Positions 1-64,000 of a stretch of 64,000 nucleotides of DNA are shown one piece after another (the stretch's first letter is position 1; every line of letters starts with the position of its first letter). The notes under the pieces are model-generated. The model had not been told where the DNA came from, made no database searches, and saw only the letters and a program-made list of their open reading frames with translations. The position numbers and the translations under genes were made by a program. Source of the stretch: an uncultured Actinomycetes bacterium (GTDB lineage Bacteria; Actinomycetota; CADDZG01; WHSQ01); NCBI GenBank assembly GCA_937863385.1, contig CALMBW010000019.1:62001-126000 (forward strand). Direction: 5' to 3'.

Positions 1-1005
1 CTCGTTGAGTCCACCGGTTTCGGGATAGGAGGCACCCAGAGCTAGGTGGATGGTTCCTCCGATCTTCTCGTCTAGAAGGATCTCCCCGCTGAATTCCGAG
101 ATCCCATAATTCGTCCCGATCCCGAACTCGCCCAGCGTCCGCGCTCCCTTATCGGTGTCAAGCGTCTTGATCAGATAGTCCTCGTTCTGACGGGCGGTCG
201 CGTTGACAACCCTGCCTTCCTCGAATTCGAGGCGGGCACCTTCCACGCCGACGCCTGCGTAGATGGCTGGATAGCTAAAGCTCACGTGGCCGTGCGTCCT
301 CGTCTCGACAGGTCCCGTAAAGATCTCACCGTCGGGAAGGTTCTCCTTGCCTTCGGAAAGCTCCCAGGTTCTGCCCTCGGTGTAGAGATACAGATCGGTA
401 CCCTCGCCTTCGATATGGACCTCGGTGCGAGGAGAGATCCAATCGATCAATCGCTGCTGCCGCTCCGCTTCCTGGCGCCACTCCGCCACCGGATCGTCGC
501 GATCCAGCCAACAGGCCGCGTAGAAGAAATCCTCGTACTCGGCAAGGCTCATCTGGGCGTCCATCGCCAGCGCCTCCGTAGGGAACAGCGTGAGGTTCCA
601 CCGCACCTCTCCGGCGGCAGCGCGATTGAAGAACGAATCGATTATGTCCCGCCGCGCTCGCCGGTTAACCGCCATGCGATCTGGATCGATCTTGCTCAAG
701 GCTCGAGTGTTCGATTCGGCCGTGATGTAGATGTTCACATCGCAGTGGTCCCAGATCCATCTCTCAGACTCAGGGACGAATTCAAGTTGCTTATCCTTGG
801 CGTAGCGATAGAACAGCGGCTCCAGCGCGGGGATGCTGGTTCGGAGATAGGGATCGGCCCCACGCTCCAGAACGCGCTGGTAGATCGCTGCGATCAGCGG
901 CTCGGCCAGATACGAGCTGCGGATGAAGACGAGGTCGCCTTCCTTAACCTCTGTCGAGTAGTCGACGATGATGTCCGCCAATCTCTCGACCCTTTGATCC
1001 TTCAC
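1..1005 (-). CDS. M29-family aminopeptidase, C-terminus cut by the left window edge
   Basis: This is a metal-dependent exopeptidase of the thermophilic aminopeptidase family M29 (AmpS/AmpT/PepS type), probably cytosolic. The 335 visible codons read through to base 1. Family hallmarks can be read in order: LPDGEIFTGP, LGEFGIGTNYGI and GGTIHLALG followed by YPETGGLNE. By family knowledge the two Glu and the His in these motifs are metal ligands; the final HWD-type ligand pair lies beyond the edge. The GTG start overlaps the TGA of the upstream alpha/beta hydrolase (GTGA), which implies translational coupling at the end of the alr operon. Nothing looks broken. The family assignment is firm, while substrate preference cannot be read from sequence. 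Confidence 0.9.
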   Translation of the reverse strand, partial: MKDQRVERLADIIVDYSTEVKEGDLVFIRSSYLAEPLIAAIYQRVLERGADPYLRTSIPALEPLFYRYAKDKQLEFVPESERWIWDHCDVNIYITAESNTRALSKIDPDRMAVNRRARRDIIDSFFNRAAAGEVRWNLTLFPTEALAMDAQMSLAEYEDFFYAACWLDRDDPVAEWRQEAERQQRLIDWISPRTEVHIEGEGTDLYLYTEGRTWELSEGKENLPDGEIFTGPVETRTHGHVSFSYPAIYAGVGVEGARLEFEEGRVVNATARQNEDYLIKTLDTDKGARTLGEFGIGTNYGISEFSGEILLDEKIGGTIHLALGASYPETGGLNE

Positions 1006-2039
1006 CTACGGTCTCCTTGTCCGGGACGGCCGAGTACGTCGTCGAAGAACCCTTCGAGTGACCGGCCAACCTCACGGTGTCTCTCGAGCATCGACATATG
1101 CCCGCACCCTTGCAGCATCTTCAGTTCGGCTTTCGGCAATCCTGCAGCGATCTCCTCGGATGCCTTGCCGATCGTTATCCGGTCGTGCGTCCCACCCAAG
1201 ACCAGCACTGGGAGGTTCACCCCTTCCAGATGATCGGTCACCTCGTAGTCACGATATGCCTTGAGAAGATCGAAGATCACGTCGGCTGAGGTCTCGGCAA
1301 GCATGTCGTACGTGAAGTCGATCTGCTTGGCCGATGCGCCCGGGCCGAAGGCAGCCAGTGACACCGCCATGAAGACGGTGTCCGTTGGTTTGAGGATCTG
1401 GCGGAGACGGTCGACATAGTCGGCCCGCGTTCCGATCGCGTCCAGTGGCCTTCGTACCATCCGTTCTATCCGGGCCAGCGGAGCTCCTCCGATAACCGTC
1501 TCTATCGCCGGGCGATGCGTGGTGTTCATCAGCACCAGCCCCTTCACGGGGGCTCCCACAAGCTCCGGATACAAACGGCAGAGGTCGAGAGCGATCATTC
1601 CGCCGACCGAATGACCGACGATCACAACCTCGCTCGCGCCGCTGTCGTTGATCACGAGCTTGAGATCGGCTGCGAGGCGCTCGATCGTGTAGGCATCATC
1701 ACCTTTCGGCTGGGACATGCCGTGACCCCGAAGGTCGTAGAAGACCAGCCGGTGGCCCCCGATCCCAGGGAGCTGGTAGTGCCACATGTCGGTCCGCATG
1801 CAAGAACCGTGGACGAAGATCGCGGCTGGGCCGCTTTCCGGGCCGGTTTCTTCAACGAATATCTTGGCTCCGTCCGGCAGTGAAAGCGTGCGGCTTCGCT
1901 CGCCTCTTCTTTCACCGAACCTTTCAGCGGCTTCCGGGTCATTGCGGCGGCGCCTATTGATGGCCGATCGTTGGGCGACAAGGCCCAACCCCACGCCGGC
2001 AGCGGCCCCCGCCAATGCGAACACGCCCCGTCGGTTCAT
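1002..2039 (-). CDS. alpha/beta hydrolase with N-terminal membrane anchor or signal
   Basis: The 345-aa protein starts with a Tat/Sec-like or anchor segment (MNRRGVFALAGAAAGVGLGL), then carries an alpha/beta hydrolase fold: oxyanion region FVHGSCM, nucleophile elbow GHSVGG, an acid in GGTHDRIT and the late His in GCGHMSM. It probably hydrolyses an ester, lactone or peptide-like substrate, but the substrate is unknown. Its ATG overlaps the alr stop by four bases (ATGA), and its own stop overlaps the M29 peptidase start. An alpha/beta hydrolase directly after alr is a familiar actinobacterial arrangement, where tsaE usually follows; here the M29 peptidase follows instead. Confidence 0.88.
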   Translation of the reverse strand: MNRRGVFALAGAAAGVGLGLVAQRSAINRRRRNDPEAAERFGERRGERSRTLSLPDGAKIFVEETGPESGPAAIFVHGSCMRTDMWHYQLPGIGGHRLVFYDLRGHGMSQPKGDDAYTIERLAADLKLVINDSGASEVVIVGHSVGGMIALDLCRLYPELVGAPVKGLVLMNTTHRPAIETVIGGAPLARIERMVRRPLDAIGTRADYVDRLRQILKPTDTVFMAVSLAAFGPGASAKQIDFTYDMLAETSADVIFDLLKAYRDYEVTDHLEGVNLPVLVLGGTHDRITIGKASEEIAAGLPKAELKMLQGCGHMSMLERHREVGRSLEGFFDDVLGRPGQGDRR

Positions 2040-3187
2040 GCGCCGTCCTTGTAGACGCGCGGCACGCGCGAAGGGATCCGGGCCGTCACCTCATAGTTGA
2101 TCGTGCCGATGATCTCGGCGAGTTCCTCTGCCGGGATGCGATCCGTCCCATCACTGCCGATCAACGTCACCACGTCGCCAACCTCAACCGAACGGTCACC
2201 AACGTCGACCATGAATTGATCCATACAGACCGTGCCCGAGACCCGATGCCTCTCGCCGCCGACCAGCACATCGGCATTGCCGGAAAGTCTGCGGTCATAG
2301 CCGTCTGCGTAGCCGCAACCGATGGTGACAACGTGGCCGGGCCGGTTGAGGTGGTAATTGAGTCCGTAGGAAACGGCTTCGCCTGCGGCCACACGTTTGA
2401 CCATCGTGACGCGGCCTTTCAAGGCAAGGGCCGGACGAAGATCGGCAACGCCCACCGTTTGGGGGCCGGGCCACAAACCGTAGGCCGCGACACCGCAGCG
2501 AACGATATCGAGATGTGTTTCGGGCATCGTCAAGGTCGCGGCAGAGTTCGCTATGTGCCGGTAACGAAGGTTGACACCGGCCGCGGCGATCCTTGCACTC
2601 ATCTCTTCGAACAGGTCCAACTGCTTGCGCGTGAAGGGGTGGTCGGGGATGTCAGCCACAGCAAGATGACTCCAAGCCCCTTCTATCTCGATACCATCGA
2701 GCGTCTTCAGGGTCCGCAGAGCATCCTCGAGATCGTCGGCCAGAAGTCCCACTCGATGCATCCCCGTGTCCAGCTTCATGTGAACGGGAACACGTTTGGA
2801 GGCGGCCTTCGCGGCTTCAGACAGGGCACGAGCGAAATCCTCCGTATAGACCGCAGGGATCAGATCGCTGGCGACCATCGATGAAGCAGCTTGGACCGGC
2901 GCTTCGGAGAAAACATGGATCGGGGCGGTCACCCCAGCATCGCGGAGGTGAAGCGCCTCTGAAACGCGGGCCACCCCCAAGCGGGTTGCTCCGGCCTCCA
3001 GCATCGCTAAGGCGCACGCTGGGTTGCCGTGTCCATAGGCGTACCCCTTGACGACACCCATGACCTCCGAGCGCGGCGCGATGGCCGCGATCGTCCGGAT
3101 GTTGTGAGCGATCGACGAAAGGTCGATCTCAGCCCACACCGTATGCCCGCGCCTCGCTATCTCTTCAGAACTCAGGCCGTGCTCCAC
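2036..3187 (-). CDS. alr: alanine racemase (PLP-dependent)
   Basis: It interconverts L- and D-alanine for peptidoglycan synthesis, as a cytosolic PLP-dependent homodimer. An N-terminal TIM barrel carries the PLP lysine in VVKGYAYGHG (about K47; the usual motif is VKADAYGHG, so GY replaces AD). The C-terminal beta domain has VSYG, containing the catalytic Tyr, then CGYADGY and the active-site entry motif VCMDQ. The chosen GTG start gives 383 aa, the usual family size, and leaves 22 bp after nnr. The open frame continues to 3352, but that part overlaps nnr and lacks family similarity. A later GTG just before WAEIDL is a less likely alternative. Translation is coupled to the downstream hydrolase. 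Confidence 0.92.
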   Translation of the reverse strand: MEHGLSSEEIARRGHTVWAEIDLSSIAHNIRTIAAIAPRSEVMGVVKGYAYGHGNPACALAMLEAGATRLGVARVSEALHLRDAGVTAPIHVFSEAPVQAASSMVASDLIPAVYTEDFARALSEAAKAASKRVPVHMKLDTGMHRVGLLADDLEDALRTLKTLDGIEIEGAWSHLAVADIPDHPFTRKQLDLFEEMSARIAAAGVNLRYRHIANSAATLTMPETHLDIVRCGVAAYGLWPGPQTVGVADLRPALALKGRVTMVKRVAAGEAVSYGLNYHLNRPGHVVTIGCGYADGYDRRLSGNADVLVGGERHRVSGTVCMDQFMVDVGDRSVEVGDVVTLIGSDGTDRIPAEELAEIIGTINYEVTARIPSRVPRVYKDGA

Positions 3188-3209
3188 CCACAAAGGGTAC
3201 GGCGTGAAA

Positions 3210-4757
3210 CTAGGCCGGGCGGTGCACGAGCAAGAGAGCGGCCTCTCCGAGAGCTTCGGCGACGTCACCGGCGACGACGGCTCGAGGGCCCACCCTGGAA
3301 CCGGCCACAGAGCCGGCAAGTCCATGTACGTAGGCAGCCGCGATCGCGGCACCGGCCGGAGCTACCCCTTCGGCCAGCAGCGCCGCGAGCGCACCGGTCA
3401 GCACGTCACCCGTGCCGGCGGTCGCCAACTCTGGTCCGCCCACCGGGATGACCACGATGGCCTTCCCACCGGCATACGAGATCACGGTCCGGTTCCCCTT
3501 CAGCAGAACCACCGACGATGGAAAGGCTGCCGCGGCAGAACGGGCAGCCTCGATACGGTCTCGCACCACATCTGATGTGGTGGTGGACATCAGCCGCGCC
3601 AGCTCCCCCGGGTGAGGCGTCAGAACCGTCGGGTGGGTGCGAGAGCGCAGGTCTTCGGGATCGAGAACGTTGATCGCGTCCGCGTCGAGGACCAATGGCA
3701 CCTCAAGCTCACGCAGCGCTCGGGCAACGAGCTCCGAAACGCCCGAAGCCGTTGTGAGCCCCGGCCCTATCGCAGCGGCGTCACAACGCTTCAGGGCATC
3801 GGCCATCTCATCGAGTGCAGACGCAGACAAGCTGTCGCCGGTGGTTGCAACATGACAGAGGATCTCGGGATGGAAGACCGCTGCAGCTTCCTTGACCGCA
3901 GCCGTGGACCCGAGAGTGACGTATCCCGCACCCATGCGGATAGCGCCATGTGCGCAGAGGAGCGCGGCGCCGCGCATCTCGTCCGAGCCGGCAAAGATGG
4001 CCACCGACCCGTGGGATCTCTTGTGAGCGGAGGGATCTCTTCGTGGAAGGCAAGCTGCAATGTCAGCCGCCTCTGCCATCTCGACGAAGGAGTTCACCTG
4101 CACCCCGGTGCCTGCACTTTCCATCTTGCGCACACCGATATCGATCCCGATGTCTGCGACCCGCAGGGCACCCGCGTGAGTCGATCCCGGCGGCACGGCG
4201 GTACCCGTCTTCTCGGCCCCCAAAGCGACGGTCACCCTTGCAAGTACGGCCGGACCGTCGATCGCGCCGGTCGCCGCGTTCACCCCCGATGGCACGTCCA
4301 CGGCAACGACGGCCGGATGGCCTCTCAGCGCTTCGATAGCAGCAGCCGGGTCACCACTAGCCACTCCGGTGAACCCCGTTCCGAAGATCGCGTCGACCAC
4401 CACATCGAAACCGGCGACATCACCGTCGAAGCGCGTCGGCTCGATCCCCGATGCTTTCAAGCGGGCAAGATGCGTCGCCGCGTCGCCGCGCGTCTCGGTG
4501 ACATCGGACACACACGCACACGTGACCGAGACACCCTGAGCTCCGAGGACTCGGGCTGCAACGAACCCGTCGCCACCGTTGTTGCCTTTGCCGCAGAGCA
4601 CCAACGTCCTGAGTCCATATCGGTACCCGGCAAGGTCGATGACCGCTCGCGCGACGGCGCGCCCGGCGCGCTCCATCAGGACATGCCCGGGAGTGCCCGC
4701 TGCGATCGTCAGGCGATCTGCAGCGGCCATCTCGTCCGGGCGGAAAAGAGGCCTCAT
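3210..4757 (-). CDS. nnr: bifunctional NAD(P)H-hydrate repair enzyme (epimerase + dehydratase)
   Basis: It repairs damaged NAD(P)H hydrates. The N-terminal YjeF_N domain (about residues 1-215, with GKGNNGGDGFVAARVL) epimerises R/S-NAD(P)HX. The C-terminal ribokinase-like domain (about 230-510) dehydrates S-NAD(P)HX; its signature AGTGDVLTGALAALL holds the catalytic Asp. At 515 aa it is the standard fused form. The ATG start has GAAAGTAGGTC upstream. The glmS-nnr-alr order matches other actinobacteria, although no acpS gene is found between glmS and nnr. A relic of a second glmS 3' end lies immediately upstream (4783-4825). Confidence 0.93.
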   Translation of the reverse strand: MRPLFRPDEMAAADRLTIAAGTPGHVLMERAGRAVARAVIDLAGYRYGLRTLVLCGKGNNGGDGFVAARVLGAQGVSVTCACVSDVTETRGDAATHLARLKASGIEPTRFDGDVAGFDVVVDAIFGTGFTGVASGDPAAAIEALRGHPAVVAVDVPSGVNAATGAIDGPAVLARVTVALGAEKTGTAVPPGSTHAGALRVADIGIDIGVRKMESAGTGVQVNSFVEMAEAADIAACLPRRDPSAHKRSHGSVAIFAGSDEMRGAALLCAHGAIRMGAGYVTLGSTAAVKEAAAVFHPEILCHVATTGDSLSASALDEMADALKRCDAAAIGPGLTTASGVSELVARALRELEVPLVLDADAINVLDPEDLRSRTHPTVLTPHPGELARLMSTTTSDVVRDRIEAARSAAAAFPSSVVLLKGNRTVISYAGGKAIVVIPVGGPELATAGTGDVLTGALAALLAEGVAPAGAAIAAAYVHGLAGSVAGSRVGPRAVVAGDVAEALGEAALLLVHRPA

Positions 4758-4782
4758 GACCTACTTTCTATACGTCTATCCC

Positions 4783-4825
4783 GCGTTCATCACTCGACCG
4801 TCACGGACTTGGCTAAGTTCCTCGG
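4783..4825 (-). pseudogene. relic of a second glmS 3' end
   Basis: On the minus strand this stretch encodes PRNLAKSVTVE followed by two stops (TGATGA) and ACGC. This is exactly the C-terminal peptide, tandem stops and first bases after the stop of the intact glmS ending at 4883. The two 43-bp copies are offset by 93 bp and differ at eight positions; every difference is synonymous (for example TTA/CTC for Leu, AGG/CGT for Arg). Similarity ends upstream of the Pro codon. I infer that this is the tail of a diverged but functional glmS allele left after recombinational replacement, rather than a recent duplication. Confidence 0.7.
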
Positions 4826-4882
4826 TCTTCTGTATGGCGCTTCGTACAGACGGGTGTCCTCCCACCCACCCAAAGGCGTTCA

Positions 4883-6718
4883 TCACTCTACGGTCACCGA
4901 CTTGGCGAGGTTACGGGGTTTGTCCGGGCTCAATCCTTTTTCTTTGGCTATGTAGTAGGCGAAGAGTTGGAGGGGGATGGCGTCGAGGATGGGAGTGAGC
5001 AGGGGTTTGGTGGCTGGTACTTCGAAGATGTCGTCGGCTAGATCGCGGGCGCGCTCGTCACCTCGGGGGGCGACGATGACTGCGGATGCTCCGCGGGCGC
5101 GGACCTCTTCGACGTTGGCGAGCATCTTGTCGTAGAGCTTGGCTCCGGTACACAGTGCAACCACCGGGACACCTTCTTGGAGCAAAGCGATGGGGCCGTG
5201 CTTCAGCTCGCCTGCCGCGTAGCCCTCGGCGTGTATGTAGCTGATCTCTTTGAGCTTCAGGGCGCCTTCGAGAGCCATCGCCATGCCGACCCCACGCCCG
5301 ATGAAGATGATGTCGCGAGCCTCCGAGTAACGCTTGGCGGCAGCCTTCACGTCTTCTTTGATCTCAAGAAGATCTTCGATCTGGGAAGGCAGAGCCTCCA
5401 TCGCAGCCATGGTCTCTCTGATCTTGTCCACCGTCATCGACCCTCGCTCCTGGGCGAGGTAGAGAGCGAGGACGTTGAGAGCGACCAACTGGCCGAGGAA
5501 GGTCTTGGTCGCGGCCACTCCGATCTCCGGCCCTGCATGGGTGAAGATCACAGCATCTGCGTCGCGAGTGATCGAAGACCCAACGACGTTGGTCACGGCG
5601 ATCACCCGGGCACCCATCTCGCGGGCGAACCGGACCGCAGCCAGGGTGTCGGCAGTCTCGCCTGACTGAGTGATACCGATGACCAAGCCTCGGTTGTCCA
5701 GAACCGGATCCCGGTAACGAAACTCCGAAGCCAGGTCAAGTTCAACCGGGATGCGCGTCCAATGCTCGATGGCGTGCTTGGCGGCCATGCCGGCGTTGTA
5801 GCTGGTTCCACAAGCAACGATGACGATCTTGTCGATGTCCTTGAGTTCGCCGTTGGTCCAATGAACCTCGTCGAGACTTACCTTGCCGTTCGAATCGATA
5901 CGCCCCAACATCGTCTGACGCACAGCATCGGGCTGTTCGTGGATCTCCTTGAGCATGAAGTCCTCGTAGCCGCCCTTCTCGGCGGCTTCGAGGTCCCAAT
6001 CGATGTGCACCGTTTGGACCTCGAGCTCGTTGCCTTCGAAGTCATACAGACGCACCGAACCGGCCCTGACTTCTGCGATCTGCCTGTTATCGAGAGGGAT
6101 CACATCGCGTGTGTGTCCCAACAAAGCGGGAACGTCAGAGCCGACAAGGCCCACCCCGTCGGCGGCACCAACGATGATCGGAGGCTCTTGTCGAGCCGTG
6201 ACGATGACATCCGGCTCATCGGCGCGCACGCACACCAGGGCGAAGGCCCCCTCAAGGATGTTCACCGCTTCGGTCACCGCCTCGAGCAACGTAGAACCTT
6301 TGTCACTGATGATCTGTTCGATCAGGTGGGCAGCAACTTCGGTATCGGTTTCGCTCTCGAAGGTATGGCCTTTGGCCACCAACTCGGCTCGCAGAACGTC
6401 GTGGTTCTCGATGATCCCGTTGTGGACGATCGCCACCCGCCCGGTGCAGTCGCGATGAGGGTGGGCGTTGCCGTCGGTTGGGCCACCGTGAGTTGCCCAG
6501 CGTGTGTGACCGATCCCAAGCGTCCCCGAAGGTTCGTTCCCTTCAAGAGCTGCCTCCAGATTCCCGATCTGGCCGGCCTTGCGGACGATGTCTATCTCGC
6601 CATCCTCGACGATCGCCACGCCGGCGGAGTCGTAACCCCGGTACTCGAGCATCCGCATCCCGCTCAAGAGCACGGGCAGGGCCTGATCGCTGCCTACGTA
6701 GCCAACGATGCCGCACAT
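4883..6718 (-). CDS. glmS: glutamine-fructose-6-phosphate aminotransferase (isomerising)
   Basis: It makes glucosamine-6-phosphate from fructose-6-phosphate and glutamine, the first step towards UDP-GlcNAc. The start is set so that Met is followed by Cys (MCGIVGYVG), because Cys2 is the glutaminase nucleophile after Met removal; AGGAG precedes it. An in-frame ATG 21 bases earlier would bury the Cys. The class II amidotransferase domain (HTRWATHG, NGIIEN) is followed by two SIS domains (CGTSYNAG, SQSGETADT) and the conserved tail PRNLAKSVTVE. Its 611 aa is normal length. It lies downstream of glmM on the same strand, separated by a 357-bp leader region. Confidence 0.96.
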   Translation of the reverse strand: MCGIVGYVGSDQALPVLLSGMRMLEYRGYDSAGVAIVEDGEIDIVRKAGQIGNLEAALEGNEPSGTLGIGHTRWATHGGPTDGNAHPHRDCTGRVAIVHNGIIENHDVLRAELVAKGHTFESETDTEVAAHLIEQIISDKGSTLLEAVTEAVNILEGAFALVCVRADEPDVIVTARQEPPIIVGAADGVGLVGSDVPALLGHTRDVIPLDNRQIAEVRAGSVRLYDFEGNELEVQTVHIDWDLEAAEKGGYEDFMLKEIHEQPDAVRQTMLGRIDSNGKVSLDEVHWTNGELKDIDKIVIVACGTSYNAGMAAKHAIEHWTRIPVELDLASEFRYRDPVLDNRGLVIGITQSGETADTLAAVRFAREMGARVIAVTNVVGSSITRDADAVIFTHAGPEIGVAATKTFLGQLVALNVLALYLAQERGSMTVDKIRETMAAMEALPSQIEDLLEIKEDVKAAAKRYSEARDIIFIGRGVGMAMALEGALKLKEISYIHAEGYAAGELKHGPIALLQEGVPVVALCTGAKLYDKMLANVEEVRARGASAVIVAPRGDERARDLADDIFEVPATKPLLTPILDAIPLQLFAYYIAKEKGLSPDKPRNLAKSVTVE

Positions 6719-7075
6719 ATAGAAGTCTCCTCTCGACACGCCCGGCCCGGGCGCGCGCGGTAAAGAACAGTTGTCTTTGAGAGGAGCTACCTCGATACCG
6801 GTTTGTGACCTGGGATCGCTCCCAGGGTTTGTCGATATCGTGACGACCGTAGCCGGCCGAGGGTCACCCGCCGAGAGATTCCGAGATCCCCTGCCTCGTC
6901 ACCTCGACCGCCTCCTAACGGTGAGGTCTGGCGCTAGTTCCGATCCGATACTGCTTTCCTCTCGCTACCAGGATACCCACAGAGCCCCCCGCAAGCCAGA
7001 CCCGAAGGTAGGTATTGGAAGGTTCTACCAGGACTACCCCGCCGTGGCCCACAGGGGTCATGCAACGAGAGTGGA
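6719..7075 (-). promoter_or_regulatory. glmM-glmS intergenic region: candidate promoter and structured glmS leader
   Basis: No convincing gene is seen in these 357 bp. On the minus strand a -10-like TATCCT lies at 6970-6975 with no good -35, which would give a leader of about 245 nt before glmS. The leader holds a 7-bp hairpin (CCTGGGA-GCGA-TCCCAGG, 6809-6826) closed by a GNRA-type tetraloop, plus several GTGAC/GTCAC inverted repeats. I see no match to the Firmicutes glmS ribozyme core. Regulation through this leader is inference. Confidence 0.35.
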
Positions 7076-8398
7076 TCAGCCGAGGTGGCGTTGCACCGCG
7101 TCGACCAGCCGCTGGGCATTGTTGCGTGCGGTTGCTTCCTCGACGGCTTCCACCATCACGCGGACGACCGGTTCGGTACCCGAGGGCCGAAGCAGCACCC
7201 GGCCATCGGGGCCCATCTCGGCCTCGACCTCTGCGACCTCTTCCCACAAAGCGGCCGCATCGTTCAGCTTGTTCTTCGAGGCTACTTTCACGTTGATGAG
7301 CACCTGAGGAACCGGCTCGAAAACATGGGCCAACTCTGAAAGTGGCCTGCCGGAATCACGAACCGCGCGGGCTACCTGAAGACCGGCCAAGATCCCGTCT
7401 CCGGTCGTGGCGTGTTCCGCAAAGATGATGTGACCGGACTGCTCTCCACCCAACGCAGCATCCCGTCGCTGCATCTCTTCGACCACATACTTGTCCCCCA
7501 CTTGGGCCTGCACCACTTCGATCCCTCGCTCTTCAAGGGCGCGCTTGAACCCAAGATTGGCCATCACCGTGGAGACGACGACATCGTTACGCAACTTGCC
7601 TTGCTCGTGCATAGCGATCGCCGAGAGAGCGATGATCCGATCACCGTCGACCTCGTTGCCCTTCTCGTCGACCGCAAGCACACGGTCGGCGTCCCCATCG
7701 AACGCCAAACCAAGATCGGCCCCCTCAGCGAGGACGCGGTCCTTCGTTTGGCCCAGAGATGTCGATCCACAGTCCACATTGATCCGAGCACCGTCTGGTT
7801 CGGCGTTCATAGCGATCACCTCTGCACCGGTATCCCTGAAGATGCTGGGGCCAAGGTGATAAGCGGCTCCGAAAGCACAGTCCAGCACGATCCTCATCCC
7901 AGACAAACCACCTTCGACGCTAGAGAGAAGGTGGGCGATGTAGTGCTGCACCCCATCCTCATAGTGGGTAGCGGTGCCCACGCCGGTTCCGGTTGGGAGG
8001 CCGGGTGGTAGTTGGCCGAGCAAGCGTTCGATGCTCTGCTCCTGATCCTCGGAGATCTTGCGCCCGTCCTTCGAGAAGAACTTGATCCCATTGTCGGGAA
8101 CCGGGTTGTGAGAAGCGGACACCATGGCCCCGGCTATCAGACCCTCGTTAGCGGTTACGTAAGCGACGGCAGGCGTGGGGACCACGCCTAGTCGGCGCAC
8201 CTCGATGCCGGACGAGCAGAGTCCGGCAACCAGAGCGTTCTCCAGCATCGGGCCGGAAACCCTTGTGTCTCGGCCTACACAGACCACTCCGGGGCCCAGG
8301 ACGATCCCCCCGGATCTGCCGAGATCAAGGGCTAGATCGGCCGTTAGGTCTACGTTGGCCACACCCCTGACCCCGTCGGTCCCAAACAGTTTCGGCAT
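7076..8398 (-). CDS. glmM: phosphoglucosamine mutase
   Basis: It converts glucosamine-6-phosphate to glucosamine-1-phosphate for UDP-GlcNAc synthesis. The 440-aa alpha-phosphohexomutase has the N-terminal FGTDGVRG, the phosphoserine loop SASHNP, the metal loop FDGDADR, the sugar-binding GEQSGH and the C-terminal phosphate-binding RPSGTEPVVRVMVE. The ATG at MPKLFGTDG is chosen over an upstream in-frame ATG because the family begins there and GGAAAG lies upstream. It is divergent from the trehalose synthase gene with only 55 bp between the starts, and is co-oriented with glmS. Confidence 0.95.
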   Translation of the reverse strand: MPKLFGTDGVRGVANVDLTADLALDLGRSGGIVLGPGVVCVGRDTRVSGPMLENALVAGLCSSGIEVRRLGVVPTPAVAYVTANEGLIAGAMVSASHNPVPDNGIKFFSKDGRKISEDQEQSIERLLGQLPPGLPTGTGVGTATHYEDGVQHYIAHLLSSVEGGLSGMRIVLDCAFGAAYHLGPSIFRDTGAEVIAMNAEPDGARINVDCGSTSLGQTKDRVLAEGADLGLAFDGDADRVLAVDEKGNEVDGDRIIALSAIAMHEQGKLRNDVVVSTVMANLGFKRALEERGIEVVQAQVGDKYVVEEMQRRDAALGGEQSGHIIFAEHATTGDGILAGLQVARAVRDSGRPLSELAHVFEPVPQVLINVKVASKNKLNDAAALWEEVAEVEAEMGPDGRVLLRPSGTEPVVRVMVEAVEEATARNNAQRLVDAVQRHLG

Positions 8399-8453
8399 CC
8401 GGACATCTTTCCACGACCGAGCGATACAGGGCCGCGCGGGGTACAAACGGGGC

Positions 8454-9881
8454 ATGCCCATCCTGAGTCAGGTCGATATCAAGCCCCTTCAACCCGAACG
8501 CTTCGACCGGGTTCTCTCGCACGAGAGCTACTCGATCTTCGTGGAGGCGATGGGGAAAGCGCGCTCTGTCTTCAGGGGGCGCAGGGTCTGGAACGTGAAC
8601 TCGACCGGTAAGGGCGGCGGTGTCGCCGAGATGCTCACCTCTCTGATCGCGTACGCGCAAGGCATCGGTGTCGACGCTCGCTGGGTGGTCATCGCGGGTA
8701 ACCCCGATTTCTTCGAGATAACGAAGCGGATCCACAACCATCTTCACGGCGCTGAAGGCGACAAAGGAACGCTCGGAGAAGAGCAACGCTCGATCTACGA
8801 AGAGGCCCTAGCCCCGAACGAAGAAGAGCTGTTACGGCTCATCGATGGCGAGGATGTCGTCATCTTGCACGATCCTCAGACGGCGGGACTTGCTCGTGGG
8901 TTGGTGGACAAAGGCATCAAGGTCATCTGGCGATGTCACGTTGGCCTCGACACTCCGAACGACATAGCGAGAGGGGCATGGGACTTCCTTCGTGGCTACG
9001 TGAGCCCTGCCCACCGATACGTCTTCTCCCGGCGCGCCTTTGTATGGGAGAAGCTCGCCGGCGAAAAGCTCGTGGTGATACCCCCATCCATCGATGCCTT
9101 CTCCCCGAAGAACCAAGACATGCCCGGATCGGCCGTCGAGGCGATCCTGGTCGCCACCGGACTCATGCAAGGAGAAGCATCACGAGAAGCCGTCTTCACC
9201 GAGGTGCATGGTGGGCAGGGCTGGGTGAAGCGACCCACGGAGATGTATGGAGCCGGTCCCTTCAGCGCGAACGACCGCCTCGTCGTTCAAGTGAGCCGGT
9301 GGGATCGACTCAAGGACCCACTCGGAGTGATGAAGGGGTTCGTCGATCACATCGCTCCGGTCACCGACGCACATCTCGTCCTGGCAGGGCCGTCGGTGGC
9401 AGCCGTCTCCGATGACCCCGAGGGAAAGCAGGTGTTGGATGAGGTGCGCGCCGCGTGGTCGCGCTTGGACGATGAAGTAGCAGGTCGCATCCACCTTGCC
9501 TGCCTGCCCATGGATGATGGCCAGGAGAACGCTGCCATCGTCAATGCACTACAGCGCAAAGCGACGGTGATCGTGCAGAAGAGCTTGGCAGAGGGGTTCG
9601 GACTAACCGTGGCCGAAGGGATGTTCAAGAGCAAGCCGGTAGTCGCCAGCCGGATCGGAGGCATCCAGGACCAGATCGAAGACGGGGTTTCGGGAATGCT
9701 GATAGATGACGCCGGCGATCTCGAGGCCTACGGAATGGCCGTCGGCCGGCTCCTAGCCGACCCTGCGTTGATCGAGACGATGGGGACTGCAGCACGAGCG
9801 CGGGTCCTCGATCGATTCCTCGGCCCCCGGCATCTGACCCAGTACCTCGAAGTCTGCACCGAACTATTGAACGAGGGCTGA
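8454..9881 (+). CDS. treT: GT4 glycosyltransferase, trehalose synthase (TreT-like)
   Basis: It is predicted to condense a nucleotide-activated glucose with glucose to give trehalose in one step. The 475-aa GT-B protein shows an N-terminal [13 protein letters not shown] glycine loop, [11 protein letters not shown] in the N-domain, [17 protein letters not shown] at the donor domain and an E-x7-E type motif in [12 protein letters not shown]. The start is the ATG before PILSQVDIK; the longer upstream frame overlaps glmM. A TACAAA hexamer ends six bases before the ATG and no Shine-Dalgarno is visible, suggesting a leaderless mRNA. The gene faces away from glmM. The TreT assignment is by recognised family pattern; another GT4 specificity is possible. 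Confidence 0.8.
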
Positions 9882-9906
9882 CGGCTTCCACGTAGTCTTG
9901 GCGACC

Positions 9907-10923
9907 GTGAGAGATCTCTTCCTGCGCGCCTGCCGGGGCGAACCCACAGAACAGGTGCCCGTGTGGTTCATGCGCCAAGCAGGCCGCAGCCTTCCCGAAT
10001 ACCGGGCACTACGCGAGCGCCACTCGATCCTTGAGATGTGCCGCACCCCTGAGTTGGCAACCGAGGTGACCCTGCAACCCGTCAGACGACTCGGCGTGGA
10101 TGCAGCCATCTTGTTCAGTGACATCGTCGTTCCACTTCAAGGGATGGGCGTCGACCTAGATATCGAACCGGGCCGCGGCCCGGTTATCGCGCAACCCGTC
10201 CGGTCGTCCAGCGACGTCGCGCGGCTTACACCCTTGGACCCAGCCGGTGACGCCGGCTACGTCTTGGACGCAGTGAAGATGCTGGTCTCGGAACTCGACA
10301 TCCCGCTGATCGGCTTCGCCGGTGCGCCGTTCACTCTCGCCAGTTACCTGATCGAGGGTGGCCCCTCGCGCGATCACGCTCGCACGAAAGCATTGATGTT
10401 CTCTGAGCCCGAGGTCTGGGGCCAATTGATGCAGCGACTATCGGATGCCGTCTCGGTGTACTTGCGCGCACAGGTCGAAGCTGGAGCATCGGCGATCCAA
10501 CTCTTCGACAGTTGGGTCGGATCACTCTCCCCCATCGACTACGAGCTGTACGTGGCGCCATGGGTTACGTCGATCTTCGACGGCCTCGATGACCTCGGCA
10601 TCTCGCGGATCCATTTCGGGGTGGTGACGGGCGAGCTACTTCAACCGATGCACGCGACCGGATGCGACGTCATGGGCGTCGATTGGCGTGTCCCGATGGA
10701 CCAAGCGCGAGCGCGCCTGGGCGAAGATGTACCGCTTCAGGGCAACCTTGATCCAGCCATCCTGCTTGCTCCATGGGAGGTAGTCGCACAGCGCGCTACC
10801 GACGTACTGGACCGAACCGGAGGGCAAAAACACATATTCAATCTGGGTCATGGTGTGCTTCCACAAACCGATCCCGGTCAACTGGCCCGGCTCGTGGAAC
10901 ACATACACGCTTTCCAACCGTGA
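9907..10923 (+). CDS. hemE: uroporphyrinogen decarboxylase
   Basis: It decarboxylates the four acetate side chains of uroporphyrinogen III to give coproporphyrinogen III. Hallmarks include [16 protein letters not shown] near the N-terminus (the invariant substrate-binding Arg region), [26 protein letters not shown] and [11 protein letters not shown] near the C-terminus. I place the start at GTG 9907 because a TAGTCT box ends eight bases upstream and no ribosome site precedes either candidate; TTG 9898 would add three residues. The stop overlaps the GTG of hemY (GTGA), so the two are translationally coupled, and hemQ follows. Confidence 0.94.
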
Positions 10924-12269
10924 CCACCGTCGCTGTGATCGGCGGAGGGATCGGAGGGATCTCCGTCGCTCTCGCGCTGAGGCAACTTGCACCGGACAGC
11001 GAAGTGATGATCTTCGAAGCTTCCGACCGCATAGGTGGCAAGCTCGCCACGATCAGCGTCGGCAAGACGCGGGTCGAAGCGGGGGCCGACTCGTTCATCG
11101 TGCGCGACCCGGCCCTGATCGAGGTTCTCGAAAGGACGGGCCTTGCCTCTGAGCTGATCGAGCCTCGGGTCTTCGGTGGTCTGGTTTCCCTCGACGGCCA
11201 CCTCGCTCCCCTGCCGACAGGCACGATCTTTGGCGTTCCCGGATCGCTCAGAGCGGTCGCAGCAGCTCCCTTGTCGGCAAGAGGTAAGGCACGGGCTGCT
11301 GCCGGACTCCTGAGACCCGGGTCCTTGCGCGGGCCGGACGTCGCGGTTGGGAAGTGGGTCACAGAACATCTTGGAGACGAGGTCCTTGAACGGCTGGTCG
11401 ACCCGATACTGGCCGGAACCCGGGCCGGCGACGTCAACGAGATGAGCTTGGCAGCCGCACTGCCTACGGTGAACGCGGCCGCCCGCAAGCGAGCCCCGCT
11501 ACTCACGACCCTCAAAGCACCTAAAGTACGACCCCGCTTCCTGACCCACCGCGATGGCATGAGCGCGATGGCCGAGGCACTCGCCCATGCTTCGGGGGCG
11601 ACGATCCGGACGTCGTCCACGGTCACTTCCGTCGAGGCACAAGGTGCTGGTTACCTCGTGAGCACGGGGTCGGAAACCATCAGGGTCGACGGGGTTGCGA
11701 TCTGTTTGGGCGCAGCGCAGGCTGCCGCCCTGGTCGAGGGTGTCGCCCCCCTGGCCGCCGGTCTGCTCAAGGAGATGCGATCGGCCTCAGTGGCAGCCGT
11801 GGCGTTCTCTTGGTCCAAGGCCGTGGAGCTCCCTTCAGGATCAAGCGGGATCTTGATCCCGTCTAGCAACGCCGAGACCCTGTCGGCCGCCACATGGTGG
11901 TCGCTCAAGTGGCCGCACACCGGGGACGATTTCGTCATCCGCGCTTTCGTAGGCCGAGCCGGACACCACAGAGCTCTGGACCTGGACGACGAGGCTCTTG
12001 CCTCGGCGGCTCTAGACGATCTGAAACGCCACCTGCCCCATCTGGTGACGCCAGAGAACTACTCGGTGAGCAGGTGGCCGTCGGGGATGCCCGTGTACCC
12101 CATCGGGCATCACGAACACCTCGCGAGGTTCGAGGCGGCGCTCGGCCGGACCCCGGGATTGGTCGTCACGTCGGCTGCCTTCCGTGGGTCCGGGATCCCC
12201 GACGTATACCTACAAGCGACCTCGGCAGCAGCCCGGCTCCTGGGAGGGTTGAGGCCCGCCCGGCGTTAG
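10920..12269 (+). CDS. hemY: coproporphyrinogen III oxidase / protoporphyrinogen oxidase-type flavoprotein
   Basis: This is an FAD-dependent oxidase of the HemY (PPOX/CgoX) family. It begins [20 protein letters not shown], a dinucleotide-binding GxGxxG, then [11 protein letters not shown] and [10 protein letters not shown], and ends with a second FAD-contact region near YPIGHHEH. The length is 449 aa. The GTG start overlaps the hemE stop; the longer open frame upstream lies inside hemE and is rejected. Because hemQ is the next gene, its physiological reaction is probably coproporphyrinogen III to coproporphyrin III, so it should be read as cgoX rather than as a classical protoporphyrinogen oxidase. 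That functional choice is inference from context. Confidence 0.9.
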
Positions 12270-12278
12270 AGTCGTTGT
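12267..12278 (+). promoter_or_regulatory. candidate leaderless promoter -10 for hemQ
   Basis: TAGAGT occupies 12267-12272, embedded in the hemY stop codon, with exactly six bases between it and the hemQ ATG. No Shine-Dalgarno is present. This spacing would start transcription at the A of ATG, the arrangement expected for leaderless actinobacterial mRNAs. The same spacing is seen before the trehalose synthase gene. Confidence 0.35.
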
Positions 12279-12941
12279 ATGGCAGAACTCATCTTCGCTA
12301 GCTATCCCGTCTTCAAGTCTCGCCCGGGTTCCTTAGGCGACGATCGCGAGGTTGCGGTCAAGGAGTTGCAAAGCCTCTTCGATGATTTCTCGGACCGCGT
12401 GGAGGTCCGCGGCTCCTATTCCTTAGCCGGGTTCCGAGCCGACGCCGACCTGATGTTCTGGTGGGTGTCGCCCAACGCAGACCATCTCCAGGACCTAACC
12501 GTTGCTCTAAAGCGCACCACCCTGGGAAAAGCCATCGAGCAAGCCGACCAATTCCTCGGCTTGGTTCGGCCGGCGGAATTCTCACCCGACCACCTCCCCG
12601 CCTTCGTCAAGGGAGTGGAGCCCCAACGCTACCTATGCGTCTACCCGTTCGTCCGCACCCCCGACTGGTACCTGCTCGATCCGAAGGATCGGGGCGCCAT
12701 GCTGCGAGACCACGGGATGGCAGGCCGCGAGTTCCCGGACATCGGAGCGAACACGACCGCTGCGTTCGGTCTGGGCGACTGGGAGTGGATCTTGGGCTTC
12801 GAAGCCTCTTCTCTTGACCGCATCGTCGATCTGATCCGTCGTCTCCGCAACACCGAAGCACGGAGATACACCAAGGTGGAGATTCCCTTCTATACGGGGA
12901 TCAGAAAGCCACTAGAAGAGGTTGTCGCAGACCTTCCTTGA
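12279..12941 (+). CDS. hemQ: HemQ, coproheme decarboxylase (chlorite-dismutase-like)
   Basis: It catalyses the last step of the coproporphyrin-dependent haem pathway, decarboxylating iron-coproporphyrin III (coproheme) with peroxide. The 220-aa protein has the HemQ pattern CVYPFVRTPDWYLLD, in which the first Tyr corresponds to the radical Tyr of the family, and MLRDHGMAGREF, carrying the proximal haem His. It ends with EIPFYTGIRKPLEEVV. It does not show the Arg-rich pocket expected of true chlorite dismutases, but I rely mainly on context with hemE and hemY. Ferrochelatase (cpfC/hemH) is not in the window. A candidate leaderless start is noted just upstream. Confidence 0.93.
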   Translation: MAELIFASYPVFKSRPGSLGDDREVAVKELQSLFDDFSDRVEVRGSYSLAGFRADADLMFWWVSPNADHLQDLTVALKRTTLGKAIEQADQFLGLVRPAEFSPDHLPAFVKGVEPQRYLCVYPFVRTPDWYLLDPKDRGAMLRDHGMAGREFPDIGANTTAAFGLGDWEWILGFEASSLDRIVDLIRRLRNTEARRYTKVEIPFYTGIRKPLEEVVADLP

Positions 12942-12988
12942 GGAAGAAGCGACCTAACGGGGTTCTGCCCCAGAAGCGGAGGTAGAGG

Positions 12989-14122
12989 GTGCGCAGGATG
13001 ATGGCGCTTGTCGCCGTTTCAAGTCTGATCCTCGCAGCGTGTGGCGGCGGTAGCGATGCTCCCGATCCATCTGCAGATCCGAAGGATTCGCTGATCAGCG
13101 CCCTGCAAGCCATGGGTGAGTTGCCTGGTGTATCGATGACGCTGTCGCTTGCAACGACCGAGGACGATCTCATCGCGCTCGCAGCGAATGACGGTGACAC
13201 GCTCACCCCAGAGCAAGCATCGGCCTTCGTCGAATCGTCGTTGACGGTGCAGTCGGTGAACGAGGCCGACCCCGCGAAACAGCAGATGGCTATCTCGGCC
13301 AACATCGCCGGGATCGACAACGCGGTGCAACTTTCTGTCATCGGTGACTCGCTCTACGCACGAGCCGACGTCCGCGGGCTGGCTGCCCAATTCGGAGCCG
13401 ACACCACCTCCATCGATCAGATGGTTGCCGAGGCGCCTCCTGGCTTCGAGTTCATCGGCACTGCCGTGGAGGGTGGATGGGTTGGGCTCACCGGGATGGA
13501 TGCCCTTGCCCAGCAGTTCGGTGCTCCACCTCCAACCGAGTCAGACGAAGAAGCTGAGGCCGCCGCAAAGAAGTTCGCCAACTCTATGTCCGAAGCACTG
13601 AGCGAGAACTCCGAGGTCACCTTCGAAGGCGAGGAGGCACCCGGTGACCACTTGGCCGCCACCGTCGCCATCCGTGGCATCTACGAGGACTTCATCTCAT
13701 CGCTTGGCGCCCTCGGTGGGGCTTTCACCGGCGGGATGGGGCAGATCCCCCCGGCAAGCGATATCCCCGATATCGATGTGCAGATCGATTTCTGGATCGC
13801 CGACGGTCAGGTGACTCAGATCCTGTTCGATTTCTTGAAGATCGCGGAGGCTACGTCCGACGAGGAGATCCCCGCGGGTGTGGAGCAGATGGGACTGCTG
13901 ATCGGACTGGATGAGTTCGGCGACGAGATCACACCGCCATCCGACTATGCCGAGATCGACCTGCAGACCCTCATGCAGGGGTTCATGGGCGGGATGACCA
14001 CCGGTGGTACCGGGATGGAGTCGGGCACCGAGGTCCCTGCCGATTTCTGCGCCCAGCTCGCAGAGGCACCCGAGGATGTCCAAGCACAGTTCGAGGCCGA
14101 GTGCCCCGAGCTTGCCGGCTAA
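12989..14122 (+). CDS. secreted lipoprotein, unknown function
   Basis: A lipobox (LILAACGG) sits after a short charged and hydrophobic signal (MRRMMALVAVSS), so the mature protein should be lipidated on that Cys at the membrane. The remaining ~355 aa are acidic and soluble, with an early region typical of LolA/LppX-like carrier folds (AVQLSVIGDSLYARADV, FEFIGTAVEGGWVGL) and a Gly/Met-rich stretch near the C-terminus (LMQGFMGGMTTGGTGMES). GTG 12989 is preferred because CGGAGG lies six bases upstream; ATG at 12998 is the alternative. It sits between hemQ and aconitase with no obvious functional link. I do not recognise a specific family with certainty. Confidence 0.8.
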   Translation: MRRMMALVAVSSLILAACGGGSDAPDPSADPKDSLISALQAMGELPGVSMTLSLATTEDDLIALAANDGDTLTPEQASAFVESSLTVQSVNEADPAKQQMAISANIAGIDNAVQLSVIGDSLYARADVRGLAAQFGADTTSIDQMVAEAPPGFEFIGTAVEGGWVGLTGMDALAQQFGAPPPTESDEEAEAAAKKFANSMSEALSENSEVTFEGEEAPGDHLAATVAIRGIYEDFISSLGALGGAFTGGMGQIPPASDIPDIDVQIDFWIADGQVTQILFDFLKIAEATSDEEIPAGVEQMGLLIGLDEFGDEITPPSDYAEIDLQTLMQGFMGGMTTGGTGMESGTEVPADFCAQLAEAPEDVQAQFEAECPELAG

Positions 14123-14163
14123 CCGAAGAGAAAGTCCGACTAGGGAAAGAGGTACGAGCAAGC

Positions 14164-16902
14164 ATGGCCGGTAACCCGTTTCACTCTCGAGCGTCACTCG
14201 AGACCGCCGGAGGAAAACTAGACCTCTATCGTCTCGATGCGCTGGAACGGGCCGGCCTTGCCGAGCTATCGCGCATCCCCGTCACCGTGAAGGTGCTGCT
14301 CGAGAATCTGCTGCGCAGCATCTCGCCGGGTTTCGCCACGGAGGATGACGTTGCGAACCTCGCCCATTGGGGACAGAAACCCTTGGAGGAAAGAGAATTC
14401 GCCTTCGTGCCATCCAGGGTGATCCTCCAGGACTTCACCGGCGTTCCTGCAGTCGTCGACCTTGCCGCTATGCGCAGCGCTATGCAGCGGGAAGGTGGCG
14501 ACGCATCCAAGGTCGATCCGTTGGTCCCAGTTGACCTCGTTATCGACCACTCGGTGCAGGTCGATGCCTTCGGCTCACCCGAGGCGTTCGAGTACAACGT
14601 CCGTAAGGAGTACGAACGCAACGCCGAGCGTTACGCGCTGCTCCGTTGGGCTCAACAAGCCTTCAAAGGGTTCCGCGTGGTACCTCCGGGCATGGGCATC
14701 ATCCACCAGGTGAACGTGGAGTACCTCGCCAGGGTCGTTCGCACGATCTCGGACGAGGGGGATGTCGCCATCCCAGACACACTGGTGGGCACCGACTCAC
14801 ATACTCCGATGGTCAACGGTGTTTCCTGCCTCGGATGGGGTGTAGGAGGCATCGAGGCCGAGGCCGCCGTCCTCGGCCAGCCTCTGCCACTCGTCACCCC
14901 CAAGGTGGTTGGGTTCCGGTTCACCGGGGCGCTTCAACCAGGCGTGACCGCCACGGATCTGGTCCTTACCGTGACCGAGATGCTGCGCAACCATGGTGTG
15001 GTCGGCAAGTTCGTTGAGTTCTACGGAACCGGACTATCGAACCTTCACGTCGCCGATCGAACGACGATCTCGAACATGTCCCCAGAGTTCGGTGCGACGG
15101 CGTCGCTGTTCCCGATAGATGACAGGACACTCGACTACCTCAAGCTCACCGGACGCCCCGCCGATCTCGTCGACCTCGTCGAGCGTTATGCCAAGGAACA
15201 AGGCATGTGGCGTTCGGATGACACGACCAGCCCCGAATTCACCGAAACACTAGAACTTGACCTTGGCTCGGTGCAGCCGAGCATGGCGGGCCCGTCACGG
15301 CCTCAGGACCGCGTCACGCTGCCCCAGGTGTGGACCAGCTTCACCGAGCGGTACAACGAGAACCTCGACAAGAGCTACCAGATCCAGGCCGAACGTTTCA
15401 CCAATGAAGGCGGCAACAGCGCCCAAGACCCGGTTCCGCACGGCGCGGTGGACATGAGTGAGCAGAACCGCCACGCATACGCGCTTCGCAACGGTTCGGT
15501 CGTGATAGCGGCGATCACTTCCTGTACGAACACTTCCAATCCGTCGGTCATGCTCGGCGCCGGCTTGCTCGCACGCAAAGCGATCGAGAAGGGCTTGAGC
15601 AGCAAGCCCTGGGTCAAGACGTCGATGGCCCCGGGCTCCCGCGTGGTAACCGAATACCTGAACAAGACCGGTTTGGTGACGGATCTCGACCAGCTCGGTT
15701 TCAACGTCGTCGGTTACGGATGCACCACTTGCATCGGCAACTCCGGACCGCTGCCCGAGCCCATCGCCGAATGCATCGAGGTCAACGACCTCGCGGTCGT
15801 GTCGGTGTTGTCGGGTAACCGCAACTTCGAAGGGCGCATCCACCCGCAGGTGAAGGCCAGCTACCTCGCATCTCCACCCTTGGTGGTCGCCTATGCCTTA
15901 GCAGGTACGGCGAACATCGACCTCACCAAGGATCCGCTCGGTCAAGACCCAGAAGGCAACGACGTCTTTCTGTCGGATATCTGGCCGGATCAGTCCGAGA
16001 TCGACGAAGCATTGCTATCGGTCGATTCACAGCTCTTCGACAAGGAGTACGGCAAGGTCTTCGAGGGGACCGAGGAATGGAAGAGCTTGCCCTCCCCCAC
16101 CGGACAGCTCTACGACTGGGATGCGGATTCGACCTACATCCAGGAACCGCCGTTCTTCAAGGACCTCGGTTCCGAACCCGGACCGATCGAAGACATCACC
16201 GGGGCGCGGGTGCTGGCACTGGTTGGCGATTCCATCACCACGGACCACATCTCTCCCGCCGGCTCCATCGCGCCTCAATCACCAGCAGGCAGATACCTAC
16301 AGTCGAAGGGTGTCGAGATCCGCGATTTCAACAGCTACGGCTCACGACGCGGGAATCACGAGGTGATGATGCGCGGGACATTCGCCAACATCCGATTCCG
16401 TAACCAGCTCGCCGACGGCAAAGAAGGTGGATGGTCCAAGCACATCCCCGATGGAGAGATCGAGCCCTTGTACGACGTAGCCATGCGCTACATCGAGGAG
16501 GGCACTCCCACCATCATCCTCGCCGGCAAGGAATACGGCTCCGGGTCGTCTCGCGACTGGGCAGCCAAGGGGCCACGCTTGCAAGGCGTTCGTGCAGCGA
16601 TCGCCGAAAGTTACGAGCGCATCCACCGCAGCAACCTCGTCGGAATGGGCATCCTCCCGCTGCAATTCATCAACAACTCCAACGCCGAGTCACTCGGACT
16701 AACGGGTCTCGAGACCTTCGACCTCGTCGGCCTTGCGGATCAACTCGGCCCCCACGCCGAGATCGAAGTAGTCGCCCGGACCGATGACGGCAAGGAGACG
16801 CGCTTCAACGTGGAGGTGCGCATCGACTCGGAGGTCGAGCTCGAGTACTACCGTCACGGCGGGGTCCTGCAGATGGTCCTTCGCCGCATGCTCGCCACCT
16901 AA
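14164..16902 (+). CDS. acnA: aconitate hydratase A
   Basis: It interconverts citrate and isocitrate in the TCA cycle using a [4Fe-4S] cluster. The 912-aa AcnA/IRP1-type protein shows TSCTNTSNPSVM (cluster Cys about 454), YGCTTCIGNSG (Cys about 520 and 523), DHISPAGSI at the start of the swivelling C-terminal domain and GSGSSRDWAAKG near the end. The ATG before AGNPFHSR is chosen over an earlier in-frame ATG that overlaps the lipoprotein gene; a weak GAGGT lies ten bases upstream. It is complete and looks intact. Confidence 0.96.
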   Translation: MAGNPFHSRASLETAGGKLDLYRLDALERAGLAELSRIPVTVKVLLENLLRSISPGFATEDDVANLAHWGQKPLEEREFAFVPSRVILQDFTGVPAVVDLAAMRSAMQREGGDASKVDPLVPVDLVIDHSVQVDAFGSPEAFEYNVRKEYERNAERYALLRWAQQAFKGFRVVPPGMGIIHQVNVEYLARVVRTISDEGDVAIPDTLVGTDSHTPMVNGVSCLGWGVGGIEAEAAVLGQPLPLVTPKVVGFRFTGALQPGVTATDLVLTVTEMLRNHGVVGKFVEFYGTGLSNLHVADRTTISNMSPEFGATASLFPIDDRTLDYLKLTGRPADLVDLVERYAKEQGMWRSDDTTSPEFTETLELDLGSVQPSMAGPSRPQDRVTLPQVWTSFTERYNENLDKSYQIQAERFTNEGGNSAQDPVPHGAVDMSEQNRHAYALRNGSVVIAAITSCTNTSNPSVMLGAGLLARKAIEKGLSSKPWVKTSMAPGSRVVTEYLNKTGLVTDLDQLGFNVVGYGCTTCIGNSGPLPEPIAECIEVNDLAVVSVLSGNRNFEGRIHPQVKASYLASPPLVVAYALAGTANIDLTKDPLGQDPEGNDVFLSDIWPDQSEIDEALLSVDSQLFDKEYGKVFEGTEEWKSLPSPTGQLYDWDADSTYIQEPPFFKDLGSEPGPIEDITGARVLALVGDSITTDHISPAGSIAPQSPAGRYLQSKGVEIRDFNSYGSRRGNHEVMMRGTFANIRFRNQLADGKEGGWSKHIPDGEIEPLYDVAMRYIEEGTPTIILAGKEYGSGSSRDWAAKGPRLQGVRAAIAESYERIHRSNLVGMGILPLQFINNSNAESLGLTGLETFDLVGLADQLGPHAEIEVVARTDDGKETRFNVEVRIDSEVELEYYRHGGVLQMVLRRMLAT

Positions 16903-17009
16903 CTTCCCGTGGCTTCTCTTTTTCAAGAGGGGGAAAGTTTCGTTGCGAGAGGCCTGGCGGCCCCCCGACGCCCGGGCGTATAAGGGAGGTACGGGGGAGG
17001 AGACACGCC

Positions 17010-17432
17010 ATGAGAAGCATCATGATCGTGGCCAATCAGACCGCCGGGGGCATGCACCTTCGGGATCTGATGCGGCAACGGGTGCAGTCGGGCCCATGTC
17101 GCTTCACTCTGCTCGTCCCTGCCGTCGCCCCCGAAGACCGCTCCTTTTGGACCGACGACGAGGCCGTCGCGCTCGCCCAGCGACGACTCGACCAAGCACT
17201 GCGATACCTGGGCGACATCGACGTGGATGTAAAGGGGGTCGTGGGCGACGGCAACGTCATCCTGGCCATCAATGACCTGCTGCTGCGTGAGAGCTTCGAC
17301 GAGATAGTGCTCTCGACGCTGCCTTCAGGGCTATCGCGCTGGCTCAAACAGGACCTGCCCCACCGGGTGAGCCGTCGCTTCGCGATCCCCGTAACCCACA
17401 TCAGCACCGATCGAGATCTGATCCGCACCTAA
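17010..17432 (+). CDS. Usp-like Rossmann-fold protein
   Basis: This 140-aa protein begins with a beta strand and loop (MRSIMIVANQTAGG) and contains VKGVVGDGNVILAINDLL and FDEIVLSTLPSGLSRWLKQDLP. It resembles the universal-stress-protein fold: a strand, an acidic helix and a late strand with STLPSG in the position of a nucleotide-binding loop. The canonical G-2x-G-9x-G(S/T) ATP motif is not clear, so nucleotide binding is doubtful. GGGGGAGGAG lies just upstream of the ATG. It is the last plus-strand gene before the ribosomal cluster and ends at a strong bidirectional terminator. The fold assignment is moderate and the function unknown. Confidence 0.75.
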   Translation: MRSIMIVANQTAGGMHLRDLMRQRVQSGPCRFTLLVPAVAPEDRSFWTDDEAVALAQRRLDQALRYLGDIDVDVKGVVGDGNVILAINDLLLRESFDEIVLSTLPSGLSRWLKQDLPHRVSRRFAIPVTHISTDRDLIRT

Positions 17433-17476
17433 GGGTCCGCCGCAGGAAGGGCCTGCGCACCGAGCGCTCCCGCTCA

Positions 17477-17514
17477 GAAAGAAAGGCCCCCGGGAACCCG
17501 GGGGCCTTTCTTTC
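17477..17514. terminator. bidirectional terminator between usp-like gene and rpsI
   Basis: This is an 18-bp perfect inverted repeat with a two-base AA centre (GAAAGAAAGGCCCCCGGG and its complement). The flanking purine/pyrimidine tracts leave U-rich 3' ends on both strands (TTTCTTTC). It separates converging transcripts. Confidence 0.92.
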
Positions 17515-17517
17515 TCT

Positions 17518-17910
17518 TTAACGCTTGGAGTATTGCGGCGCCTTACGGGCCTTCTTGAGCCCGTACTTGCGACGCTCTTTCTCGCGGGCGTCACGGGTCA
17601 ACATGCCGGCCTTCTTGAGAGCCGGACGAAGGTCCGGGTCAAGCTCGACCAGGGCACGGGAGATCGCATGGCGCAAAGCGCCTGCCTGTCCCGAGGTTCC
17701 GCCACCCTCGATCTTTGCGACGATGTCATAGCGACCCTCGGTGTTGGTGATCCGGAGAGGTTCGGTGACGATCATCCGAGACGTCGCGTTCGGGAAGTAG
17801 TCGTCGAACGGGCGGCCGTTGATCTGCCACTTGCCCTCGCCCGGCATCAGGCGAACACGACAGATCGCTTCCTTACGGCGCCCGGTAGCGCTGGTTAGAG
17901 CTTCAGGCAC
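17518..17910 (-). CDS. rpsI: 30S ribosomal protein S9
   Basis: A 130-aa S9. The family pattern is complete: [16 protein letters not shown] near the N-terminus, [30 protein letters not shown] and the basic C-terminal tail ending QYSKR that reaches the P-site tRNA. The GTG start overlaps the end of rplM by eight bases, so the two are coupled. It is the last gene of the supercluster, ended by the terminator at 17477. Confidence 0.97.
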
Positions 17911-18397
17911 CGTGGGTTACCTCCTCGATCGTGTGTGCTTGTTCGACGTTCTTGGGGTCGGCGACACCGTGCACGTCGAACGGCTTGGGTTTCTGCGCAC
18001 TGTGCCCGTGCTCGGGTCCCGCGTAAACCTTGAGCTTCTTACCCATGGCCGTCCCGAGACGCGTGTGCGGAAGCATGCCCTTCACGGCCTTCTCCACGGC
18101 AAGCTCGGGCCTTGTGGTCATAAGCTTCTCGTAGGGAACGGCTGTGAGACCCCCCGGGTACCCGGAGTGCCGGTAGAGCTTCTTCTCCGTGATCTTGTTG
18201 CCGGTCATAACGACCTTGCCTGCATTCACGATGATGACGTGGTCACCGGTGTCGAGATGCGGCGAATAGGTCGGCTTGTGCTTGCCTTTGAGCAGCTTGG
18301 CAACCTCGGACGCGAGACGACCGAGAACGACGCCCTCGGCGTCGATCACCCACCACTCGCGCGTGATGTCACCAGCTTTTGTTACGTGGGTCTTCAT
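17903..18397 (-). CDS. rplM: 50S ribosomal protein L13
   Basis: A 164-aa L13 with [16 protein letters not shown], the [15 protein letters not shown] segment, [11 protein letters not shown] and the MLPHTRLG region. It binds 23S rRNA early in 50S assembly. The C-terminus is about 15 aa longer than typical, ending in an acidic and His-containing tail. It lies 73 bp downstream of truA, a gap that could hold its own promoter; a TACAGT hexamer is present there but the -35 is poor. It is coupled to rpsI. Confidence 0.97.
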
Positions 18398-18470
18398 AAA
18401 TGTCCTTCTGGTAGTTCCGGACGGCGACTGTAGCGGGTCGCATTCGTGGATCGAAGGTCGAAAGAGTCTA

Positions 18471-19232
18471 TCAAACGGGCCCCGTGGGCGTTTCCACGGC
18501 CGGGTACTCGACCCACACCAAGCACAGGCCGTGTGGAGGGGCCACCGGGCCTGCGATCGACCTGTCGCGAGCTTCGATCATCGCCGGCACCTCGCTCGGG
18601 CTCCGGCGCCCCTGGCCCACGGCGACGAGGGTGCCGGCCAGAGACCGGACCATCTGCTGGATGAAGGCGTTGGCCCGGGCACGAATCCGGATCAGGGACC
18701 CTTGTCGCCACACCTTGAGCTCGTACAGGTTCCGCACCGCGGAAGCCGATGGGTCGGGCAGGCGTCCGAAAGAGCTGAAATCGTGGCTGCCGACCAGATG
18801 GCCCGCCGCTTCAGACATCGAATCGACGTCAACCTTGCCGGGTAGCTGCCAGGTCGTGCCTGCCCTGAAGGGATCGGGGAAACCATCATCGATGGCGTAT
18901 ATGTAGGTCCGAGAGATGGCGCTGAAGCGGGCGTGCCAGCCATCGGGCATAGCCGTGACCGCCCGGATACCGATGCTGGGGGCGCACAGGCTATTGAGCG
19001 AGCCCTTGAGCCTCTCGAGGTCGAGATCGGCGGGGGCCTCTGGGATCCCCACCACCTGGCCCACTGCATGGACACCTGCATCGGTGCGGCCGGCACACGT
19101 CGTGTCGACATCTCGCCCCACTATCCGAGCCAGTGCATCTTCGAGATCTCCCTGCACGGTCCTCTGCCCGGGCTGACGCGCGAAACCTCGGAATGGTGCG
19201 CCGTCATAGGCGATGTCGAGCTTTAGGTTCAT
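18471..19232 (-). CDS. truA: tRNA pseudouridine(38-40) synthase
   Basis: It isomerises uridines 38-40 in the tRNA anticodon arm. The signature [10 protein letters not shown] carries the catalytic Asp; the protein opens with [20 protein letters not shown] and has [19 protein letters not shown] near the end, as expected for the family. Length from ATG 19232 is 253 aa; a TTG three codons upstream is possible. A strong hairpin lies immediately before the start. truA between rplQ and rplM is a widely conserved order. Confidence 0.93.
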
Positions 19233-19246
19233 CCCGGGCAAATGAA

Positions 19247-19268
19247 GCGGCCCCCTGCCGGGGGCCGC
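19247..19268 (-). terminator. hairpin between rplQ and truA
   Basis: A 9-bp GC-rich stem (GCGGCCCCC / GGGGGCCGC) with a four-base loop begins just after the rplQ stop and ends 14 bases before the truA ATG. There is no clean U tract, only TTCATTTG, so it may be a partial terminator or a processing or translation-control element rather than a full stop. Confidence 0.5.
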
Positions 19269-19271
19269 TCA

Positions 19272-19964
19272 TCACTTGGTCTCTTGCTCCCCCGAGGACG
19301 ATCCCTCTGGGGCTTCGGCTTCGGCAGTCTCGCCTTCGGCGCTTGGCTCTTCAGCCTCTGTAGCTTCATCCTCACCAGAGGTCTCGGATGCTGCGCCGGT
19401 TTGCGCCTTCGCACCGGCATCAGAATCGGCCTCGTCTTCGACCTCAAGCTCAAGCTCGCCCTCGCGTGCCGCTTGGCCGTACGCCGAAGCGTCGGCTGCC
19501 TTGCTGCGCACGGGCTTGTCCGCTGGAAGGTCGTCGGCACGACGGCGGCGCGCAAGGCGGCGCTTCTTACCCTCAGCGGTCTCGACGGTCGTCGCTACCG
19601 GGTGGTCGCCCTCGGTGACCAGCTCGATCAGGGCCATGGGAGCTCCGTCCCCGCCTCGGGGGCCGATCTTCAGGATGCGGGTGTAGCCACCGTTCCGTTC
19701 GGCGAAACGGGGTGCGATGTCATCGAACAGCTTGTGGACGACTTCGCGGTCTTCGATCACCGAAAGCACCTGCCGACGGTTGTGAAGGTCGCCCTTCTTG
19801 GCCTTCGTGATCAGCTTCTCGGCGAAGGGGCGAAGCGCCTTTGCCTTGGCTTCCGTCGTACGGATCCGCTCGTGCTCGAAGAGCGACACCGCCAAGTTGG
19901 ACAGCATCAGCTTCTGGTGCGCGGGGTTAGATCCGAGACGAGGACCCTTCTTAGGTTGCGGCAT
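19272..19964 (-). CDS. rplQ: 50S ribosomal protein L17 with long acidic C-terminal extension
   Basis: The first ~120 residues are ordinary L17 ([36 protein letters not shown], given here as the NPAHQKLML and [10 protein letters not shown] motifs; then [20 protein letters not shown]). These are followed by a basic linker ([13 protein letters not shown]) and roughly 80 residues of Glu/Ala-rich low-complexity sequence ending [10 protein letters not shown]. The total is 230 aa against about 120 in most bacteria. Actinobacterial L17 is often extended, but this tail is longer than those I know. It lies 19 bp after rpoA. Confidence 0.95.
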
Positions 19965-19983
19965 CGGTTTCTCCTCGGCTCCC

Positions 19984-20925
19984 CTAGAACTCTTTCTTGT
20001 GGAGGCTCAGGCCCAGATCCTCGAGTTTGGCCTTGACCTCGTCGATCGACTTCTGTCCGAAGTTGCGGATCTCGAGCAGATCCTCCTCGGTCTTCTGCAC
20101 GAGTTCACCCACGGTCGCAACGCCTTCGCGCTTCAAGCAGTTGTAGGAACGCACGGTCAGATCGAGGTCCTCGATGGGCGTTGCCATGATGCCGGAGGCC
20201 TCATCCTCACCAGGCTCAGGTCCGAGCACCAGGCCCTGGGCGCCTTCACCCATACCCGAGAACAACTGGAACAGCTCGACCATGGTGGAGCCTGCCGAGG
20301 ACAGCGCCTCGGTTGGGTCCATCGCACCGTTCGTCTCGATGTCGAGGATCAGACGGTCGTAGTTGGTCATCTGCTCGACGCGGGTCGGCTCGACCTCGTA
20401 CGTCACACGCTTCACAGGCGTGTAAAGAGCATCGATAGGGATGCTGCCGATGGCTTCCTTGCTGGCGCTGCCGGCCGCGACGTAGCCCCGGCCCCGCTCG
20501 ACACGAAGTTCCATCGACAACGTCGCCTTCTTGTTGAGTGTGGCTATGTGATGGTCCGGATTCAGGACCTCGACACCAGCGGGCAGCTGAAGGTCGCCTG
20601 CTTTGACGTCACCGGGGCCCGAAACCCGTAGGTGAACCATGGTGGGCTCTTCGTTCTCGCTGCGGATGACCAACTCTTTGAGGTTGAGCACCAGGTGGGT
20701 GACGTCTTCGGACACCCCGTCGATCGTCGAGAACTCGTGCAGCACCCCGTCGATCTTGACCTGGGTGACCGCCGCTCCGGGGATCGACGAAAGGAGGGTG
20801 CGGCGCAGGGAGTTACCCAGCGTGTACCCGAACCCGGGTTCGAGTGGTTCGATGATGAATTTCCGTCGCACATCCGAGATCTCTTCAACCGAGATCTGGG
20901 GGCGCTGGACGATAAGCAGATCCAT
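19984..20925 (-). CDS. rpoA: RNA polymerase alpha subunit
   Basis: A 313-aa alpha subunit. The N-terminal dimerisation domain contains [20 protein letters not shown]. After an acidic linker (PEPGEDEAS) comes the C-terminal domain with [18 protein letters not shown] and [16 protein letters not shown], which contacts UP elements and activators. It sits in the conserved rpsD-rpoA-rplQ order, 65 bp from rpsD and 19 bp from rplQ. Confidence 0.98.
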
Positions 20926-20990
20926 TGGGCTCCTCTCGCGTTTCCAGAAGGCGTTGCGGTACTTCGGGTATTCAGTTCGTGAGGCTCAGA

Positions 20991-21617
20991 TCACTTCGAG
21001 TAGTACTCGACGATCAGCTGCTCCTGCACCGGTGCGTCGATCTGAGACCGCTCGGGAAGAGCGAGTACCGAGACCGAGAAATCTTTGAGGCTCGAGCTGA
21101 GCCATTCCGGGACCATCCGGCCCTCGGCATACGAGGTGTTCTCGACGATGCGCCCGAGCGTCTTGCTCTTGCCCTTGACGGTGATCGTGTCGCCGGGCTT
21201 GACACGATACGAAGGGATGTTCACCTTGCGCCCGTTCACCTCGAAATGACCGTGGGTCACCATCTGGCGAGCCATCGGACGGTTCATGGCAAGGCCCGAG
21301 CGATAAACGACGTTGTCGAGTCGCAGCTCGCACATGCGCATCAGCTCTTCACCGGTGACACCCTTACTGCGGGCTGCTTCCTCGTAGTACGAGCGGAACT
21401 GCTTCTCGAGCACGCCGTAGAAGCGCTTGGCCTTCTGCTTCTCACGGAGCTGGAGCAGGTACTCGGACTCGCGGATCCGGCCGCGGGTGTGTTGACCCGG
21501 GACCGGACGCCCCTTCTCGATGGCGCACTTGGGGGTCTCGCAGCGGGTGCCCTTGAGGAATAGCTTCGTCTTCTCCCGGCGGCACAGCTTGCAAACGGGG
21601 CCTGTGTACCTAGCCAC
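20991..21617 (-). CDS. rpsD: 30S ribosomal protein S4, zinc-binding type
   Basis: A 208-aa S4. The N-terminus has four Cys arranged as CKLC then RCETPKC, the zinc-binding form. An S4 RNA-binding domain follows (LRLDNVVYRSGLA, ARQMVTHGHFEVNGRKVNIPSY). GTG 21617 is chosen because AGGAGGG lies seven bases upstream and S4 proteins begin ARYTGPVCKLC; an open frame continues 15 codons further upstream without family similarity. S4 is an early 16S rRNA binder and often the autoregulator of this operon. Confidence 0.95.
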   Translation of the reverse strand: MARYTGPVCKLCRREKTKLFLKGTRCETPKCAIEKGRPVPGQHTRGRIRESEYLLQLREKQKAKRFYGVLEKQFRSYYEEAARSKGVTGEELMRMCELRLDNVVYRSGLAMNRPMARQMVTHGHFEVNGRKVNIPSYRVKPGDTITVKGKSKTLGRIVENTSYAEGRMVPEWLSSSLKDFSVSVLALPERSQIDAPVQEQLIVEYYSK

Positions 21618-21680
21618 GACGCGCCCTCCTATCGGTGTTTCGGGCGGGTGGGTGGATGCCAAGAGGCGATGTGCGCACCA

Positions 21681-22073
21681 TCAGACCCTCCTCCGCTTAC
21701 GGGGGCGGCAGCCGTTGTGGGGCACCGGGGTGACGTCCTTGATCCCGATGATCTCGAGGCCCGATGCCTGTAGGGAGCGGATCGCAGTCTCGCGTCCGGA
21801 GCCGGGCCCTTTCACCTCGACATCAACTCGCCGCACTCCGTGCTCCTGCGCTCGCCGCGAGCACGCTTCGGCAGCGAGCTGTGCAGCGAACGGCGTGGAC
21901 TTGCGGGAACCCTTGAAGCCGACATTGCCGGCGGATGCCCAAGCGAGCACGTTCCCCTCAGGATCCGTGATCGAGATGATCGTGTTGTTGAACGTCGACT
22001 TGATGTGGGCAACCCCATGTACGACGTTCTTCTTCTCCCTGCGACGGGACTTCTGCTTCTTAGGTGTAGCCAA
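21681..22073 (-). CDS. rpsK: 30S ribosomal protein S11
   Basis: A 130-aa S11 with [15 protein letters not shown], the [18 protein letters not shown] segment, [17 protein letters not shown] and the invariant C-terminus [18 protein letters not shown]. It forms part of the 30S platform. It is 16 bp downstream of rpsM and 63 bp upstream of rpsD in the alpha operon. Confidence 0.98.
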
Positions 22074-22089
22074 CTATCGGTTCCCCTAT

Positions 22090-22467
22090 CTACTTCTTGG
22101 CCTTCTTCTTACCGGCAACAGTCTTCTTGGGCCCCTTTCGGGTGCGAGCATTCGTGTGGGTGCGCTGTCCGTGGACCGGAAGGCCACGACGGTGACGAAG
22201 ACCCTGGTAGCAACCGATCTCGACCTTGCGCTTGATGTTCTGGTTGATCTCACGACGAAGGTCACCTTCGACCTGATACCTGTCCGAGATCCAGTCTCGG
22301 ATCCGGACGATCTCCTCGTCGGTCAGATCGCGCGAACGGGTTGCGGGGTTGACCTTGGCGCCGACACAGGTCTCTTTCGCCTTGGTCGGGCCGATGCCGT
22401 AGATGTAGGTGAGAGCAACGTCGAGACGCTTGTCTCTCGGTATATCAACTCCAGCGATACGTGCCAT
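22090..22467 (-). CDS. rpsM: 30S ribosomal protein S13
   Basis: A 125-aa S13 beginning [20 protein letters not shown], with [12 protein letters not shown], the helix-two-turn-helix and the late [20 protein letters not shown] motif, then a Lys-rich tail that reaches tRNA at the subunit interface. It is 19 bp from rpmJ. Confidence 0.98.
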
Positions 22468-22486
22468 TAAGCGCCGCTTCTCCTTC

Positions 22487-22600
22487 TCAGCCTTGACGCT
22501 GCTTGTGACGCGGGTTGCTGCAGATCACCATCACGCGTCCATGACGGCGGATGATCTTGCACTTGTCGCACATCTTCTTGACACTCGGTCGAACCTTCAT
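22487..22600 (-). CDS. rpmJ: 50S ribosomal protein L36, zinc-binding type
   Basis: A 37-codon gene reading [19 protein letters not shown], then [18 protein letters not shown] and a TGA. It carries the zinc ligands CxxC, a third Cys and His in the standard C+ spacing. It lies between infA (69 bp) and rpsM (19 bp), its normal position. Confidence 0.97.
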
Positions 22601-22669
22601 CTCTGTGCCCCCAGTTACTTTCTTCCGGCGGTTCGTATCCGCAAGATCGCTCGCTACCGAGCGACCCAG

Positions 22670-22945
22670 CTACTTGTAGCGGTAGATCACTCGACCCCGT
22701 GTGAGGTCGTAGGGCGAGAGCTCGATGAGCACCTTGTCACCGGGCAGGATCCGGATGTAGTGCATCCGCATCTTTCCCGAGATGTGCGCAAGAACCTGGT
22801 GCCCGTTGTCCAGCTCAACCTTGAACATGGCGTTCGGCAGTGGCTCGAGGACGGTGCCCTCGACTTCGATACCTTCTTCCTTGTTGGAGGTATCGGGGCC
22901 GCGTTCCTTGACCCTTTTCTTGCCCCTAGACCGTGATCTCGCCAA
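22670..22945 (-). CDS. infA: translation initiation factor IF-1 with N-terminal extension
   Basis: This S1/OB-fold factor occupies the 30S A site during initiation. The core from [11 protein letters not shown] through [20 protein letters not shown] and the C-terminal [15 protein letters not shown] is canonical. It is preceded by about 24 extra, mostly basic and polar residues ([15 protein letters not shown]), giving 91 aa against the usual ~72. No ATG, GTG or TTG exists in frame between the extension and the core, so the extension seems real. The start is TTG with AGAAGG upstream. Transcription probably begins at the extended -10 at 23091. Confidence 0.94.
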
Positions 22946-23336
22946 GCCAAACCCTTCTTTTCCGCTTCATCTCTCAGATTTCCCGACATAGGGCACGGCA
23001 GGGTGTTAGAACCATGTCGTACCCGATGGCTTCCGGGCCAGAGAAAGCGCCCCGTAGGGCGCGCGTGAACTTGACCGGAAACGACCGCCAAGGATACCAG
23101 AGCCCCAGGCGGCTCGCTTCCTTGTGACCGCGGATCCCTCCCAGTTCGTCCCAATCCTCCCGCCGAGTGAAGGTATGGGCACTGCGGGCACTGGGACTCG
23201 CTCGTGCGATGATTATCTGGTGAGATCGGTCGTTGTGCTCGTCGCCCTGGGGCTCGCCTCAGTTCCCATCGCCTGGCGAGTGATCCGAGATCGCGCCAGG
23301 CCCGATCGGCATCCCGGACCGCTCGAAAGAGCCCGA
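22946..23336 (-). other. infA upstream region
   Basis: These 391 bp between map and infA contain the extended -10 described separately and a GC-rich arm (GCGCCCTACGGGGCGC) able to fold in the infA leader. Only one weak protein candidate was found, a plus-strand small membrane-like ORF at 23220. No tRNA-like cloverleaf was recognised. Confidence 0.5.
23091..23099 (-). promoter_or_regulatory. extended -10 promoter for infA and the alpha-operon genes
   Basis: The minus strand reads TGGTATCCT, an extended -10 (TG-N) joined to TATCCT, the same hexamer found in the rpsL and rplJ promoters of this window. No good -35 is seen at 17 bp, consistent with extended -10 dependence. Transcription would start near 23084, leaving a leader of about 138 nt before the infA TTG. 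Confidence 0.45.
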
Positions 23337-23369
23337 TCAACGAGTGGTGAGGATCAAGGGGGCCTCTGA
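23220..23369 (+). CDS. possible small single-pass membrane protein
   Basis: A 49-codon frame from GTG reads MRSVVVLVALGLASVPIAWR followed by basic residues (RDRARPDRH). This is one hydrophobic segment with positive charges on the C-terminal side. It overlaps the 3' end of map by 33 bp on the opposite strand. A TTGACC hexamer lies about 150 bp upstream. There is no strong ribosome site, so it may be chance. Confidence 0.2.
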   Translation: MRSVVVLVALGLASVPIAWRVIRDRARPDRHPGPLERARSTSGEDQGGL

Positions 23370-24083
23370 GGTCACGGCGATGGTGTGCTCGAAATGAGCC
23401 GAGATCGACCCATCGGCCGTCGCCACGGTCCAACCGTCGGCCCAGGTGATGGCGTCGGGCGACCCCATGTTCACCATCGGCTCGATCGCGAGGGTCATGC
23501 CCGAGGCGAGCTTCTCTCGCTTGCCTGGGGGCCCGAAGTTGGGCACCCAGGGGTCCTCGTGCAGCGACCGGCCCACCCCGTGGCCGGCGTACTCCTGCAC
23601 CAACTCGAAACCGCTGGGCTGCACCACCGCTTCTATCGCCGCCCCGATGTCGCCCACCCGATTGCCCTCGGTCGCCTGCGCTATCCCCGCCCGCAGTGCC
23701 GCCTGGGTGACCTCCAAGAGCAGTGAGACCTGAGGGCCGACCGCACCGACGGGAAACGTCCAGGCCGAGTCCGTGTGGAAGCCTTGATACAGGACCCCCA
23801 GATCGATGGAGATCACCGACCCCTCCTGCAGTGGGTCATCGTTCGGGAAGCCGTGCACGATGACGTCATCGGGCGATGCACAGATGTGGGCGGGAAATCC
23901 GTTGTAGCCCTTGAACGAAGCTGTTGCGCCCGCTTCGGCAAGGATCTCGGCGAATGCAGCATCGAGCTGATTCGACGTAGCCCCGGGAACGATCATCTCC
24001 CCCAAACGCTCCAATGCGCCGGCGAGGATGCGGCCACCGCGTCGCATCACGGCGAGTTCTTCGGGGGACTTCCTGTAGATCAC
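23337..24083 (-). CDS. map: methionine aminopeptidase, type I
   Basis: It removes N-terminal Met from new proteins. All dinuclear-metal ligands can be read: ISIDLGV and HTDSAW (two Asp), GHGVGRSLHEDP (His), AIEPMVN (Glu) and AHFEHTIAV (Glu), plus the substrate-pocket His in VIVHGFPN. The length is 248 aa. The GTG start is 14 bp after adk, and SD complementarity is weak. No N-terminal SH3-linker extension is present. The adk-map-infA order is standard. Confidence 0.96.
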   Translation of the reverse strand: MIYRKSPEELAVMRRGGRILAGALERLGEMIVPGATSNQLDAAFAEILAEAGATASFKGYNGFPAHICASPDDVIVHGFPNDDPLQEGSVISIDLGVLYQGFHTDSAWTFPVGAVGPQVSLLLEVTQAALRAGIAQATEGNRVGDIGAAIEAVVQPSGFELVQEYAGHGVGRSLHEDPWVPNFGPPGKREKLASGMTLAIEPMVNMGSPDAITWADGWTVATADGSISAHFEHTIAVTSEAPLILTTR

Positions 24084-24097
24084 TGCGGCCGGAGGCT

Positions 24098-24736
24098 CTA
24101 GAGAACTTCGACGATCGCGCTGAAGACCTCATCGGTCGTGCCCATCCCGTCAACCTGGCGCAGTAGGCCCTTGCGCTCGTAGTACGCCTTCAGCGGTTCC
24201 GTTTGCTCGTGGTAGAGGCGCAGGCGCTCGCGGAGAGCGGCTTCGTCATGATCGTCGGTTCGCTCGACGACTTCACCCCCGCAGGCATCACACGTCCAAT
24301 CGACGGCCGGTGGGCTCACGACCGAGTAGTTGCGCCCGCACTCGGAGCAAACCCGGCGGCGCACGATGCGCTCGACCGATACCTCTTCGGGCACTTCGAT
24401 CACCAGGGCAGCGTCCAGCGCCAGGCCTTTGTCTCCAAGCTGCTGCTCGAGAGCATCGGCTTGTTCGATGTTGCGGGGGAACCCATCAAGGATCCAGCCA
24501 TCGCGCGCGTCTTCCGCCTCCAAGCGTTCCCCGACGACACCGATCGTGACGCTGTCGGGGACCAAACGCCCATGCTCGACATACTCCGCAGCCTTGAGCC
24601 CGAGAGATGTCTGACCTTTGATCGCCCAGCGGAAGATCTCGCCGGTCGAGATCGCGGGGATCCCATACTTCTCGGCGATGCGGGCAGCTTGGGTGCCCTT
24701 ACCTGCCCCCTGGGGGCCGAAGATCACGATGCGCAT
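24098..24736 (-). CDS. adk: adenylate kinase, zinc-LID long form
   Basis: It catalyses ATP + AMP to 2 ADP. The P-loop is FGPQGAGKGTQAARIA, the AMP-binding region contains STGEIFRWAI, and DGFPRNIEQADALE precedes the LID. The LID carries four Cys (VCSECG and TCDACGG) expected to hold zinc, as in Gram-positive adenylate kinases. The 212-aa length fits the long form. It is 21 bp from secY and 14 bp from map. Confidence 0.97.
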   Translation of the reverse strand: MRIVIFGPQGAGKGTQAARIAEKYGIPAISTGEIFRWAIKGQTSLGLKAAEYVEHGRLVPDSVTIGVVGERLEAEDARDGWILDGFPRNIEQADALEQQLGDKGLALDAALVIEVPEEVSVERIVRRRVCSECGRNYSVVSPPAVDWTCDACGGEVVERTDDHDEAALRERLRLYHEQTEPLKAYYERKGLLRQVDGMGTTDEVFSAIVEVL

Positions 24737-24757
24737 GGATTCCGGCTTCCTCTCTCG

Positions 24758-26038
24758 CTACTTAAGGAAACCTTCGTAGTGACGCATCATCAGCTGGGAT
24801 TCGATCTGCTTCATCGTCTCCAATGTGACACCGACCGTGATGAGGATCGACGTCCCACCGAAAGGCAGCTGTTGGATGTTCTGCGTCGCCAAGAAGATGG
24901 ACGGCATCAGGGCGATCCCCGCGATGAACAGGGCACCGGGAAGGGTGATGCGAGTGAGGATCCGGTCGAGATACTCGGCGGTCTGCCGGCCCGGGCGGAT
25001 ACCTGGGATGAATCCCCCGTACTTCTTGATGTTGTCCGCAACGTCGGTCGGGTTGAACGTGATCGCCGTGTAGAAGTAGGCGAAGAAGACGACCATCAAC
25101 CCGTAGAGAAGCATGTACACGGCGCTGGCCGAGTTAACCAGGTTGTCGTTGATGAAGTTCTGGATCCCCCGGTTCTGGATCACGTTCTGCATCAACGTCG
25201 GGATGTAGAGAACACTGCTGGCGAAGATGATGGGGATAACACCAGCCTGGTTGACCTTCAAGGGGATGTAAGTAGAACTGCCACCGTACATCCGTCGCCC
25301 CACCACACGCTTGGCGTATTGGACCGGGATGCGTCGCTGGCCTTGCTCCATGATGACGATCAGCACGATGACTACGAGCGCGATGCCCACGATAGCCAGG
25401 AAGTTCCCAAGACCCTTCTGTTGAAGGATCGCATTGCCCTCGCTAGGAAGGGTCGACACGATCGACGTAAAGATGAGGATCGACATGCCGTTACCGACAC
25501 CCCGGGCGGTGATCAGCTCTCCGAGCCACATGATCAAAGCGGTTCCGGCAGTGAGCGAAAGAACGATGAGACCGACCCGCGGCCCAGAGAACTCGGGGAT
25601 GAGGTCGGCGTCAACCACCTGCCGGTTGTGGAACAAGAATGCGAGACCGGTGGACTGCAAGATGGCCAACATAACCGTCAGGTAACGGGTCCACTGGGTG
25701 ATCTTCTTGGTGCCCGCCTCGCCCTCTTTCTGCCATGCCTCGAGCTTGGGGATAACCACGGTCAACAGCTGCATGATGATGGACGAGGTGATGTACGGCA
25801 TGATCCCCAGCGCGAATATCGAGAGCCGGGTCAAGGCACCACCCGAGAACAGGTTGATGAACGAGAAGACGCCTCCGGTTGCCCCGCCCGAGGCGGACAG
25901 AGCTGTGTTCACATCGATGCCCGGGCTCGGGACGTGGGCACCGAACCGGTAGACGGCGATGATCAGCAGCGTGAATAGGATCTTGCGCCGAAGGTCAGGG
26001 ACCCGGAACGCATTTACGAAGGCGCCGAGGAGATTCAC
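24758..26038 (-). CDS. secY: preprotein translocase subunit SecY
   Basis: The channel subunit of the Sec translocon, an integral membrane protein with about ten TM helices over 426 aa. Recognisable segments are VYRFGAHVPSPGIDVN in TM1 and the following loop, LGIMPYITSSIIMQLL (the TM2b/TM3 region), NGMSILIFTSIVS and IPGIRPGRQTAEYLDRIL before the last helices. It overlaps rplO by four bases (ATGA), linking membrane export to ribosomal protein synthesis as usual. Confidence 0.98.
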   Translation of the reverse strand: MNLLGAFVNAFRVPDLRRKILFTLLIIAVYRFGAHVPSPGIDVNTALSASGGATGGVFSFINLFSGGALTRLSIFALGIMPYITSSIIMQLLTVVIPKLEAWQKEGEAGTKKITQWTRYLTVMLAILQSTGLAFLFHNRQVVDADLIPEFSGPRVGLIVLSLTAGTALIMWLGELITARGVGNGMSILIFTSIVSTLPSEGNAILQQKGLGNFLAIVGIALVVIVLIVIMEQGQRRIPVQYAKRVVGRRMYGGSSTYIPLKVNQAGVIPIIFASSVLYIPTLMQNVIQNRGIQNFINDNLVNSASAVYMLLYGLMVVFFAYFYTAITFNPTDVADNIKKYGGFIPGIRPGRQTAEYLDRILTRITLPGALFIAGIALMPSIFLATQNIQQLPFGGTSILITVGVTLETMKQIESQLMMRHYEGFLK

Positions 26039-26511
26039 GAGCTGTGCTTCCCCCTGTGGGTATCGGAGTAGTGGACCTCGAGAAGCTCAACGCTACCGCC
26101 TGCCGCCTCGATCTTTGACTTAGCGGAGTTGCTGAAAGCGTGCGCCTTGACCGTGAGGGCCTTATCCAGGTCGCCCGCACCGAGGACCTTGATCAGCTTG
26201 TCTCGCTTGTGAACGATCCCTGCCGCACGCAGGTCGTCCGGCGAGATCTCGCTCTTGCCCAGGTCCGCTAGCTGAGAGATGTTCACGGCGCCGTAGTGCT
26301 TGCGCCGCGGAGGAGTGAACCCCTTCAGTTTCGGGACACGGCGGATGAGGGGCATCTGGCCACCCTCGAAGCCGATAGGCACCTCGCCACGAGCCCGCGT
26401 TCCTTTGGTGCCGCGACCGGCAGTCTTGCCCTTTCCGGAACCTTCACCCCGGCCTTTGCGCTTGCGGTCCCTAACGGAACCTTCAGCAGGCTTTAACTCG
26501 TGAGGCTTCAT
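26035..26511 (-). CDS. rplO: 50S ribosomal protein L15
   Basis: A 158-aa L15. The Gly/Lys-rich N-terminus (RKGRGEGSGKGKTAGRGTKG) threads into 23S rRNA and is followed by FEGGQMPLIRRVPKLKGF. The C-terminal globular part includes KVLGAGDLDKALTVKAHAFS. It shares one base with rpmD and four with secY. Confidence 0.97.
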   Translation of the reverse strand: MKPHELKPAEGSVRDRKRKGRGEGSGKGKTAGRGTKGTRARGEVPIGFEGGQMPLIRRVPKLKGFTPPRRKHYGAVNISQLADLGKSEISPDDLRAAGIVHKRDKLIKVLGAGDLDKALTVKAHAFSNSAKSKIEAAGGSVELLEVHYSDTHRGKHSS

Positions 26512-26696
26512 CAGTTGATCTCCTCGACTTCCACCAAGTGGGACACGGCACGCACCATCCCGCGGATCTCGGGCTTGTCGTCCTTGACCACGGTGTGTCC
26601 CATACGCTTCAGCCCAAGCGCTCGGATCGTGCCGACCTGCTTGGCACCCTTGTCGGACGACGAACGCACTTGGGTGATCTTCAGCTGCTTAGCCAT
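26511..26696 (-). CDS. rpmD: 50S ribosomal protein L30
   Basis: A 61-aa L30 with KITQVRSSSDKGAKQVGTIR and LGLKRMGHTVVKDDKPEIRG, the standard bacterial short form. It lies 18 bp after rpsE and overlaps rplO by one base. Confidence 0.97.
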   Translation of the reverse strand: MAKQLKITQVRSSSDKGAKQVGTIRALGLKRMGHTVVKDDKPEIRGMVRAVSHLVEVEEIN

Positions 26697-26714
26697 GTTC
26701 TCCGATACCTCTTA

Positions 26715-27293
26715 CTAGTTTGAACCCGTCGCGGCCGGAGTGGCCGGGCCTCGCAACAGATAGGCCGGGGCGATCTCTTCAGGGGTCTTGCCACGCCTGC
26801 GAGCAACACGATCCGGCGTGTCCAAGCCCTGGAGGGCTGCAACGGTTGCACGGATGATGTTGATCGCATTGTCGGACCCAAGCGACTTGCTGAGGATGTC
26901 GCGGATGCCGGCACATTCGACGACGGCCCGAACCGGGCCGCCGGCGATGACACCGGTACCGGGTGAAGCAGGCTTCAACAGAACGACGGCTGCCGAGTCC
27001 TCACCGGTGATCTGGTGAGGGATCGTTGTGCCGACCATCGGAACCCGAAAGAAGTTGCGTTTCGCTTCCTCGATACCCTTTTGGATGGCGGCCGGAACCT
27101 CGCGGGCCTTGCCGTAGCCGACACCCACCTGCCCCGCACCGTCACCTACCACGACGAGCGCGGTGAAGGAGAACCGTCGTCCACCTTTGACGACCTTAGC
27201 GACGCGGTTGATCGATACGACGCGCTCTTCGTACTGATTGCGATCGTCATCGCGGCCGCGGGGGCCGCGTCCGCCCTGTCTTCCTCTGCCCAT
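26715..27293 (-). CDS. rpsE: 30S ribosomal protein S5
   Basis: A 192-aa S5 with an N-terminal Gly/Arg-rich extension ([16 protein letters not shown]), then [20 protein letters not shown] (the decoding-fidelity loop), [20 protein letters not shown] and [17 protein letters not shown]. No ram-type change is evident to me. It lies between rplR (15 bp) and rpmD (18 bp). Confidence 0.97.
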
Positions 27294-27308
27294 CGTTGAC
27301 TGCCTTTC

Positions 27309-27662
27309 CTAGAACTCCAGGCCGCCCTCGCGCGCCCCTTCGGCGAGCGATGCAACCCTTCCGTGATACATGAATCCGCCGCGATCGAAGGCCACCTTGG
27401 TGACCCCAGCTCCCTTCGCCTTGGAGGCGAGGGCGGCTCCGACCGCTTTCGCTTTGTCTTTGGGGGCACCATCTATGCCCTCTTGCAGCGTCGACGCCGA
27501 CGCAAGGGTTCGCCCGGCGACATCGTCGATCACCTGCGCGTAGATATGACGGTTCGAACGAAACACCGCGAGCCGCGGCCTTTCGGCTGTACCGATTACC
27601 TTCTTGCGAACCCGGCGGTGACGACGGGTGCGCCCTAGTGTCTTGCTGTTGGTGGTTGCCAT
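27309..27662 (-). CDS. rplR: 50S ribosomal protein L18
   Basis: A 117-aa 5S rRNA-binding protein. [20 protein letters not shown] is followed by [14 protein letters not shown] and the C-terminal [28 protein letters not shown] region. It is 11 bp from rplF and 15 bp from rpsE. Confidence 0.97.
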
Positions 27663-27673
27663 CTGTTCCGCTC

Positions 27674-28219
27674 CTAAGCGCCGGCTTTGGCGGCCTTACC
27701 GCCCTTGCGACGGACGTGCTCGCCTTCGTACCTGATGCCCTTCGCCTTGTAGGGTTCGGGCTTCTTGATCGCACGGATCTCTGCAGCAACTTGGCCGACG
27801 AGTTCCTTGTCGATCCCACGCACGGTGATGCGGGTGGGCTGGGGAACCTCGAACTCGATACCGGCCGGTGCCGATTTCTTGACGGTATGCGAGAACCCCA
27901 CCGAAAGCTCGAGGTCGTTACCCTGCTTCTGGGCGCGGTAACCAACCCCATGGATCTCAAGACGCTTCTCGTAGCCGTTGGCCACGCCCTCGATCATGTT
28001 CGCGATCAGCGAACGGTAGAGGCCGTGCAGGGCCTTCACCTCGGAAGTGTCCTTGGATCGAGCGACCCGGAGCTCACCGTCGTTCTGCTCGATCGATATG
28101 ACGTCGGGGAAGGTGCGTTCAAGCTGTCCCTTCGGACCCTTGACGCTAACCGTTCCCTGACCGAGCTTGACTTCAACCCCTGAGGGGACCGGGATGGGCG
28201 CTAGTCCTACACGTGACAT
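27674..28219 (-). CDS. rplF: 50S ribosomal protein L6
   Basis: A 181-aa L6 starting [20 protein letters not shown], with [11 protein letters not shown], the [20 protein letters not shown] region and the second repeat domain near [18 protein letters not shown]. The C-terminal [20 protein letters not shown] is canonical. It spans 12-bp and 11-bp gaps to its neighbours. Confidence 0.98.
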
Positions 28220-28231
28220 CTTTCCCCTCCC

Positions 28232-28630
28232 CTACCAGACGTAGGCGAGGACTTCCCCGCCTACTTTCTCTCGACGGGCTTCCTTGTCGGTCATGACGCC
28301 CTTGGAAGTCGAGATGATGGCGACTCCCATCCCCCCCAACACCCTCGGCAGTTCTGTGGCGCCCCGGTACACACGCCGGCCGGGCTTGCTGATCCGACGG
28401 ATGCCACTGATGGCACGCTCGCGCTCGGTCGAATAGCGCAGCCTGATCTTGATGACCGGGTGGCCTTCGGCGTCGGCGATCTCGAATCCCTCGACATAAC
28501 CTTCGTTGGTAAGGATGCGGGCGATGTTCTCTTTGATCTTCGACATGGGGATGGCGACCTCGTCATGCATCGCCTGGGAGGCATTTCGAACCCGTGCCAG
28601 CATGTCTGCGATCGGATCTGTCATAGACAT
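28232..28630 (-). CDS. rpsH: 30S ribosomal protein S8
   Basis: A 132-aa S8 with [15 protein letters not shown], the [12 protein letters not shown] motif and the C-terminal [20 protein letters not shown]. There are two in-frame ATGs at the start (28630 and 28624); the first is taken because AGGGGAGGG lies about ten bases upstream. S8 is the classical translational regulator of the spc operon; no regulatory structure was identified here. Confidence 0.97.
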
Positions 28631-28648
28631 TTGTGATCGATCCCTCCC

Positions 28649-28834
28649 CTACCAGCTGCTCTTCGTGATGCCGGGGATCTCGCCCTTGTGCGCCATCTCA
28701 CGGAAGCAGAGACGGCACAACCCGAAGCGTCGGTAAACGGCCCGAGGACGTCCACACTTCTGGCAGCGCGTGTACTCGCGCACCTTGAACTTCGGCTTGC
28801 GCTGCGACTTATTGATCAGTGATTTCTTAGCCAT
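28649..28834 (-). CDS. rpsN: 30S ribosomal protein S14, type Z
   Basis: The 61-aa zinc-binding S14: [23 protein letters not shown] shows the CxxC...CxxC pattern. No zinc-free S14 paralogue lies in the window. It abuts rplE directly and is 18 bp from rpsH. Confidence 0.98.
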
Positions 28835-29413
28835 CTACGCCTCCTGCCTTGCCCGGTCCCTCAGCGGGAAGCCGAGAGCCTTGAGCAAAGCCCTGCCTTG
28901 ATCATCGTCGTGAGCACTCGTCACGATCGTCACGTCCATGCCGCGTGTTGCATCGATATCGTCGTAGTCGATCTGTGGGAAAACCAATTGCTCGGTGAGT
29001 CCGAAGCTGTAGTTGCCCGCCCCGTCGAACGACTTGGGGTTCAATCCACGGAAGTCGCGGATACGGGGGAACACGATCGCGGTCAGTTGATCGAGGAAGT
29101 CCCACATGCGGTCCCCGCGCAAAGTCACGGCAGCGCCGATCGGCATCCCCTCACGGATCTTGAAGGTAGCCAGCGACTTCCGAGCACGACGGATAGAAGG
29201 GCGCTGGCCGGTGATCCTGGTCAGGTCTTCAACCGCGCCGTCCAGTGCTTTCGCGTCCTTGTGAGCGTCGCCAACTCCGATGTTGACTACGATCTTCTTG
29301 ACCGTCGGAACCTGCATCACATTGTTGAGACCCAGCTCCGACTTGAGCTGCTCGACGATCTCAGAGCGGAATCGCTCTTTCAGCCTTGGCGTGTAGCCAT
29401 TGTTTTTAGCCAC
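28835..29413 (-). CDS. rplE: 50S ribosomal protein L5
   Basis: A 192-aa L5 that binds 5S rRNA and the P-site tRNA. It contains [16 protein letters not shown], the [20 protein letters not shown] motif, [15 protein letters not shown] and the [18 protein letters not shown] end. It overlaps rplX by one base and abuts rpsN. Confidence 0.98.
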
Positions 29414-29742
29414 TAGACCTCAGCTCCCGATCTCTTGCTGACCCGCGACTTCGCGCCATTGCTCTCGATCTTGTAACCGATCCGCGACGGCTTGCCATCG
29501 GAAGGATCGACCAAAGCAACGTTGCTGACGTGGATCGCAGCCTCTTTATGAGTGATCCCACCCTCTTGGGCGCCCCGGCGGCTCATCCGAACCTTCTCGT
29601 GACGCGTGATCCGGTTGACTCCCTCGACGATGACTCGCTCTTTGCGAGGAAGGACTTCAAGAACCCTGCCCTCGACACCGAGATCTTTTCCCGAGATCAC
29701 GACGACGCGATCCCCCTTGCGGATACGTGGCTTGTGTCCCAC
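29413..29742 (-). CDS. rplX: 50S ribosomal protein L24
   Basis: A 109-aa L24 with the KOW motif [20 protein letters not shown], then [16 protein letters not shown] and [20 protein letters not shown]. It is an early 50S assembly initiator. It directly abuts rplN and shares a base with rplE. Confidence 0.98.
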
Positions 29743-30111
29743 TTACAACACCTCCGGAGCGAGCGAGATGATCTTCATGAAGCGGCGGTCGCGCAGCTCG
29801 CGAGCGACAGGGCCGAATATGCGGGTTCCACGGGGCTGCATGTTGTTGTCCACGATGACAACCGCGTTGTCATCGAACTTGATGTAGCTCCCATCAACGC
29901 GACGGTTCTCCTTGGCGGTCCGAACCACGACCGCCTTGACCACATCAGACTTCTTGACGGCGCCACCGGGGATAGCGTCCTTGACGGTGCAAACGACGAT
30001 GTCCCCCACGCTGGCGTAACGCCGCCGAGATCCGCCCAAGACCTTGATGACGAGCACCTCGCGGGCACCCGTGTTGTCTGCGACACGGCATCTGGTTTCT
30101 TGTTGGATCAT
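29743..30111 (-). CDS. rplN: 50S ribosomal protein L14
   Basis: A 122-aa L14 beginning [20 protein letters not shown], with [14 protein letters not shown] and [20 protein letters not shown]. The ATG is chosen because it overlaps the rpsQ stop (ATGA) and gives the exact family length; an open frame 11 codons longer upstream is coding for S17 in another frame. Confidence 0.98.
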
Positions 30112-30389
30112 TTGGCTCTCTCGATAACTTCCACAACGCGCCACCTCTTCGTCTTGGAGAGGGGCCGCGTCTCAACAACACGGACACGGTCACCGACCTT
30201 GCAGTCGTTCGTTTCGTCGTGAGCCTTCAGGTGCTTGTCGCGACGCACGATCTTCTTGTAAGTCGTATGGGAAGCGGCATCGCGCACCATGACCACCACG
30301 GTCTTGTCCATAGCATCGGAGATGACTACCCCGATGCGGGACTTGCGCTTACCTCTCGCTTGCTGAAGTTCCTGCTCTTGGGCACTCAT
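30108..30389 (-). CDS. rpsQ: 30S ribosomal protein S17
   Basis: A 93-aa S17. After a polar N-terminus ([15 protein letters not shown]) it shows [18 protein letters not shown], the [19 protein letters not shown] strand region and [19 protein letters not shown]. It overlaps rpmC by four bases and rplN by four. Confidence 0.97.
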
Positions 30390-30598
30390 GCGTTACCTGC
30401 CATCTCTTCTATCTCGTGCTGCCTGAGCAGCATCTTCAAGCGAGCAACGTCTTTGCGGAGCTCGCCGATCCGCTTGTAGTTGTCAAGCTGGCCGGTGGCG
30501 TTCTGGAAACGCAGGTTGAACAACTCTTCCTTGGTTTCGCTCAGCTTGGTCTTGAGCTCCTCCACCGGCAGGTCGCGCAGCTCTTTCGCCTTCATCAC
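30386..30598 (-). CDS. rpmC: 50S ribosomal protein L29
   Basis: A 70-aa helical-hairpin L29: [20 protein letters not shown], the [17 protein letters not shown] motif and [15 protein letters not shown]. It lies at the peptide exit tunnel beside L23. Four-base overlaps with rplP and rpsQ indicate coupling. Confidence 0.97.
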
Positions 30599-31020
30599 TG
30601 CACCTCCAAGGGCTGTTCACGGAGGACGAACTTGCACTTGATCGGAAGCTTGTGAGCTGCGAGGCGGATGGCCTCACGAGCCAAGGGCTCGGGGACACCT
30701 GCGATCTCGAACATCACACGCCCAGGCTTGACGACCGCGACCCAGCCTTCGGGGTTTCCCTTACCCGAGCCCTGACGGGTTTCGGCAGGCTTCTTGGTGT
30801 AGGGCTTGTCCGGGAAGATGTTGATCCAGACCTTCCCTCCACGCTTGATATGACGGGTCATCGCGATACGAGCGGCTTCGATCTGACGGTTGCTGATCCA
30901 CCCGGGCTCGACGGCCATGAGGCCGTAATCACCGAAGTTGACCACCGTCCCACCCTTGCTCTGGCCACGCATCCGCCCGCGCATCTGCTTGCGGTGCTTA
31001 ACCTTCTTCGGCATCAACAT
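30595..31020 (-). CDS. rplP: 50S ribosomal protein L16
   Basis: A 141-aa L16 that positions A-site tRNA. It starts [20 protein letters not shown], like the family, so the first of two nearby ATGs is used; this ATG overlaps the rpsC stop (TGATG). Other motifs are [35 protein letters not shown] and [19 protein letters not shown]. Confidence 0.98.
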
Positions 31021-32009
31021 CAGGAGTCACCGCCCTCGGGGGCGTCACCGGTCTGAGCAGCAGGAGTCACCTTCACGCCTTCGGGCGGACGATTCTGCTT
31101 GGGGGCTTCGGGTGCAGCGCTCTCACTGACGGGGGTCGCTGGAGTCTCCGCCGAAGCCTCTGTCGGGGCGGGGGCTTCGGGCGCCGGGCGACGAGCAGCC
31201 CCGCTCGTGCGACCCTTGCCGCGAGTGACGCGGGCCGTCGTGCCTTGACGCTTGGGCTTCTCAGAGGAAGCGGCGGCGCGCTCCTCCGCCCCACGGCCGA
31301 CCGTCTCACCGGCGGCGAGAGCAGCTTCTCGCTTGAGGCGAGCAGCATCACGAGCGCTGGCATAGGTGTCCTCGAACGGACCTCTGTAGATCCAGACCTT
31401 GACCCCGATGCGGCCGAACGTCGTGCGAGCCTCGGAGAATCCGTAGTCGATATCCGCCCGCAAAGTGTGAAGAGGCATCTGTCCCTCGATGTACCACTCG
31501 GTTCGGGACATCTCGGCGCCGCCGAGCCGCCCACCGCACTGGACGCGCACACCTTTCGCACCGTGGCGCATCGCCGTACCGACGGCCTTCTTCATGGCAC
31601 GACGGAACGAAACACGACTGACGAGCTGCTCGGCGACACCCTGCGCTATGAGCTGGGCGTCGAGCTCCGGCTGCTTGACCTCGATGATGTTGAGACGAAC
31701 GTCTGTCGGCTTGCCGGTGATCTTGGATTCCATCTGCTCGAGGTATGAGCGAAGTCGCTCGGCCTCGGAACCCCGGCGGCCGATCACGATGCCCGGCCGG
31801 GCCGTGTGGGTGTCGATGCGCACACGCTCGCGTGTCCGCTCGATCTCGATGCGTGAGATACCTGCATGAGGAAGCTGCCCCAGCAGGTACTCGCGGATGC
31901 GCAGGTCGGCGACCAGGTACTCCTTGTAACTCTTGTCGTTGAACCAGCGGGACTTCCAGTCGGTGTGCACACCGAGGCGGAAGCCGTAAGGGTGAACCTT
32001 CTGACCCAT
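31020..32009 (-). CDS. rpsC: 30S ribosomal protein S3 with long C-terminal extension
   Basis: A 329-aa S3. The first ~215 residues are canonical: [13 protein letters not shown], the KH domain [17 protein letters not shown] and [20 protein letters not shown] through [14 protein letters not shown]. They are followed by about 110 residues of Ala/Pro/Glu-rich low-complexity sequence ([19 protein letters not shown]) with no recognisable fold. Actinobacterial S3 is often extended, but 329 aa is at the long end. It shares one base with rplV and with rplP. Confidence 0.96.
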
Positions 32010-32560
32010 TACTCCTCACCTCCGTTCTCGGTTGACTCCTTAGAAGTCGTAGAAGCCTTGGACGAGGCCTTCGGCTTCGTCGTCTTTTCAGTTGTCTTCT
32101 TTGCAGTTGTCTTCTTGGCAGTTGTCTTCTTTGCAGTTGTCTTGGAGCGCCGCTTCGGCTTGTCCGTTTCGACCCGCTCCACAAGACGCTCGAGGAGTTC
32201 CTCGTCGCGGCCCACGACCACGGAGATATGACAGGTGCGCTTGCGTATCCGGGTGGCGCGCCCTTGGGCACGAGGACGGAAACGCTTCAGCGTCGGACCC
32301 TCATCTACCCAGGCGCGAGCAACGATCAACTCGTCACCGGGAAGTCCCCGATTCGCTTCTGCGTTGGCGATCGCCGAGTTCAAGACCTTTAGGACGGGCT
32401 CGGAAGCGGCGCGTTCGTTGAAGGTCAGGACACGGCGGGCGTCCTCAACATGGCGGCCGCGGATCAGGTCAACGACCTGTCGTGCTTTGGTCGGCGACAT
32501 CCGGATGTAGCGCGCGGTCGCTATCGCTTGCTGCGCATCGGGCGCGATCTTGTAAGCCAT
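32009..32560 (-). CDS. rplV: 50S ribosomal protein L22 with Lys/Thr-repeat C-terminal tail
   Basis: A 183-aa L22. The core ([20 protein letters not shown], then [20 protein letters not shown], the exit-tunnel beta hairpin) is normal. It is followed by about 60 extra residues, [22 protein letters not shown] onward (in pieces: KTTAK repeated), then an acidic end STENGGEE. The tail is encoded by 15-bp tandem repeats (32079-32143). Actinobacterial L22 tails of this kind are known and vary in length. Confidence 0.95.
32079..32143 (-). repeat. 15-bp tandem repeats in the rplV tail
   Basis: The plus-strand unit GTTGTCTTCTTTGCA occurs three times with one substitution (32091-32135) and is flanked by partial units on both sides. 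Each unit encodes a five-residue TTAKK-type step. Because the unit is in frame, slippage would change tail length without breaking the gene. Confidence 0.85.
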
Positions 32561-32609
32561 CAGGCGACACCTCCCTGGGTGTCTCTATCTGTGTTCGGGT
32601 GGTGTCGCA

Positions 32610-32891
32610 TCATCGAACCTTTGCGCCTTTGTCAGAGCCTGCATGGCTGCGGAACGAACGAGTAGGAGCGAACTCCCCAAGCTTGTGGCCCACCATCGAC
32701 TCGGTCACGTACACGGGAACGTGCTTGCGCCCGTCGTGAACCGCGATCGTGTGACCCACCATCTCGGGGATGATCGTCGAGCGCCGCGACCAGGTCTTGA
32801 TGACTCGCTTGGCGTTCTGCTTGTTCATCTCGACGACCTTGACGAGCAGGTGGTCGTCCACGAACGGACCCTTCTTCAATGAACGTGGCAC
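32610..32891 (-). CDS. rpsS: 30S ribosomal protein S19
   Basis: A 93-aa S19: [20 protein letters not shown], the [20 protein letters not shown] motif, then [20 protein letters not shown]. It sits in the 30S head. It shares a base with rplB and is 49 bp from rplV. Confidence 0.98.
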
Positions 32892-33724
32892 TACCTACCG
32901 CCTCTCTTCTTGCCGCGTCGGCGCACGATCATGGAATCCGACGCCTTCTTCTTGCGGGTGCGCCCTTCGGGCTTGCCCCAAGGACTGACCGGGTGACGAC
33001 CACCGGAAGACTTGCCCTCTCCACCACCGAGGGGGTGGTCGACGGGGTTCATCGCTACACCACGGACCTTGGGCCTCTGGTTGCGCCAGCGGTTCCTGCC
33101 AGCTTTACCGATCTTGATGAGTTCGTGTTCGGAGTTACCGACCTCACCGACGGTTGCCCGGCAGTCGATGGGCACCATTCGCATCTCTCCGGAAGGAAGA
33201 CGGAGCGTCGCCCGCTGGCCTTCCTTGGCGATCAGCTGCACCGAAGAACCGGCCGAGCGTGCCATCTTGCCGCCCGCTCCCGGCTTGAGCTCGATGTTGT
33301 GAACGACAGTACCGACGGGGATGTTCCGCAGCGGCAAGGCGTTACCCGGCCTGATCTCAGCGCCAGGTCCCGACTGAAGCATGTCGCCGACCTTCACACG
33401 GTTCGGAAGCAGGATGTAGCGCTTCTCGCCGTCCACGTAGTGGAGCAACGCAACGCGTGCGCTGCGGTTCGGGTCGTACTCGATGTGAGCAACCTTCGCC
33501 GGGACCCCGTCCTTGTTCCGACGGAAGTCGATGACGCGGTACCTGTTCTTGTTACCGCCACCACGACGCCGCGAGGTAACACGGCCGTAATTGTTACGGC
33601 CGGCCGTCTTCGGCTTGGGCTGTAGCAGAGACTTCTCGGGCTCGGTCCGGGTGATGTCGGAGAAGTCCGCGAACGTCTGAAACCTGCGTCCCGGTGATGT
33701 CGGTTTAGCTTTCCTGATCGCCAT
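32891..33724 (-). CDS. rplB: 50S ribosomal protein L2
   Basis: A 277-aa L2, needed for subunit association and the peptidyl-transferase centre. It contains [20 protein letters not shown], the [14 protein letters not shown] segment and the catalytic-region motif [18 protein letters not shown] with the conserved His. The C-terminus is basic ([10 protein letters not shown]). It lies 10 bp from rplW. Confidence 0.98.
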
Positions 33725-33734
33725 TTATCTGTCC

Positions 33735-34037
33735 TTAAGCCTGCTGCTCGAAGATCTCGATCGAGTCACCCTCACGAAGCTTTACAACTGCACGCTTCGT
33801 GTCTGGGCGCTTGCCGGTGGTGAAACGGAAACGCTTGCTCTTGCCCTTGCGGTTGATCGTGTTGACCGAAACGACCTTGACGTTCCAGATCGCCTCGACC
33901 GCTTGCTTCACCTCGGTCTTGTTCGCACCGGGGTGAACGATGAACGTGTACGCGTTCTGGTCGAGCAGGGAGTAGCTCTTCTCGCTGATGACCGGAGCAA
34001 GGATCACGTCTCGAGGGTCTGATTTGGTCGAGCTCAC
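33735..34037 (-). CDS. rplW: 50S ribosomal protein L23
   Basis: A 100-aa L23, the docking site for trigger factor and SRP at the tunnel exit. Motifs are [40 protein letters not shown] and [20 protein letters not shown]. It overlaps rplD by four bases. Confidence 0.97.
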
Positions 34038-34684
34038 TTCGACCCTCCTTCATCGCTCGAGCGATCCTTGCCGAGTTGCTCGAGAGCACTCGGCGTCAGC
34101 ACGATGTCGTCGGCCACGAGAACGTCATAGATGTTCAGGGAACGGTCGTAGCAGAAAGCCGACCTGCCCATGTTGCGGAACGCCTTGTGCAGGCCATCCG
34201 TCGACTCGTCGTCCGCATTCACGACCAGCAACACACGACCGGAGATGCCTGCAGCCTTGAGGCAAGCCGCAGCAGCCTTCGTCTTGGGCTCGGTGAATCC
34301 GTCGAGAACCCAGATGTTCCCGGACTCGGCTTTGCTCGTAAGGGCAGAGCGCAGAGCGGCCGCGCGCATCTTCTTGGGCAGCCGCTTCGAATAATCGCGC
34401 GGCTTGGGTCCGAAGACAGCTCCGCCGCCGACCCAGATGGGGCTGCGGGTCGAGCCGTGACGCGCACGGCCGGTGCCCTTCTGGCGCCACGGCTTCTTGC
34501 CGCCGCCTCGAACCTCGGACCGGGTCTTGGTGGATGCCGTACCCGATCGAACCCCTGCAAGTTGGGTGACCATGGCCTGGTGCATCAGACCGACATTGAT
34601 CTCGCCGCCGAAGAGTCTCTCCGGGAGATCGCGTTCGCCGGTCTGCTTACCGGCCGCATCTATGACTTTCGCGCTTAGTGCCAT
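34034..34684 (-). CDS. rplD: 50S ribosomal protein L4
   Basis: A 216-aa L4. The N-terminal half carries [20 protein letters not shown] and [20 protein letters not shown], the extended loop that lines the exit tunnel; the later [17 protein letters not shown] and [18 protein letters not shown] complete the fold. In E. coli L4 autoregulates the S10 operon; no matching leader was recognised here. Single-base overlap with rplC. Confidence 0.97.
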
Positions 34685-35346
34685 CAGACTGCCTTCTTCG
34701 TGCCGGAGCGACGAGCTTCACGGATGGAGTTGCGAACCATCACGAGTCCGCCGCGGGGGCCTGGGACCGCACCCTTGATGAGGAGCAGGTTCCGTTCCGG
34801 GTCGGCCTTGATGATCTTGAGGTTGAGGGTGGTGACCCGCACGTTTCCCATGTGCCCTGCCATGCGCGTGCCCTTGAAGACACGTGCCGGCGTGGCACAG
34901 GCCCCGATCGAGCCCGGGGAACGGTGCTTGCGCTGGGTACCGTGGGTAGCGGAGAGCCCCTTGAAGTTGTGGCGCTTCATGCCACCGGCGAAGCCCTTAC
35001 CTTTGGTCACACCGATCACATCGACGATCTCGCCTTCGGCGAAAACGTCTGCCTTGATCTCGGCCCCCAGTGAGTAGTCCGTCGTGTCGTCCATACGGAG
35101 TTCCACCAGATTGCGGGCGTTGTCGATACCCGCCTTGCCGAGATGGCCGGCCATCGGCTTGGTGACACGCTTGCGAGCGCCGAAGGCGAGCTGGATAGCC
35201 GCGTAGCCATCCGTCTCCACCCTCTTCACCTGTGTCACGTGGCAGGGCCCGGCCTCGACGACAGTCACCGGTATCGCCCGGCCCTGCTCGTCGAAAACCT
35301 GGGTCATCCCGATCTTGCGACCGAGGATCCCTTTCGTGGATGCCAT
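34684..35346 (-). CDS. rplC: 50S ribosomal protein L3
   Basis: A 220-aa L3. It begins [20 protein letters not shown], has the central [20 protein letters not shown] and the [20 protein letters not shown] loop near the peptidyl-transferase centre, and ends with [17 protein letters not shown]-like sequence. It is 73 bp downstream of rpsJ. Confidence 0.97.
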
Positions 35347-35419
35347 CCCTACGTTCCTCTTTCTTTCGTGACGATCTCCGGTTGCTGCATCCGGGATCGC
35401 GTTCGCTATGTCGTTTGGG

Positions 35420-35731
35420 TTACAGCTTCAGTTCAATGTCCACGCCTGCAGGCAGGTCGAGGCGCTGCAACGAGTCCACCGTCTTGGGGGTCGGATTCAC
35501 GATGTCCAGGAGGCGCTTGTGAGTGCGCATCTCGAAGTGCTCGCGTGAGTCCTTGTCCTTGTGCGGCGAGCGGATGACGGTGTACACCGACCGCTCGGTC
35601 GGAAGGGGGATGGGGCCGTTGACGCTGGCACCCGTCCGAGTCACCGTCTCGACGATCTTCTTTGCCGACTGGTCTATGACCTCGTGGTCGTAGGCCTTCA
35701 GCCTGATCCTTATGTTCATTCCGTTCGCCAT
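35420..35731 (-). CDS. rpsJ: 30S ribosomal protein S10
   Basis: A 103-aa S10 (NusE), which also joins transcription antitermination complexes. Motifs: [20 protein letters not shown], the [19 protein letters not shown] loop and [20 protein letters not shown]. The first ATG is used ([10 protein letters not shown]), with GAGAAGG upstream. A GCAA-capped hairpin lies between it and tuf. Confidence 0.97.
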
Positions 35732-35753
35732 GTGTCTCTTACCTTCTCCTACG

Positions 35754-35769
35754 GCCTGCTTGCGCAGGC
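35754..35769 (-). other. short GNRA-capped hairpin between tuf and rpsJ
   Basis: On the minus strand, GCCTGC-GCAA-GCAGGC forms a perfect 6-bp stem with a GNRA tetraloop in the 91-bp tuf-rpsJ gap, 22 bases before the rpsJ ATG. There is no U tract, so it is more likely an RNA-stability or processing element than a terminator. Confidence 0.5.
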
Positions 35770-35822
35770 AAGTTCGTCGTCGCTCCTGCCGAGTGCCTTC
35801 GGCCCTCGCAGTTCACTCCTTC

Positions 35823-37013
<1,191 letters not shown>

Positions 37014-37028
37014 ATTCGCCCTCTCCTC

Positions 37029-39179
37029 CTACTTGCTCTCCGGTTCGCCACGAACCGTGGCCACCACTTCTTCTGCGATGTTCTTTGGTACCTCTTGATA
37101 CGAGTTGAACTGCATGGTGTAAGTAGCTCGTCCTTGAGTACGGGACCGCAGCTCGGTCGCGTAGCCGAACATCTCGGCGAGCGGGACCTGAGCCTTGACG
37201 ATGCGGTCACTGCCGCGCTGGTCCATCGACTCGATGCGGCCACGACGCCCCGAGAGGTCACCGATCACATCACCCATGTATTCCTCGGGAGTAACGACCT
37301 CGACATCGAAGATCGGCTCGAGCAGCACCGGCTTCGCCTTGCGAGCGGCATCCTTGAACGCCATCGAGCCGGCGATCTTGAACGCCATCTCAGAGGAGTC
37401 GACATCGTGGTAACTGCCATCGAAGAGCGTGATGCGGATATCGACGACCGGGTACCCGGCCATCACACCGGAGGCCATGGCCTCCTGGATCCCCTGATCG
37501 ACCGCCGGGATGTACTCGGTGGGGATCTTCCCACCGGTGATCTTGTTGATGAACTCGTAACCGCCGCCGGGGCCAGTGGGCTCGATAGCGATAGTCACGT
37601 GTCCGTACTGACCCTTACCACCGGTCTGCTTCACGTAACGGAGGTCGACCTTGTCAACGGGATCGGCAACGGTCTCTCGGTAGGCGACCTGCGGCTTGCC
37701 GACGTTCGCACCAACCTTGAACTCACGGATGAGCCGGTCGACCAGCACCTCGAGGTGGAGTTCACCCATCCCGGAGATGATCGTCTGGCCGGTCTCGTCA
37801 TCGGTGTGCACCCGGAAGGTCGGGTCCTCTTCCGAGAGACGTTGTAAGGCGTTACCCAACTTCTCGGAGTCCGGCTTGGATTTCGGTTCGATCGCGACGT
37901 CGATGACCGGGGTAGGGAACGTCATCTCTTCGAGCAGCACTGGAGCGCTGGGGTCACACAGAGTGTCACCCGTTAGCGTGTGCTTGAGCCCCACGACCGC
38001 GACGATGTCGCCCGCATAGACGGACTCTTTATCCTCACGGTGGTTGGCGTGCATCTGCAGGATGCGGCCGATGCGCTCTTTACGGTCGCGCGTGGCGTTG
38101 CTGATCGTTTCGCCGGACTTCAAGGTCCCGGAGTAGACCCGCAGATACGTGAGGCGGCCGACGTAGGGGTCGCTCATGATCTTGAACGCGAGGGCCGAGA
38201 AAGGCTCGTCATCGCTGGCGCTGCGCTTGGAGGATTCGCCGGTGGTCGGGTGCGTCCCCTCGTAGGCGGGCAGGTCGATCGGCGAAGGCAGGTACCAGGT
38301 GATCGCATCGAGGAGAGGTTGAACGCCCTTGTTCTTGAAGGCGGTCCCACAGAGGATCGGGGTTACCGAACCATCGATCGTCGCCGAACGAACGACCTTG
38401 CGGAGTTGCTCGGGGCTGATCTCCTCGTCCGAGAGGTACGCCTCCATGAGGTGATCGTCGTGGTCGGCGACGCCTTCGATCAGCGCCTGGCGGTACTCCT
38501 CGACCTTGTCCTTCATGTCGGCGGGGATCTCTTGGTCTTCCCACTCCTCGCCACGGCCTTCGTCGGGCCAGACATGAGCGTTCATGGAGATCAGATCGAC
38601 GACGCCCTTGAAGTTCTCTTCGCTGCCGATCGGCAACTGGATGACGAGTGGATGACCGTTGAGGCGGTTCGTGATCATGTCGACGCAACGGTAGAAATCT
38701 GCTCCGGTGCGGTCCATCTTGTTGATGAAACAGATCCGGGGCACGTTGTAACGGTCGGCTTGGCGCCACACGGTCTCGGACTGAGGCTCGACACCGGCTA
38801 CCGCATCGAACACCGCAACGGCACCGTCGAGCACCCGGAGCGAACGCTCGACCTCGACGGTGAAGTCAACGTGGCCGGGCGTGTCGATGATGTTGATCCA
38901 GTAGCCCTTCCAGTTGCAGGTCGTGGCTGCTGACGTGATCGTGATCCCGCGCTCTTGCTCCTGGACCATCCAGTCCATGACGGCGGCACCCTCGTGAACC
39001 TCACCGATCTTGTAGGTGCGGCCGGTGTAGTAGAGGATGCGCTCGGTCGTGGTGGTCTTGCCCGCGTCGATGTGAGCCATGATCCCGATATTGCGGGTAT
39101 GGCTAAGAGGGAACTCCCGGATGCCCGAGGCTCCGCCCTTAGAGGCTTGTTTCTTATCGGCTACGTTCGTTTCTGCCAT
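37029..39179 (-). CDS. fusA: elongation factor G
   Basis: A 716-aa translocase GTPase. G1 [15 protein letters not shown], switch [18 protein letters not shown] and G4 [10 protein letters not shown] are intact. Domain IV contains [14 protein letters not shown]-type sequence, and the protein ends in the domain V region ([17 protein letters not shown]). It is 26 bp after rpsG and 15 bp before tuf, so it is a canonical str-operon EF-G rather than a ribosome-protection homologue. Confidence 0.98.
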
Positions 39180-39205
39180 CTAACTGCTTGCTCTTTCCTG
39201 CTCGA

Positions 39206-39676
39206 CTACCAGCGGTAGTGGGCAAAGGCCCGGTTGGCCTCGGCCATCTTGTGCATGTCTTCACGCCGCTTTACCGCAGCACCTGCGCCGCCCGACGCAT
39301 CGAGGATCTCGCCCGCAAGTCGGTCGGCCATGCTGCGCTCGCGCCGCTTGCGCGAGAAGGTGACCAGCCAACGGATCGCCAGGGTGGACCCGCGGCTGCT
39401 CTGCACCTCGACGGGAACCTGGTAGGTCGCACCACCGACGCGGCGAGAGCGAACCTCGACCAACGGCTTGATGTTGTCGACGGCCTTCTTCAGCAGCGGA
39501 AGTGGGTCTTTGCCGGTCTTCTCGCCAACCTTGTTCAATGCTTGGTAGACGATCTGCTCGGCCAGGGACTTCTTGCCGCGAGTCATGACACGGTTCTGGA
39601 TCTGGGTCACGAGCAACGACGAATAGATCGGATCGGGAAGAAGATCCCGGCGCTCAGCCGCGCCACGCCTAGGCAT
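39206..39676 (-). CDS. rpsG: 30S ribosomal protein S7
   Basis: A 156-aa S7, starting [20 protein letters not shown], with [20 protein letters not shown], the [19 protein letters not shown] motif and the AHYRW end. The ATG overlaps the rpsL stop (TGATG). The open frame extends 94 codons further upstream, but that is rpsL sequence read out of frame. Confidence 0.97.
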
Positions 39677-40056
39677 CAAGCACCCCCTGCTGGTTTCTTG
39701 GCGCCGTAGCGCGAACGGGACTGGATCCGGTCGCGCACACCGGAGGTGTCGAGCGAACCGCGGATGATCTTGTAGCGGACCCCCGGGAGGTCTTTCACAC
39801 GGCCCCCACGAACGAGCACGATCGAGTGCTCTTGGAGGTTGTGACCGATACCGGGGATATAAGCAGTGACTTCGATGCCAGAGGTGAGACGGACACGAGC
39901 GACCTTGCGAAGAGCGGAGTTCGGCTTCTTGGGCGTGGTGGTGTACACACGGGTGCAAACGCCCCGTCGCTGCGGCGAACCCTTAAGGGCCGGCGACTTC
40001 GATTTTTCCTTCTTGCTCTTGCGGCCTTGCCGGACCAGCTGCTGGATAGTCGGCAA
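39676..40056 (-). CDS. rpsL: 30S ribosomal protein S12
   Basis: A 126-aa S12 at the decoding centre: [20 protein letters not shown], then [20 protein letters not shown] and [18 protein letters not shown]. The Lys residues mutated in streptomycin resistance (PKKPNSA and VKDLPG) are wild type. It is the first gene of the str operon here, about 335 nt downstream of a near-consensus promoter. Confidence 0.98.
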
Positions 40057-40426
40057 CTATCTTCCTTCCTTAGGCCCGGCAACAAGCGCTGCGGGCGTTT
40101 CGCTAAGCCCAGCGCACGCCGGGACGTCCTACTGCCCTCAACGGGCATGTCTCACCTCTATGGACCCACGCGCAAGCAAACCTCGCCCGCCTGGGCCTTT
40201 TACTAAGAGCTTTCCGAGAGATAGGAGCCGGGGATCCCGGTTTGTCCTCTCGGTACTCTGCGTCCGGCGATGTAACACCCCAACCTCGACGGTTCCCGTT
40301 GTCGATCGGGCCTATCGAAGCTCACCGAACTACGGGTGACGCTTCTGTGCATGCCTGAGCACGCGAGCAGCCCCCCAGACGGGGGACGCGATGGGCAAGG
40401 ATAGCCGTGGTGTCCCGCGCGGTCAA
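40057..40426 (-). promoter_or_regulatory. str-operon promoter and long rpsL leader
   Basis: The minus strand has TTGACC (40421-40426), a 17-bp spacer and TATCCT (40398-40403). This is a good housekeeping promoter, with transcription expected near 40391 and a leader of about 335 nt. The leader contains a C5/G6 hairpin near 40370-40385 and, at 40148, an ATG behind AGGTGAG that opens a frame overlapping rpsL out of phase. Regulation by this leader is inferred only. Confidence 0.65.
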
Positions 40427-40821
40427 ACGACTCTAGGAACCGGGGGAAGACCAGAGTGTCTATGAACCCCGGCGCGGTTCAGGTGGTCCATCGGCCCCCA
40501 CAAGGCGGACCTGGGGGAACGCCTACTCCTCGTGCTCATTCTCAAGGTAAGGGAATCGTCGTTGTCTCTTTGCTTCCTCCAGGACCTTCTTGAAGTGCCG
40601 CTCTTCCTCTTCGGGATCCAAGATCTCGGAGGGACGCGAGCGCCAGCGAGCGCCCTTGACGCCGCAGCGGGCGGCGCTACGAAGAAACAGCCGACGACTA
40701 GGGGGCTGCGACTAACTGTGGACACCATGCTCGCTCCTCTCGGTCGGTGGCCTCCACCATCGCGTAGGTGAACGATGAACAGTCAAGACCCTGGCATCAG
40801 TCGTTGGCCGGGCTCGTTTCT
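40427..40821. other. stretch between str promoter and insertion element, no firm gene
   Basis: No gene can be supported with confidence. On the minus strand a frame ending at 40523 encodes a charged tail (LDPEEEERHFKKVLEEAKRQ then RRFPYLENEHEE) that looks protein-like. Its only start is TTG 40621 with no ribosome site; upstream it is open to a TAG near 40705. It may be the C-terminal remnant of a gene lost beside the insertion element. Confidence 0.35.
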
Positions 40822-40844
40822 GGGCTCTTCTCGAAAAAAGGTGG

Positions 40845-42127
40845 TTAGCCACGCCGGCTCGATCGGTGACGACAGCTGAGCAGGACCTTCTGACGATAGC
40901 GGAACGGGTCCCGGAACCCGTAGCTGCGTCGTTTGATGACCTTGATCTTGTTGGTGATGCCTTCGGCGAAAGCGTTGGTCATCCGGTCACCAAAGTAGTT
41001 GAGGATCTCCTCACGCCACCACTGCAGCGTCCGCCAGGTATTGATGAACTCGGGCAGCCCGGCCTCGGTGATGTGATCGATCCACACCTCCAGCCGTCGT
41101 TGTCCTTCGGCTCGATCGGGTGCGTCGTAGATCGCCGCGAACTCCTCTTTGAGCAGCCACGCGAGACGCAGTTCGTCGACCGAGGCATCGAACACGGCCT
41201 CGAGCCACTCTCGCTCTGCAGCGCTGAGTTTGTGCGCGCGCTTCATGAACACCCACCTGGCGCGATAGATCGTCGGGTTGTTGGCCGGGTTGTGCTGGCG
41301 CGAGACACCTCCAGCGTGGCCGGGTTGTGCTGGCGCGAGACACCTCCAGCGTGACCGACGCGCTGGCGGTAGCGGCGCTTGCCCAGGCGCATCCTCACCC
41401 GCTGCGCCGCGGCGTCGATGGCTCGGATGATGTGGAACTTGTCGACCACGATGCGAACGTCCGGAAGCATCTCTTCGACCGCATGGCGATAGGGCCAGTG
41501 ACAGTCCATCACGACCGTCTCGATCCGTGCCCTGACCTCGTCGGACATCGCCAACAGGCCGCCGAAGACCGCTCCTTTGCCGCGCCCTTCGACGAGGTCC
41601 AAGACCGCAGCGCGCTCGGGGTCGGAGAACACCGTGTGGAAGCGGAAACGCTTGCGGAAGGCGCTCTCGTCGAGGCTCAGGACACGGGGCGGATCGGGGT
41701 CGAGTTCGACGAGCTCCGCGGCTGCGTGGGCCTCGAAGGCTTCCTCGATCCGATAGCCCGAGACCTTCTCAGAGATCGCGACGTCGGTGAACGGTTCGAT
41801 GCAGGCACGCTCGAACAGGTGGCGCCGGAAACGTTCGGTCGCTCTGCGCTTCCCGGCGACCGCGGGGTGGGTCTCACGAAATGTCTGATGACAGTCGTTG
41901 CAGCGGAAGCGTCGCTGCGACCACCGCAGCACGCAGGGATAGGAGCACGCCCGGTCGCGCACGCGCCGTTCATTTCGCCCGTGGCCGGTGACCGAGACCA
42001 ATCCGCAGTGGTGACAGGCAGGACGCCTGGTGGAGCTGACACTCACCTCGAGCACACCTTCGACGATCTCGGTGGCAGTCACTTCAAAGCCCTCAAGTTC
42101 GAGGGGCACATCGATACGATCGAGCAA
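40845..42127 (-). pseudogene. ISL3-family transposase disrupted by a 35-bp tandem duplication
   Basis: The N-terminal part (42127 leftwards) has an ISL3 zinc-finger region (CHHCGLVSVTGHGR, FRCNDCHQTFRETHP), a helix-turn-helix and the DDE core start (VLSLDESAFRKRF, VVMDCHWPYRHAV, DKFHIIRAIDAAAQRVRMR). The frame fails in a perfect 35-bp direct repeat (41283-41317 and 41318-41352). The C-terminal part resumes in another frame from about 41287 (FMKRAHKLSAAEREWL to YFGDRMTNAFAEGITNKIK). Removing one repeat copy restores a single frame reading RQHNPANNPTIYRARWVFMK across the junction, exactly as expected of an intact ISL3 protein. The insertion of 35 bases is therefore the inactivating lesion. Confidence 0.88.
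41283..41352. repeat. perfect 35-bp tandem duplication
   Basis: Two identical 35-bp copies beginning GGCCGGGTTGTGCTGGCGCG lie head to tail inside the transposase gene. The unit length is not a multiple of three and causes the frameshift. Perfect identity suggests the duplication is recent. Confidence 0.95.
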
Positions 42128-42279
42128 GGGGGGTCTCCCTTCTTCGATGGTTTCGTCACCGAAGAAGCTAGGGAGGCCCTCCGCTATTCAGGCGGATTCC
42201 CACCGATTTTCAGGGAGAAAGGAAAACCGTCACACCCTTTCGCTACAGTGAAGCGAACAACATCACGGGGAGGTTGCTA

Positions 42280-43407
42280 ATGGCGGTGGAGTGTCCGGAA
42301 TGCGGCTCAACAGAACTCGATCTAGTCGAACGGCTTGAGGACGAGCGTCGTCGACTGAAGTGCGAGTCGTGCGGTCACGAGTGGCTTCGAGGCGAGGCAA
42401 GGGCCGTTTACAAGACGACAACTTCGATCGACGACCTACGCAAACGCTTCCCGTCACCCGAGGACGTCAAGCCCGACATCGTGGAACGCGCTGACCTACT
42501 CAAGCAGCAATATCTGAAAGATCACGCGTCCTCGAGTGCGGCAGCCATCGAGTTCCGCGAGCGGTACCGACAGGTCTTCTCCGAAGAAGGCCTCCGGGAC
42601 ACCGCGCCCCAGGTCCTCAAAGACTTCGCCAACTCCAGCCTCGCGGGTAACCCCGGCAACATGAGCCGTTTCAACGACGCGTGGAATGAGATGGGGGCCG
42701 AGGAAGGCGCCCAACGCGTCAAGGATGCAGTCGAGTACCTCCTGTACGGCCCTGATGACACCTTCCTCGAGGACCGGCTCACCAATCTGGTCGAAGGCAG
42801 GCGCGGCTTCGGGATGACCGGTTTCCGGGAAGCCCTGCTGACGAAGGTGCTTTGCATGGTGGAGCCCACCAGGTTCCTTCCCGTCAACAAGTACAGCGGC
42901 GTTGCTGGGAAGAAGGAGATCGCTAAGTGGGTCTACGACCTCAACCTGCCTCGCCAGGAGACGGTGTCGTGGACCATCGGGCGCTTAATCATCTGGAGCA
43001 ACGACCTGTTACTGGAGCTCGCCGGAGACGGGTTCCAGGACACCGAGCACGCCGCAGGCTTTTTGTGGTGGGCCAAGGACGAGATGCGCGCTCGGAGTGG
43101 CGAGGTTCCTACGGGAGATAGTGACTCCGAGCCAGACTTCATCATCTTCAAGGACGACGACGATGGCTTCCGCCGTTGGATGGTTGAGCACCCGGCCGGT
43201 TTCTATCTGAACGCGAATAGAGCTCCTGCCTCAGACGATGTTCTGCTCCACAAGGTGGGCTGTTCCCATATCGGCGACGCCGAACCGCGCGGCGTGGCCT
43301 GGACGGAGCAATACATCAAGGTCTGCTCTTCAACCAAGCTCGAACTCGAAGTATGGAGCAGGACAGTGGCCGGTCAAGAAGCTCGTCACTGCCAAACCTG
43401 CACTTAG
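42280..43407 (+). CDS. zinc-ribbon protein of unknown function, possible restriction or defence accessory
   Basis: A 375-aa protein. Residues 1-40 are a zinc ribbon (CPECGSTELDL, CESCGHEW). The middle (about 45-270) is helical and contains GRRGFGMTGFREALLTKVL and FLPVNKYSGVAGKKEIAKWV, a pattern I associate with McrB-type restriction accessory proteins. The C-terminal ~100 residues (GFYLNANRAPASDDVLLHKV, then GCSHI, YIKVCSS, CQTC) form a separate Cys/His-containing module of unknown role. ATG 42280 has GGGGAGG six bases upstream. It follows the insertion element and precedes the EVE-like gene by 138 bp. The defence role is inference; the protein is not confidently recognised. Confidence 0.75.
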   Translation: MAVECPECGSTELDLVERLEDERRRLKCESCGHEWLRGEARAVYKTTTSIDDLRKRFPSPEDVKPDIVERADLLKQQYLKDHASSSAAAIEFRERYRQVFSEEGLRDTAPQVLKDFANSSLAGNPGNMSRFNDAWNEMGAEEGAQRVKDAVEYLLYGPDDTFLEDRLTNLVEGRRGFGMTGFREALLTKVLCMVEPTRFLPVNKYSGVAGKKEIAKWVYDLNLPRQETVSWTIGRLIIWSNDLLLELAGDGFQDTEHAAGFLWWAKDEMRARSGEVPTGDSDSEPDFIIFKDDDDGFRRWMVEHPAGFYLNANRAPASDDVLLHKVGCSHIGDAEPRGVAWTEQYIKVCSSTKLELEVWSRTVAGQEARHCQTCT

Positions 43408-43545
43408 ACAGGATCTCCCCACTCGGACCGGAGGTAGGACGTGCCCCGGTCAGAGCCTTACGAGGTCCGGGCCAAGACTGGCTCTTCGCAATACTGTCGC
43501 AAGGTCGCGCTATAAAGGCGCTATCGACGGACAAGGGGGAGAAAG

Positions 43546-44019
43546 TTGCCCAAGTACTGGTGGGTCAACCAGGGACGGACTTACGAAGTTCAACGGGCCG
43601 GGGGTTATCTGTTCGCTTCATCCGGGTCAGGGTCAGGGCGCGAAGTGCCGTCTTGGGAGGCGCTCAAACAGATGCTTCCCGGCGACACCGTCTTTCACTA
43701 TTCCGAAGGCCTCTTGAGAGCGCTCGGTAAGGTCAGCGCGCCAGCGGAGACCGCTGTCCATCCCGATGGGGAACGCGAAGGTGCTGAGGTCAATGCGGAC
43801 AACGGTTACAAGGTTTCGGTCGAGTACCACCAGATCGATCCGCCGATCTCTCTCGACGAGATCCCGCTCAGGCTGCGCGATCCCAAGCTAGGGCCCTTCA
43901 CCAAGGGCAAAGAGAGGGTTGGAACTCCACAGCAGGGTTACGCGTTCCCCCTAACCAACGGATTCGTCATGGACTTCAAGAAAGCGTTCCCGGACCGGCT
44001 TCCGATCGACCCTTGGTAG
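43546..44019 (+). CDS. small EVE/PUA-like domain protein, possible modified-base reader
   Basis: A 157-aa protein beginning PKYWWVNQGRTYEVQRAGGY, followed by MLPGDTVFHYSEGLLRALGKV and PTNGFV-like strands. The WWVNQ...GGYL...GDxVFHY arrangement resembles EVE/PUA-like or McrA-associated domains that sense modified nucleic acid. The TTG start is supported by AAGGGGGAG seven bases upstream. It may act with the zinc-ribbon protein encoded just upstream. It ends 15 bp from the convergent UDG-like gene. Domain assignment is moderate and function unproven. Confidence 0.68.
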   Translation: MPKYWWVNQGRTYEVQRAGGYLFASSGSGSGREVPSWEALKQMLPGDTVFHYSEGLLRALGKVSAPAETAVHPDGEREGAEVNADNGYKVSVEYHQIDPPISLDEIPLRLRDPKLGPFTKGKERVGTPQQGYAFPLTNGFVMDFKKAFPDRLPIDPW

Positions 44020-44034
44020 CCGCAAGGTCCTCTC

Positions 44035-44841
44035 TCAAGGGTGATCTGCCCAACTAGGAGTCCACCCTCGTTCCTCGAGCGCGTTCCTCAATACCTTCGT
44101 GTCTCTCTCGTTAGGAGGCGCCGCCTGGTTGAAGTTGTTCATCGCCAGGGCAATCACACCGCGCGCCGGCTGAGCCACAAGTACCCGTCTCTTCTTCTCG
44201 AAAGGAACTGGTTCACCACCCACACCCAAAAGCCCGAGAATCGGCATCTTCAGCGCCTCGAACTCCCTCTCGAAGGGGGCTCCAACACCGAAAACGTACT
44301 CAGCGCCAGCGGCTGAGATCGGCTGCCAAACATGGCGATCTACGAGATAACGAGCTTCGGCACTCCATCGAAAACGGCTGTTCAGGGTCTCCGAATGCCA
44401 GGGATAAAGCTCAAACGCGAGCATCTCTTTGCCGCTGAAAGTGCTATCCGCGTACCACCTGCGAAGAAAGCCCAAACGCGTTTGATGGTGACGGTTATAG
44501 CCCCAGGGCTCCCGCAGATACGGCCATGAGCTTGCCCACTCGGTGTAAGAGCCCATCGCTTTGATCTCATCGACGAAGGAGCCACCCGCGTACTGAAACG
44601 GAGGCGCGACTGGCCCTGGGTTCAGGGCCAGAAACACAGCCCTCGGCTGGGCGAACAGGTCGCCCAGGAATGGCTCGGGAAAGGCTTCGAGGTTAGGCGC
44701 CCCGTCACCAGTGCCCTTGTAAGAGTCGAACCACGCTCGCAAACCGTCGCTAACAACGCGATCGCCGACCATCCACCGCCGGATCTCCTCATCCCATAGC
44801 TGGGAGAGCTCAGTCCTGGAATCTGCAGGGCCACCTATCAC
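44035..44841 (-). CDS. uracil-DNA-glycosylase-like protein
   Basis: A 268-aa protein with AVFLALNPGPVAPPFQYAGG near residue 60-80. LNPG in this position resembles motif A of the UDG superfamily. Later segments include HHQTRLGFLRRWYADSTF and EYVFGVGAPFERE, the latter in the region where the family has its second catalytic motif, although the usual His motif is not obvious. Activity on uracil is therefore uncertain. The GTG start overlaps the stop of the phospholipase-like gene (GTGA), so it is the third gene of a coupled operon. The open frame continues upstream but there reads the phospholipase gene out of phase. Confidence 0.65.
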   Translation of the reverse strand: MIGGPADSRTELSQLWDEEIRRWMVGDRVVSDGLRAWFDSYKGTGDGAPNLEAFPEPFLGDLFAQPRAVFLALNPGPVAPPFQYAGGSFVDEIKAMGSYTEWASSWPYLREPWGYNRHHQTRLGFLRRWYADSTFSGKEMLAFELYPWHSETLNSRFRWSAEARYLVDRHVWQPISAAGAEYVFGVGAPFEREFEALKMPILGLLGVGGEPVPFEKKRRVLVAQPARGVIALAMNNFNQAAPPNERDTKVLRNALEERGWTPSWADHP

Positions 44842-45352
44842 AGGGATGTGAGCAGGTCTGCCATGGCATTGGCGGCGCGGTTGAGTTGGCGTTTGGTTTT
44901 TCGGTGAACTTTCGTGTTGTAGCCGTGGGGGCGGTAAGCGTTGCCCAGCCTCCAGTACTTGCGATGTGCCTGGCGGGCCAGTCGCCGCGCCATCGCACCC
45001 GGTTTCGCCGCATCCTGTCCGTCGTAGGCGAAGCCGTATTCGGCGATGCGGTGATCGACGGCGGATTCGTGGGCGCTGTGCATCGACTCTTCCTTCTTTG
45101 AAAAATCGGTGTGCGTCGGGTTGGCGACATCGCCAACGATGTGGGCTAGATAGCCCAAGGCCTTGCTGGCGGCCTTGCGCTTGCCGTTGGCCAAGCGCTT
45201 CTTTGTTCGTTCGAACCACACTGCTGCCGCTTCGTCGGCCCCCCGTACTCACTCCCCCAGCGGTCGTATGTGCCGTTGGCCCATGCGTGGGCCGGAACTG
45301 GCAGAAAGACTAGAGAAAAGGTCGCTGCCAGCTCGATAGCGACGAGCTTCAT
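44838..45352 (-). pseudogene. zinc-dependent phospholipase C / S1-P1-like secreted protein, frameshifted
   Basis: A signal peptide (MKLVAIELAATFSLVFLPVP, then AHA) would be cleaved just before Trp24. In zinc phospholipases C and S1/P1 nucleases the mature N-terminal Trp is itself a zinc ligand. The frame breaks at a C6 run on the plus strand (45239-45244, G6 in the coding sense); one more G restores YGGADEAAAVWFERTKKRLA. The rest carries the zinc-site pattern YLAHIVGDVANPTHTD and MHSAHESAVDHRIAEYGF. The restored protein would be about 171 aa, short for the family. Its start overlaps the upstream membrane-protein stop by four bases. The frameshift may be real, programmed or a sequencing error in a homopolymer. 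Confidence 0.7.
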
Positions 45353-45843
45353 AGCGAAGGGCCCTGATGGTCTAGTCGATCAACGATGCCTCGGGCGGCC
45401 GCTGCCTGGGAGGTACCGCTCACCTGAAGCTCATACTTCGTCTCGGATGTCGACAGCGTCAAGGTCCAACTGATGATTCCCCTATCGAGGCCCGCCCCGA
45501 CGGCAGTCGGATCTAGCGAGATCGTTTCTTCCACCTTCTTGCCTGAGAGTCGCCGCAACCTTAAGAGCAACAATCTGCGGTTGGTCGAGACAACGACGTA
45601 ATGCCGCATGAAGACGACCGTAAGGATACCGGTATATGCGCCTACGACCCAAGGACCGATCGAACCTCGGTCGGTGAACCCTAGGACGAAAAGGACCGGA
45701 AAGAGCGGGAGCATGTAGAGCAACAAGCGAAGCCTCCTGATCGCGAACAGGGAACCCTCGATCCGTTCCTCCGGCTCGAGATATGGTCCCGCTACCGCCA
45801 CAGCGCGCTTCTCGATCTTTTCTCGCCGCTGCTCCAAACCCAT
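45349..45843 (-). CDS. membrane protein with PH-like (bPH/YdbT-type) domain
   Basis: A 164-aa protein. After a charged N-terminus (YLEPEERIEGSLFAIRRLR) come two TM helices (about residues 40-57 and 62-80). A C-terminal soluble part resembles a bacterial PH domain: VVVSTNRRLLLLRLRRLSGK and VEETISLDPTAVGAG, then a late strand-rich stretch. It heads the small operon with the phospholipase-like and UDG-like genes (ATGA overlap). Function unknown. Confidence 0.7.
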   Translation of the reverse strand: MGLEQRREKIEKRAVAVAGPYLEPEERIEGSLFAIRRLRLLLYMLPLFPVLFVLGFTDRGSIGPWVVGAYTGILTVVFMRHYVVVSTNRRLLLLRLRRLSGKKVEETISLDPTAVGAGLDRGIISWTLTLSTSETKYELQVSGTSQAAAARGIVDRLDHQGPSL

Positions 45844-45929
45844 CGTTCTCCCATCCGCCGACCTGCACCCAGGCTAGCCGGTGCCGGACTAGCGAGGCGA
45901 TGCTCAAGAAGTGATTCAATGGAGATGAG

Positions 45930-46355
45930 ATGAAGATGATCGGCAGGATGTTGGTAGGGGCATCTGCAGGACTTTTGTTCAGCACCTTCGGGCTCATCGA
46001 TACCACCACGGGTCTGGAGTTGTCGGGCGGGAACGAATGGACGCTCGCGATCGCCGTTTTCGGTATGTGTTTGGGGGCATTCTGCATGGCGGCTGTGGAA
46101 CCTTTCTACCGCCGCATTGGGTCCGTGATCGGGGCTGTATCCGGCCTCCTGATTGGCATCCTCGTGAGAGATGGTGCGGCTACTGGCGCACACGTTCCCG
46201 GCGTCGGTGTTCCCGCGGGCACATTCGAGCCGCCTCGTGCCCTCGATGCGGGTGAGAACGTGATCCTGCTTCTAGCCCTCGTCCTAATGGGAGCACTGAT
46301 CGGGACGGTGATTCAGGCTGGTTGGCGGCGAGGTCACCAAGACCGAGTCAGCTAG
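45930..46355 (+). CDS. small multi-pass membrane protein, unknown
   Basis: A 141-aa hydrophobic protein with about four TM segments: near the N-terminus (MLVGASAGLLFSTFGLI), around 40-57 (LAIAVFGMCLGAFCMAAV), 63-77 (IGSVIGAVSGLLIGIL) and 108-127 (VILLLALVLMGALIGTVI). No catalytic motif is visible. AATGGAGATGAG precedes the ATG. It is flanked by oppositely oriented genes and appears monocistronic. Confidence 0.65.
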   Translation: MKMIGRMLVGASAGLLFSTFGLIDTTTGLELSGGNEWTLAIAVFGMCLGAFCMAAVEPFYRRIGSVIGAVSGLLIGILVRDGAATGAHVPGVGVPAGTFEPPRALDAGENVILLLALVLMGALIGTVIQAGWRRGHQDRVS

Positions 46356-46385
46356 TCCGTAACAACACCACCGATCCTTCGTGCT

Positions 46386-46721
46386 CTAGGCGCTGATCCG
46401 GCGGTCGTTGTGGCGGCGATCGGACGCCGCATCTAGTGCCACCCGCGTGCGGCGGCGTTCTCCCATGCGGCGGTCATAGGCCGGGATCGAGCCATAGGCA
46501 GACGGCGAGCGAGGCGTCAAGGCACCTACGGCCGGGGGCGCTGCTACTGCAGGCCGCGACGAGGTGTAGGCACTGGCGGTACGGGTCGTTGCCTGTGGGG
46601 CGGTCTCGGCAGCTTCGGTCTCACCAGTGATCAGAGCGAGACCGTCGGGGTCGTTACGACGAAGCCACGTCCGAGCGACCAACCAGGCGATCCACAGAGC
46701 CAGAACGAATATCGCGAGCAT
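46386..46721 (-). CDS. single-pass membrane protein with Arg-rich tail
   Basis: 111 aa from ATG 46721: one N-terminal TM helix (MLAIFVLALWIAWLVARTWL), an Ala/Thr/Pro-rich linker and a basic end with two related motifs (DRRMGERRR and DRRHNDRR). An open frame continues 32 codons upstream but without a hydrophobic start or ribosome site. It lies 68 bp downstream of the tandem membrane-protein pair and may be part of that unit. Unrecognised. Confidence 0.55.
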   Translation of the reverse strand: MLAIFVLALWIAWLVARTWLRRNDPDGLALITGETEAAETAPQATTRTASAYTSSRPAVAAPPAVGALTPRSPSAYGSIPAYDRRMGERRRTRVALDAASDRRHNDRRISA

Positions 46722-46789
46722 CGAAGCCTCCCCAGCACAGACGGTGTTACCTGGAGATACTCCGAACCCTGCCGGAGTCCTGCCGGCGC

Positions 46790-47467
46790 CTAGGCTAGAA
46801 AGGCAACCAGGGACCACCCCGAGGCCACCGTCAGCAAGGTGCCAGAAGACAACAAAGCGAGGTGACCCGCTTTGTTGTCACCGAACATGCCCGCCAAGGC
46901 CACCATCACCGCCGCCAGGGCGATGAGAGACAGCCCGAACATGCCCTTCACGCCCCGTGCTCCATATGCCTCGGCAACGTCGACGAAGTCGTTCTGCTCG
47001 GCGACCAGCCGGTCTATCTCGGCCTGGTCCGCAGCAAGGACCGCGGCGGTCTGGTCGTCGATCTCGCCCGGATCGTCGATCGGATCGGATAGCGACTGCG
47101 CCAACGTCATCAAGTTTTGGGCTGCCTGGGCGTCCGCGCTGGCAAGCGAGCTCTCGGCCGCGAAGATGTCCAAGGCCTGGAGTGCGAGAGCTTGGCGCAA
47201 CTCAGCTTCTGACGTCAACGTGATGGCGTCCCGGAGGGCTTCAGCCGAGAACGAGAACAGCGTTCCCCTGGTTGCCAGCCGCGTGAACACGTCTACCGAA
47301 CGACGCGATGCCCTAACCAGGTTGCGCTCTTCGCTCTGATTCGCGTGGAACTCCATCAGGGCGATGAGACTCGCCGCGATCGTGATCAGGCCAACCAGGA
47401 TCGCGATCCATCCGTCCATCCGGGCAGATCCCGAACGTTCGTGCACGGTTTCGAGGTCGAGGTCCAT
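46790..47467 (-). CDS. membrane protein B of a tandem pair
   Basis: 225 aa. One N-terminal TM helix (WIAILVGLITIAASLIALME) is followed by about 115 residues of predicted helical, Ala/Gln/Glu-rich soluble sequence, then two C-terminal TM helices (LSLIALAAVMVALAGMF and LLSSGTLLTVASGWSLVAF). The ATG overlaps the stop of protein A by one base (TGATG). The architecture and helix placement match protein A, suggesting paralogy. It resembles DUF4337-type proteins in layout; function unknown. Confidence 0.68.
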   Translation of the reverse strand: MDLDLETVHERSGSARMDGWIAILVGLITIAASLIALMEFHANQSEERNLVRASRRSVDVFTRLATRGTLFSFSAEALRDAITLTSEAELRQALALQALDIFAAESSLASADAQAAQNLMTLAQSLSDPIDDPGEIDDQTAAVLAADQAEIDRLVAEQNDFVDVAEAYGARGVKGMFGLSLIALAAVMVALAGMFGDNKAGHLALLSSGTLLTVASGWSLVAFLA

Positions 47468-48102
47468 CAAGCCACCTCCACGACGACGGCCGCTGCTGCT
47501 GCGATCACCAAGACGGACGCGCTAAGCGAGGTAAAGAGCCGGTGACGAGCTTTGAAACCTTGTGCTAGAGCGCCGAAAGCGAATGCCAGGGCCAATAGCA
47601 CGGTAAGGGAGAAAAGCTTGACCGCGGTATCGAACTCTTGATCGGCCTCAGTCTGAAGCGCCTCGGCATCTAGAGCAACGAGGTCTGGGTTGGTGTCACG
47701 GACGTCGGCGAGGTACCGGGCGAAGTCGATCCGATCCCCGTCGAGATAGCCCTCATCGACGATCTGCGAATTCGGACCGAGAAGCTTCGCGATCTGCTCT
47801 TGGATACCGGCTTCCACCTGCAGAGCCGAGCGTGCCGCTCCCCTGCTGGACCCCACCCGAGCTCGGTACGCCTGGGCTCGCATCTCCGCGCTGAGATATG
47901 CAAGCGCCCCGAAGCCATGGTCCACCACGGCGTAGCGCACGTCTTCGACCACGGCGGCATCGTGCTTGACCTGAGCTCTGAGACTCTGCTGCCACGTATC
48001 TGATGCCGAGTCCGAGTGCACCGAACCCCGCCACGCCACCACTGCTGCTACCGCGGCAACGCACGCCAGCAACACGGCGATCTTGAACTTGCTCTCGTCC
48101 AT
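47467..48102 (-). CDS. membrane protein A of a tandem pair
   Basis: 211 aa from ATG 48102, which has AGGGAGAGG upstream. An N-terminal TM helix (IAVLLACVAAVAAVVAW) precedes about 120 mostly helical residues (SLRAQVKHDAAVVEDVRYAV, LQVEAGIQEQIAKLLG), then two TM helices (LFSLTVLLALAFAFGALA and LSASVLVIAAAAAVVVEV). It is translationally coupled to protein B and divergent from the TerC gene 180 bp away. The frame extends 48 codons upstream without support. Unrecognised family. Confidence 0.68.
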   Translation of the reverse strand: MDESKFKIAVLLACVAAVAAVVAWRGSVHSDSASDTWQQSLRAQVKHDAAVVEDVRYAVVDHGFGALAYLSAEMRAQAYRARVGSSRGAARSALQVEAGIQEQIAKLLGPNSQIVDEGYLDGDRIDFARYLADVRDTNPDLVALDAEALQTEADQEFDTAVKLFSLTVLLALAFAFGALAQGFKARHRLFTSLSASVLVIAAAAAVVVEVA

Positions 48103-48282
48103 AGCCTCTCCCTGCAGAACTCGGGAAAGCCTAGCCAAGCTTTTGGCCGTCAGCCAGAGGGTTGGGCCACCTGCGCGACCGGTCCCCAGACATGGCGATG
48201 GAGCGCGCCCGCAAGAGCTGCCGTGCGAAGATTGCCGCGCTTTCATACGGCGAACGAACGGCGAGCGAAAGGCGCACCGGTT

Positions 48283-49047
48283 GTGGAATGGCTAACGGAC
48301 CCCGACATCTGGGTGGGTTTCTTGACCCTCCTCGCCCTCGAGATAGTCCTCGGTGTCGACAACATCGTGTTCATCTCGATCCTTGCCGGCAAGCTCCCGG
48401 CCGCCGACCGTGAGCGGGCGCGCAGGACCGGTCTAGGGCTCGCCCTGTTCATGCGGATCGGGCTGCTCTTAGGGCTGTCGTGGGTGATAGGCCTGACCGA
48501 TGCACTGTTTACGGCCTTCGGAAACGAGATCTCGGGACGAGATCTGATCTTGATCCTCGGGGGCCTGTTCCTTCTGGGCAAGAGCACCTACGAGATCCAC
48601 GACAAGCTCGAGGCGGCCGAGGACCACGCTGGTCAGCGGGTCCCCGCGGGGTTCGGGGCGGTCATCGTTCAGATCGTCCTACTGGACATCGTCTTCTCGC
48701 TCGACTCCGTGATCACCGCGGTGGGCATGGTCGAGGAGATCGCCGTCATGATCGCTGCGGTCACGGTTGCGATCGGCATCATGCTCTTTTCTGCCAAGCC
48801 GATCGGCGAGTTCGTTGAGTCTCACCCCACAGTCAAGATGCTGGCACTTAGCTTCCTACTGCTCATCGGCGTATCGCTGCTCATGGAAGGCCTCGAGGCC
48901 CACATCCCCAAGGGCTACATCTACTTCGCGATGGCCTTCTCGCTCCTGGTGGAGATGCTCAACCTGAGGATGCGCCGCGTCAGCCGGGAACCGGTGCATC
49001 TCCACAATCGCTTCGAGGAAACGCCCAAGGACACTCTCCACAAGTAG
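48283..49047 (+). CDS. TerC-family integral membrane protein
   Basis: A 254-aa TerC/YoaE-type membrane protein with about seven TM helices. Conserved acidic residues lie inside helices in LEIVLGVDNIVFISIL and VLLDIVFSLDSVITAVGM, the family's likely metal-handling sites. KSTYEIHDKLEAAEDH is a cytoplasmic loop. Family members are linked to Mn export or metal loading of exported proteins. The GTG start is chosen from the family's N-terminus (VEWLTDPDIW). I see no yybP-ykoY riboswitch in the 180 bp upstream. It converges on rpoC at a strong terminator. Confidence 0.88.
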   Translation: MEWLTDPDIWVGFLTLLALEIVLGVDNIVFISILAGKLPAADRERARRTGLGLALFMRIGLLLGLSWVIGLTDALFTAFGNEISGRDLILILGGLFLLGKSTYEIHDKLEAAEDHAGQRVPAGFGAVIVQIVLLDIVFSLDSVITAVGMVEEIAVMIAAVTVAIGIMLFSAKPIGEFVESHPTVKMLALSFLLLIGVSLLMEGLEAHIPKGYIYFAMAFSLLVEMLNLRMRRVSREPVHLHNRFEETPKDTLHK

Positions 49048-49070
49048 CAAGCGAGAGAACTCAGAGAAGA

Positions 49071-49104
49071 GAGAACGGGCCCCAGTCTCCTGGGGCCCGT
49101 TCTC
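49071..49104. terminator. bidirectional terminator between terC-like gene and rpoC
   Basis: A 14-bp perfect stem (GAGAACGGGCCCCA / TGGGGCCCGTTCTC) with a six-base loop separates the two converging genes. It lies 24 bases past the TerC stop and 24 bases past the rpoC stop. Confidence 0.9.
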
Positions 49105-49127
49105 GTCACTCCATCAGCTAGCTGAGG

Positions 49128-52100
49128 TCACTCTCCGGAGGCTTCGACCGTGACCGATTCTTCGGCTTGGGCCTCTTCGGGAGTGGTCTCGAGGTCAACC
49201 TCGTCATCGTCGGGGACCGCCTGGAGTCCCGAAGAACCGACGCCCAAGATCGCAGCTGCGTCGTCTTCGTAGCTCTCTTCGACACGGGGGCCGAGGCCTA
49301 GCATGGCGCGTGCATCCTCGTCGGAGACGTTGTCCATGCTGGTCTGCACCCGGATGTTGCGGTAGCGGGACATACCCGTACCTGCCGGGATCAGCTTTCC
49401 GATGATGACGTTCTCCTTGAGTCCGATCAGGGGGTCACTCTTGCCCTTGATCGCGGCCTCGGTGAGCACCCTCGTCGTCTCCTGGAAGGAGGCAGCCGAC
49501 AGCCACGATTCGGTGGCAAGCGATGCCTTGGTGATTCCCATCAGGATCGGGCGGGCGGTGGCTGCCTCGCCACCATCTCCCACGATCTTCTCGTTGGTTT
49601 GGGCGAACGTGCGCGCATCCACCAACTCCCCCGGAAGGAACTCGGAGTCCCCCGGCTCGATAACGGTGACCTTGCGCAGCATCTGGCGAACGATCAGCTC
49701 GATGTGCTTGTCGTGCACGCTCACACCCTGGCTGCGATACACGCCTTGAACCTCGTTGACGAGGTAGAGCTGCACCTCGCGGATCCCAAGGATCTCGAGG
49801 ATCTCGTCTGGGTCCTTGTGCCCTTCGGTGATCGCCTCGCCTGCGGGAACCTCGTCACCGTTGCGGTAGCGAAGACGCGAACGGCGAGGCACCTTGTAGG
49901 CCACAGGCTCGCTGCCGTCGTCCGGGATCAACTCGATCGTGCGGGTCCGCTCGTCCTCGGTAATCTCCAAACGACCGCTGGCGGCTGCGATCTCGGCCTT
50001 ACCCTTGGGGGTACGGGCCTCGAACAGCTCGACGACACGAGGGAGACCCTGCGTGATGTCGTCGGCGCCGTGCACACCACCCGTGTGGAAGGTACGCATC
50101 GTCAGCTGGGTTCCAGGCTCACCGATGGACTGGGCGGCGACGATTCCGACCGCTTCGCCCATCTCGACCATGTCGCCGGTCGCCAGCGATACGCCGTAGC
50201 ACTGCTGGCAGACCCCGTACTTGGCCTCACAGGTGAGCACCGAGCGAACCGTTACCAGTTCGACACCGGCGTCGACGATCTGATTCAACACCGGCGGATA
50301 CACCGCAGTGCCGGCCTCGACAACCGTCTTGCCCTTGGGATCGACCGCATCCTCCATCAGGACACGGGCCAACAGCTTCTGCTTGATCACGTTGCGGTCC
50401 TTCTGGACCTCGATCTTGATGCCACGATCCGTTCCGCAGTCCTCGGCCCGCACCATCAGCTCCTGCGCAACGTCGACGAGTCGACGGGTCAGGTACCCGG
50501 AGTCGGCGGTCCTTAGAGCGGTGTCGGCGAGACCCTTACGAGCACCGTGCGTCGAGATGAAGTACTCGAGCACGGACAGGCCCTCACGGAAGTTCGCTCG
50601 GATCGGCCGGGGGATGATCTCACCACGAGGGTTGGTCACGAGGCCGCGCATACCGGCGAGCTGACGGATCTGAGTGATGTTTCCTCGGGCACCCGAGTTG
50701 GCCATCATGTAGATCGGGTTCAACTCCGAGAAGGACTTCTCCATCTCGTCCTTGACCTGCTCGGTGGCCTCGGTCCAGATCTCGATGAGCTCCTGGCGAC
50801 GCTCGTCCTCGGTGATGACCCCTCGCTTGTACTGGGTCTCGACCTTCTCGGCGCGCTTCTCGTGCTCGGCCAAGATCTTCGGCTTGGCATCTGGCGTCGT
50901 GACGTCCAACAGACCCACCGTCACACCGGATTTGGTCGCGTACCTGAAACCGGTGTTCTTGACGGCGTCGAGGATCTCGGCGAGCTCCTTCTTGTCATAC
51001 GTCTGAGCGCAGCGGTCCATCAATGCTGCGAGTTCCTTCTTCTTCACCGGCGAGTTCACGAACGGGAAGTCCTCTGGGAATCCCTCGTTGAAGAGGACAC
51101 GGCCGACGGTGGTCTCCATGAGGCGTCCCGGCACGTTGAACTCTTCCTCTGTCTCGCCCTCGAAACGCTTGAGGCCGCGAACCTTGACCTTGGCGTGGAT
51201 GCCAACGACGTTGGCGTCGTATGCCTTGATCAATTCGTCGGCATTCGAGAAGGCACGGCCCTCCCCGGGCTCGCCGTCGTGGGCGAGCGTCAGGTAGTAA
51301 CTGCCGATCACGATGTCCTGTGTAGGAGCGACGATCGGGTCACCGTGAGCCGGCGACAGCACGTTGTGGGCCGACAGCATCAGCAAACGGGCCTCTGCCT
51401 GAGCTTCGGAGCTCAGCGGCACGTGGACCGCCATCTGGTCACCGTCGAAGTCGGCGTTGAATGCCACGCAGACGAGCGGGTGGATCTGGATCGCCTTGCC
51501 CTCGACGAGAACCGGCTCGAACGCCTGGATACCCAAACGGTGAAGCGTCGGCGCACGGTTGAGCAGCACCGGGTGCTCGTGGATGATCTCCTCGAGGACG
51601 TCCCAGACGTGTGCGCGGGAACGCTCGACCATCCGCTTCGCGCTCTTGATGTTCTGGGCGTGGCCCATGTCCACCAGACGCTTCATCACGAACGGCTTGA
51701 AGAGCTCGAGTGCCATCTGTTTGGGCAAGCCGCACTGGTGCAGCTTCAATTTCGGACCGGCAACGATGACCGAACGTCCCGAGTAGTCGACGCGCTTTCC
51801 GAGCAGGTTCTGGCGGAAGCGGCCTTGCTTGCCCTTGAGCATGTCCGACAGCGACTTCAGAGGCCGGTTGCCCGGCCCCGTCACCGGACGGCCGCGACGG
51901 CCGTTGTCGAACAAGGCGTCGACGGCCTCCTGCAGCATGCGCTTCTCGTTGTTGACGATGATCTCGGGTGCACCGAGATCGAGAAGCCTCTTGAGCCGGT
52001 TGTTGCGGTTGATGACACGGCGGTAGAGGTCGTTCAGGTCGGATGTCGCGAAACGGCCACCGTCGAGCTGCACCATGGGGCGCAGATCGGGCGGGATAAC

Positions 52101-53057
52101 CGGAACGCAATCGAGCACCATGCCCAAGGGACTGTTCTTGGTCTCGCCGGTGAACGGCGCCACCACCTTGAGGCGCTTGATGGCTCGCTGGCGCTTCTGG
52201 CCCTTGCCGTTGCGGATCTGATCGCGCAGGAACTCGGCTTCGGCGTGAAGGTCGAGATTCGTGAGCAGCTCCTTGATGGCTTCTGCCCCCATACCGCCCT
52301 TGAAATAGTCCTCGTAGCGGTCCTTGAGCTCTCGCCACAGCTCTTCGTTGTCGACGATCTCCTTGACCTTGAGGTCACGAAGCAGGTCGAAAGCGTCCTG
52401 GACGCGAAGGATCTCGCGCTCCGCACGCTCGCGCACTTCCTTCTGCTGGCGCTCGGCCTGGTTCTTGGCCGTCGTCTTCTCGGAGGAACGTGCCTTGCGG
52501 GCTTCCATCTCGGTCAACCGGGTTTCGAGCTCGCCCAGGATCTCCTCGATGCGCTGATCGCGTCGTTCGTTGATGAGCTGGATCTCGCGCTGAACGTCGG
52601 CCTCGAGTTTGGGCAGGTCGTTGTGGCGGCGATCCTCATCGACCCAGGTGACGATCGAGGCCGCGAAGTAGATGACCTTCTCGAGCTCCTTCGGCGCCAG
52701 GTCGAGCAGGTATCCCAACCGGGACGGAACGCCCTTGAAGTACCAGATGTGGGTCACTGGTGCAGCAAGCTCGATGTGGCCCATCCGCTCACGGCGCACC
52801 TTGGCACGAGTTACCTCGACGCCGCAGCGCTCACAGATGATGCCCTTGAAGCGGACGCGCTTGTACTTGCCGCAGTAGCACTCCCAGTCCTTGGTCGGGC
52901 CGAAGATCTTCTCGCAGAAGAGTCCGTCCTTCTCGGGCTTGAGCGTGCGGTAGTTGATCGTTTCGGGTTTCTTTACCTCACCGTTCGACCAAGCACGGAT
53001 CTGGTCCCCAGTCGCGAGACCGATCCTTAGCTCGTCGAAGTAATTGACGTCTAGCAA
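49128..53057 (-). CDS. rpoC: RNA polymerase beta' subunit
   Basis: A 1309-aa beta' subunit. The N-terminal zinc site ([20 protein letters not shown]), the catalytic Mg triad [12 protein letters not shown], the bridge/trigger-loop region with [16 protein letters not shown] and the second zinc site [13 protein letters not shown] are present. The sequence is typical of Actinomycetota. It starts at TTG ([10 protein letters not shown]) with GAGGAGG overlapping the end of rpoB; no ATG is close. The C-terminus is an acidic tail. It ends at the terminator at 49071 and is not followed by rpsL; a 9-kb accessory region intervenes. Confidence 0.98.
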
Positions 53058-53062
53058 GTTAC

Positions 53063-56000
53063 TTAGACCTCCTCGACACTGGACGGTTCACGACGGGACA
53101 GATCGATACCGAGCTCTTCGGCGGTGCGGAAGATGTCCTCGTCGATCTCTTTCATCTCGATCTCTTCGCCTTCGGCCGAGAGAACCTCGACGTTCAGGCA
53201 GAGAGACTGCATCTCTTTGATGAGCACCTTGAAGCTCTCGGGGATACCGGGCTCGGGGATGTTCTCGCCCTTGACGATGGCCTCGTAGACCTTCACGCGG
53301 CCGAGCACGTCGTCGGACTTGATCGTGAGCAGCTCTTGCAGGCAGTAGGCAGCGCCGTATGCCTCCAAGGCCCAGACCTCCATCTCACCGAAACGCTGGC
53401 CACCGAACTGCGCCTTCCCACCCAACGGCTGCTGGGTGATCATCGAGTACGGCCCCGTCGAACGAGCGTGGATCTTGTCGTCGACTAGGTGGCTGAGCTT
53501 GAGGATGTACATGTAGCCAACGGTGATCTCGTTGTCGTACGGCTCGCCGGTGCGGCCGTCGTACAAGCGAGCCTTGCCGTCGGCATTGGTCAGTGGGTAC
53601 TCACCGCCGCGCTTGCTGATCTTGTCCAGCGCCGAGATGATCTCGTCATCCTTGGCACCGTCGAAGACAGGCGTTGCGGTCCAGGTCGGTTCCGCGTCGC
53701 GCCACTTACCCGGCTCGATGGGTTCGTCGCTCTCCCAATGGAGCTTTCCGGCCCAACCCAGGTGCGTCTCGAGCACCTGGCCGATGTTCATCCGGGACGG
53801 CACACCCATCGGGTTCAAGATGATGTCGACCGGAGTGCCATCGGGCAGGAACGGCATGTCCTGCTCGGGGAGGATCTTGGAGATGACACCCTTGTTCCCG
53901 TGACGACCGGCGAGCTTGTCACCCTCAGAGATCTTGCGCTTCTGGGCGACGAACACACGCACCAGCTCGTTGACTCCGGGAGCGAGCTCATCGCCGGAGT
54001 CACGTGAGAACTCACGCACGCCGATGACCTTGCCCTCTTCACCGTGAGGCATCTTGAGCGAGGTATCGCGGACCTCACGGGCCTTCTCGCCGAAGATGGC
54101 CCGAAGGAGGCGCTCTTCTGGCGTCAGCTCGGTCTCGCCTTTAGGCGTGACCTTTCCGACCAGCACGTCACCGGGCCCAACCTCGGCCCCCACACGGATG
54201 ATCCCGCGCTCGTCGAGGTCGGCGAGGACCTCTTCGGAGACGTTGGGGATGTCGCGTGTGATCTCTTCTGCGCCGAGCTTGGTGTCGCGGGCGTCAACCT
54301 CGTATTCCTCGATGTGGATCGAGGTGAGGATGTCGTCCTTGACCAATCGCTGCGACAGGATGATCGCGTCCTCGAAGTTGTAACCCTCCCAAGACATGAA
54401 AGCGACCAGAAGGTTCGCGCCCAGCGCCAGCTCACCATTGTCGGTCGAAGGTCCGTCGGCGAGGATGTCGCCCTTTTTGACCTTCGCCCCCTCGGCCACG
54501 ATCGGCCGCTGGTTGATGCAGGTGGACTGGTTGCTGCGGCGGAATTTGTCGAGCTTGAGGAACGTGCGGTCGTTGCCCCTGGTCAGGACGATGTGGCTCG
54601 CCGTCACTTCCTCGACCGTGCCGTCGTGCGGAGCTAGAACGACGTCACCGGAGTCAACGGCCACCCTGAACTCGAGGCCCGTGCCCACGATAGGAGCCTG
54701 AGGCCTGAGCAGAGGCACCGCCTGGCGCTGCATGTTCGCGCCCATGAGGGCCCGGTTGGCGTCGTCGTGCTCGAGGAACGGGATGCACGCCGCAGCGACC
54801 GAAACGATCTGCTTGGGCGAGACGTCCATGTAGTCGACCTCGGAAGCCTCCACCAACTCGGCTTCGTTAGCGCGACCTCGCACGAGGACCCGGTCGCCGA
54901 TGAAGTTGCCCTTGTCATCGATCTCGGCGTTGGCCTGAGCGATGATCTTGCGCGACTCCTCGTCGGCGGTCAGATAGACGATGTCGGTCGTGACCTTCCC
55001 GTTCTTGACCACCCGGTACGGCGTCTCGATGAAGCCGTATCGATTCAGCCGGGCGTAGGTCGAGAGCGAACCGATCAGACCGATGTTCGGCCCTTCCGGG
55101 GTCTCGATCGGACACATGCGTCCGTAGTGGCTGGGGTGCACGTCTCGGACCTCGAACCCTGCTCGCTCACGCGATAGACCACCCGGTCCAAGTGCCGACA
55201 GGCGGCGCCTGTGGGTCAGGCCCGTAAGGGGGTTGGTCTGGTCCATGAACTGCGATAGCTGAGAGGAACCGAAGAACTCCTTGATCGAAGCCACCACGGG
55301 GCGGATGTTGATGAGGGTCTGGGGCGTGATCGCCTCGACGTCCTGGGTCGTCATCCGCTCGCGTACGACGCGCTCCATGCGGGAGAAACCGACCCGGATC
55401 TGGTTCTGGATCAGCTCGCCTACCGGCCGGATACGACGGTTGCCGAAGTGGTCGATGTCGTCGGTCTCGGTCTCTTGGTCACCGGCGTGCAGGCGCACGA
55501 GGTAACGGATCGTCTCGAGGATGTCCTCTTTACGAAGAACCATCCCGGCGGAGTCGATGCCCTTCTCGTCGTGCGTGAAGCCGAGCTTCTTGTTGACCTT
55601 GTAGCGGCCTACCCGAGCCAGGTCGTAGCGCTTGGGGTTGAAGAAGAGATTCTCGATCAGACTGCGCGCCGACTCGACGGTCGGAGGCTCACCCGGGCGA
55701 AGCTTGCGGTAGATGTCGATCAGCGCGTCTTCTTCGGACTGGATCGCATCACGCTCTAGGGTCAGAGCGATCGACTCGGCCCCGTCGAACAGAGCGAGGA
55801 TCTCTTCGTCACCACCGAAGCCGAGGGCCTTCAGCAGCACCGTTACGTTCTGGCGACGCTTGCGGTCGACACGAACGCCGACGGTGTCACGCTTGTCGGT
55901 CTCGAATTCGAGCCATGCTCCACGGGCAGGGATGATCTTGCAGTCGAAGATGTCCTTGTCGGACGTCTTGTCGATGCTTCGCCCGAAGTAGACCCCGGGG

Positions 56001-56404
56001 GAGCGCACCAGCTGCGACACAACGACACGCTCGGTACCGTTGATGATGAAGGTGCCCTTCTCGGTCATCATCGGGAAATCACCCATGAAGACCGTTTGCT
56101 CCTTGATCTCGCCCGTCTCCTTGTTGATGAAGGCAGAGGTCACGAACAGCGGGCGGGAGAAGGTCATGTCCTTCTCTTTGCACTCGTCTTCGTCGAACTT
56201 CGGGTCCTCGAAACGGTGACTGAGGAATTGCAGCGCCAGGTTCCCAGTGAAGTCCTCGATCGGACTGATCTCGTTGAGCGTGTCGCCCAAGCCCTCGTTG
56301 AGGAACCAATCGAACGATTCCTTCTGGACTGAGATCAGGTTCGGTGGAGGGAGGACTTCGGAGAGCTTGGCGAAAGTACGTCGGTCGCGCAACGCGTTGG
56401 ACAA
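53063..56404 (-). CDS. rpoB: RNA polymerase beta subunit
   Basis: A 1113-aa beta subunit. The rifampicin region reads [20 protein letters not shown] then [20 protein letters not shown], with wild-type residues at the common resistance positions (Gln, Asp, His, Ser). Other hallmarks are [19 protein letters not shown]-type sequence, [18 protein letters not shown] and the C-terminal [23 protein letters not shown] 56404 ([11 protein letters not shown]) is chosen because AGGAGG lies five bases upstream; the frame is open 40 codons further but that part is leader. It is 5 bp from rpoC. Confidence 0.97.
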
Positions 56405-56752
56405 ACGAGCCTCCTGATATAGCTGGCCACAACCGGGGCGGACACCTCTGCCGGAAGCTGCCCCTGCTGGACTTCCGGCCCCCAAGAGGTCGCCTGGGCG
56501 GTTCTTAGCCGCGCGACAGGGCAAGAGAAAGCTTGGGTGGACAGGTGATTGTAGGCCCGCAGGCGTTATCCGTCAACAACCCTGCTGGGTCGTGACGGCT
56601 TGAAAAGCTATCCGGGACCTCTAAGAGGCTGGTGGCAGGTTAATCCCCCCTTCCCGGAAGGTCAATCCTGGGAATCGTAATGATTGCTTGCTTAGGTGGC
56701 CCGGGCGACAGAGACTTAACTCGACAGAGTTGCTCGACCCAAGGAGGCTCAG
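56405..56752. promoter_or_regulatory. rpoB promoter, leader and divergent intergenic region
   Basis: These 348 bp separate rpoB from a divergent membrane-protein gene. On the minus strand TTGACG (56571-56576), a 17-bp spacer and TACAAT (56548-56553) form a near-consensus promoter. Transcription should start near 56541, giving a leader of about 137 nt. The leader holds an inverted repeat CCGGAAG/CTTCCGG near 56451-56478. AAGGAGG for the plus-strand gene ends seven bases before 56753. No gene was found between. Confidence 0.75.
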
Positions 56753-57295
56753 ATGGCAACGCAAGCGCGGACGACGTCTAGCGGAACGGTGGGTTCGTCA
56801 ACCCAATGGACGATCGTCCTTTTGACGATGACCTGGTTGTTCGGTGTCATCGGAAGCTTCTTGGATGAAGGAGCCGACGGGCAACTGGTCCTGTATTCCC
56901 TGTCCGCCATGGGGATGACGGGTGCAGGTGGCTTGTTGGCCGTTCGGCACACCCGCGCCGGACGAGACCTCGCTGCCGCCGGATTTATAAGCATGGCAGC
57001 TTGGGCCATCGCCGTCTCGGTAGCCGGCTACACGGGCGACGGCAATACGGCTGTCACCGTCTCCCTATCGGTCCTCGTCTTACCGGGGATGCTGCTGATC
57101 GCAGCGCAGGACTGGTCGGCCACCTGGACCCGTGCTGCCGCGGCCCTGTCGGGCCTCGCCTTCGCGATCTGGGGCTACAAGTATCTGCTCGGAGACGAGG
57201 CCCCCGACGTCGAGTCTCCTATCCTCATGGCCGCCTATCTTTTCTGGACGATCACCGTGATCGGCTGGACCCTCACCGTAAGAGCCGAAGACTGA
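56753..57295 (+). CDS. multi-pass membrane protein, unknown
   Basis: A 180-aa protein with about six TM segments, for example IVLLTMTWLFGVIGSFL, MGMTGAGGLLAV, GFISMAAWAIAVSVAGY, VSLSVLVLPGMLLIAA and ILMAAYLFWTITVIGWTL. No catalytic motif is recognised. AAGGAGG lies upstream of the ATG. It is divergent from rpoB and convergent with rplL, so it is an isolated plus-strand insertion in the rplJL-rpoBC series. Confidence 0.75.
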   Translation: MATQARTTSSGTVGSSTQWTIVLLTMTWLFGVIGSFLDEGADGQLVLYSLSAMGMTGAGGLLAVRHTRAGRDLAAAGFISMAAWAIAVSVAGYTGDGNTAVTVSLSVLVLPGMLLIAAQDWSATWTRAAAALSGLAFAIWGYKYLLGDEAPDVESPILMAAYLFWTITVIGWTLTVRAED

Positions 57296-57310
57296 GATCT
57301 GGATGAGCAA

Positions 57311-57346
57311 CGGAACGAGGCGGCCCCGCGGGGCCGCCTCGTTCCG
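57311..57346. terminator. bidirectional terminator between membrane gene and rplL
   Basis: A 17-bp perfect stem starting CGGAACGAGGCGGCCCC, with a two-base centre, lies between two converging genes. Neither side has a strong U tract. It may limit rplJL read-through into rpoBC, which has its own promoter. Confidence 0.85.
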
Positions 57347-57360
57347 TTCGCCTCTGTGCA

Positions 57361-57756
57361 CTACTTGAGTTCTACGGTTGCTCCTGCGCCTTCGAGCTGA
57401 GCCTTGGCAGCCTCTGCCTGCTCCTTGTTGACCTTCTCGAGAACCGGCTTGGGAGCACCGTCCACGAGGTCCTTGGCCTCCTTGAGGCCAAGGCTTGTCA
57501 GAGAACGGACCTCCTTGATGACTTGGATCTTCTTGTCACCGGCAGCGGTCAGTACGACGTCGAACTCGTCTTGCTCCTCCGCAGCAGCAGCATCTCCACC
57601 AGCGCCTCCGCCGGCGGGGCCTGCGGCAACCGCCACCGGGGCCGCTGCGGAAACCCCGAACTTCTCTTCGAACGCCTTTACGAACTCGGACAGCTCGAGC
57701 ACGGTCCAGTCCGCGATCGCGTCCAGAACCTGATCGTGAGTAAGGGTGTCAGCCAT
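57361..57756 (-). CDS. rplL: 50S ribosomal protein L7/L12
   Basis: A 131-aa stalk protein. The N-terminal dimerisation domain ([19 protein letters not shown]) and an Ala/Gly-rich hinge precede the C-terminal factor-binding domain ([20 protein letters not shown] and [16 protein letters not shown]). It recruits elongation factor GTPases. It is 3 bp downstream of rplJ. Confidence 0.98.
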
Positions 57757-57759
57757 CGA

Positions 57760-58521
57760 TTACTCCTCCTTGCTTTCCTGTTGATCTTCGGATCCATCGG
57801 TTCGGTCTTCCTCGTTAGATTCGGCCTGGGCTTCGGGGGTGTCGCCTTCGGGTGAAGGCTGACCCACTTCCTCGGCTTCAGGTGCCGGTGCTTCGGCCTC
57901 GGCTTCAGGTGCCGGTGCTTCGGCCTCGGCTTCAGGTGCCGGTGCTTCGGCCTCGGCTTCAGGTGCCGGTGCGGCTGGTGCTTCGCCTGCGGGAAGCTCG
58001 CCAGACTCCTTCTTGTCCACGACCTGGACCAACATCGATCCAAGGTCCCTCAGCAGAGCAGCCAAGACGTTGACCGCGAGCTGGGCCGGCTGGTTCATCA
58101 TCATCGCGATCTTGGTCAACAGCACCTCGCGCGATTCCATCTTCGCAAGTGCCTTGGCATCATCCGCCGAGATGGCTTTGCCACCCTTGAGTGCCCCACC
58201 TTTGACCACCAGAACCGGGAACTTCTTTACTGCGTCGTCCAGAGCCTTTGCTGCCTCGACAACATCGCCGCGGATGAAGGCGATCGCAGTAGGGCCGGTG
58301 AGGGTCTCGGCGAGATCCTCATAGCCCACGTCGCGGATCGCGATCTTCACGAGCGTGTTCTTGAGCACCTTGTAGTCGGCGCCGGCGTCGCGCAGGGCGT
58401 TGCGCACCTCTGCGATCTCGGCGACCGTCAGGCCTCGGTACTCGGTAAGGAGGGCAGCGTCAGAGTCCTGGAACCTCGCAGTGATCTCCTGGACCGCTGC
58501 GACCTTCTCGGGTCTCGCCAT
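57760..58521 (-). CDS. rplJ: 50S ribosomal protein L10 with repetitive C-terminal extension
   Basis: A 253-aa L10. The N-terminal ~170 residues are canonical (LLTEYRGLTVAEIAEVRNAL, the YKVLKNTLVKIAIRD segment, TGPTAIAFIRGDVVEAAKAL) and include the helix that binds L12 dimers. They are followed by about 75 residues of Ala/Pro/Glu repeats (PAPEAEAEA) encoded by perfect 27-bp units, then an acidic tail. Typical L10 is about 170 aa. The ATG MARPEKV with AAGGAGAACGT upstream is chosen; the frame upstream is leader. Confidence 0.95.
   Translation of the reverse strand: MARPEKVAAVQEITARFQDSDAALLTEYRGLTVAEIAEVRNALRDAGADYKVLKNTLVKIAIRDVGYEDLAETLTGPTAIAFIRGDVVEAAKALDDAVKKFPVLVVKGGALKGGKAISADDAKALAKMESREVLLTKIAMMMNQPAQLAVNVLAALLRDLGSMLVQVVDKKESGELPAGEAPAAPAPEAEAEAPAPEAEAEAPAPEAEAEAPAPEAEEVGQPSPEGDTPEAQAESNEEDRTDGSEDQQESKEE
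57871..57972 (-). repeat. perfect 27-bp tandem repeats in the rplJ tail
   Basis: The 27-bp unit beginning CTCGGCTTCAGGTGCCGGTG occurs as three identical copies (57871-57951) plus a 21-bp partial fourth. Each encodes nine residues of PAPEAEAEA type. Perfect identity at third positions indicates recent expansion or ongoing homogenisation. Confidence 0.95.
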
Positions 58522-58736
58522 ACGTTCTCCTTGCTTGCCTCGAGCCGGACCTCGGGTCCCTGAGGTGAGGGGCCCCCGGCGCACTACCTCGAACATGAAA
58601 AAAGCGGCCGCCCAGAGGGTCGACCGCATGCGCGTAGCAGTGCAAAGTCTCACCTGCGCCGGATGATTAAGGAGCTAGCCCCCCCGGCGGTCTTGGGCAA
58701 CTGCCACAGGATAACTCAAGGCTCACTGTCGCTGAA
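58522..58736 (-). promoter_or_regulatory. rplJL promoter and leader with attenuator hairpin
   Basis: On the minus strand TTCAGC (58731-58736), a 17-bp spacer and TATCCT (58708-58713) form a plausible promoter overlapping the 3' end of the G8-protein gene. The leader of about 180 nt contains GGCGCAGGTGAGACTTTGCA-like folding sequence. It then has a GCGGTCG...CGGCCGC hairpin followed by six T (58598-58627), which is a convincing intrinsic terminator. This matches the logic of ribosomal L10 leaders, where L10-L12 binding controls transcription or translation. The exact Rfam match is not checked. Confidence 0.6.
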
Positions 58737-61137
58737 CCCTGACTTCTTCCCAGTCCCCATGCCCGAGCAAACGGATACTCAAGGTTCGCGTTGCGGGGTC
58801 GTAGTGATAGGCGGAGTCGTCGGCCGAGGTAAGGCCGGAGAGGGAATCGGCTTCATCAAGAGGCCACCCCCACCTCGTAACCTCGAAGCCCGGACCGATC
58901 TCGATCTTCAGGGTCGTCCAGCGCCCTTTGCCGTTGTAGAGGACGTAACGCGAGCGATCTGGAACCTGCCCGTTGAAAGCCACCGAGTAGACCGAGTTGG
59001 ACAGGATGCTTGTCACGGCGCTGTTGGAATCATCGCAGCACCCGTTGAGGATCTGCTCTTCTCCATCGCTGCGGATGAGGGTCAGGGGCTTGATGTCTTC
59101 CGGCGACGGGGCTGTTACGTAGAGGCTGACATAGTCCTCGGGGCAGACATAGGCGTTCCAAGCTGCGCGATAGCTGCATCGATCGGTCAGAAGGAATGGG
59201 TTGTCGACAACCACTGCACTTCCCGGCGCTCCGGTCACCGATCCATCCACATCAACGAACACCTTGGATAGGTCGCCGTCCATCCCGGGCTCTGGTGAAG
59301 CGAGGTACACCTCGTTCGAATCGACGAACGTCACATCCTCGGCAGCGTTACGCGGGTGGATGGAAAAGGCATCGGGGGTCAGGTAGCCAAGACCGCCGGA
59401 CCGGCGCAAGTCGTTGCTCAAGAAGTTCACGAAAGTGGTGGAACGCGCTCCGACCTTCCCATCGTAGAACTCGAAGCCCACGATCGGGGTCTCTGGCTCC
59501 CAGAAGAACGGCAGCGCCCGCCCTCCGGGGCCGGTGTCCTCCCACTCCTCAACCGTTCCCGGGTTAGCCGTCTCTCCCACAACGAGCGAATCGACCAGCC
59601 AGCTGTCGGATGAAGCGAAGGTCGCCCCCGAGCGGTTGTCGGCGAGTACCGCCCCCGACACCACGTGGTTCGATCCTCGGAGCCACACGCCACGGTCTCT
59701 ATTGAAGTAAGCGGTCAGACCACTGAAGTCGGCAACCACTGGATCGGAGTTTTCGTCTGAGGGATCCGCCACCGGGGCATACCAGGTTGCTTCGGTAGTG
59801 CCGTTGGGGCGAGGTCCGTGATCTACGTTCAGACCGACATCACCATTGCTATGGGCAACATTGCCGGTGAAAGCACCAAGCGGCGTGCGGCGCGGCCAGA
59901 TGGAGTCACTCTCAGATAGCCCTGTTGGGTGTTCGGGCAATGCGTACCAGAAGCCGATGCCTTCGGACCCTGCTGCAACGTTGTTACGGACGATGTTGTC
60001 GGGATTCGTGATCCAGAAGGTCGCAGCCCTTCGGTCTGACGGGAGGAGGCCGTCGTCGACCGACCGCGTTCCCAAGCCCAGGTTCCCAGTGATGATGTTG
60101 TCTGTCTCGGCTCCATCCTCTAAGAAGAACCCGTGACCCACGTGATCGAAGCAAACGTTGTTCTGTATCCGGAGACCGCTCGTTCCATGAACGGTCACGC
60201 ATCGATTCGAACTGTCGTGGATCGAGGACCGCTTGAGGTATGACTCGGGTGCGCGCCCATCCATATGGAAGTGGACGGGATAGCGGCGCAGGATGTTTCG
60301 CTGCCCCACATTGCTGAACTCGACGCCGTCGATCCGCGCCTCACCACTTTCCATCACCATGAGATGGGCACCAAACCCGCCATCACTACCAGCCTCTGCA
60401 CCCCTGATGACTATGTTGCGGGACAGAAGACCGACCTCGGCCCGTTCGTCAACCGTGCGGCCGGCGAAACTCTGCAGCTCTCCCCAGTGCATCCTTTCAA
60501 GGGGCCTATCCAGTTCGACGGTCGTAGGCGTTACCGCCGTGATGGTACGCACCTCGTCGTGTTGGCTCCAGTACGAACTGGAGGCAATAACGATCCGGTC
60601 ACCTCGCTTCCAACCCTTCTTGCGTTCCAGCTGCAACGTGGAATCGCCGCGTTGAACGGTCGACGTTAGACGTGTCCAGCCCTTGATCTTGCGGCCGTGA
60701 AGCTCGAGTGTCCCACCCATAACTCCGATGAACCGAGTGCCCATGTCCATGATGTTTTCTGAGCCTTTGGCTCCCGTCAGCGTGATGACGGCTCGGCTGC
60801 GGAAGGGTTGGGTTTCGCTTCCGACCCTGAGCGCACCGTGGACCATGATCCAGTCGGCGGTCAACGAAAGCCTCTTCTCGGCGAACTCCAGCGCGCCATC
60901 GATCTGCAAACCACCCAGCGACGGTGTATCGACATCCAACAAGACGGTAGTCCCACTAGGGATGCGGACGTCGTCTCCGGGACCGGGCAGCGAGCCGCCC
61001 CAGGTTGCCGGGTCGGACCACGCCTGACTCCCCTGCGCGATGCGGGCGACCTTGGGCGCGCTTGCCCTCGCCGGATAGATGAGTTGGATCGAAACACACG
61101 CGCTCAGCGCAACCAGAGCGCATAACCGCCGCAGCAA
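58723..61137 (-). CDS. secreted G8-domain / CEMIP-like right-handed beta-helix protein
   Basis: An 804-aa exported protein. TTG 61137 follows GGGAGGGG and opens a signal peptide (LLRRLCALVALSACVSIQLI, cleavage near PARASA). A G8 domain follows (about 30-160): SDPATWGGSLPGPGDDVRIP and VDTPSLGGLQIDGALEF. The rest is a parallel beta-helix of CEMIP/TMEM2/PKHD1L1 type: RYPVHFHMDG, SIHDSSNRCVTVHGT, NVCFDHVGHGFFLEDGAET and NLGLGTRSVD. In animals, related proteins take part in hyaluronan breakdown. Here a carbohydrate-binding or lyase role on the cell surface is only inference. An ATG at 61188 lacks a ribosome site. It separates rplA from rplJ. Confidence 0.85.
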   Translation of the reverse strand: MLRRLCALVALSACVSIQLIYPARASAPKVARIAQGSQAWSDPATWGGSLPGPGDDVRIPSGTTVLLDVDTPSLGGLQIDGALEFAEKRLSLTADWIMVHGALRVGSETQPFRSRAVITLTGAKGSENIMDMGTRFIGVMGGTLELHGRKIKGWTRLTSTVQRGDSTLQLERKKGWKRGDRIVIASSSYWSQHDEVRTITAVTPTTVELDRPLERMHWGELQSFAGRTVDERAEVGLLSRNIVIRGAEAGSDGGFGAHLMVMESGEARIDGVEFSNVGQRNILRRYPVHFHMDGRAPESYLKRSSIHDSSNRCVTVHGTSGLRIQNNVCFDHVGHGFFLEDGAETDNIITGNLGLGTRSVDDGLLPSDRRAATFWITNPDNIVRNNVAAGSEGIGFWYALPEHPTGLSESDSIWPRRTPLGAFTGNVAHSNGDVGLNVDHGPRPNGTTEATWYAPVADPSDENSDPVVADFSGLTAYFNRDRGVWLRGSNHVVSGAVLADNRSGATFASSDSWLVDSLVVGETANPGTVEEWEDTGPGGRALPFFWEPETPIVGFEFYDGKVGARSTTFVNFLSNDLRRSGGLGYLTPDAFSIHPRNAAEDVTFVDSNEVYLASPEPGMDGDLSKVFVDVDGSVTGAPGSAVVVDNPFLLTDRCSYRAAWNAYVCPEDYVSLYVTAPSPEDIKPLTLIRSDGEEQILNGCCDDSNSAVTSILSNSVYSVAFNGQVPDRSRYVLYNGKGRWTTLKIEIGPGFEVTRWGWPLDEADSLSGLTSADDSAYHYDPATRTLSIRLLGHGDWEEVRVQRQ

Positions 61138-61291
61138 AGACCCCTCCCTTGGCACGCGTGTACTGCAACCATCATCAGCATCGGCCACTTCTGCATTTTC
61201 CTAAAGGGGTTCGAGCAGCTTGCTTCCAAGGGAGTCTTTCGTCATACTGACCCCTCGTCCGGTCGTTTCCCCGGACCGAAAGGAGCGTTCG

Positions 61292-61321
61292 ATGATGATC
61301 TATGGAGGTTTCTTCATCTAG
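61292..61321 (+). CDS. nine-codon leader peptide upstream of rsgA
   Basis: AAAGGAGCG lies six bases before ATG ATG ATC TAT GGA GGT TTC TTC ATC TAG, encoding MMIYGGFFI. The ribosome site is among the best in the region, which is hard to explain for a random nine-codon frame. Short hydrophobic peptides of this type are used as drug- or metabolite-sensing stallers upstream of ribosome-protection and methylase genes in other bacteria. Here the function is inferred from position only. Confidence 0.5.
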   Translation: MMIYGGFFI

Positions 61322-61485
61322 GCCCGGCTGGGTCCGCTCCTTTTCTTCCTCGTTCCTCCGTACCATCTCTAAAGGACAGGCGTACGCCGGGCACCGTAGG
61401 TGCCGTCGCGCGCGTTCGATCGTCGCCGTTTGCCGGCGGTCACCTACCCCGATCAGGACCCCGAGGTCCTCACAAGGAGGTAGTG

Positions 61486-61665
61486 ATGCTTGTTCTCGAT
61501 CAGTTTGAAATGTGTTCCGGCGCCCGATCCGGGATCGCCGTGCATCTAGAACCCCAAGTCCCCCAGCCTGAGGAGCAGCGATATCAGCACGCTCCTGCCC
61601 CTCCGGCGCCCTGCCGCTTCGAGCCTCGGTGGTTGCATCCCGAGGTCTCCGACAGGCACCCTTAG
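61486..61665 (+). CDS. 59-aa upstream ORF preceding rsgA
   Basis: A perfect AAGGAGGT (61474-61481) precedes ATG 61486 (a GTG directly before it is also in frame). The peptide starts MLVLDQFEMCSGARSGIAVH, is rich in Pro, Glu and Arg, and has no TM segment or motif I recognise. Its stop lies five bases before the rsgA Shine-Dalgarno and 17 bases before the rsgA start, so translation may be coupled. It could be a regulatory ORF or a genuine small protein. Confidence 0.45.
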   Translation: MLVLDQFEMCSGARSGIAVHLEPQVPQPEEQRYQHAPAPPAPCRFEPRWLHPEVSDRHP

Positions 61666-61682
61666 AGATGGAGGTAAGTGGA

Positions 61683-62756
61683 TTGAACCTAGAAGAGCTT
61701 GGCTGGAGCGAGTGGTTCCAGTCGCATCTAGAAGAGTTGGGCGATGGAAACTCCGTACCCGGGCGCGTGGCCGTGGAGCATCGGCGCGGCTACACAGTCC
61801 TGGTGCCGTCCGATGCCCACGCTGACGGAGAGATCGAAGCGGATGTCCCCGGCAGGATGCGCAAAGAGGCGCAGCTCAGCTCTGACCTGCCGGCCGTTGG
61901 CGACTGGGTGCTCGTTAGGTTGCTGGGAAACGAATCCCGTGGGGTCATCGAGGCGATCTTGCCGCGACGCTCGAAGTTCTCGCGCAAAGTAGCCGGCTTC
62001 GAGGTCGACGAACAGGTCGTCGCCAGCAACGTCGATCACCTGTTCCTCGTCTCATCGCTCGACCTCGACCTCAACCTGCGGCGGATCGAGCGGTATCTGA
62101 CCCTAGCGTGGGATAGCGGAGCACAACCGGTTGTGATCCTTACCAAGTCCGATCTTCACGACAACGTCGAGCAAGCGATCGCGGATGTAAGCGAAGTGGC
62201 CCCCGGTGTCGACGTGCACGCGATCAGCAGCGTGTCGGGTGACGGGTACGACGCTCTCGAGCGGTATCTCACAGGTTCCACGATCGCCGTTATGGGGTCG
62301 TCCGGTGTCGGAAAGTCAACCTTGATAAACCATCTTCGAGGCGACGAGCAGATGAAAGTCGCCGACATCCGTTGGGATGGCAAGGGTCGGCACACGACGA
62401 CGCATCGGGAGTTGCTGCGTCTGCCCCAAGGGGGGTGGATCATCGACACGCCGGGGATGCGGGAGCTACAGCTGTGGGATGCGTCGGAAGGCCTCGAGGC
62501 AGCATTCTCAGACATCGCCCAACTCGCGACGGCGTGCAAGTTCAGCGATTGCGAACACGAAACCGAGCCCGGGTGCGCGGTGAAGCAAGCGATCCAAAAC
62601 AAGGAACTAGACCCCGCCCGCTTGGAGAGTTACCGCAAACAACTCAGAGAGATGGCAGCTCTGGCTCGCAAGTTGGACAAACGCCTGGCCAACGCCGAAG
62701 CGAAGAGGTGGAAACAACTGAACAAGGATGCACGCGCAAGGGCCCGGCTGCGATAG
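61683..62756 (+). CDS. rsgA: ribosome small-subunit-dependent GTPase RsgA
   Basis: A 357-aa circularly permuted GTPase that acts late in 30S maturation. An N-terminal OB-fold region (VGDWVLVRL) precedes G4 TKSD, then G1 MGSSGVGKSTLINHL, G3 DTPGMRE, and a C-terminal zinc motif CKFSDCEHETEPGC. It belongs to the longer RsgA subtype that begins NLEELGWSEWF. TTG 61683 is chosen because GGAGGT lies seven bases upstream; ATG 61668 would place that site inside the gene. It is preceded by an unusually long leader with two ORFs. It interrupts the rplA-rplJ order on the opposite strand. Confidence 0.93.
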   Translation: MNLEELGWSEWFQSHLEELGDGNSVPGRVAVEHRRGYTVLVPSDAHADGEIEADVPGRMRKEAQLSSDLPAVGDWVLVRLLGNESRGVIEAILPRRSKFSRKVAGFEVDEQVVASNVDHLFLVSSLDLDLNLRRIERYLTLAWDSGAQPVVILTKSDLHDNVEQAIADVSEVAPGVDVHAISSVSGDGYDALERYLTGSTIAVMGSSGVGKSTLINHLRGDEQMKVADIRWDGKGRHTTTHRELLRLPQGGWIIDTPGMRELQLWDASEGLEAAFSDIAQLATACKFSDCEHETEPGCAVKQAIQNKELDPARLESYRKQLREMAALARKLDKRLANAEAKRWKQLNKDARARARLR

Positions 62757-62767
62757 CCGGGCCCTTG
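62737..62767. terminator. bidirectional terminator overlapping the rsgA stop
   Basis: A 13-bp perfect stem (CAAGGGCCCGGCT / AGCCGGGCCCTTG) has a five-base loop that includes the first bases of the rsgA stop region. The last rsgA codons therefore double as the left arm. It separates rsgA from convergent rplA. Confidence 0.88.
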
Positions 62768-62792
62768 GGGTTCAGGTAGACCGCTTGGAGTG

Positions 62793-63512
62793 CTAGCCGG
62801 CGGAGGCCTCGTCCGACAGCTCTTTCGCCTTGCTGGTATCGATCCGAACTCCAGGACCCATAGTCGTGGAGAGCGACATCGACTTCAGGTACCGGCCTTT
62901 GGCGGCTGCCGGCTTGGCTCGGATCACCTCGTCGACGATAGCTGCGTAGTTCTCAACTAGGTCGGCGGGATCGAACGACTTCTTGCCGATGATCAGGTGG
63001 AGGTTGCCGTTCTTGTCGGTGCGGTACTCGATCATTCCGCCTTTGATGTCACGCACGACCTTCGCTACATCCTCGGTGACCGTTCCCGACTTGGGGTTGG
63101 GCATGAGACCGCGGGGGCCGAGCACCCGTCCGAGCTTTCCGACCGTTGGCATCATGTCGGGTGTAGCAACGACTGCATCGAAGTCCAAGAACCCACCGGA
63201 TACCCGCTCGGCCAGATCGTCATCCCCGACGACGTCCGCCCCGGCGGCCTCGGCGTCCTTGGCCTTCTCGCCCTTCGCGAACACCGCAACCCTCATCGTC
63301 TTACCGGTGCCCTTGGGCAGGGTGATGGCACCGCGGACCATCTGGTCGGGCTTGCGGGGATCGACCCCCAGCCTGATGCTCAATTCGACCGTCTCGTCGA
63401 ACTTCGCGCTGGGGAACTCTTTCAGGATCTTGATGGCGTCCAGTGGCCCATACAACTTGTCGCGGTCAACGCTCTTAAGCGCCTCCGCGAAACGCTTACC
63501 GGTCTTCGGCAT
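62793..63512 (-). CDS. rplA: 50S ribosomal protein L1
   Basis: A 239-aa L1 stalk protein: [20 protein letters not shown], then [21 protein letters not shown], the [20 protein letters not shown] rRNA-binding motif, the [16 protein letters not shown] segment and the [18 protein letters not shown] end. Of two ATGs, the second (MPKTGKR) is chosen because AGGAGG is then eight bases away. L1 is a classical translational repressor of the rplKA operon. The usual next genes, rplJL, are displaced by about 4.3 kb. Confidence 0.96.
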
Positions 63513-63609
63513 CTCCATCTCCTCCTCGTGGTCTGCGACGGGTTGCCCCGTCTCCCACTAACTAGGCCGGCCCTGGTGCAAGTGCGTCCAGGGTGTTGCT
63601 CTGCGACTC

Positions 63610-64000
63610 CTACTTGACGGTGATCCCCATGCTACGAGCGGTCCCTTCGATGATCTTCATCGCTGCGTCCACGTCGTTCGCGTTCAGGTCTGGCATCTTG
63701 ACCTCGGCGATCTCCCGCACCTGATCCTTGGTTACCGACCCAACCTTCGCGCTGTTGGGCGTACCCGATCCTTTGTCAAGGCCCGCCTTCTGCTTGAGAA
63801 GGACTGCCGCAGGCGGAGTCTTGGTGATGAACGAGAAGGAGCGGTCCTCGTACACCGTGATCTCCACGGGCACGACCGTCCCGGTCTGAGCTTGCGTAGC
63901 AGCGTTGTACTGCTTGCAGAACTCCATGATGTTGATGCCGGCTTGACCTAGCGCCGGGCCGACCGGAGGTGCAGGGGTGGCCTGACCGCCAACGATCTGC
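63610..64000 (-). CDS. rplK: 50S ribosomal protein L11, N-terminus cut by the right window edge
   Basis: The visible 130 codons begin in [20 protein letters not shown] (the N-terminal factor-binding domain) and continue with [40 protein letters not shown] and the rRNA-binding C-terminal domain [20 protein letters not shown]. Only about 10-12 N-terminal residues should be missing. The Pro-rich loop that binds thiopeptides looks wild type. It is 97 bp upstream of rplA. Confidence 0.97.

Follow-up and report, generated by a model that had tools for sequence, protein, structure and literature searches.

A short Shine-Dalgarno-led reading frame upstream of rsgA in Actinomycetota as a candidate ribosome-responsive leader

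The rsgA locus and the parts of its leader

The window, i.e. the whole 64,000-nucleotide stretch of actinomycete DNA analysed here, carries on its forward strand a gene for the 30S-maturation GTPase RsgA (61683-62756; Pfam PF03193 RsgA_GTPase, E 3.5e-52), which starts with the TTG codon at 61683; a TTG is the best-placed rsgA start in most relatives as well. RsgA checks late steps of 30S assembly. Together with a divergent neighbour on the reverse strand (58723-61188), which harbors G8 and CEMIP beta-helix domains, rsgA is located between rplJ-rplL (57361-58653) and rplK-rplA (62793-63999), the usual ribosomal-protein cluster being split by these two genes.

All leader elements are located on the forward strand. 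The first of them is a promoter-like pair of hexamers, TTGCTT (61220-61225) and CATACT (61243-61248), separated by 17 nucleotides. Both hexamers and their spacing, as given in the preliminary description of this DNA, can be read directly, but the pair stays below the threshold of a sigma-70 promoter scan. An early stem GTCCGG/CCGGAC (61257-61276), predicted in the minimum free energy (MFE) fold and in the centroid fold, lies between the promoter-like pair and the first upstream open reading frame (uORF), ORF1. The latter starts with the ATG at 61292, 49 nucleotides from CATACT, behind the Shine-Dalgarno (SD) sequence AAAGGAGCG (61279-61287), and encodes MMIYGGFFI followed by the stop codon TAG (61319-61321). 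Past this stop, the segment CGCTCCTTTT (61335-61344) is the complement of the ORF1 SD, found by a complement test and in the MFE fold, and CCATCTCTAA (61363-61372) is the complement of the rsgA ribosome-binding region, found by a duplex test and likewise in the MFE fold. The ribosome-binding region itself, TTAGAGATGGAGGT (61662-61675), contains the rsgA SD GGAGGT at 61670-61675 and was read directly as well as recovered in the duplex test.

A second frame, ORF2 (61486-61665, 59 amino acids), is preceded by the perfect SD AAGGAGGT (61474-61481; whole element 61474-61665), and rsgA follows behind GGAGGT. Both frames and the ribosome-binding sites had been correctly placed by the preliminary description, and its identification of rsgA is borne out by the Pfam match. 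ORF2 itself has no Pfam match, and no homologue is found in 16 genomes of the family, on which grounds ORF2 was rejected as a conserved uORF or small protein. It looks lineage-specific as judged from these genomes and may be a second uORF or nothing. The distance between the -10-like hexamer and the uORF amounts to 46-53 nucleotides in the five relatives with a detectable hexamer (L006, L007, L011, L027 and L029); because ORF1 lies at the same distance, ORF1 and not ORF2 is regarded as the positional counterpart of the uORFs of relatives.

Conservation of the frame in the family and across the phylum

The window genome is the sole genome of its genus and the comparison of ORF1 thus rests on the family, not on close relatives; RsgA identity between the window genome and the other family members is 50-54%. 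The search located rsgA in 12 family genomes, and in every one of them an SD-led frame of 9-17 codons precedes it. Nine of them pass the strict threshold of a six-base SD match, the remaining G007, G012 and G014 having GGAGG only. Examples of the encoded peptides are MTNPECPCRGSAAS, MTKRSAVFSRRPEAR, MTRGPEGRAI and MHTVTSATPPGRELS. In another family of the same class the uORF is present at two of three rsgA loci (MHAAVSSARC and MKPAVSLLRC). The third locus, L028, is a natural uORF loss, which retains the TATACT promoter-like hexamer as well as a CCTCGT/ACGAGG pair around the rsgA SD. A search of plasmids for direct DNA similarity to the window gave no match.

Altogether about 170 other rsgA upstream regions were compared, a Vibrio locus, the sole yield of one contig scan for RsgA, being excluded. 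For the phylum, a search of 396 genomes provided 121 rsgA upstream regions, which were read for frames that comprise 6-35 codons and follow an SD match six or more nucleotides long. Such a frame is present in 51 of them, compared with 4.8 in dinucleotide-keeping shuffles and 5 on the reverse strand; some few of the 51 must be chance frames. In the families f22 and f25 the uORF is found in none of 13 regions each. As a control within the window's own contig (287 kb), the 122 genes with at least 110 nucleotides upstream were inspected and the frame was found at two of them, one being rsgA, i.e. at 1 of 121 other genes. At rsgA the first-listed frame of this control arises by chance, in phase, within the SD of ORF2; ORF1 passes too. 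On an RsgA tree of 39 rows uORF presence requires 4 changes, where shuffles require 12.3 (0 of 500), a clustering that matches the expectation for an old feature.

On these counts the presence of the uORF, its strong SD and its position are shown to be kept far beyond chance, and the genome comparison shows the SD-led short frame to be, as far as sequence data reach, an old and widely kept feature of rsgA genes in Actinomycetota. ORF1, reported in the preliminary description behind AAAGGAGCG, is consequently no chance frame, given its retention in the family, the enrichment in the phylum and the contig control. A lack of conservation among relatives, which would have spoken against the leader, is not what is seen: ORF2 has no homologue in the 16 family genomes, but the SD-led frame in the position of ORF1 is kept in 12 of 12 family genomes and in many families of the phylum. 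Ribosome-mediated attenuation leaders are recognized by a short ORF with its own ribosome-binding site conserved beyond chance, and such an ORF is found here.

A peptide motif shared by the families was sought and rejected, the peptides being unrelated (MMIYGGFFI, MTNPECPCRGSAAS, MTKRSAVFSRRPEAR and others). Two loci from two further families, L046 and L050, carry upstream of rsgA a near-identical frame of 14 codons, MTSAGVSRTNLKR[IS], behind AAGGAG.

Nucleotide-level constraint and base pairing in the leader

In Streptomyces, leader-type rsgA was found in 59 of the 61 genomes searched, and 54 clean leaders encode M[AT]V..xGAARIQ......T[SP]V[AV]xG. Start, SD and stop of the uORF are kept in these 54 leaders and its length varies in steps of three only. 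The uORF displays a pS of 0.17 and a pN of 0.28, compared with 0.43 and 0.15 for rsgA in the same genomes, and rare codons are fixed, with GCT making up 32 of 33 alanine codons at uORF position 2 versus 3% of the alanine codons of rsgA. Silent sites that are more constrained than amino-acid sites, together with fixed rare codons, are the mark of a constraint on the RNA. At the level of substitution patterns the Streptomyces uORF is thereby shown to be under nucleotide-level constraint, the peptide not being the conserved part. Segments downstream of the uORF are conserved as well.

For 11 Streptomyces leaders RNAalifold predicts three helices: the uORF SD GGAGGTG pairs with CACCTCC inside the uORF, GTGGCCnCCGGC at the uORF end pairs with GCCGGGGCC (the middle helix), and the rsgA SD AAGGG pairs with CCCTT at the rsgA start. 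When all 54 leaders are used, these helices reappear in part and the covariation term is weak. By direct count, 96% of the cells of the middle helix are paired, with few double changes; the covariation of helix H1 is present but modest (few double changes, 105 of 2000 partner shuffles).

The fold of the 452-nucleotide leader of the window is little better than that of shuffles (z -1.65, 4 of 100), so that the three compact hairpins named in the preliminary description are predicted but lack individual support; the early stem named there can be read in the sequence. Within the window, TTAGAGATGG (61662-61671), which extends into the rsgA SD, and CCATCTCTAA (61363-61372) are perfect complements; 17 of 500 shuffles gave a duplex of the same or better energy. 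The ORF1 SD, extended by the preceding G, is complementary over 10 bp to 61335-61344 (p 0.07 when taken singly). Such pairings are individually weak in single genomes (p 0.03-0.4 in the window). Pooling gave Fisher p 0.0015 for the uORF SD and a segment further downstream (48 leaders), p 0.005 for the end of the uORF and a segment ahead of rsgA (34 non-Streptomyces leaders) and Fisher p 0.003 for the rsgA ribosome-binding site and a segment earlier in the leader (32 non-Streptomyces leaders). All of these values are optimistic, given that single bases were shuffled, that the loci lack full independence and that three pairing schemes were compared.

A single RNA structure common to all families was rejected, since individual folds differ and the helices do not sit at the same places from family to family. 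Across 48 loci, local hairpins ahead of the rsgA SD show just a slight enrichment (mean z -0.77). At locus L004 a perfect hairpin of 15 bp lies within the first codons of rsgA. One weak terminator-like site is located just past ORF1 (61321-61334), and U-tract terminators beyond chance are not recognizable in the window region (2 found versus 1.3 in shuffles). No known cis-regulatory family of Rfam is matched at gathering score, neither by the window (E-value mode) nor by the loci of 12 relatives.

A putative ribosome sensor and related leaders

Of the two RsgA genes of S. coelicolor, SCO6149 is a tetracycline-inducible member of the WblC/WhiB7 regulon, activated by WblC, whereas SCO5211 is not (PMC7157823). 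The leader-bearing Streptomyces paralogue is preceded by a GAAAWY-like element, the published WblC signature, before its -35 hexamer; the other paralogue in genome G044 lies directly behind aroA, and this inspected aroA-linked copy is devoid of such a leader. From this element, the published regulon split and the aroA linkage of the other copy we infer orthology of the leader-bearing paralogue with SCO6149. WblC itself accounts for at least part of the induction of SCO6149. By eye, no WblC/WhiB7 site is seen before TTGCTT in the window, and none of the four WhiB proteins of the window genome has an obvious WhiB7-type AT-hook tail.

The rsgA leader is probably a cis-regulatory element in which the short, strongly initiated ORF1 serves as ribosome sensor, as suggested by its conservation. 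Between the uORF and rsgA, the mRNA would adopt alternative helices in which the uORF SD, the end of the uORF and the ribosome-binding region of rsgA take part; in the window this ribosome-binding region would be paired with the segment that lies 41 nucleotides beyond the stop of ORF1. Where a ribosome stands on the uORF, be it initiating, stalled or terminating, would decide among these helices, which in turn would mask or expose the start of rsgA or end transcription, and so set rsgA expression; control could thus act either on rsgA translation or through early transcription termination. The likely outcome would be a rise in RsgA upon impaired initiation or elongation, and the quantity sensed would be ribosome occupancy instead of a specific nascent-peptide motif. 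Only tentatively can it be proposed that an ancient leader of Actinomycetota makes synthesis of the 30S-maturation GTPase respond to ribosome occupancy via information at the RNA level and not at the peptide level, and equally tentative is the part of this proposal which has the leader retained through the divergence of many families and on both sides of an rsgA duplication.

The uORF might instead be constitutive, loading ribosomes that protect the transcript or limiting rsgA translation by a fixed amount, without any sensing. The free peptide sequence and the variation of the helices among families agree with such a role, and the weak TTG start of rsgA fits a low fixed output; it is nevertheless rather unlikely, as the silent-site constraint over the Streptomyces leader and the conserved downstream segments exceed what a mere loading site needs and the gene is drug-induced in Streptomyces (PMC7157823). 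That ORF2 and not ORF1 is the working uORF of the window genome, coupling translation by termination 18 nucleotides before the rsgA start, is improbable: its perfect AAGGAGGT and its stop just before the rsgA SD would suit this role, but it comprises 59 codons versus 9-30 elsewhere, is without homologue, and the spacing to the promoter-like hexamer seen in relatives belongs to ORF1.

Very improbable is a classic drug-sensing leader peptide of the erm/cat kind, named as a known parallel in the preliminary description, whose specific nascent sequence stalls the ribosome together with the drug. A strong SD, a short ORF with hairpins after it and the conserved T-[SP]-V-x-x-G end of the Streptomyces peptides recall such leaders; on the other hand, the peptides differ freely with no motif common to the families, amino-acid sites in Streptomyces are less conserved than silent sites, and the TSV segment falls on CACCTCC, the predicted pairing partner of the uORF SD. 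Since the peptide is not the conserved part and ORF2 has no homologue, the stalling-peptide idea is unsupported. The suggested link to ribosome-targeting drugs, by contrast, is independently backed by the tetracycline induction of SCO6149 (PMC7157823) and by the GAAAWY-like element of the leader-bearing Streptomyces paralogue.

If the ribosome-sensing reading is true, a uORF leader on rsgA would tie small-subunit quality control directly to translation status, and it would account for the retention in Streptomyces of a drug-induced rsgA in addition to the aroA-linked copy. SCO6149 of the laboratory strain S. coelicolor offers a tractable leader of this type, and the roughly 170 upstream regions offer a conserved set for comparison. 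The open-access literature yielded no report of rsgA with a leader peptide in Streptomyces, and rsgA occurs with a uORF only in PMC7157823, where the uORF is that of wblC. In agreement with the preliminary description, no earlier account of an rsgA uORF leader was found in the open-access literature or Rfam, and its novelty is provisional.

Comparable uORF leaders are established for resistance and rescue genes. In ermC-type translational attenuators the ribosome-binding site of the target is held in a helix behind a leader ORF with a strong SD; leader ORF and strong SD are common to both systems, while the rsgA leader is without a conserved stalling peptide. The rli80 leader of hflXr (lmo0762) in Listeria likewise places a short ORF in a structured leader before the gene of a ribosome-associated GTPase, and exerts ribosome-dependent control in answer to translation inhibitors via transcription termination and an RLR stalling motif (PMC6310831). 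By comparison, the rsgA leader, a candidate defined by sequence, precedes a different GTPase and has no clear terminator or shared stall motif. In the are5scL and tiaAL leaders of Streptomyces ABC-F genes the uORF overlaps alternative RNA structures before a ribosome-protection gene; gene and peptides differ from those at rsgA, and the terminator/antiterminator folds and toeprints belong to those leaders (PMC12421871). The whiB7/wblC uORF of Actinomycetota is tied to translation stress, and the Streptomyces rsgA paralogue is part of the same regulon (PMC7157823, PMC12121999). Unlike whiB7, which encodes a regulator, the rsgA leader precedes an effector gene, and it also occurs in lineages that have only one rsgA and in which no WblC site is visible.
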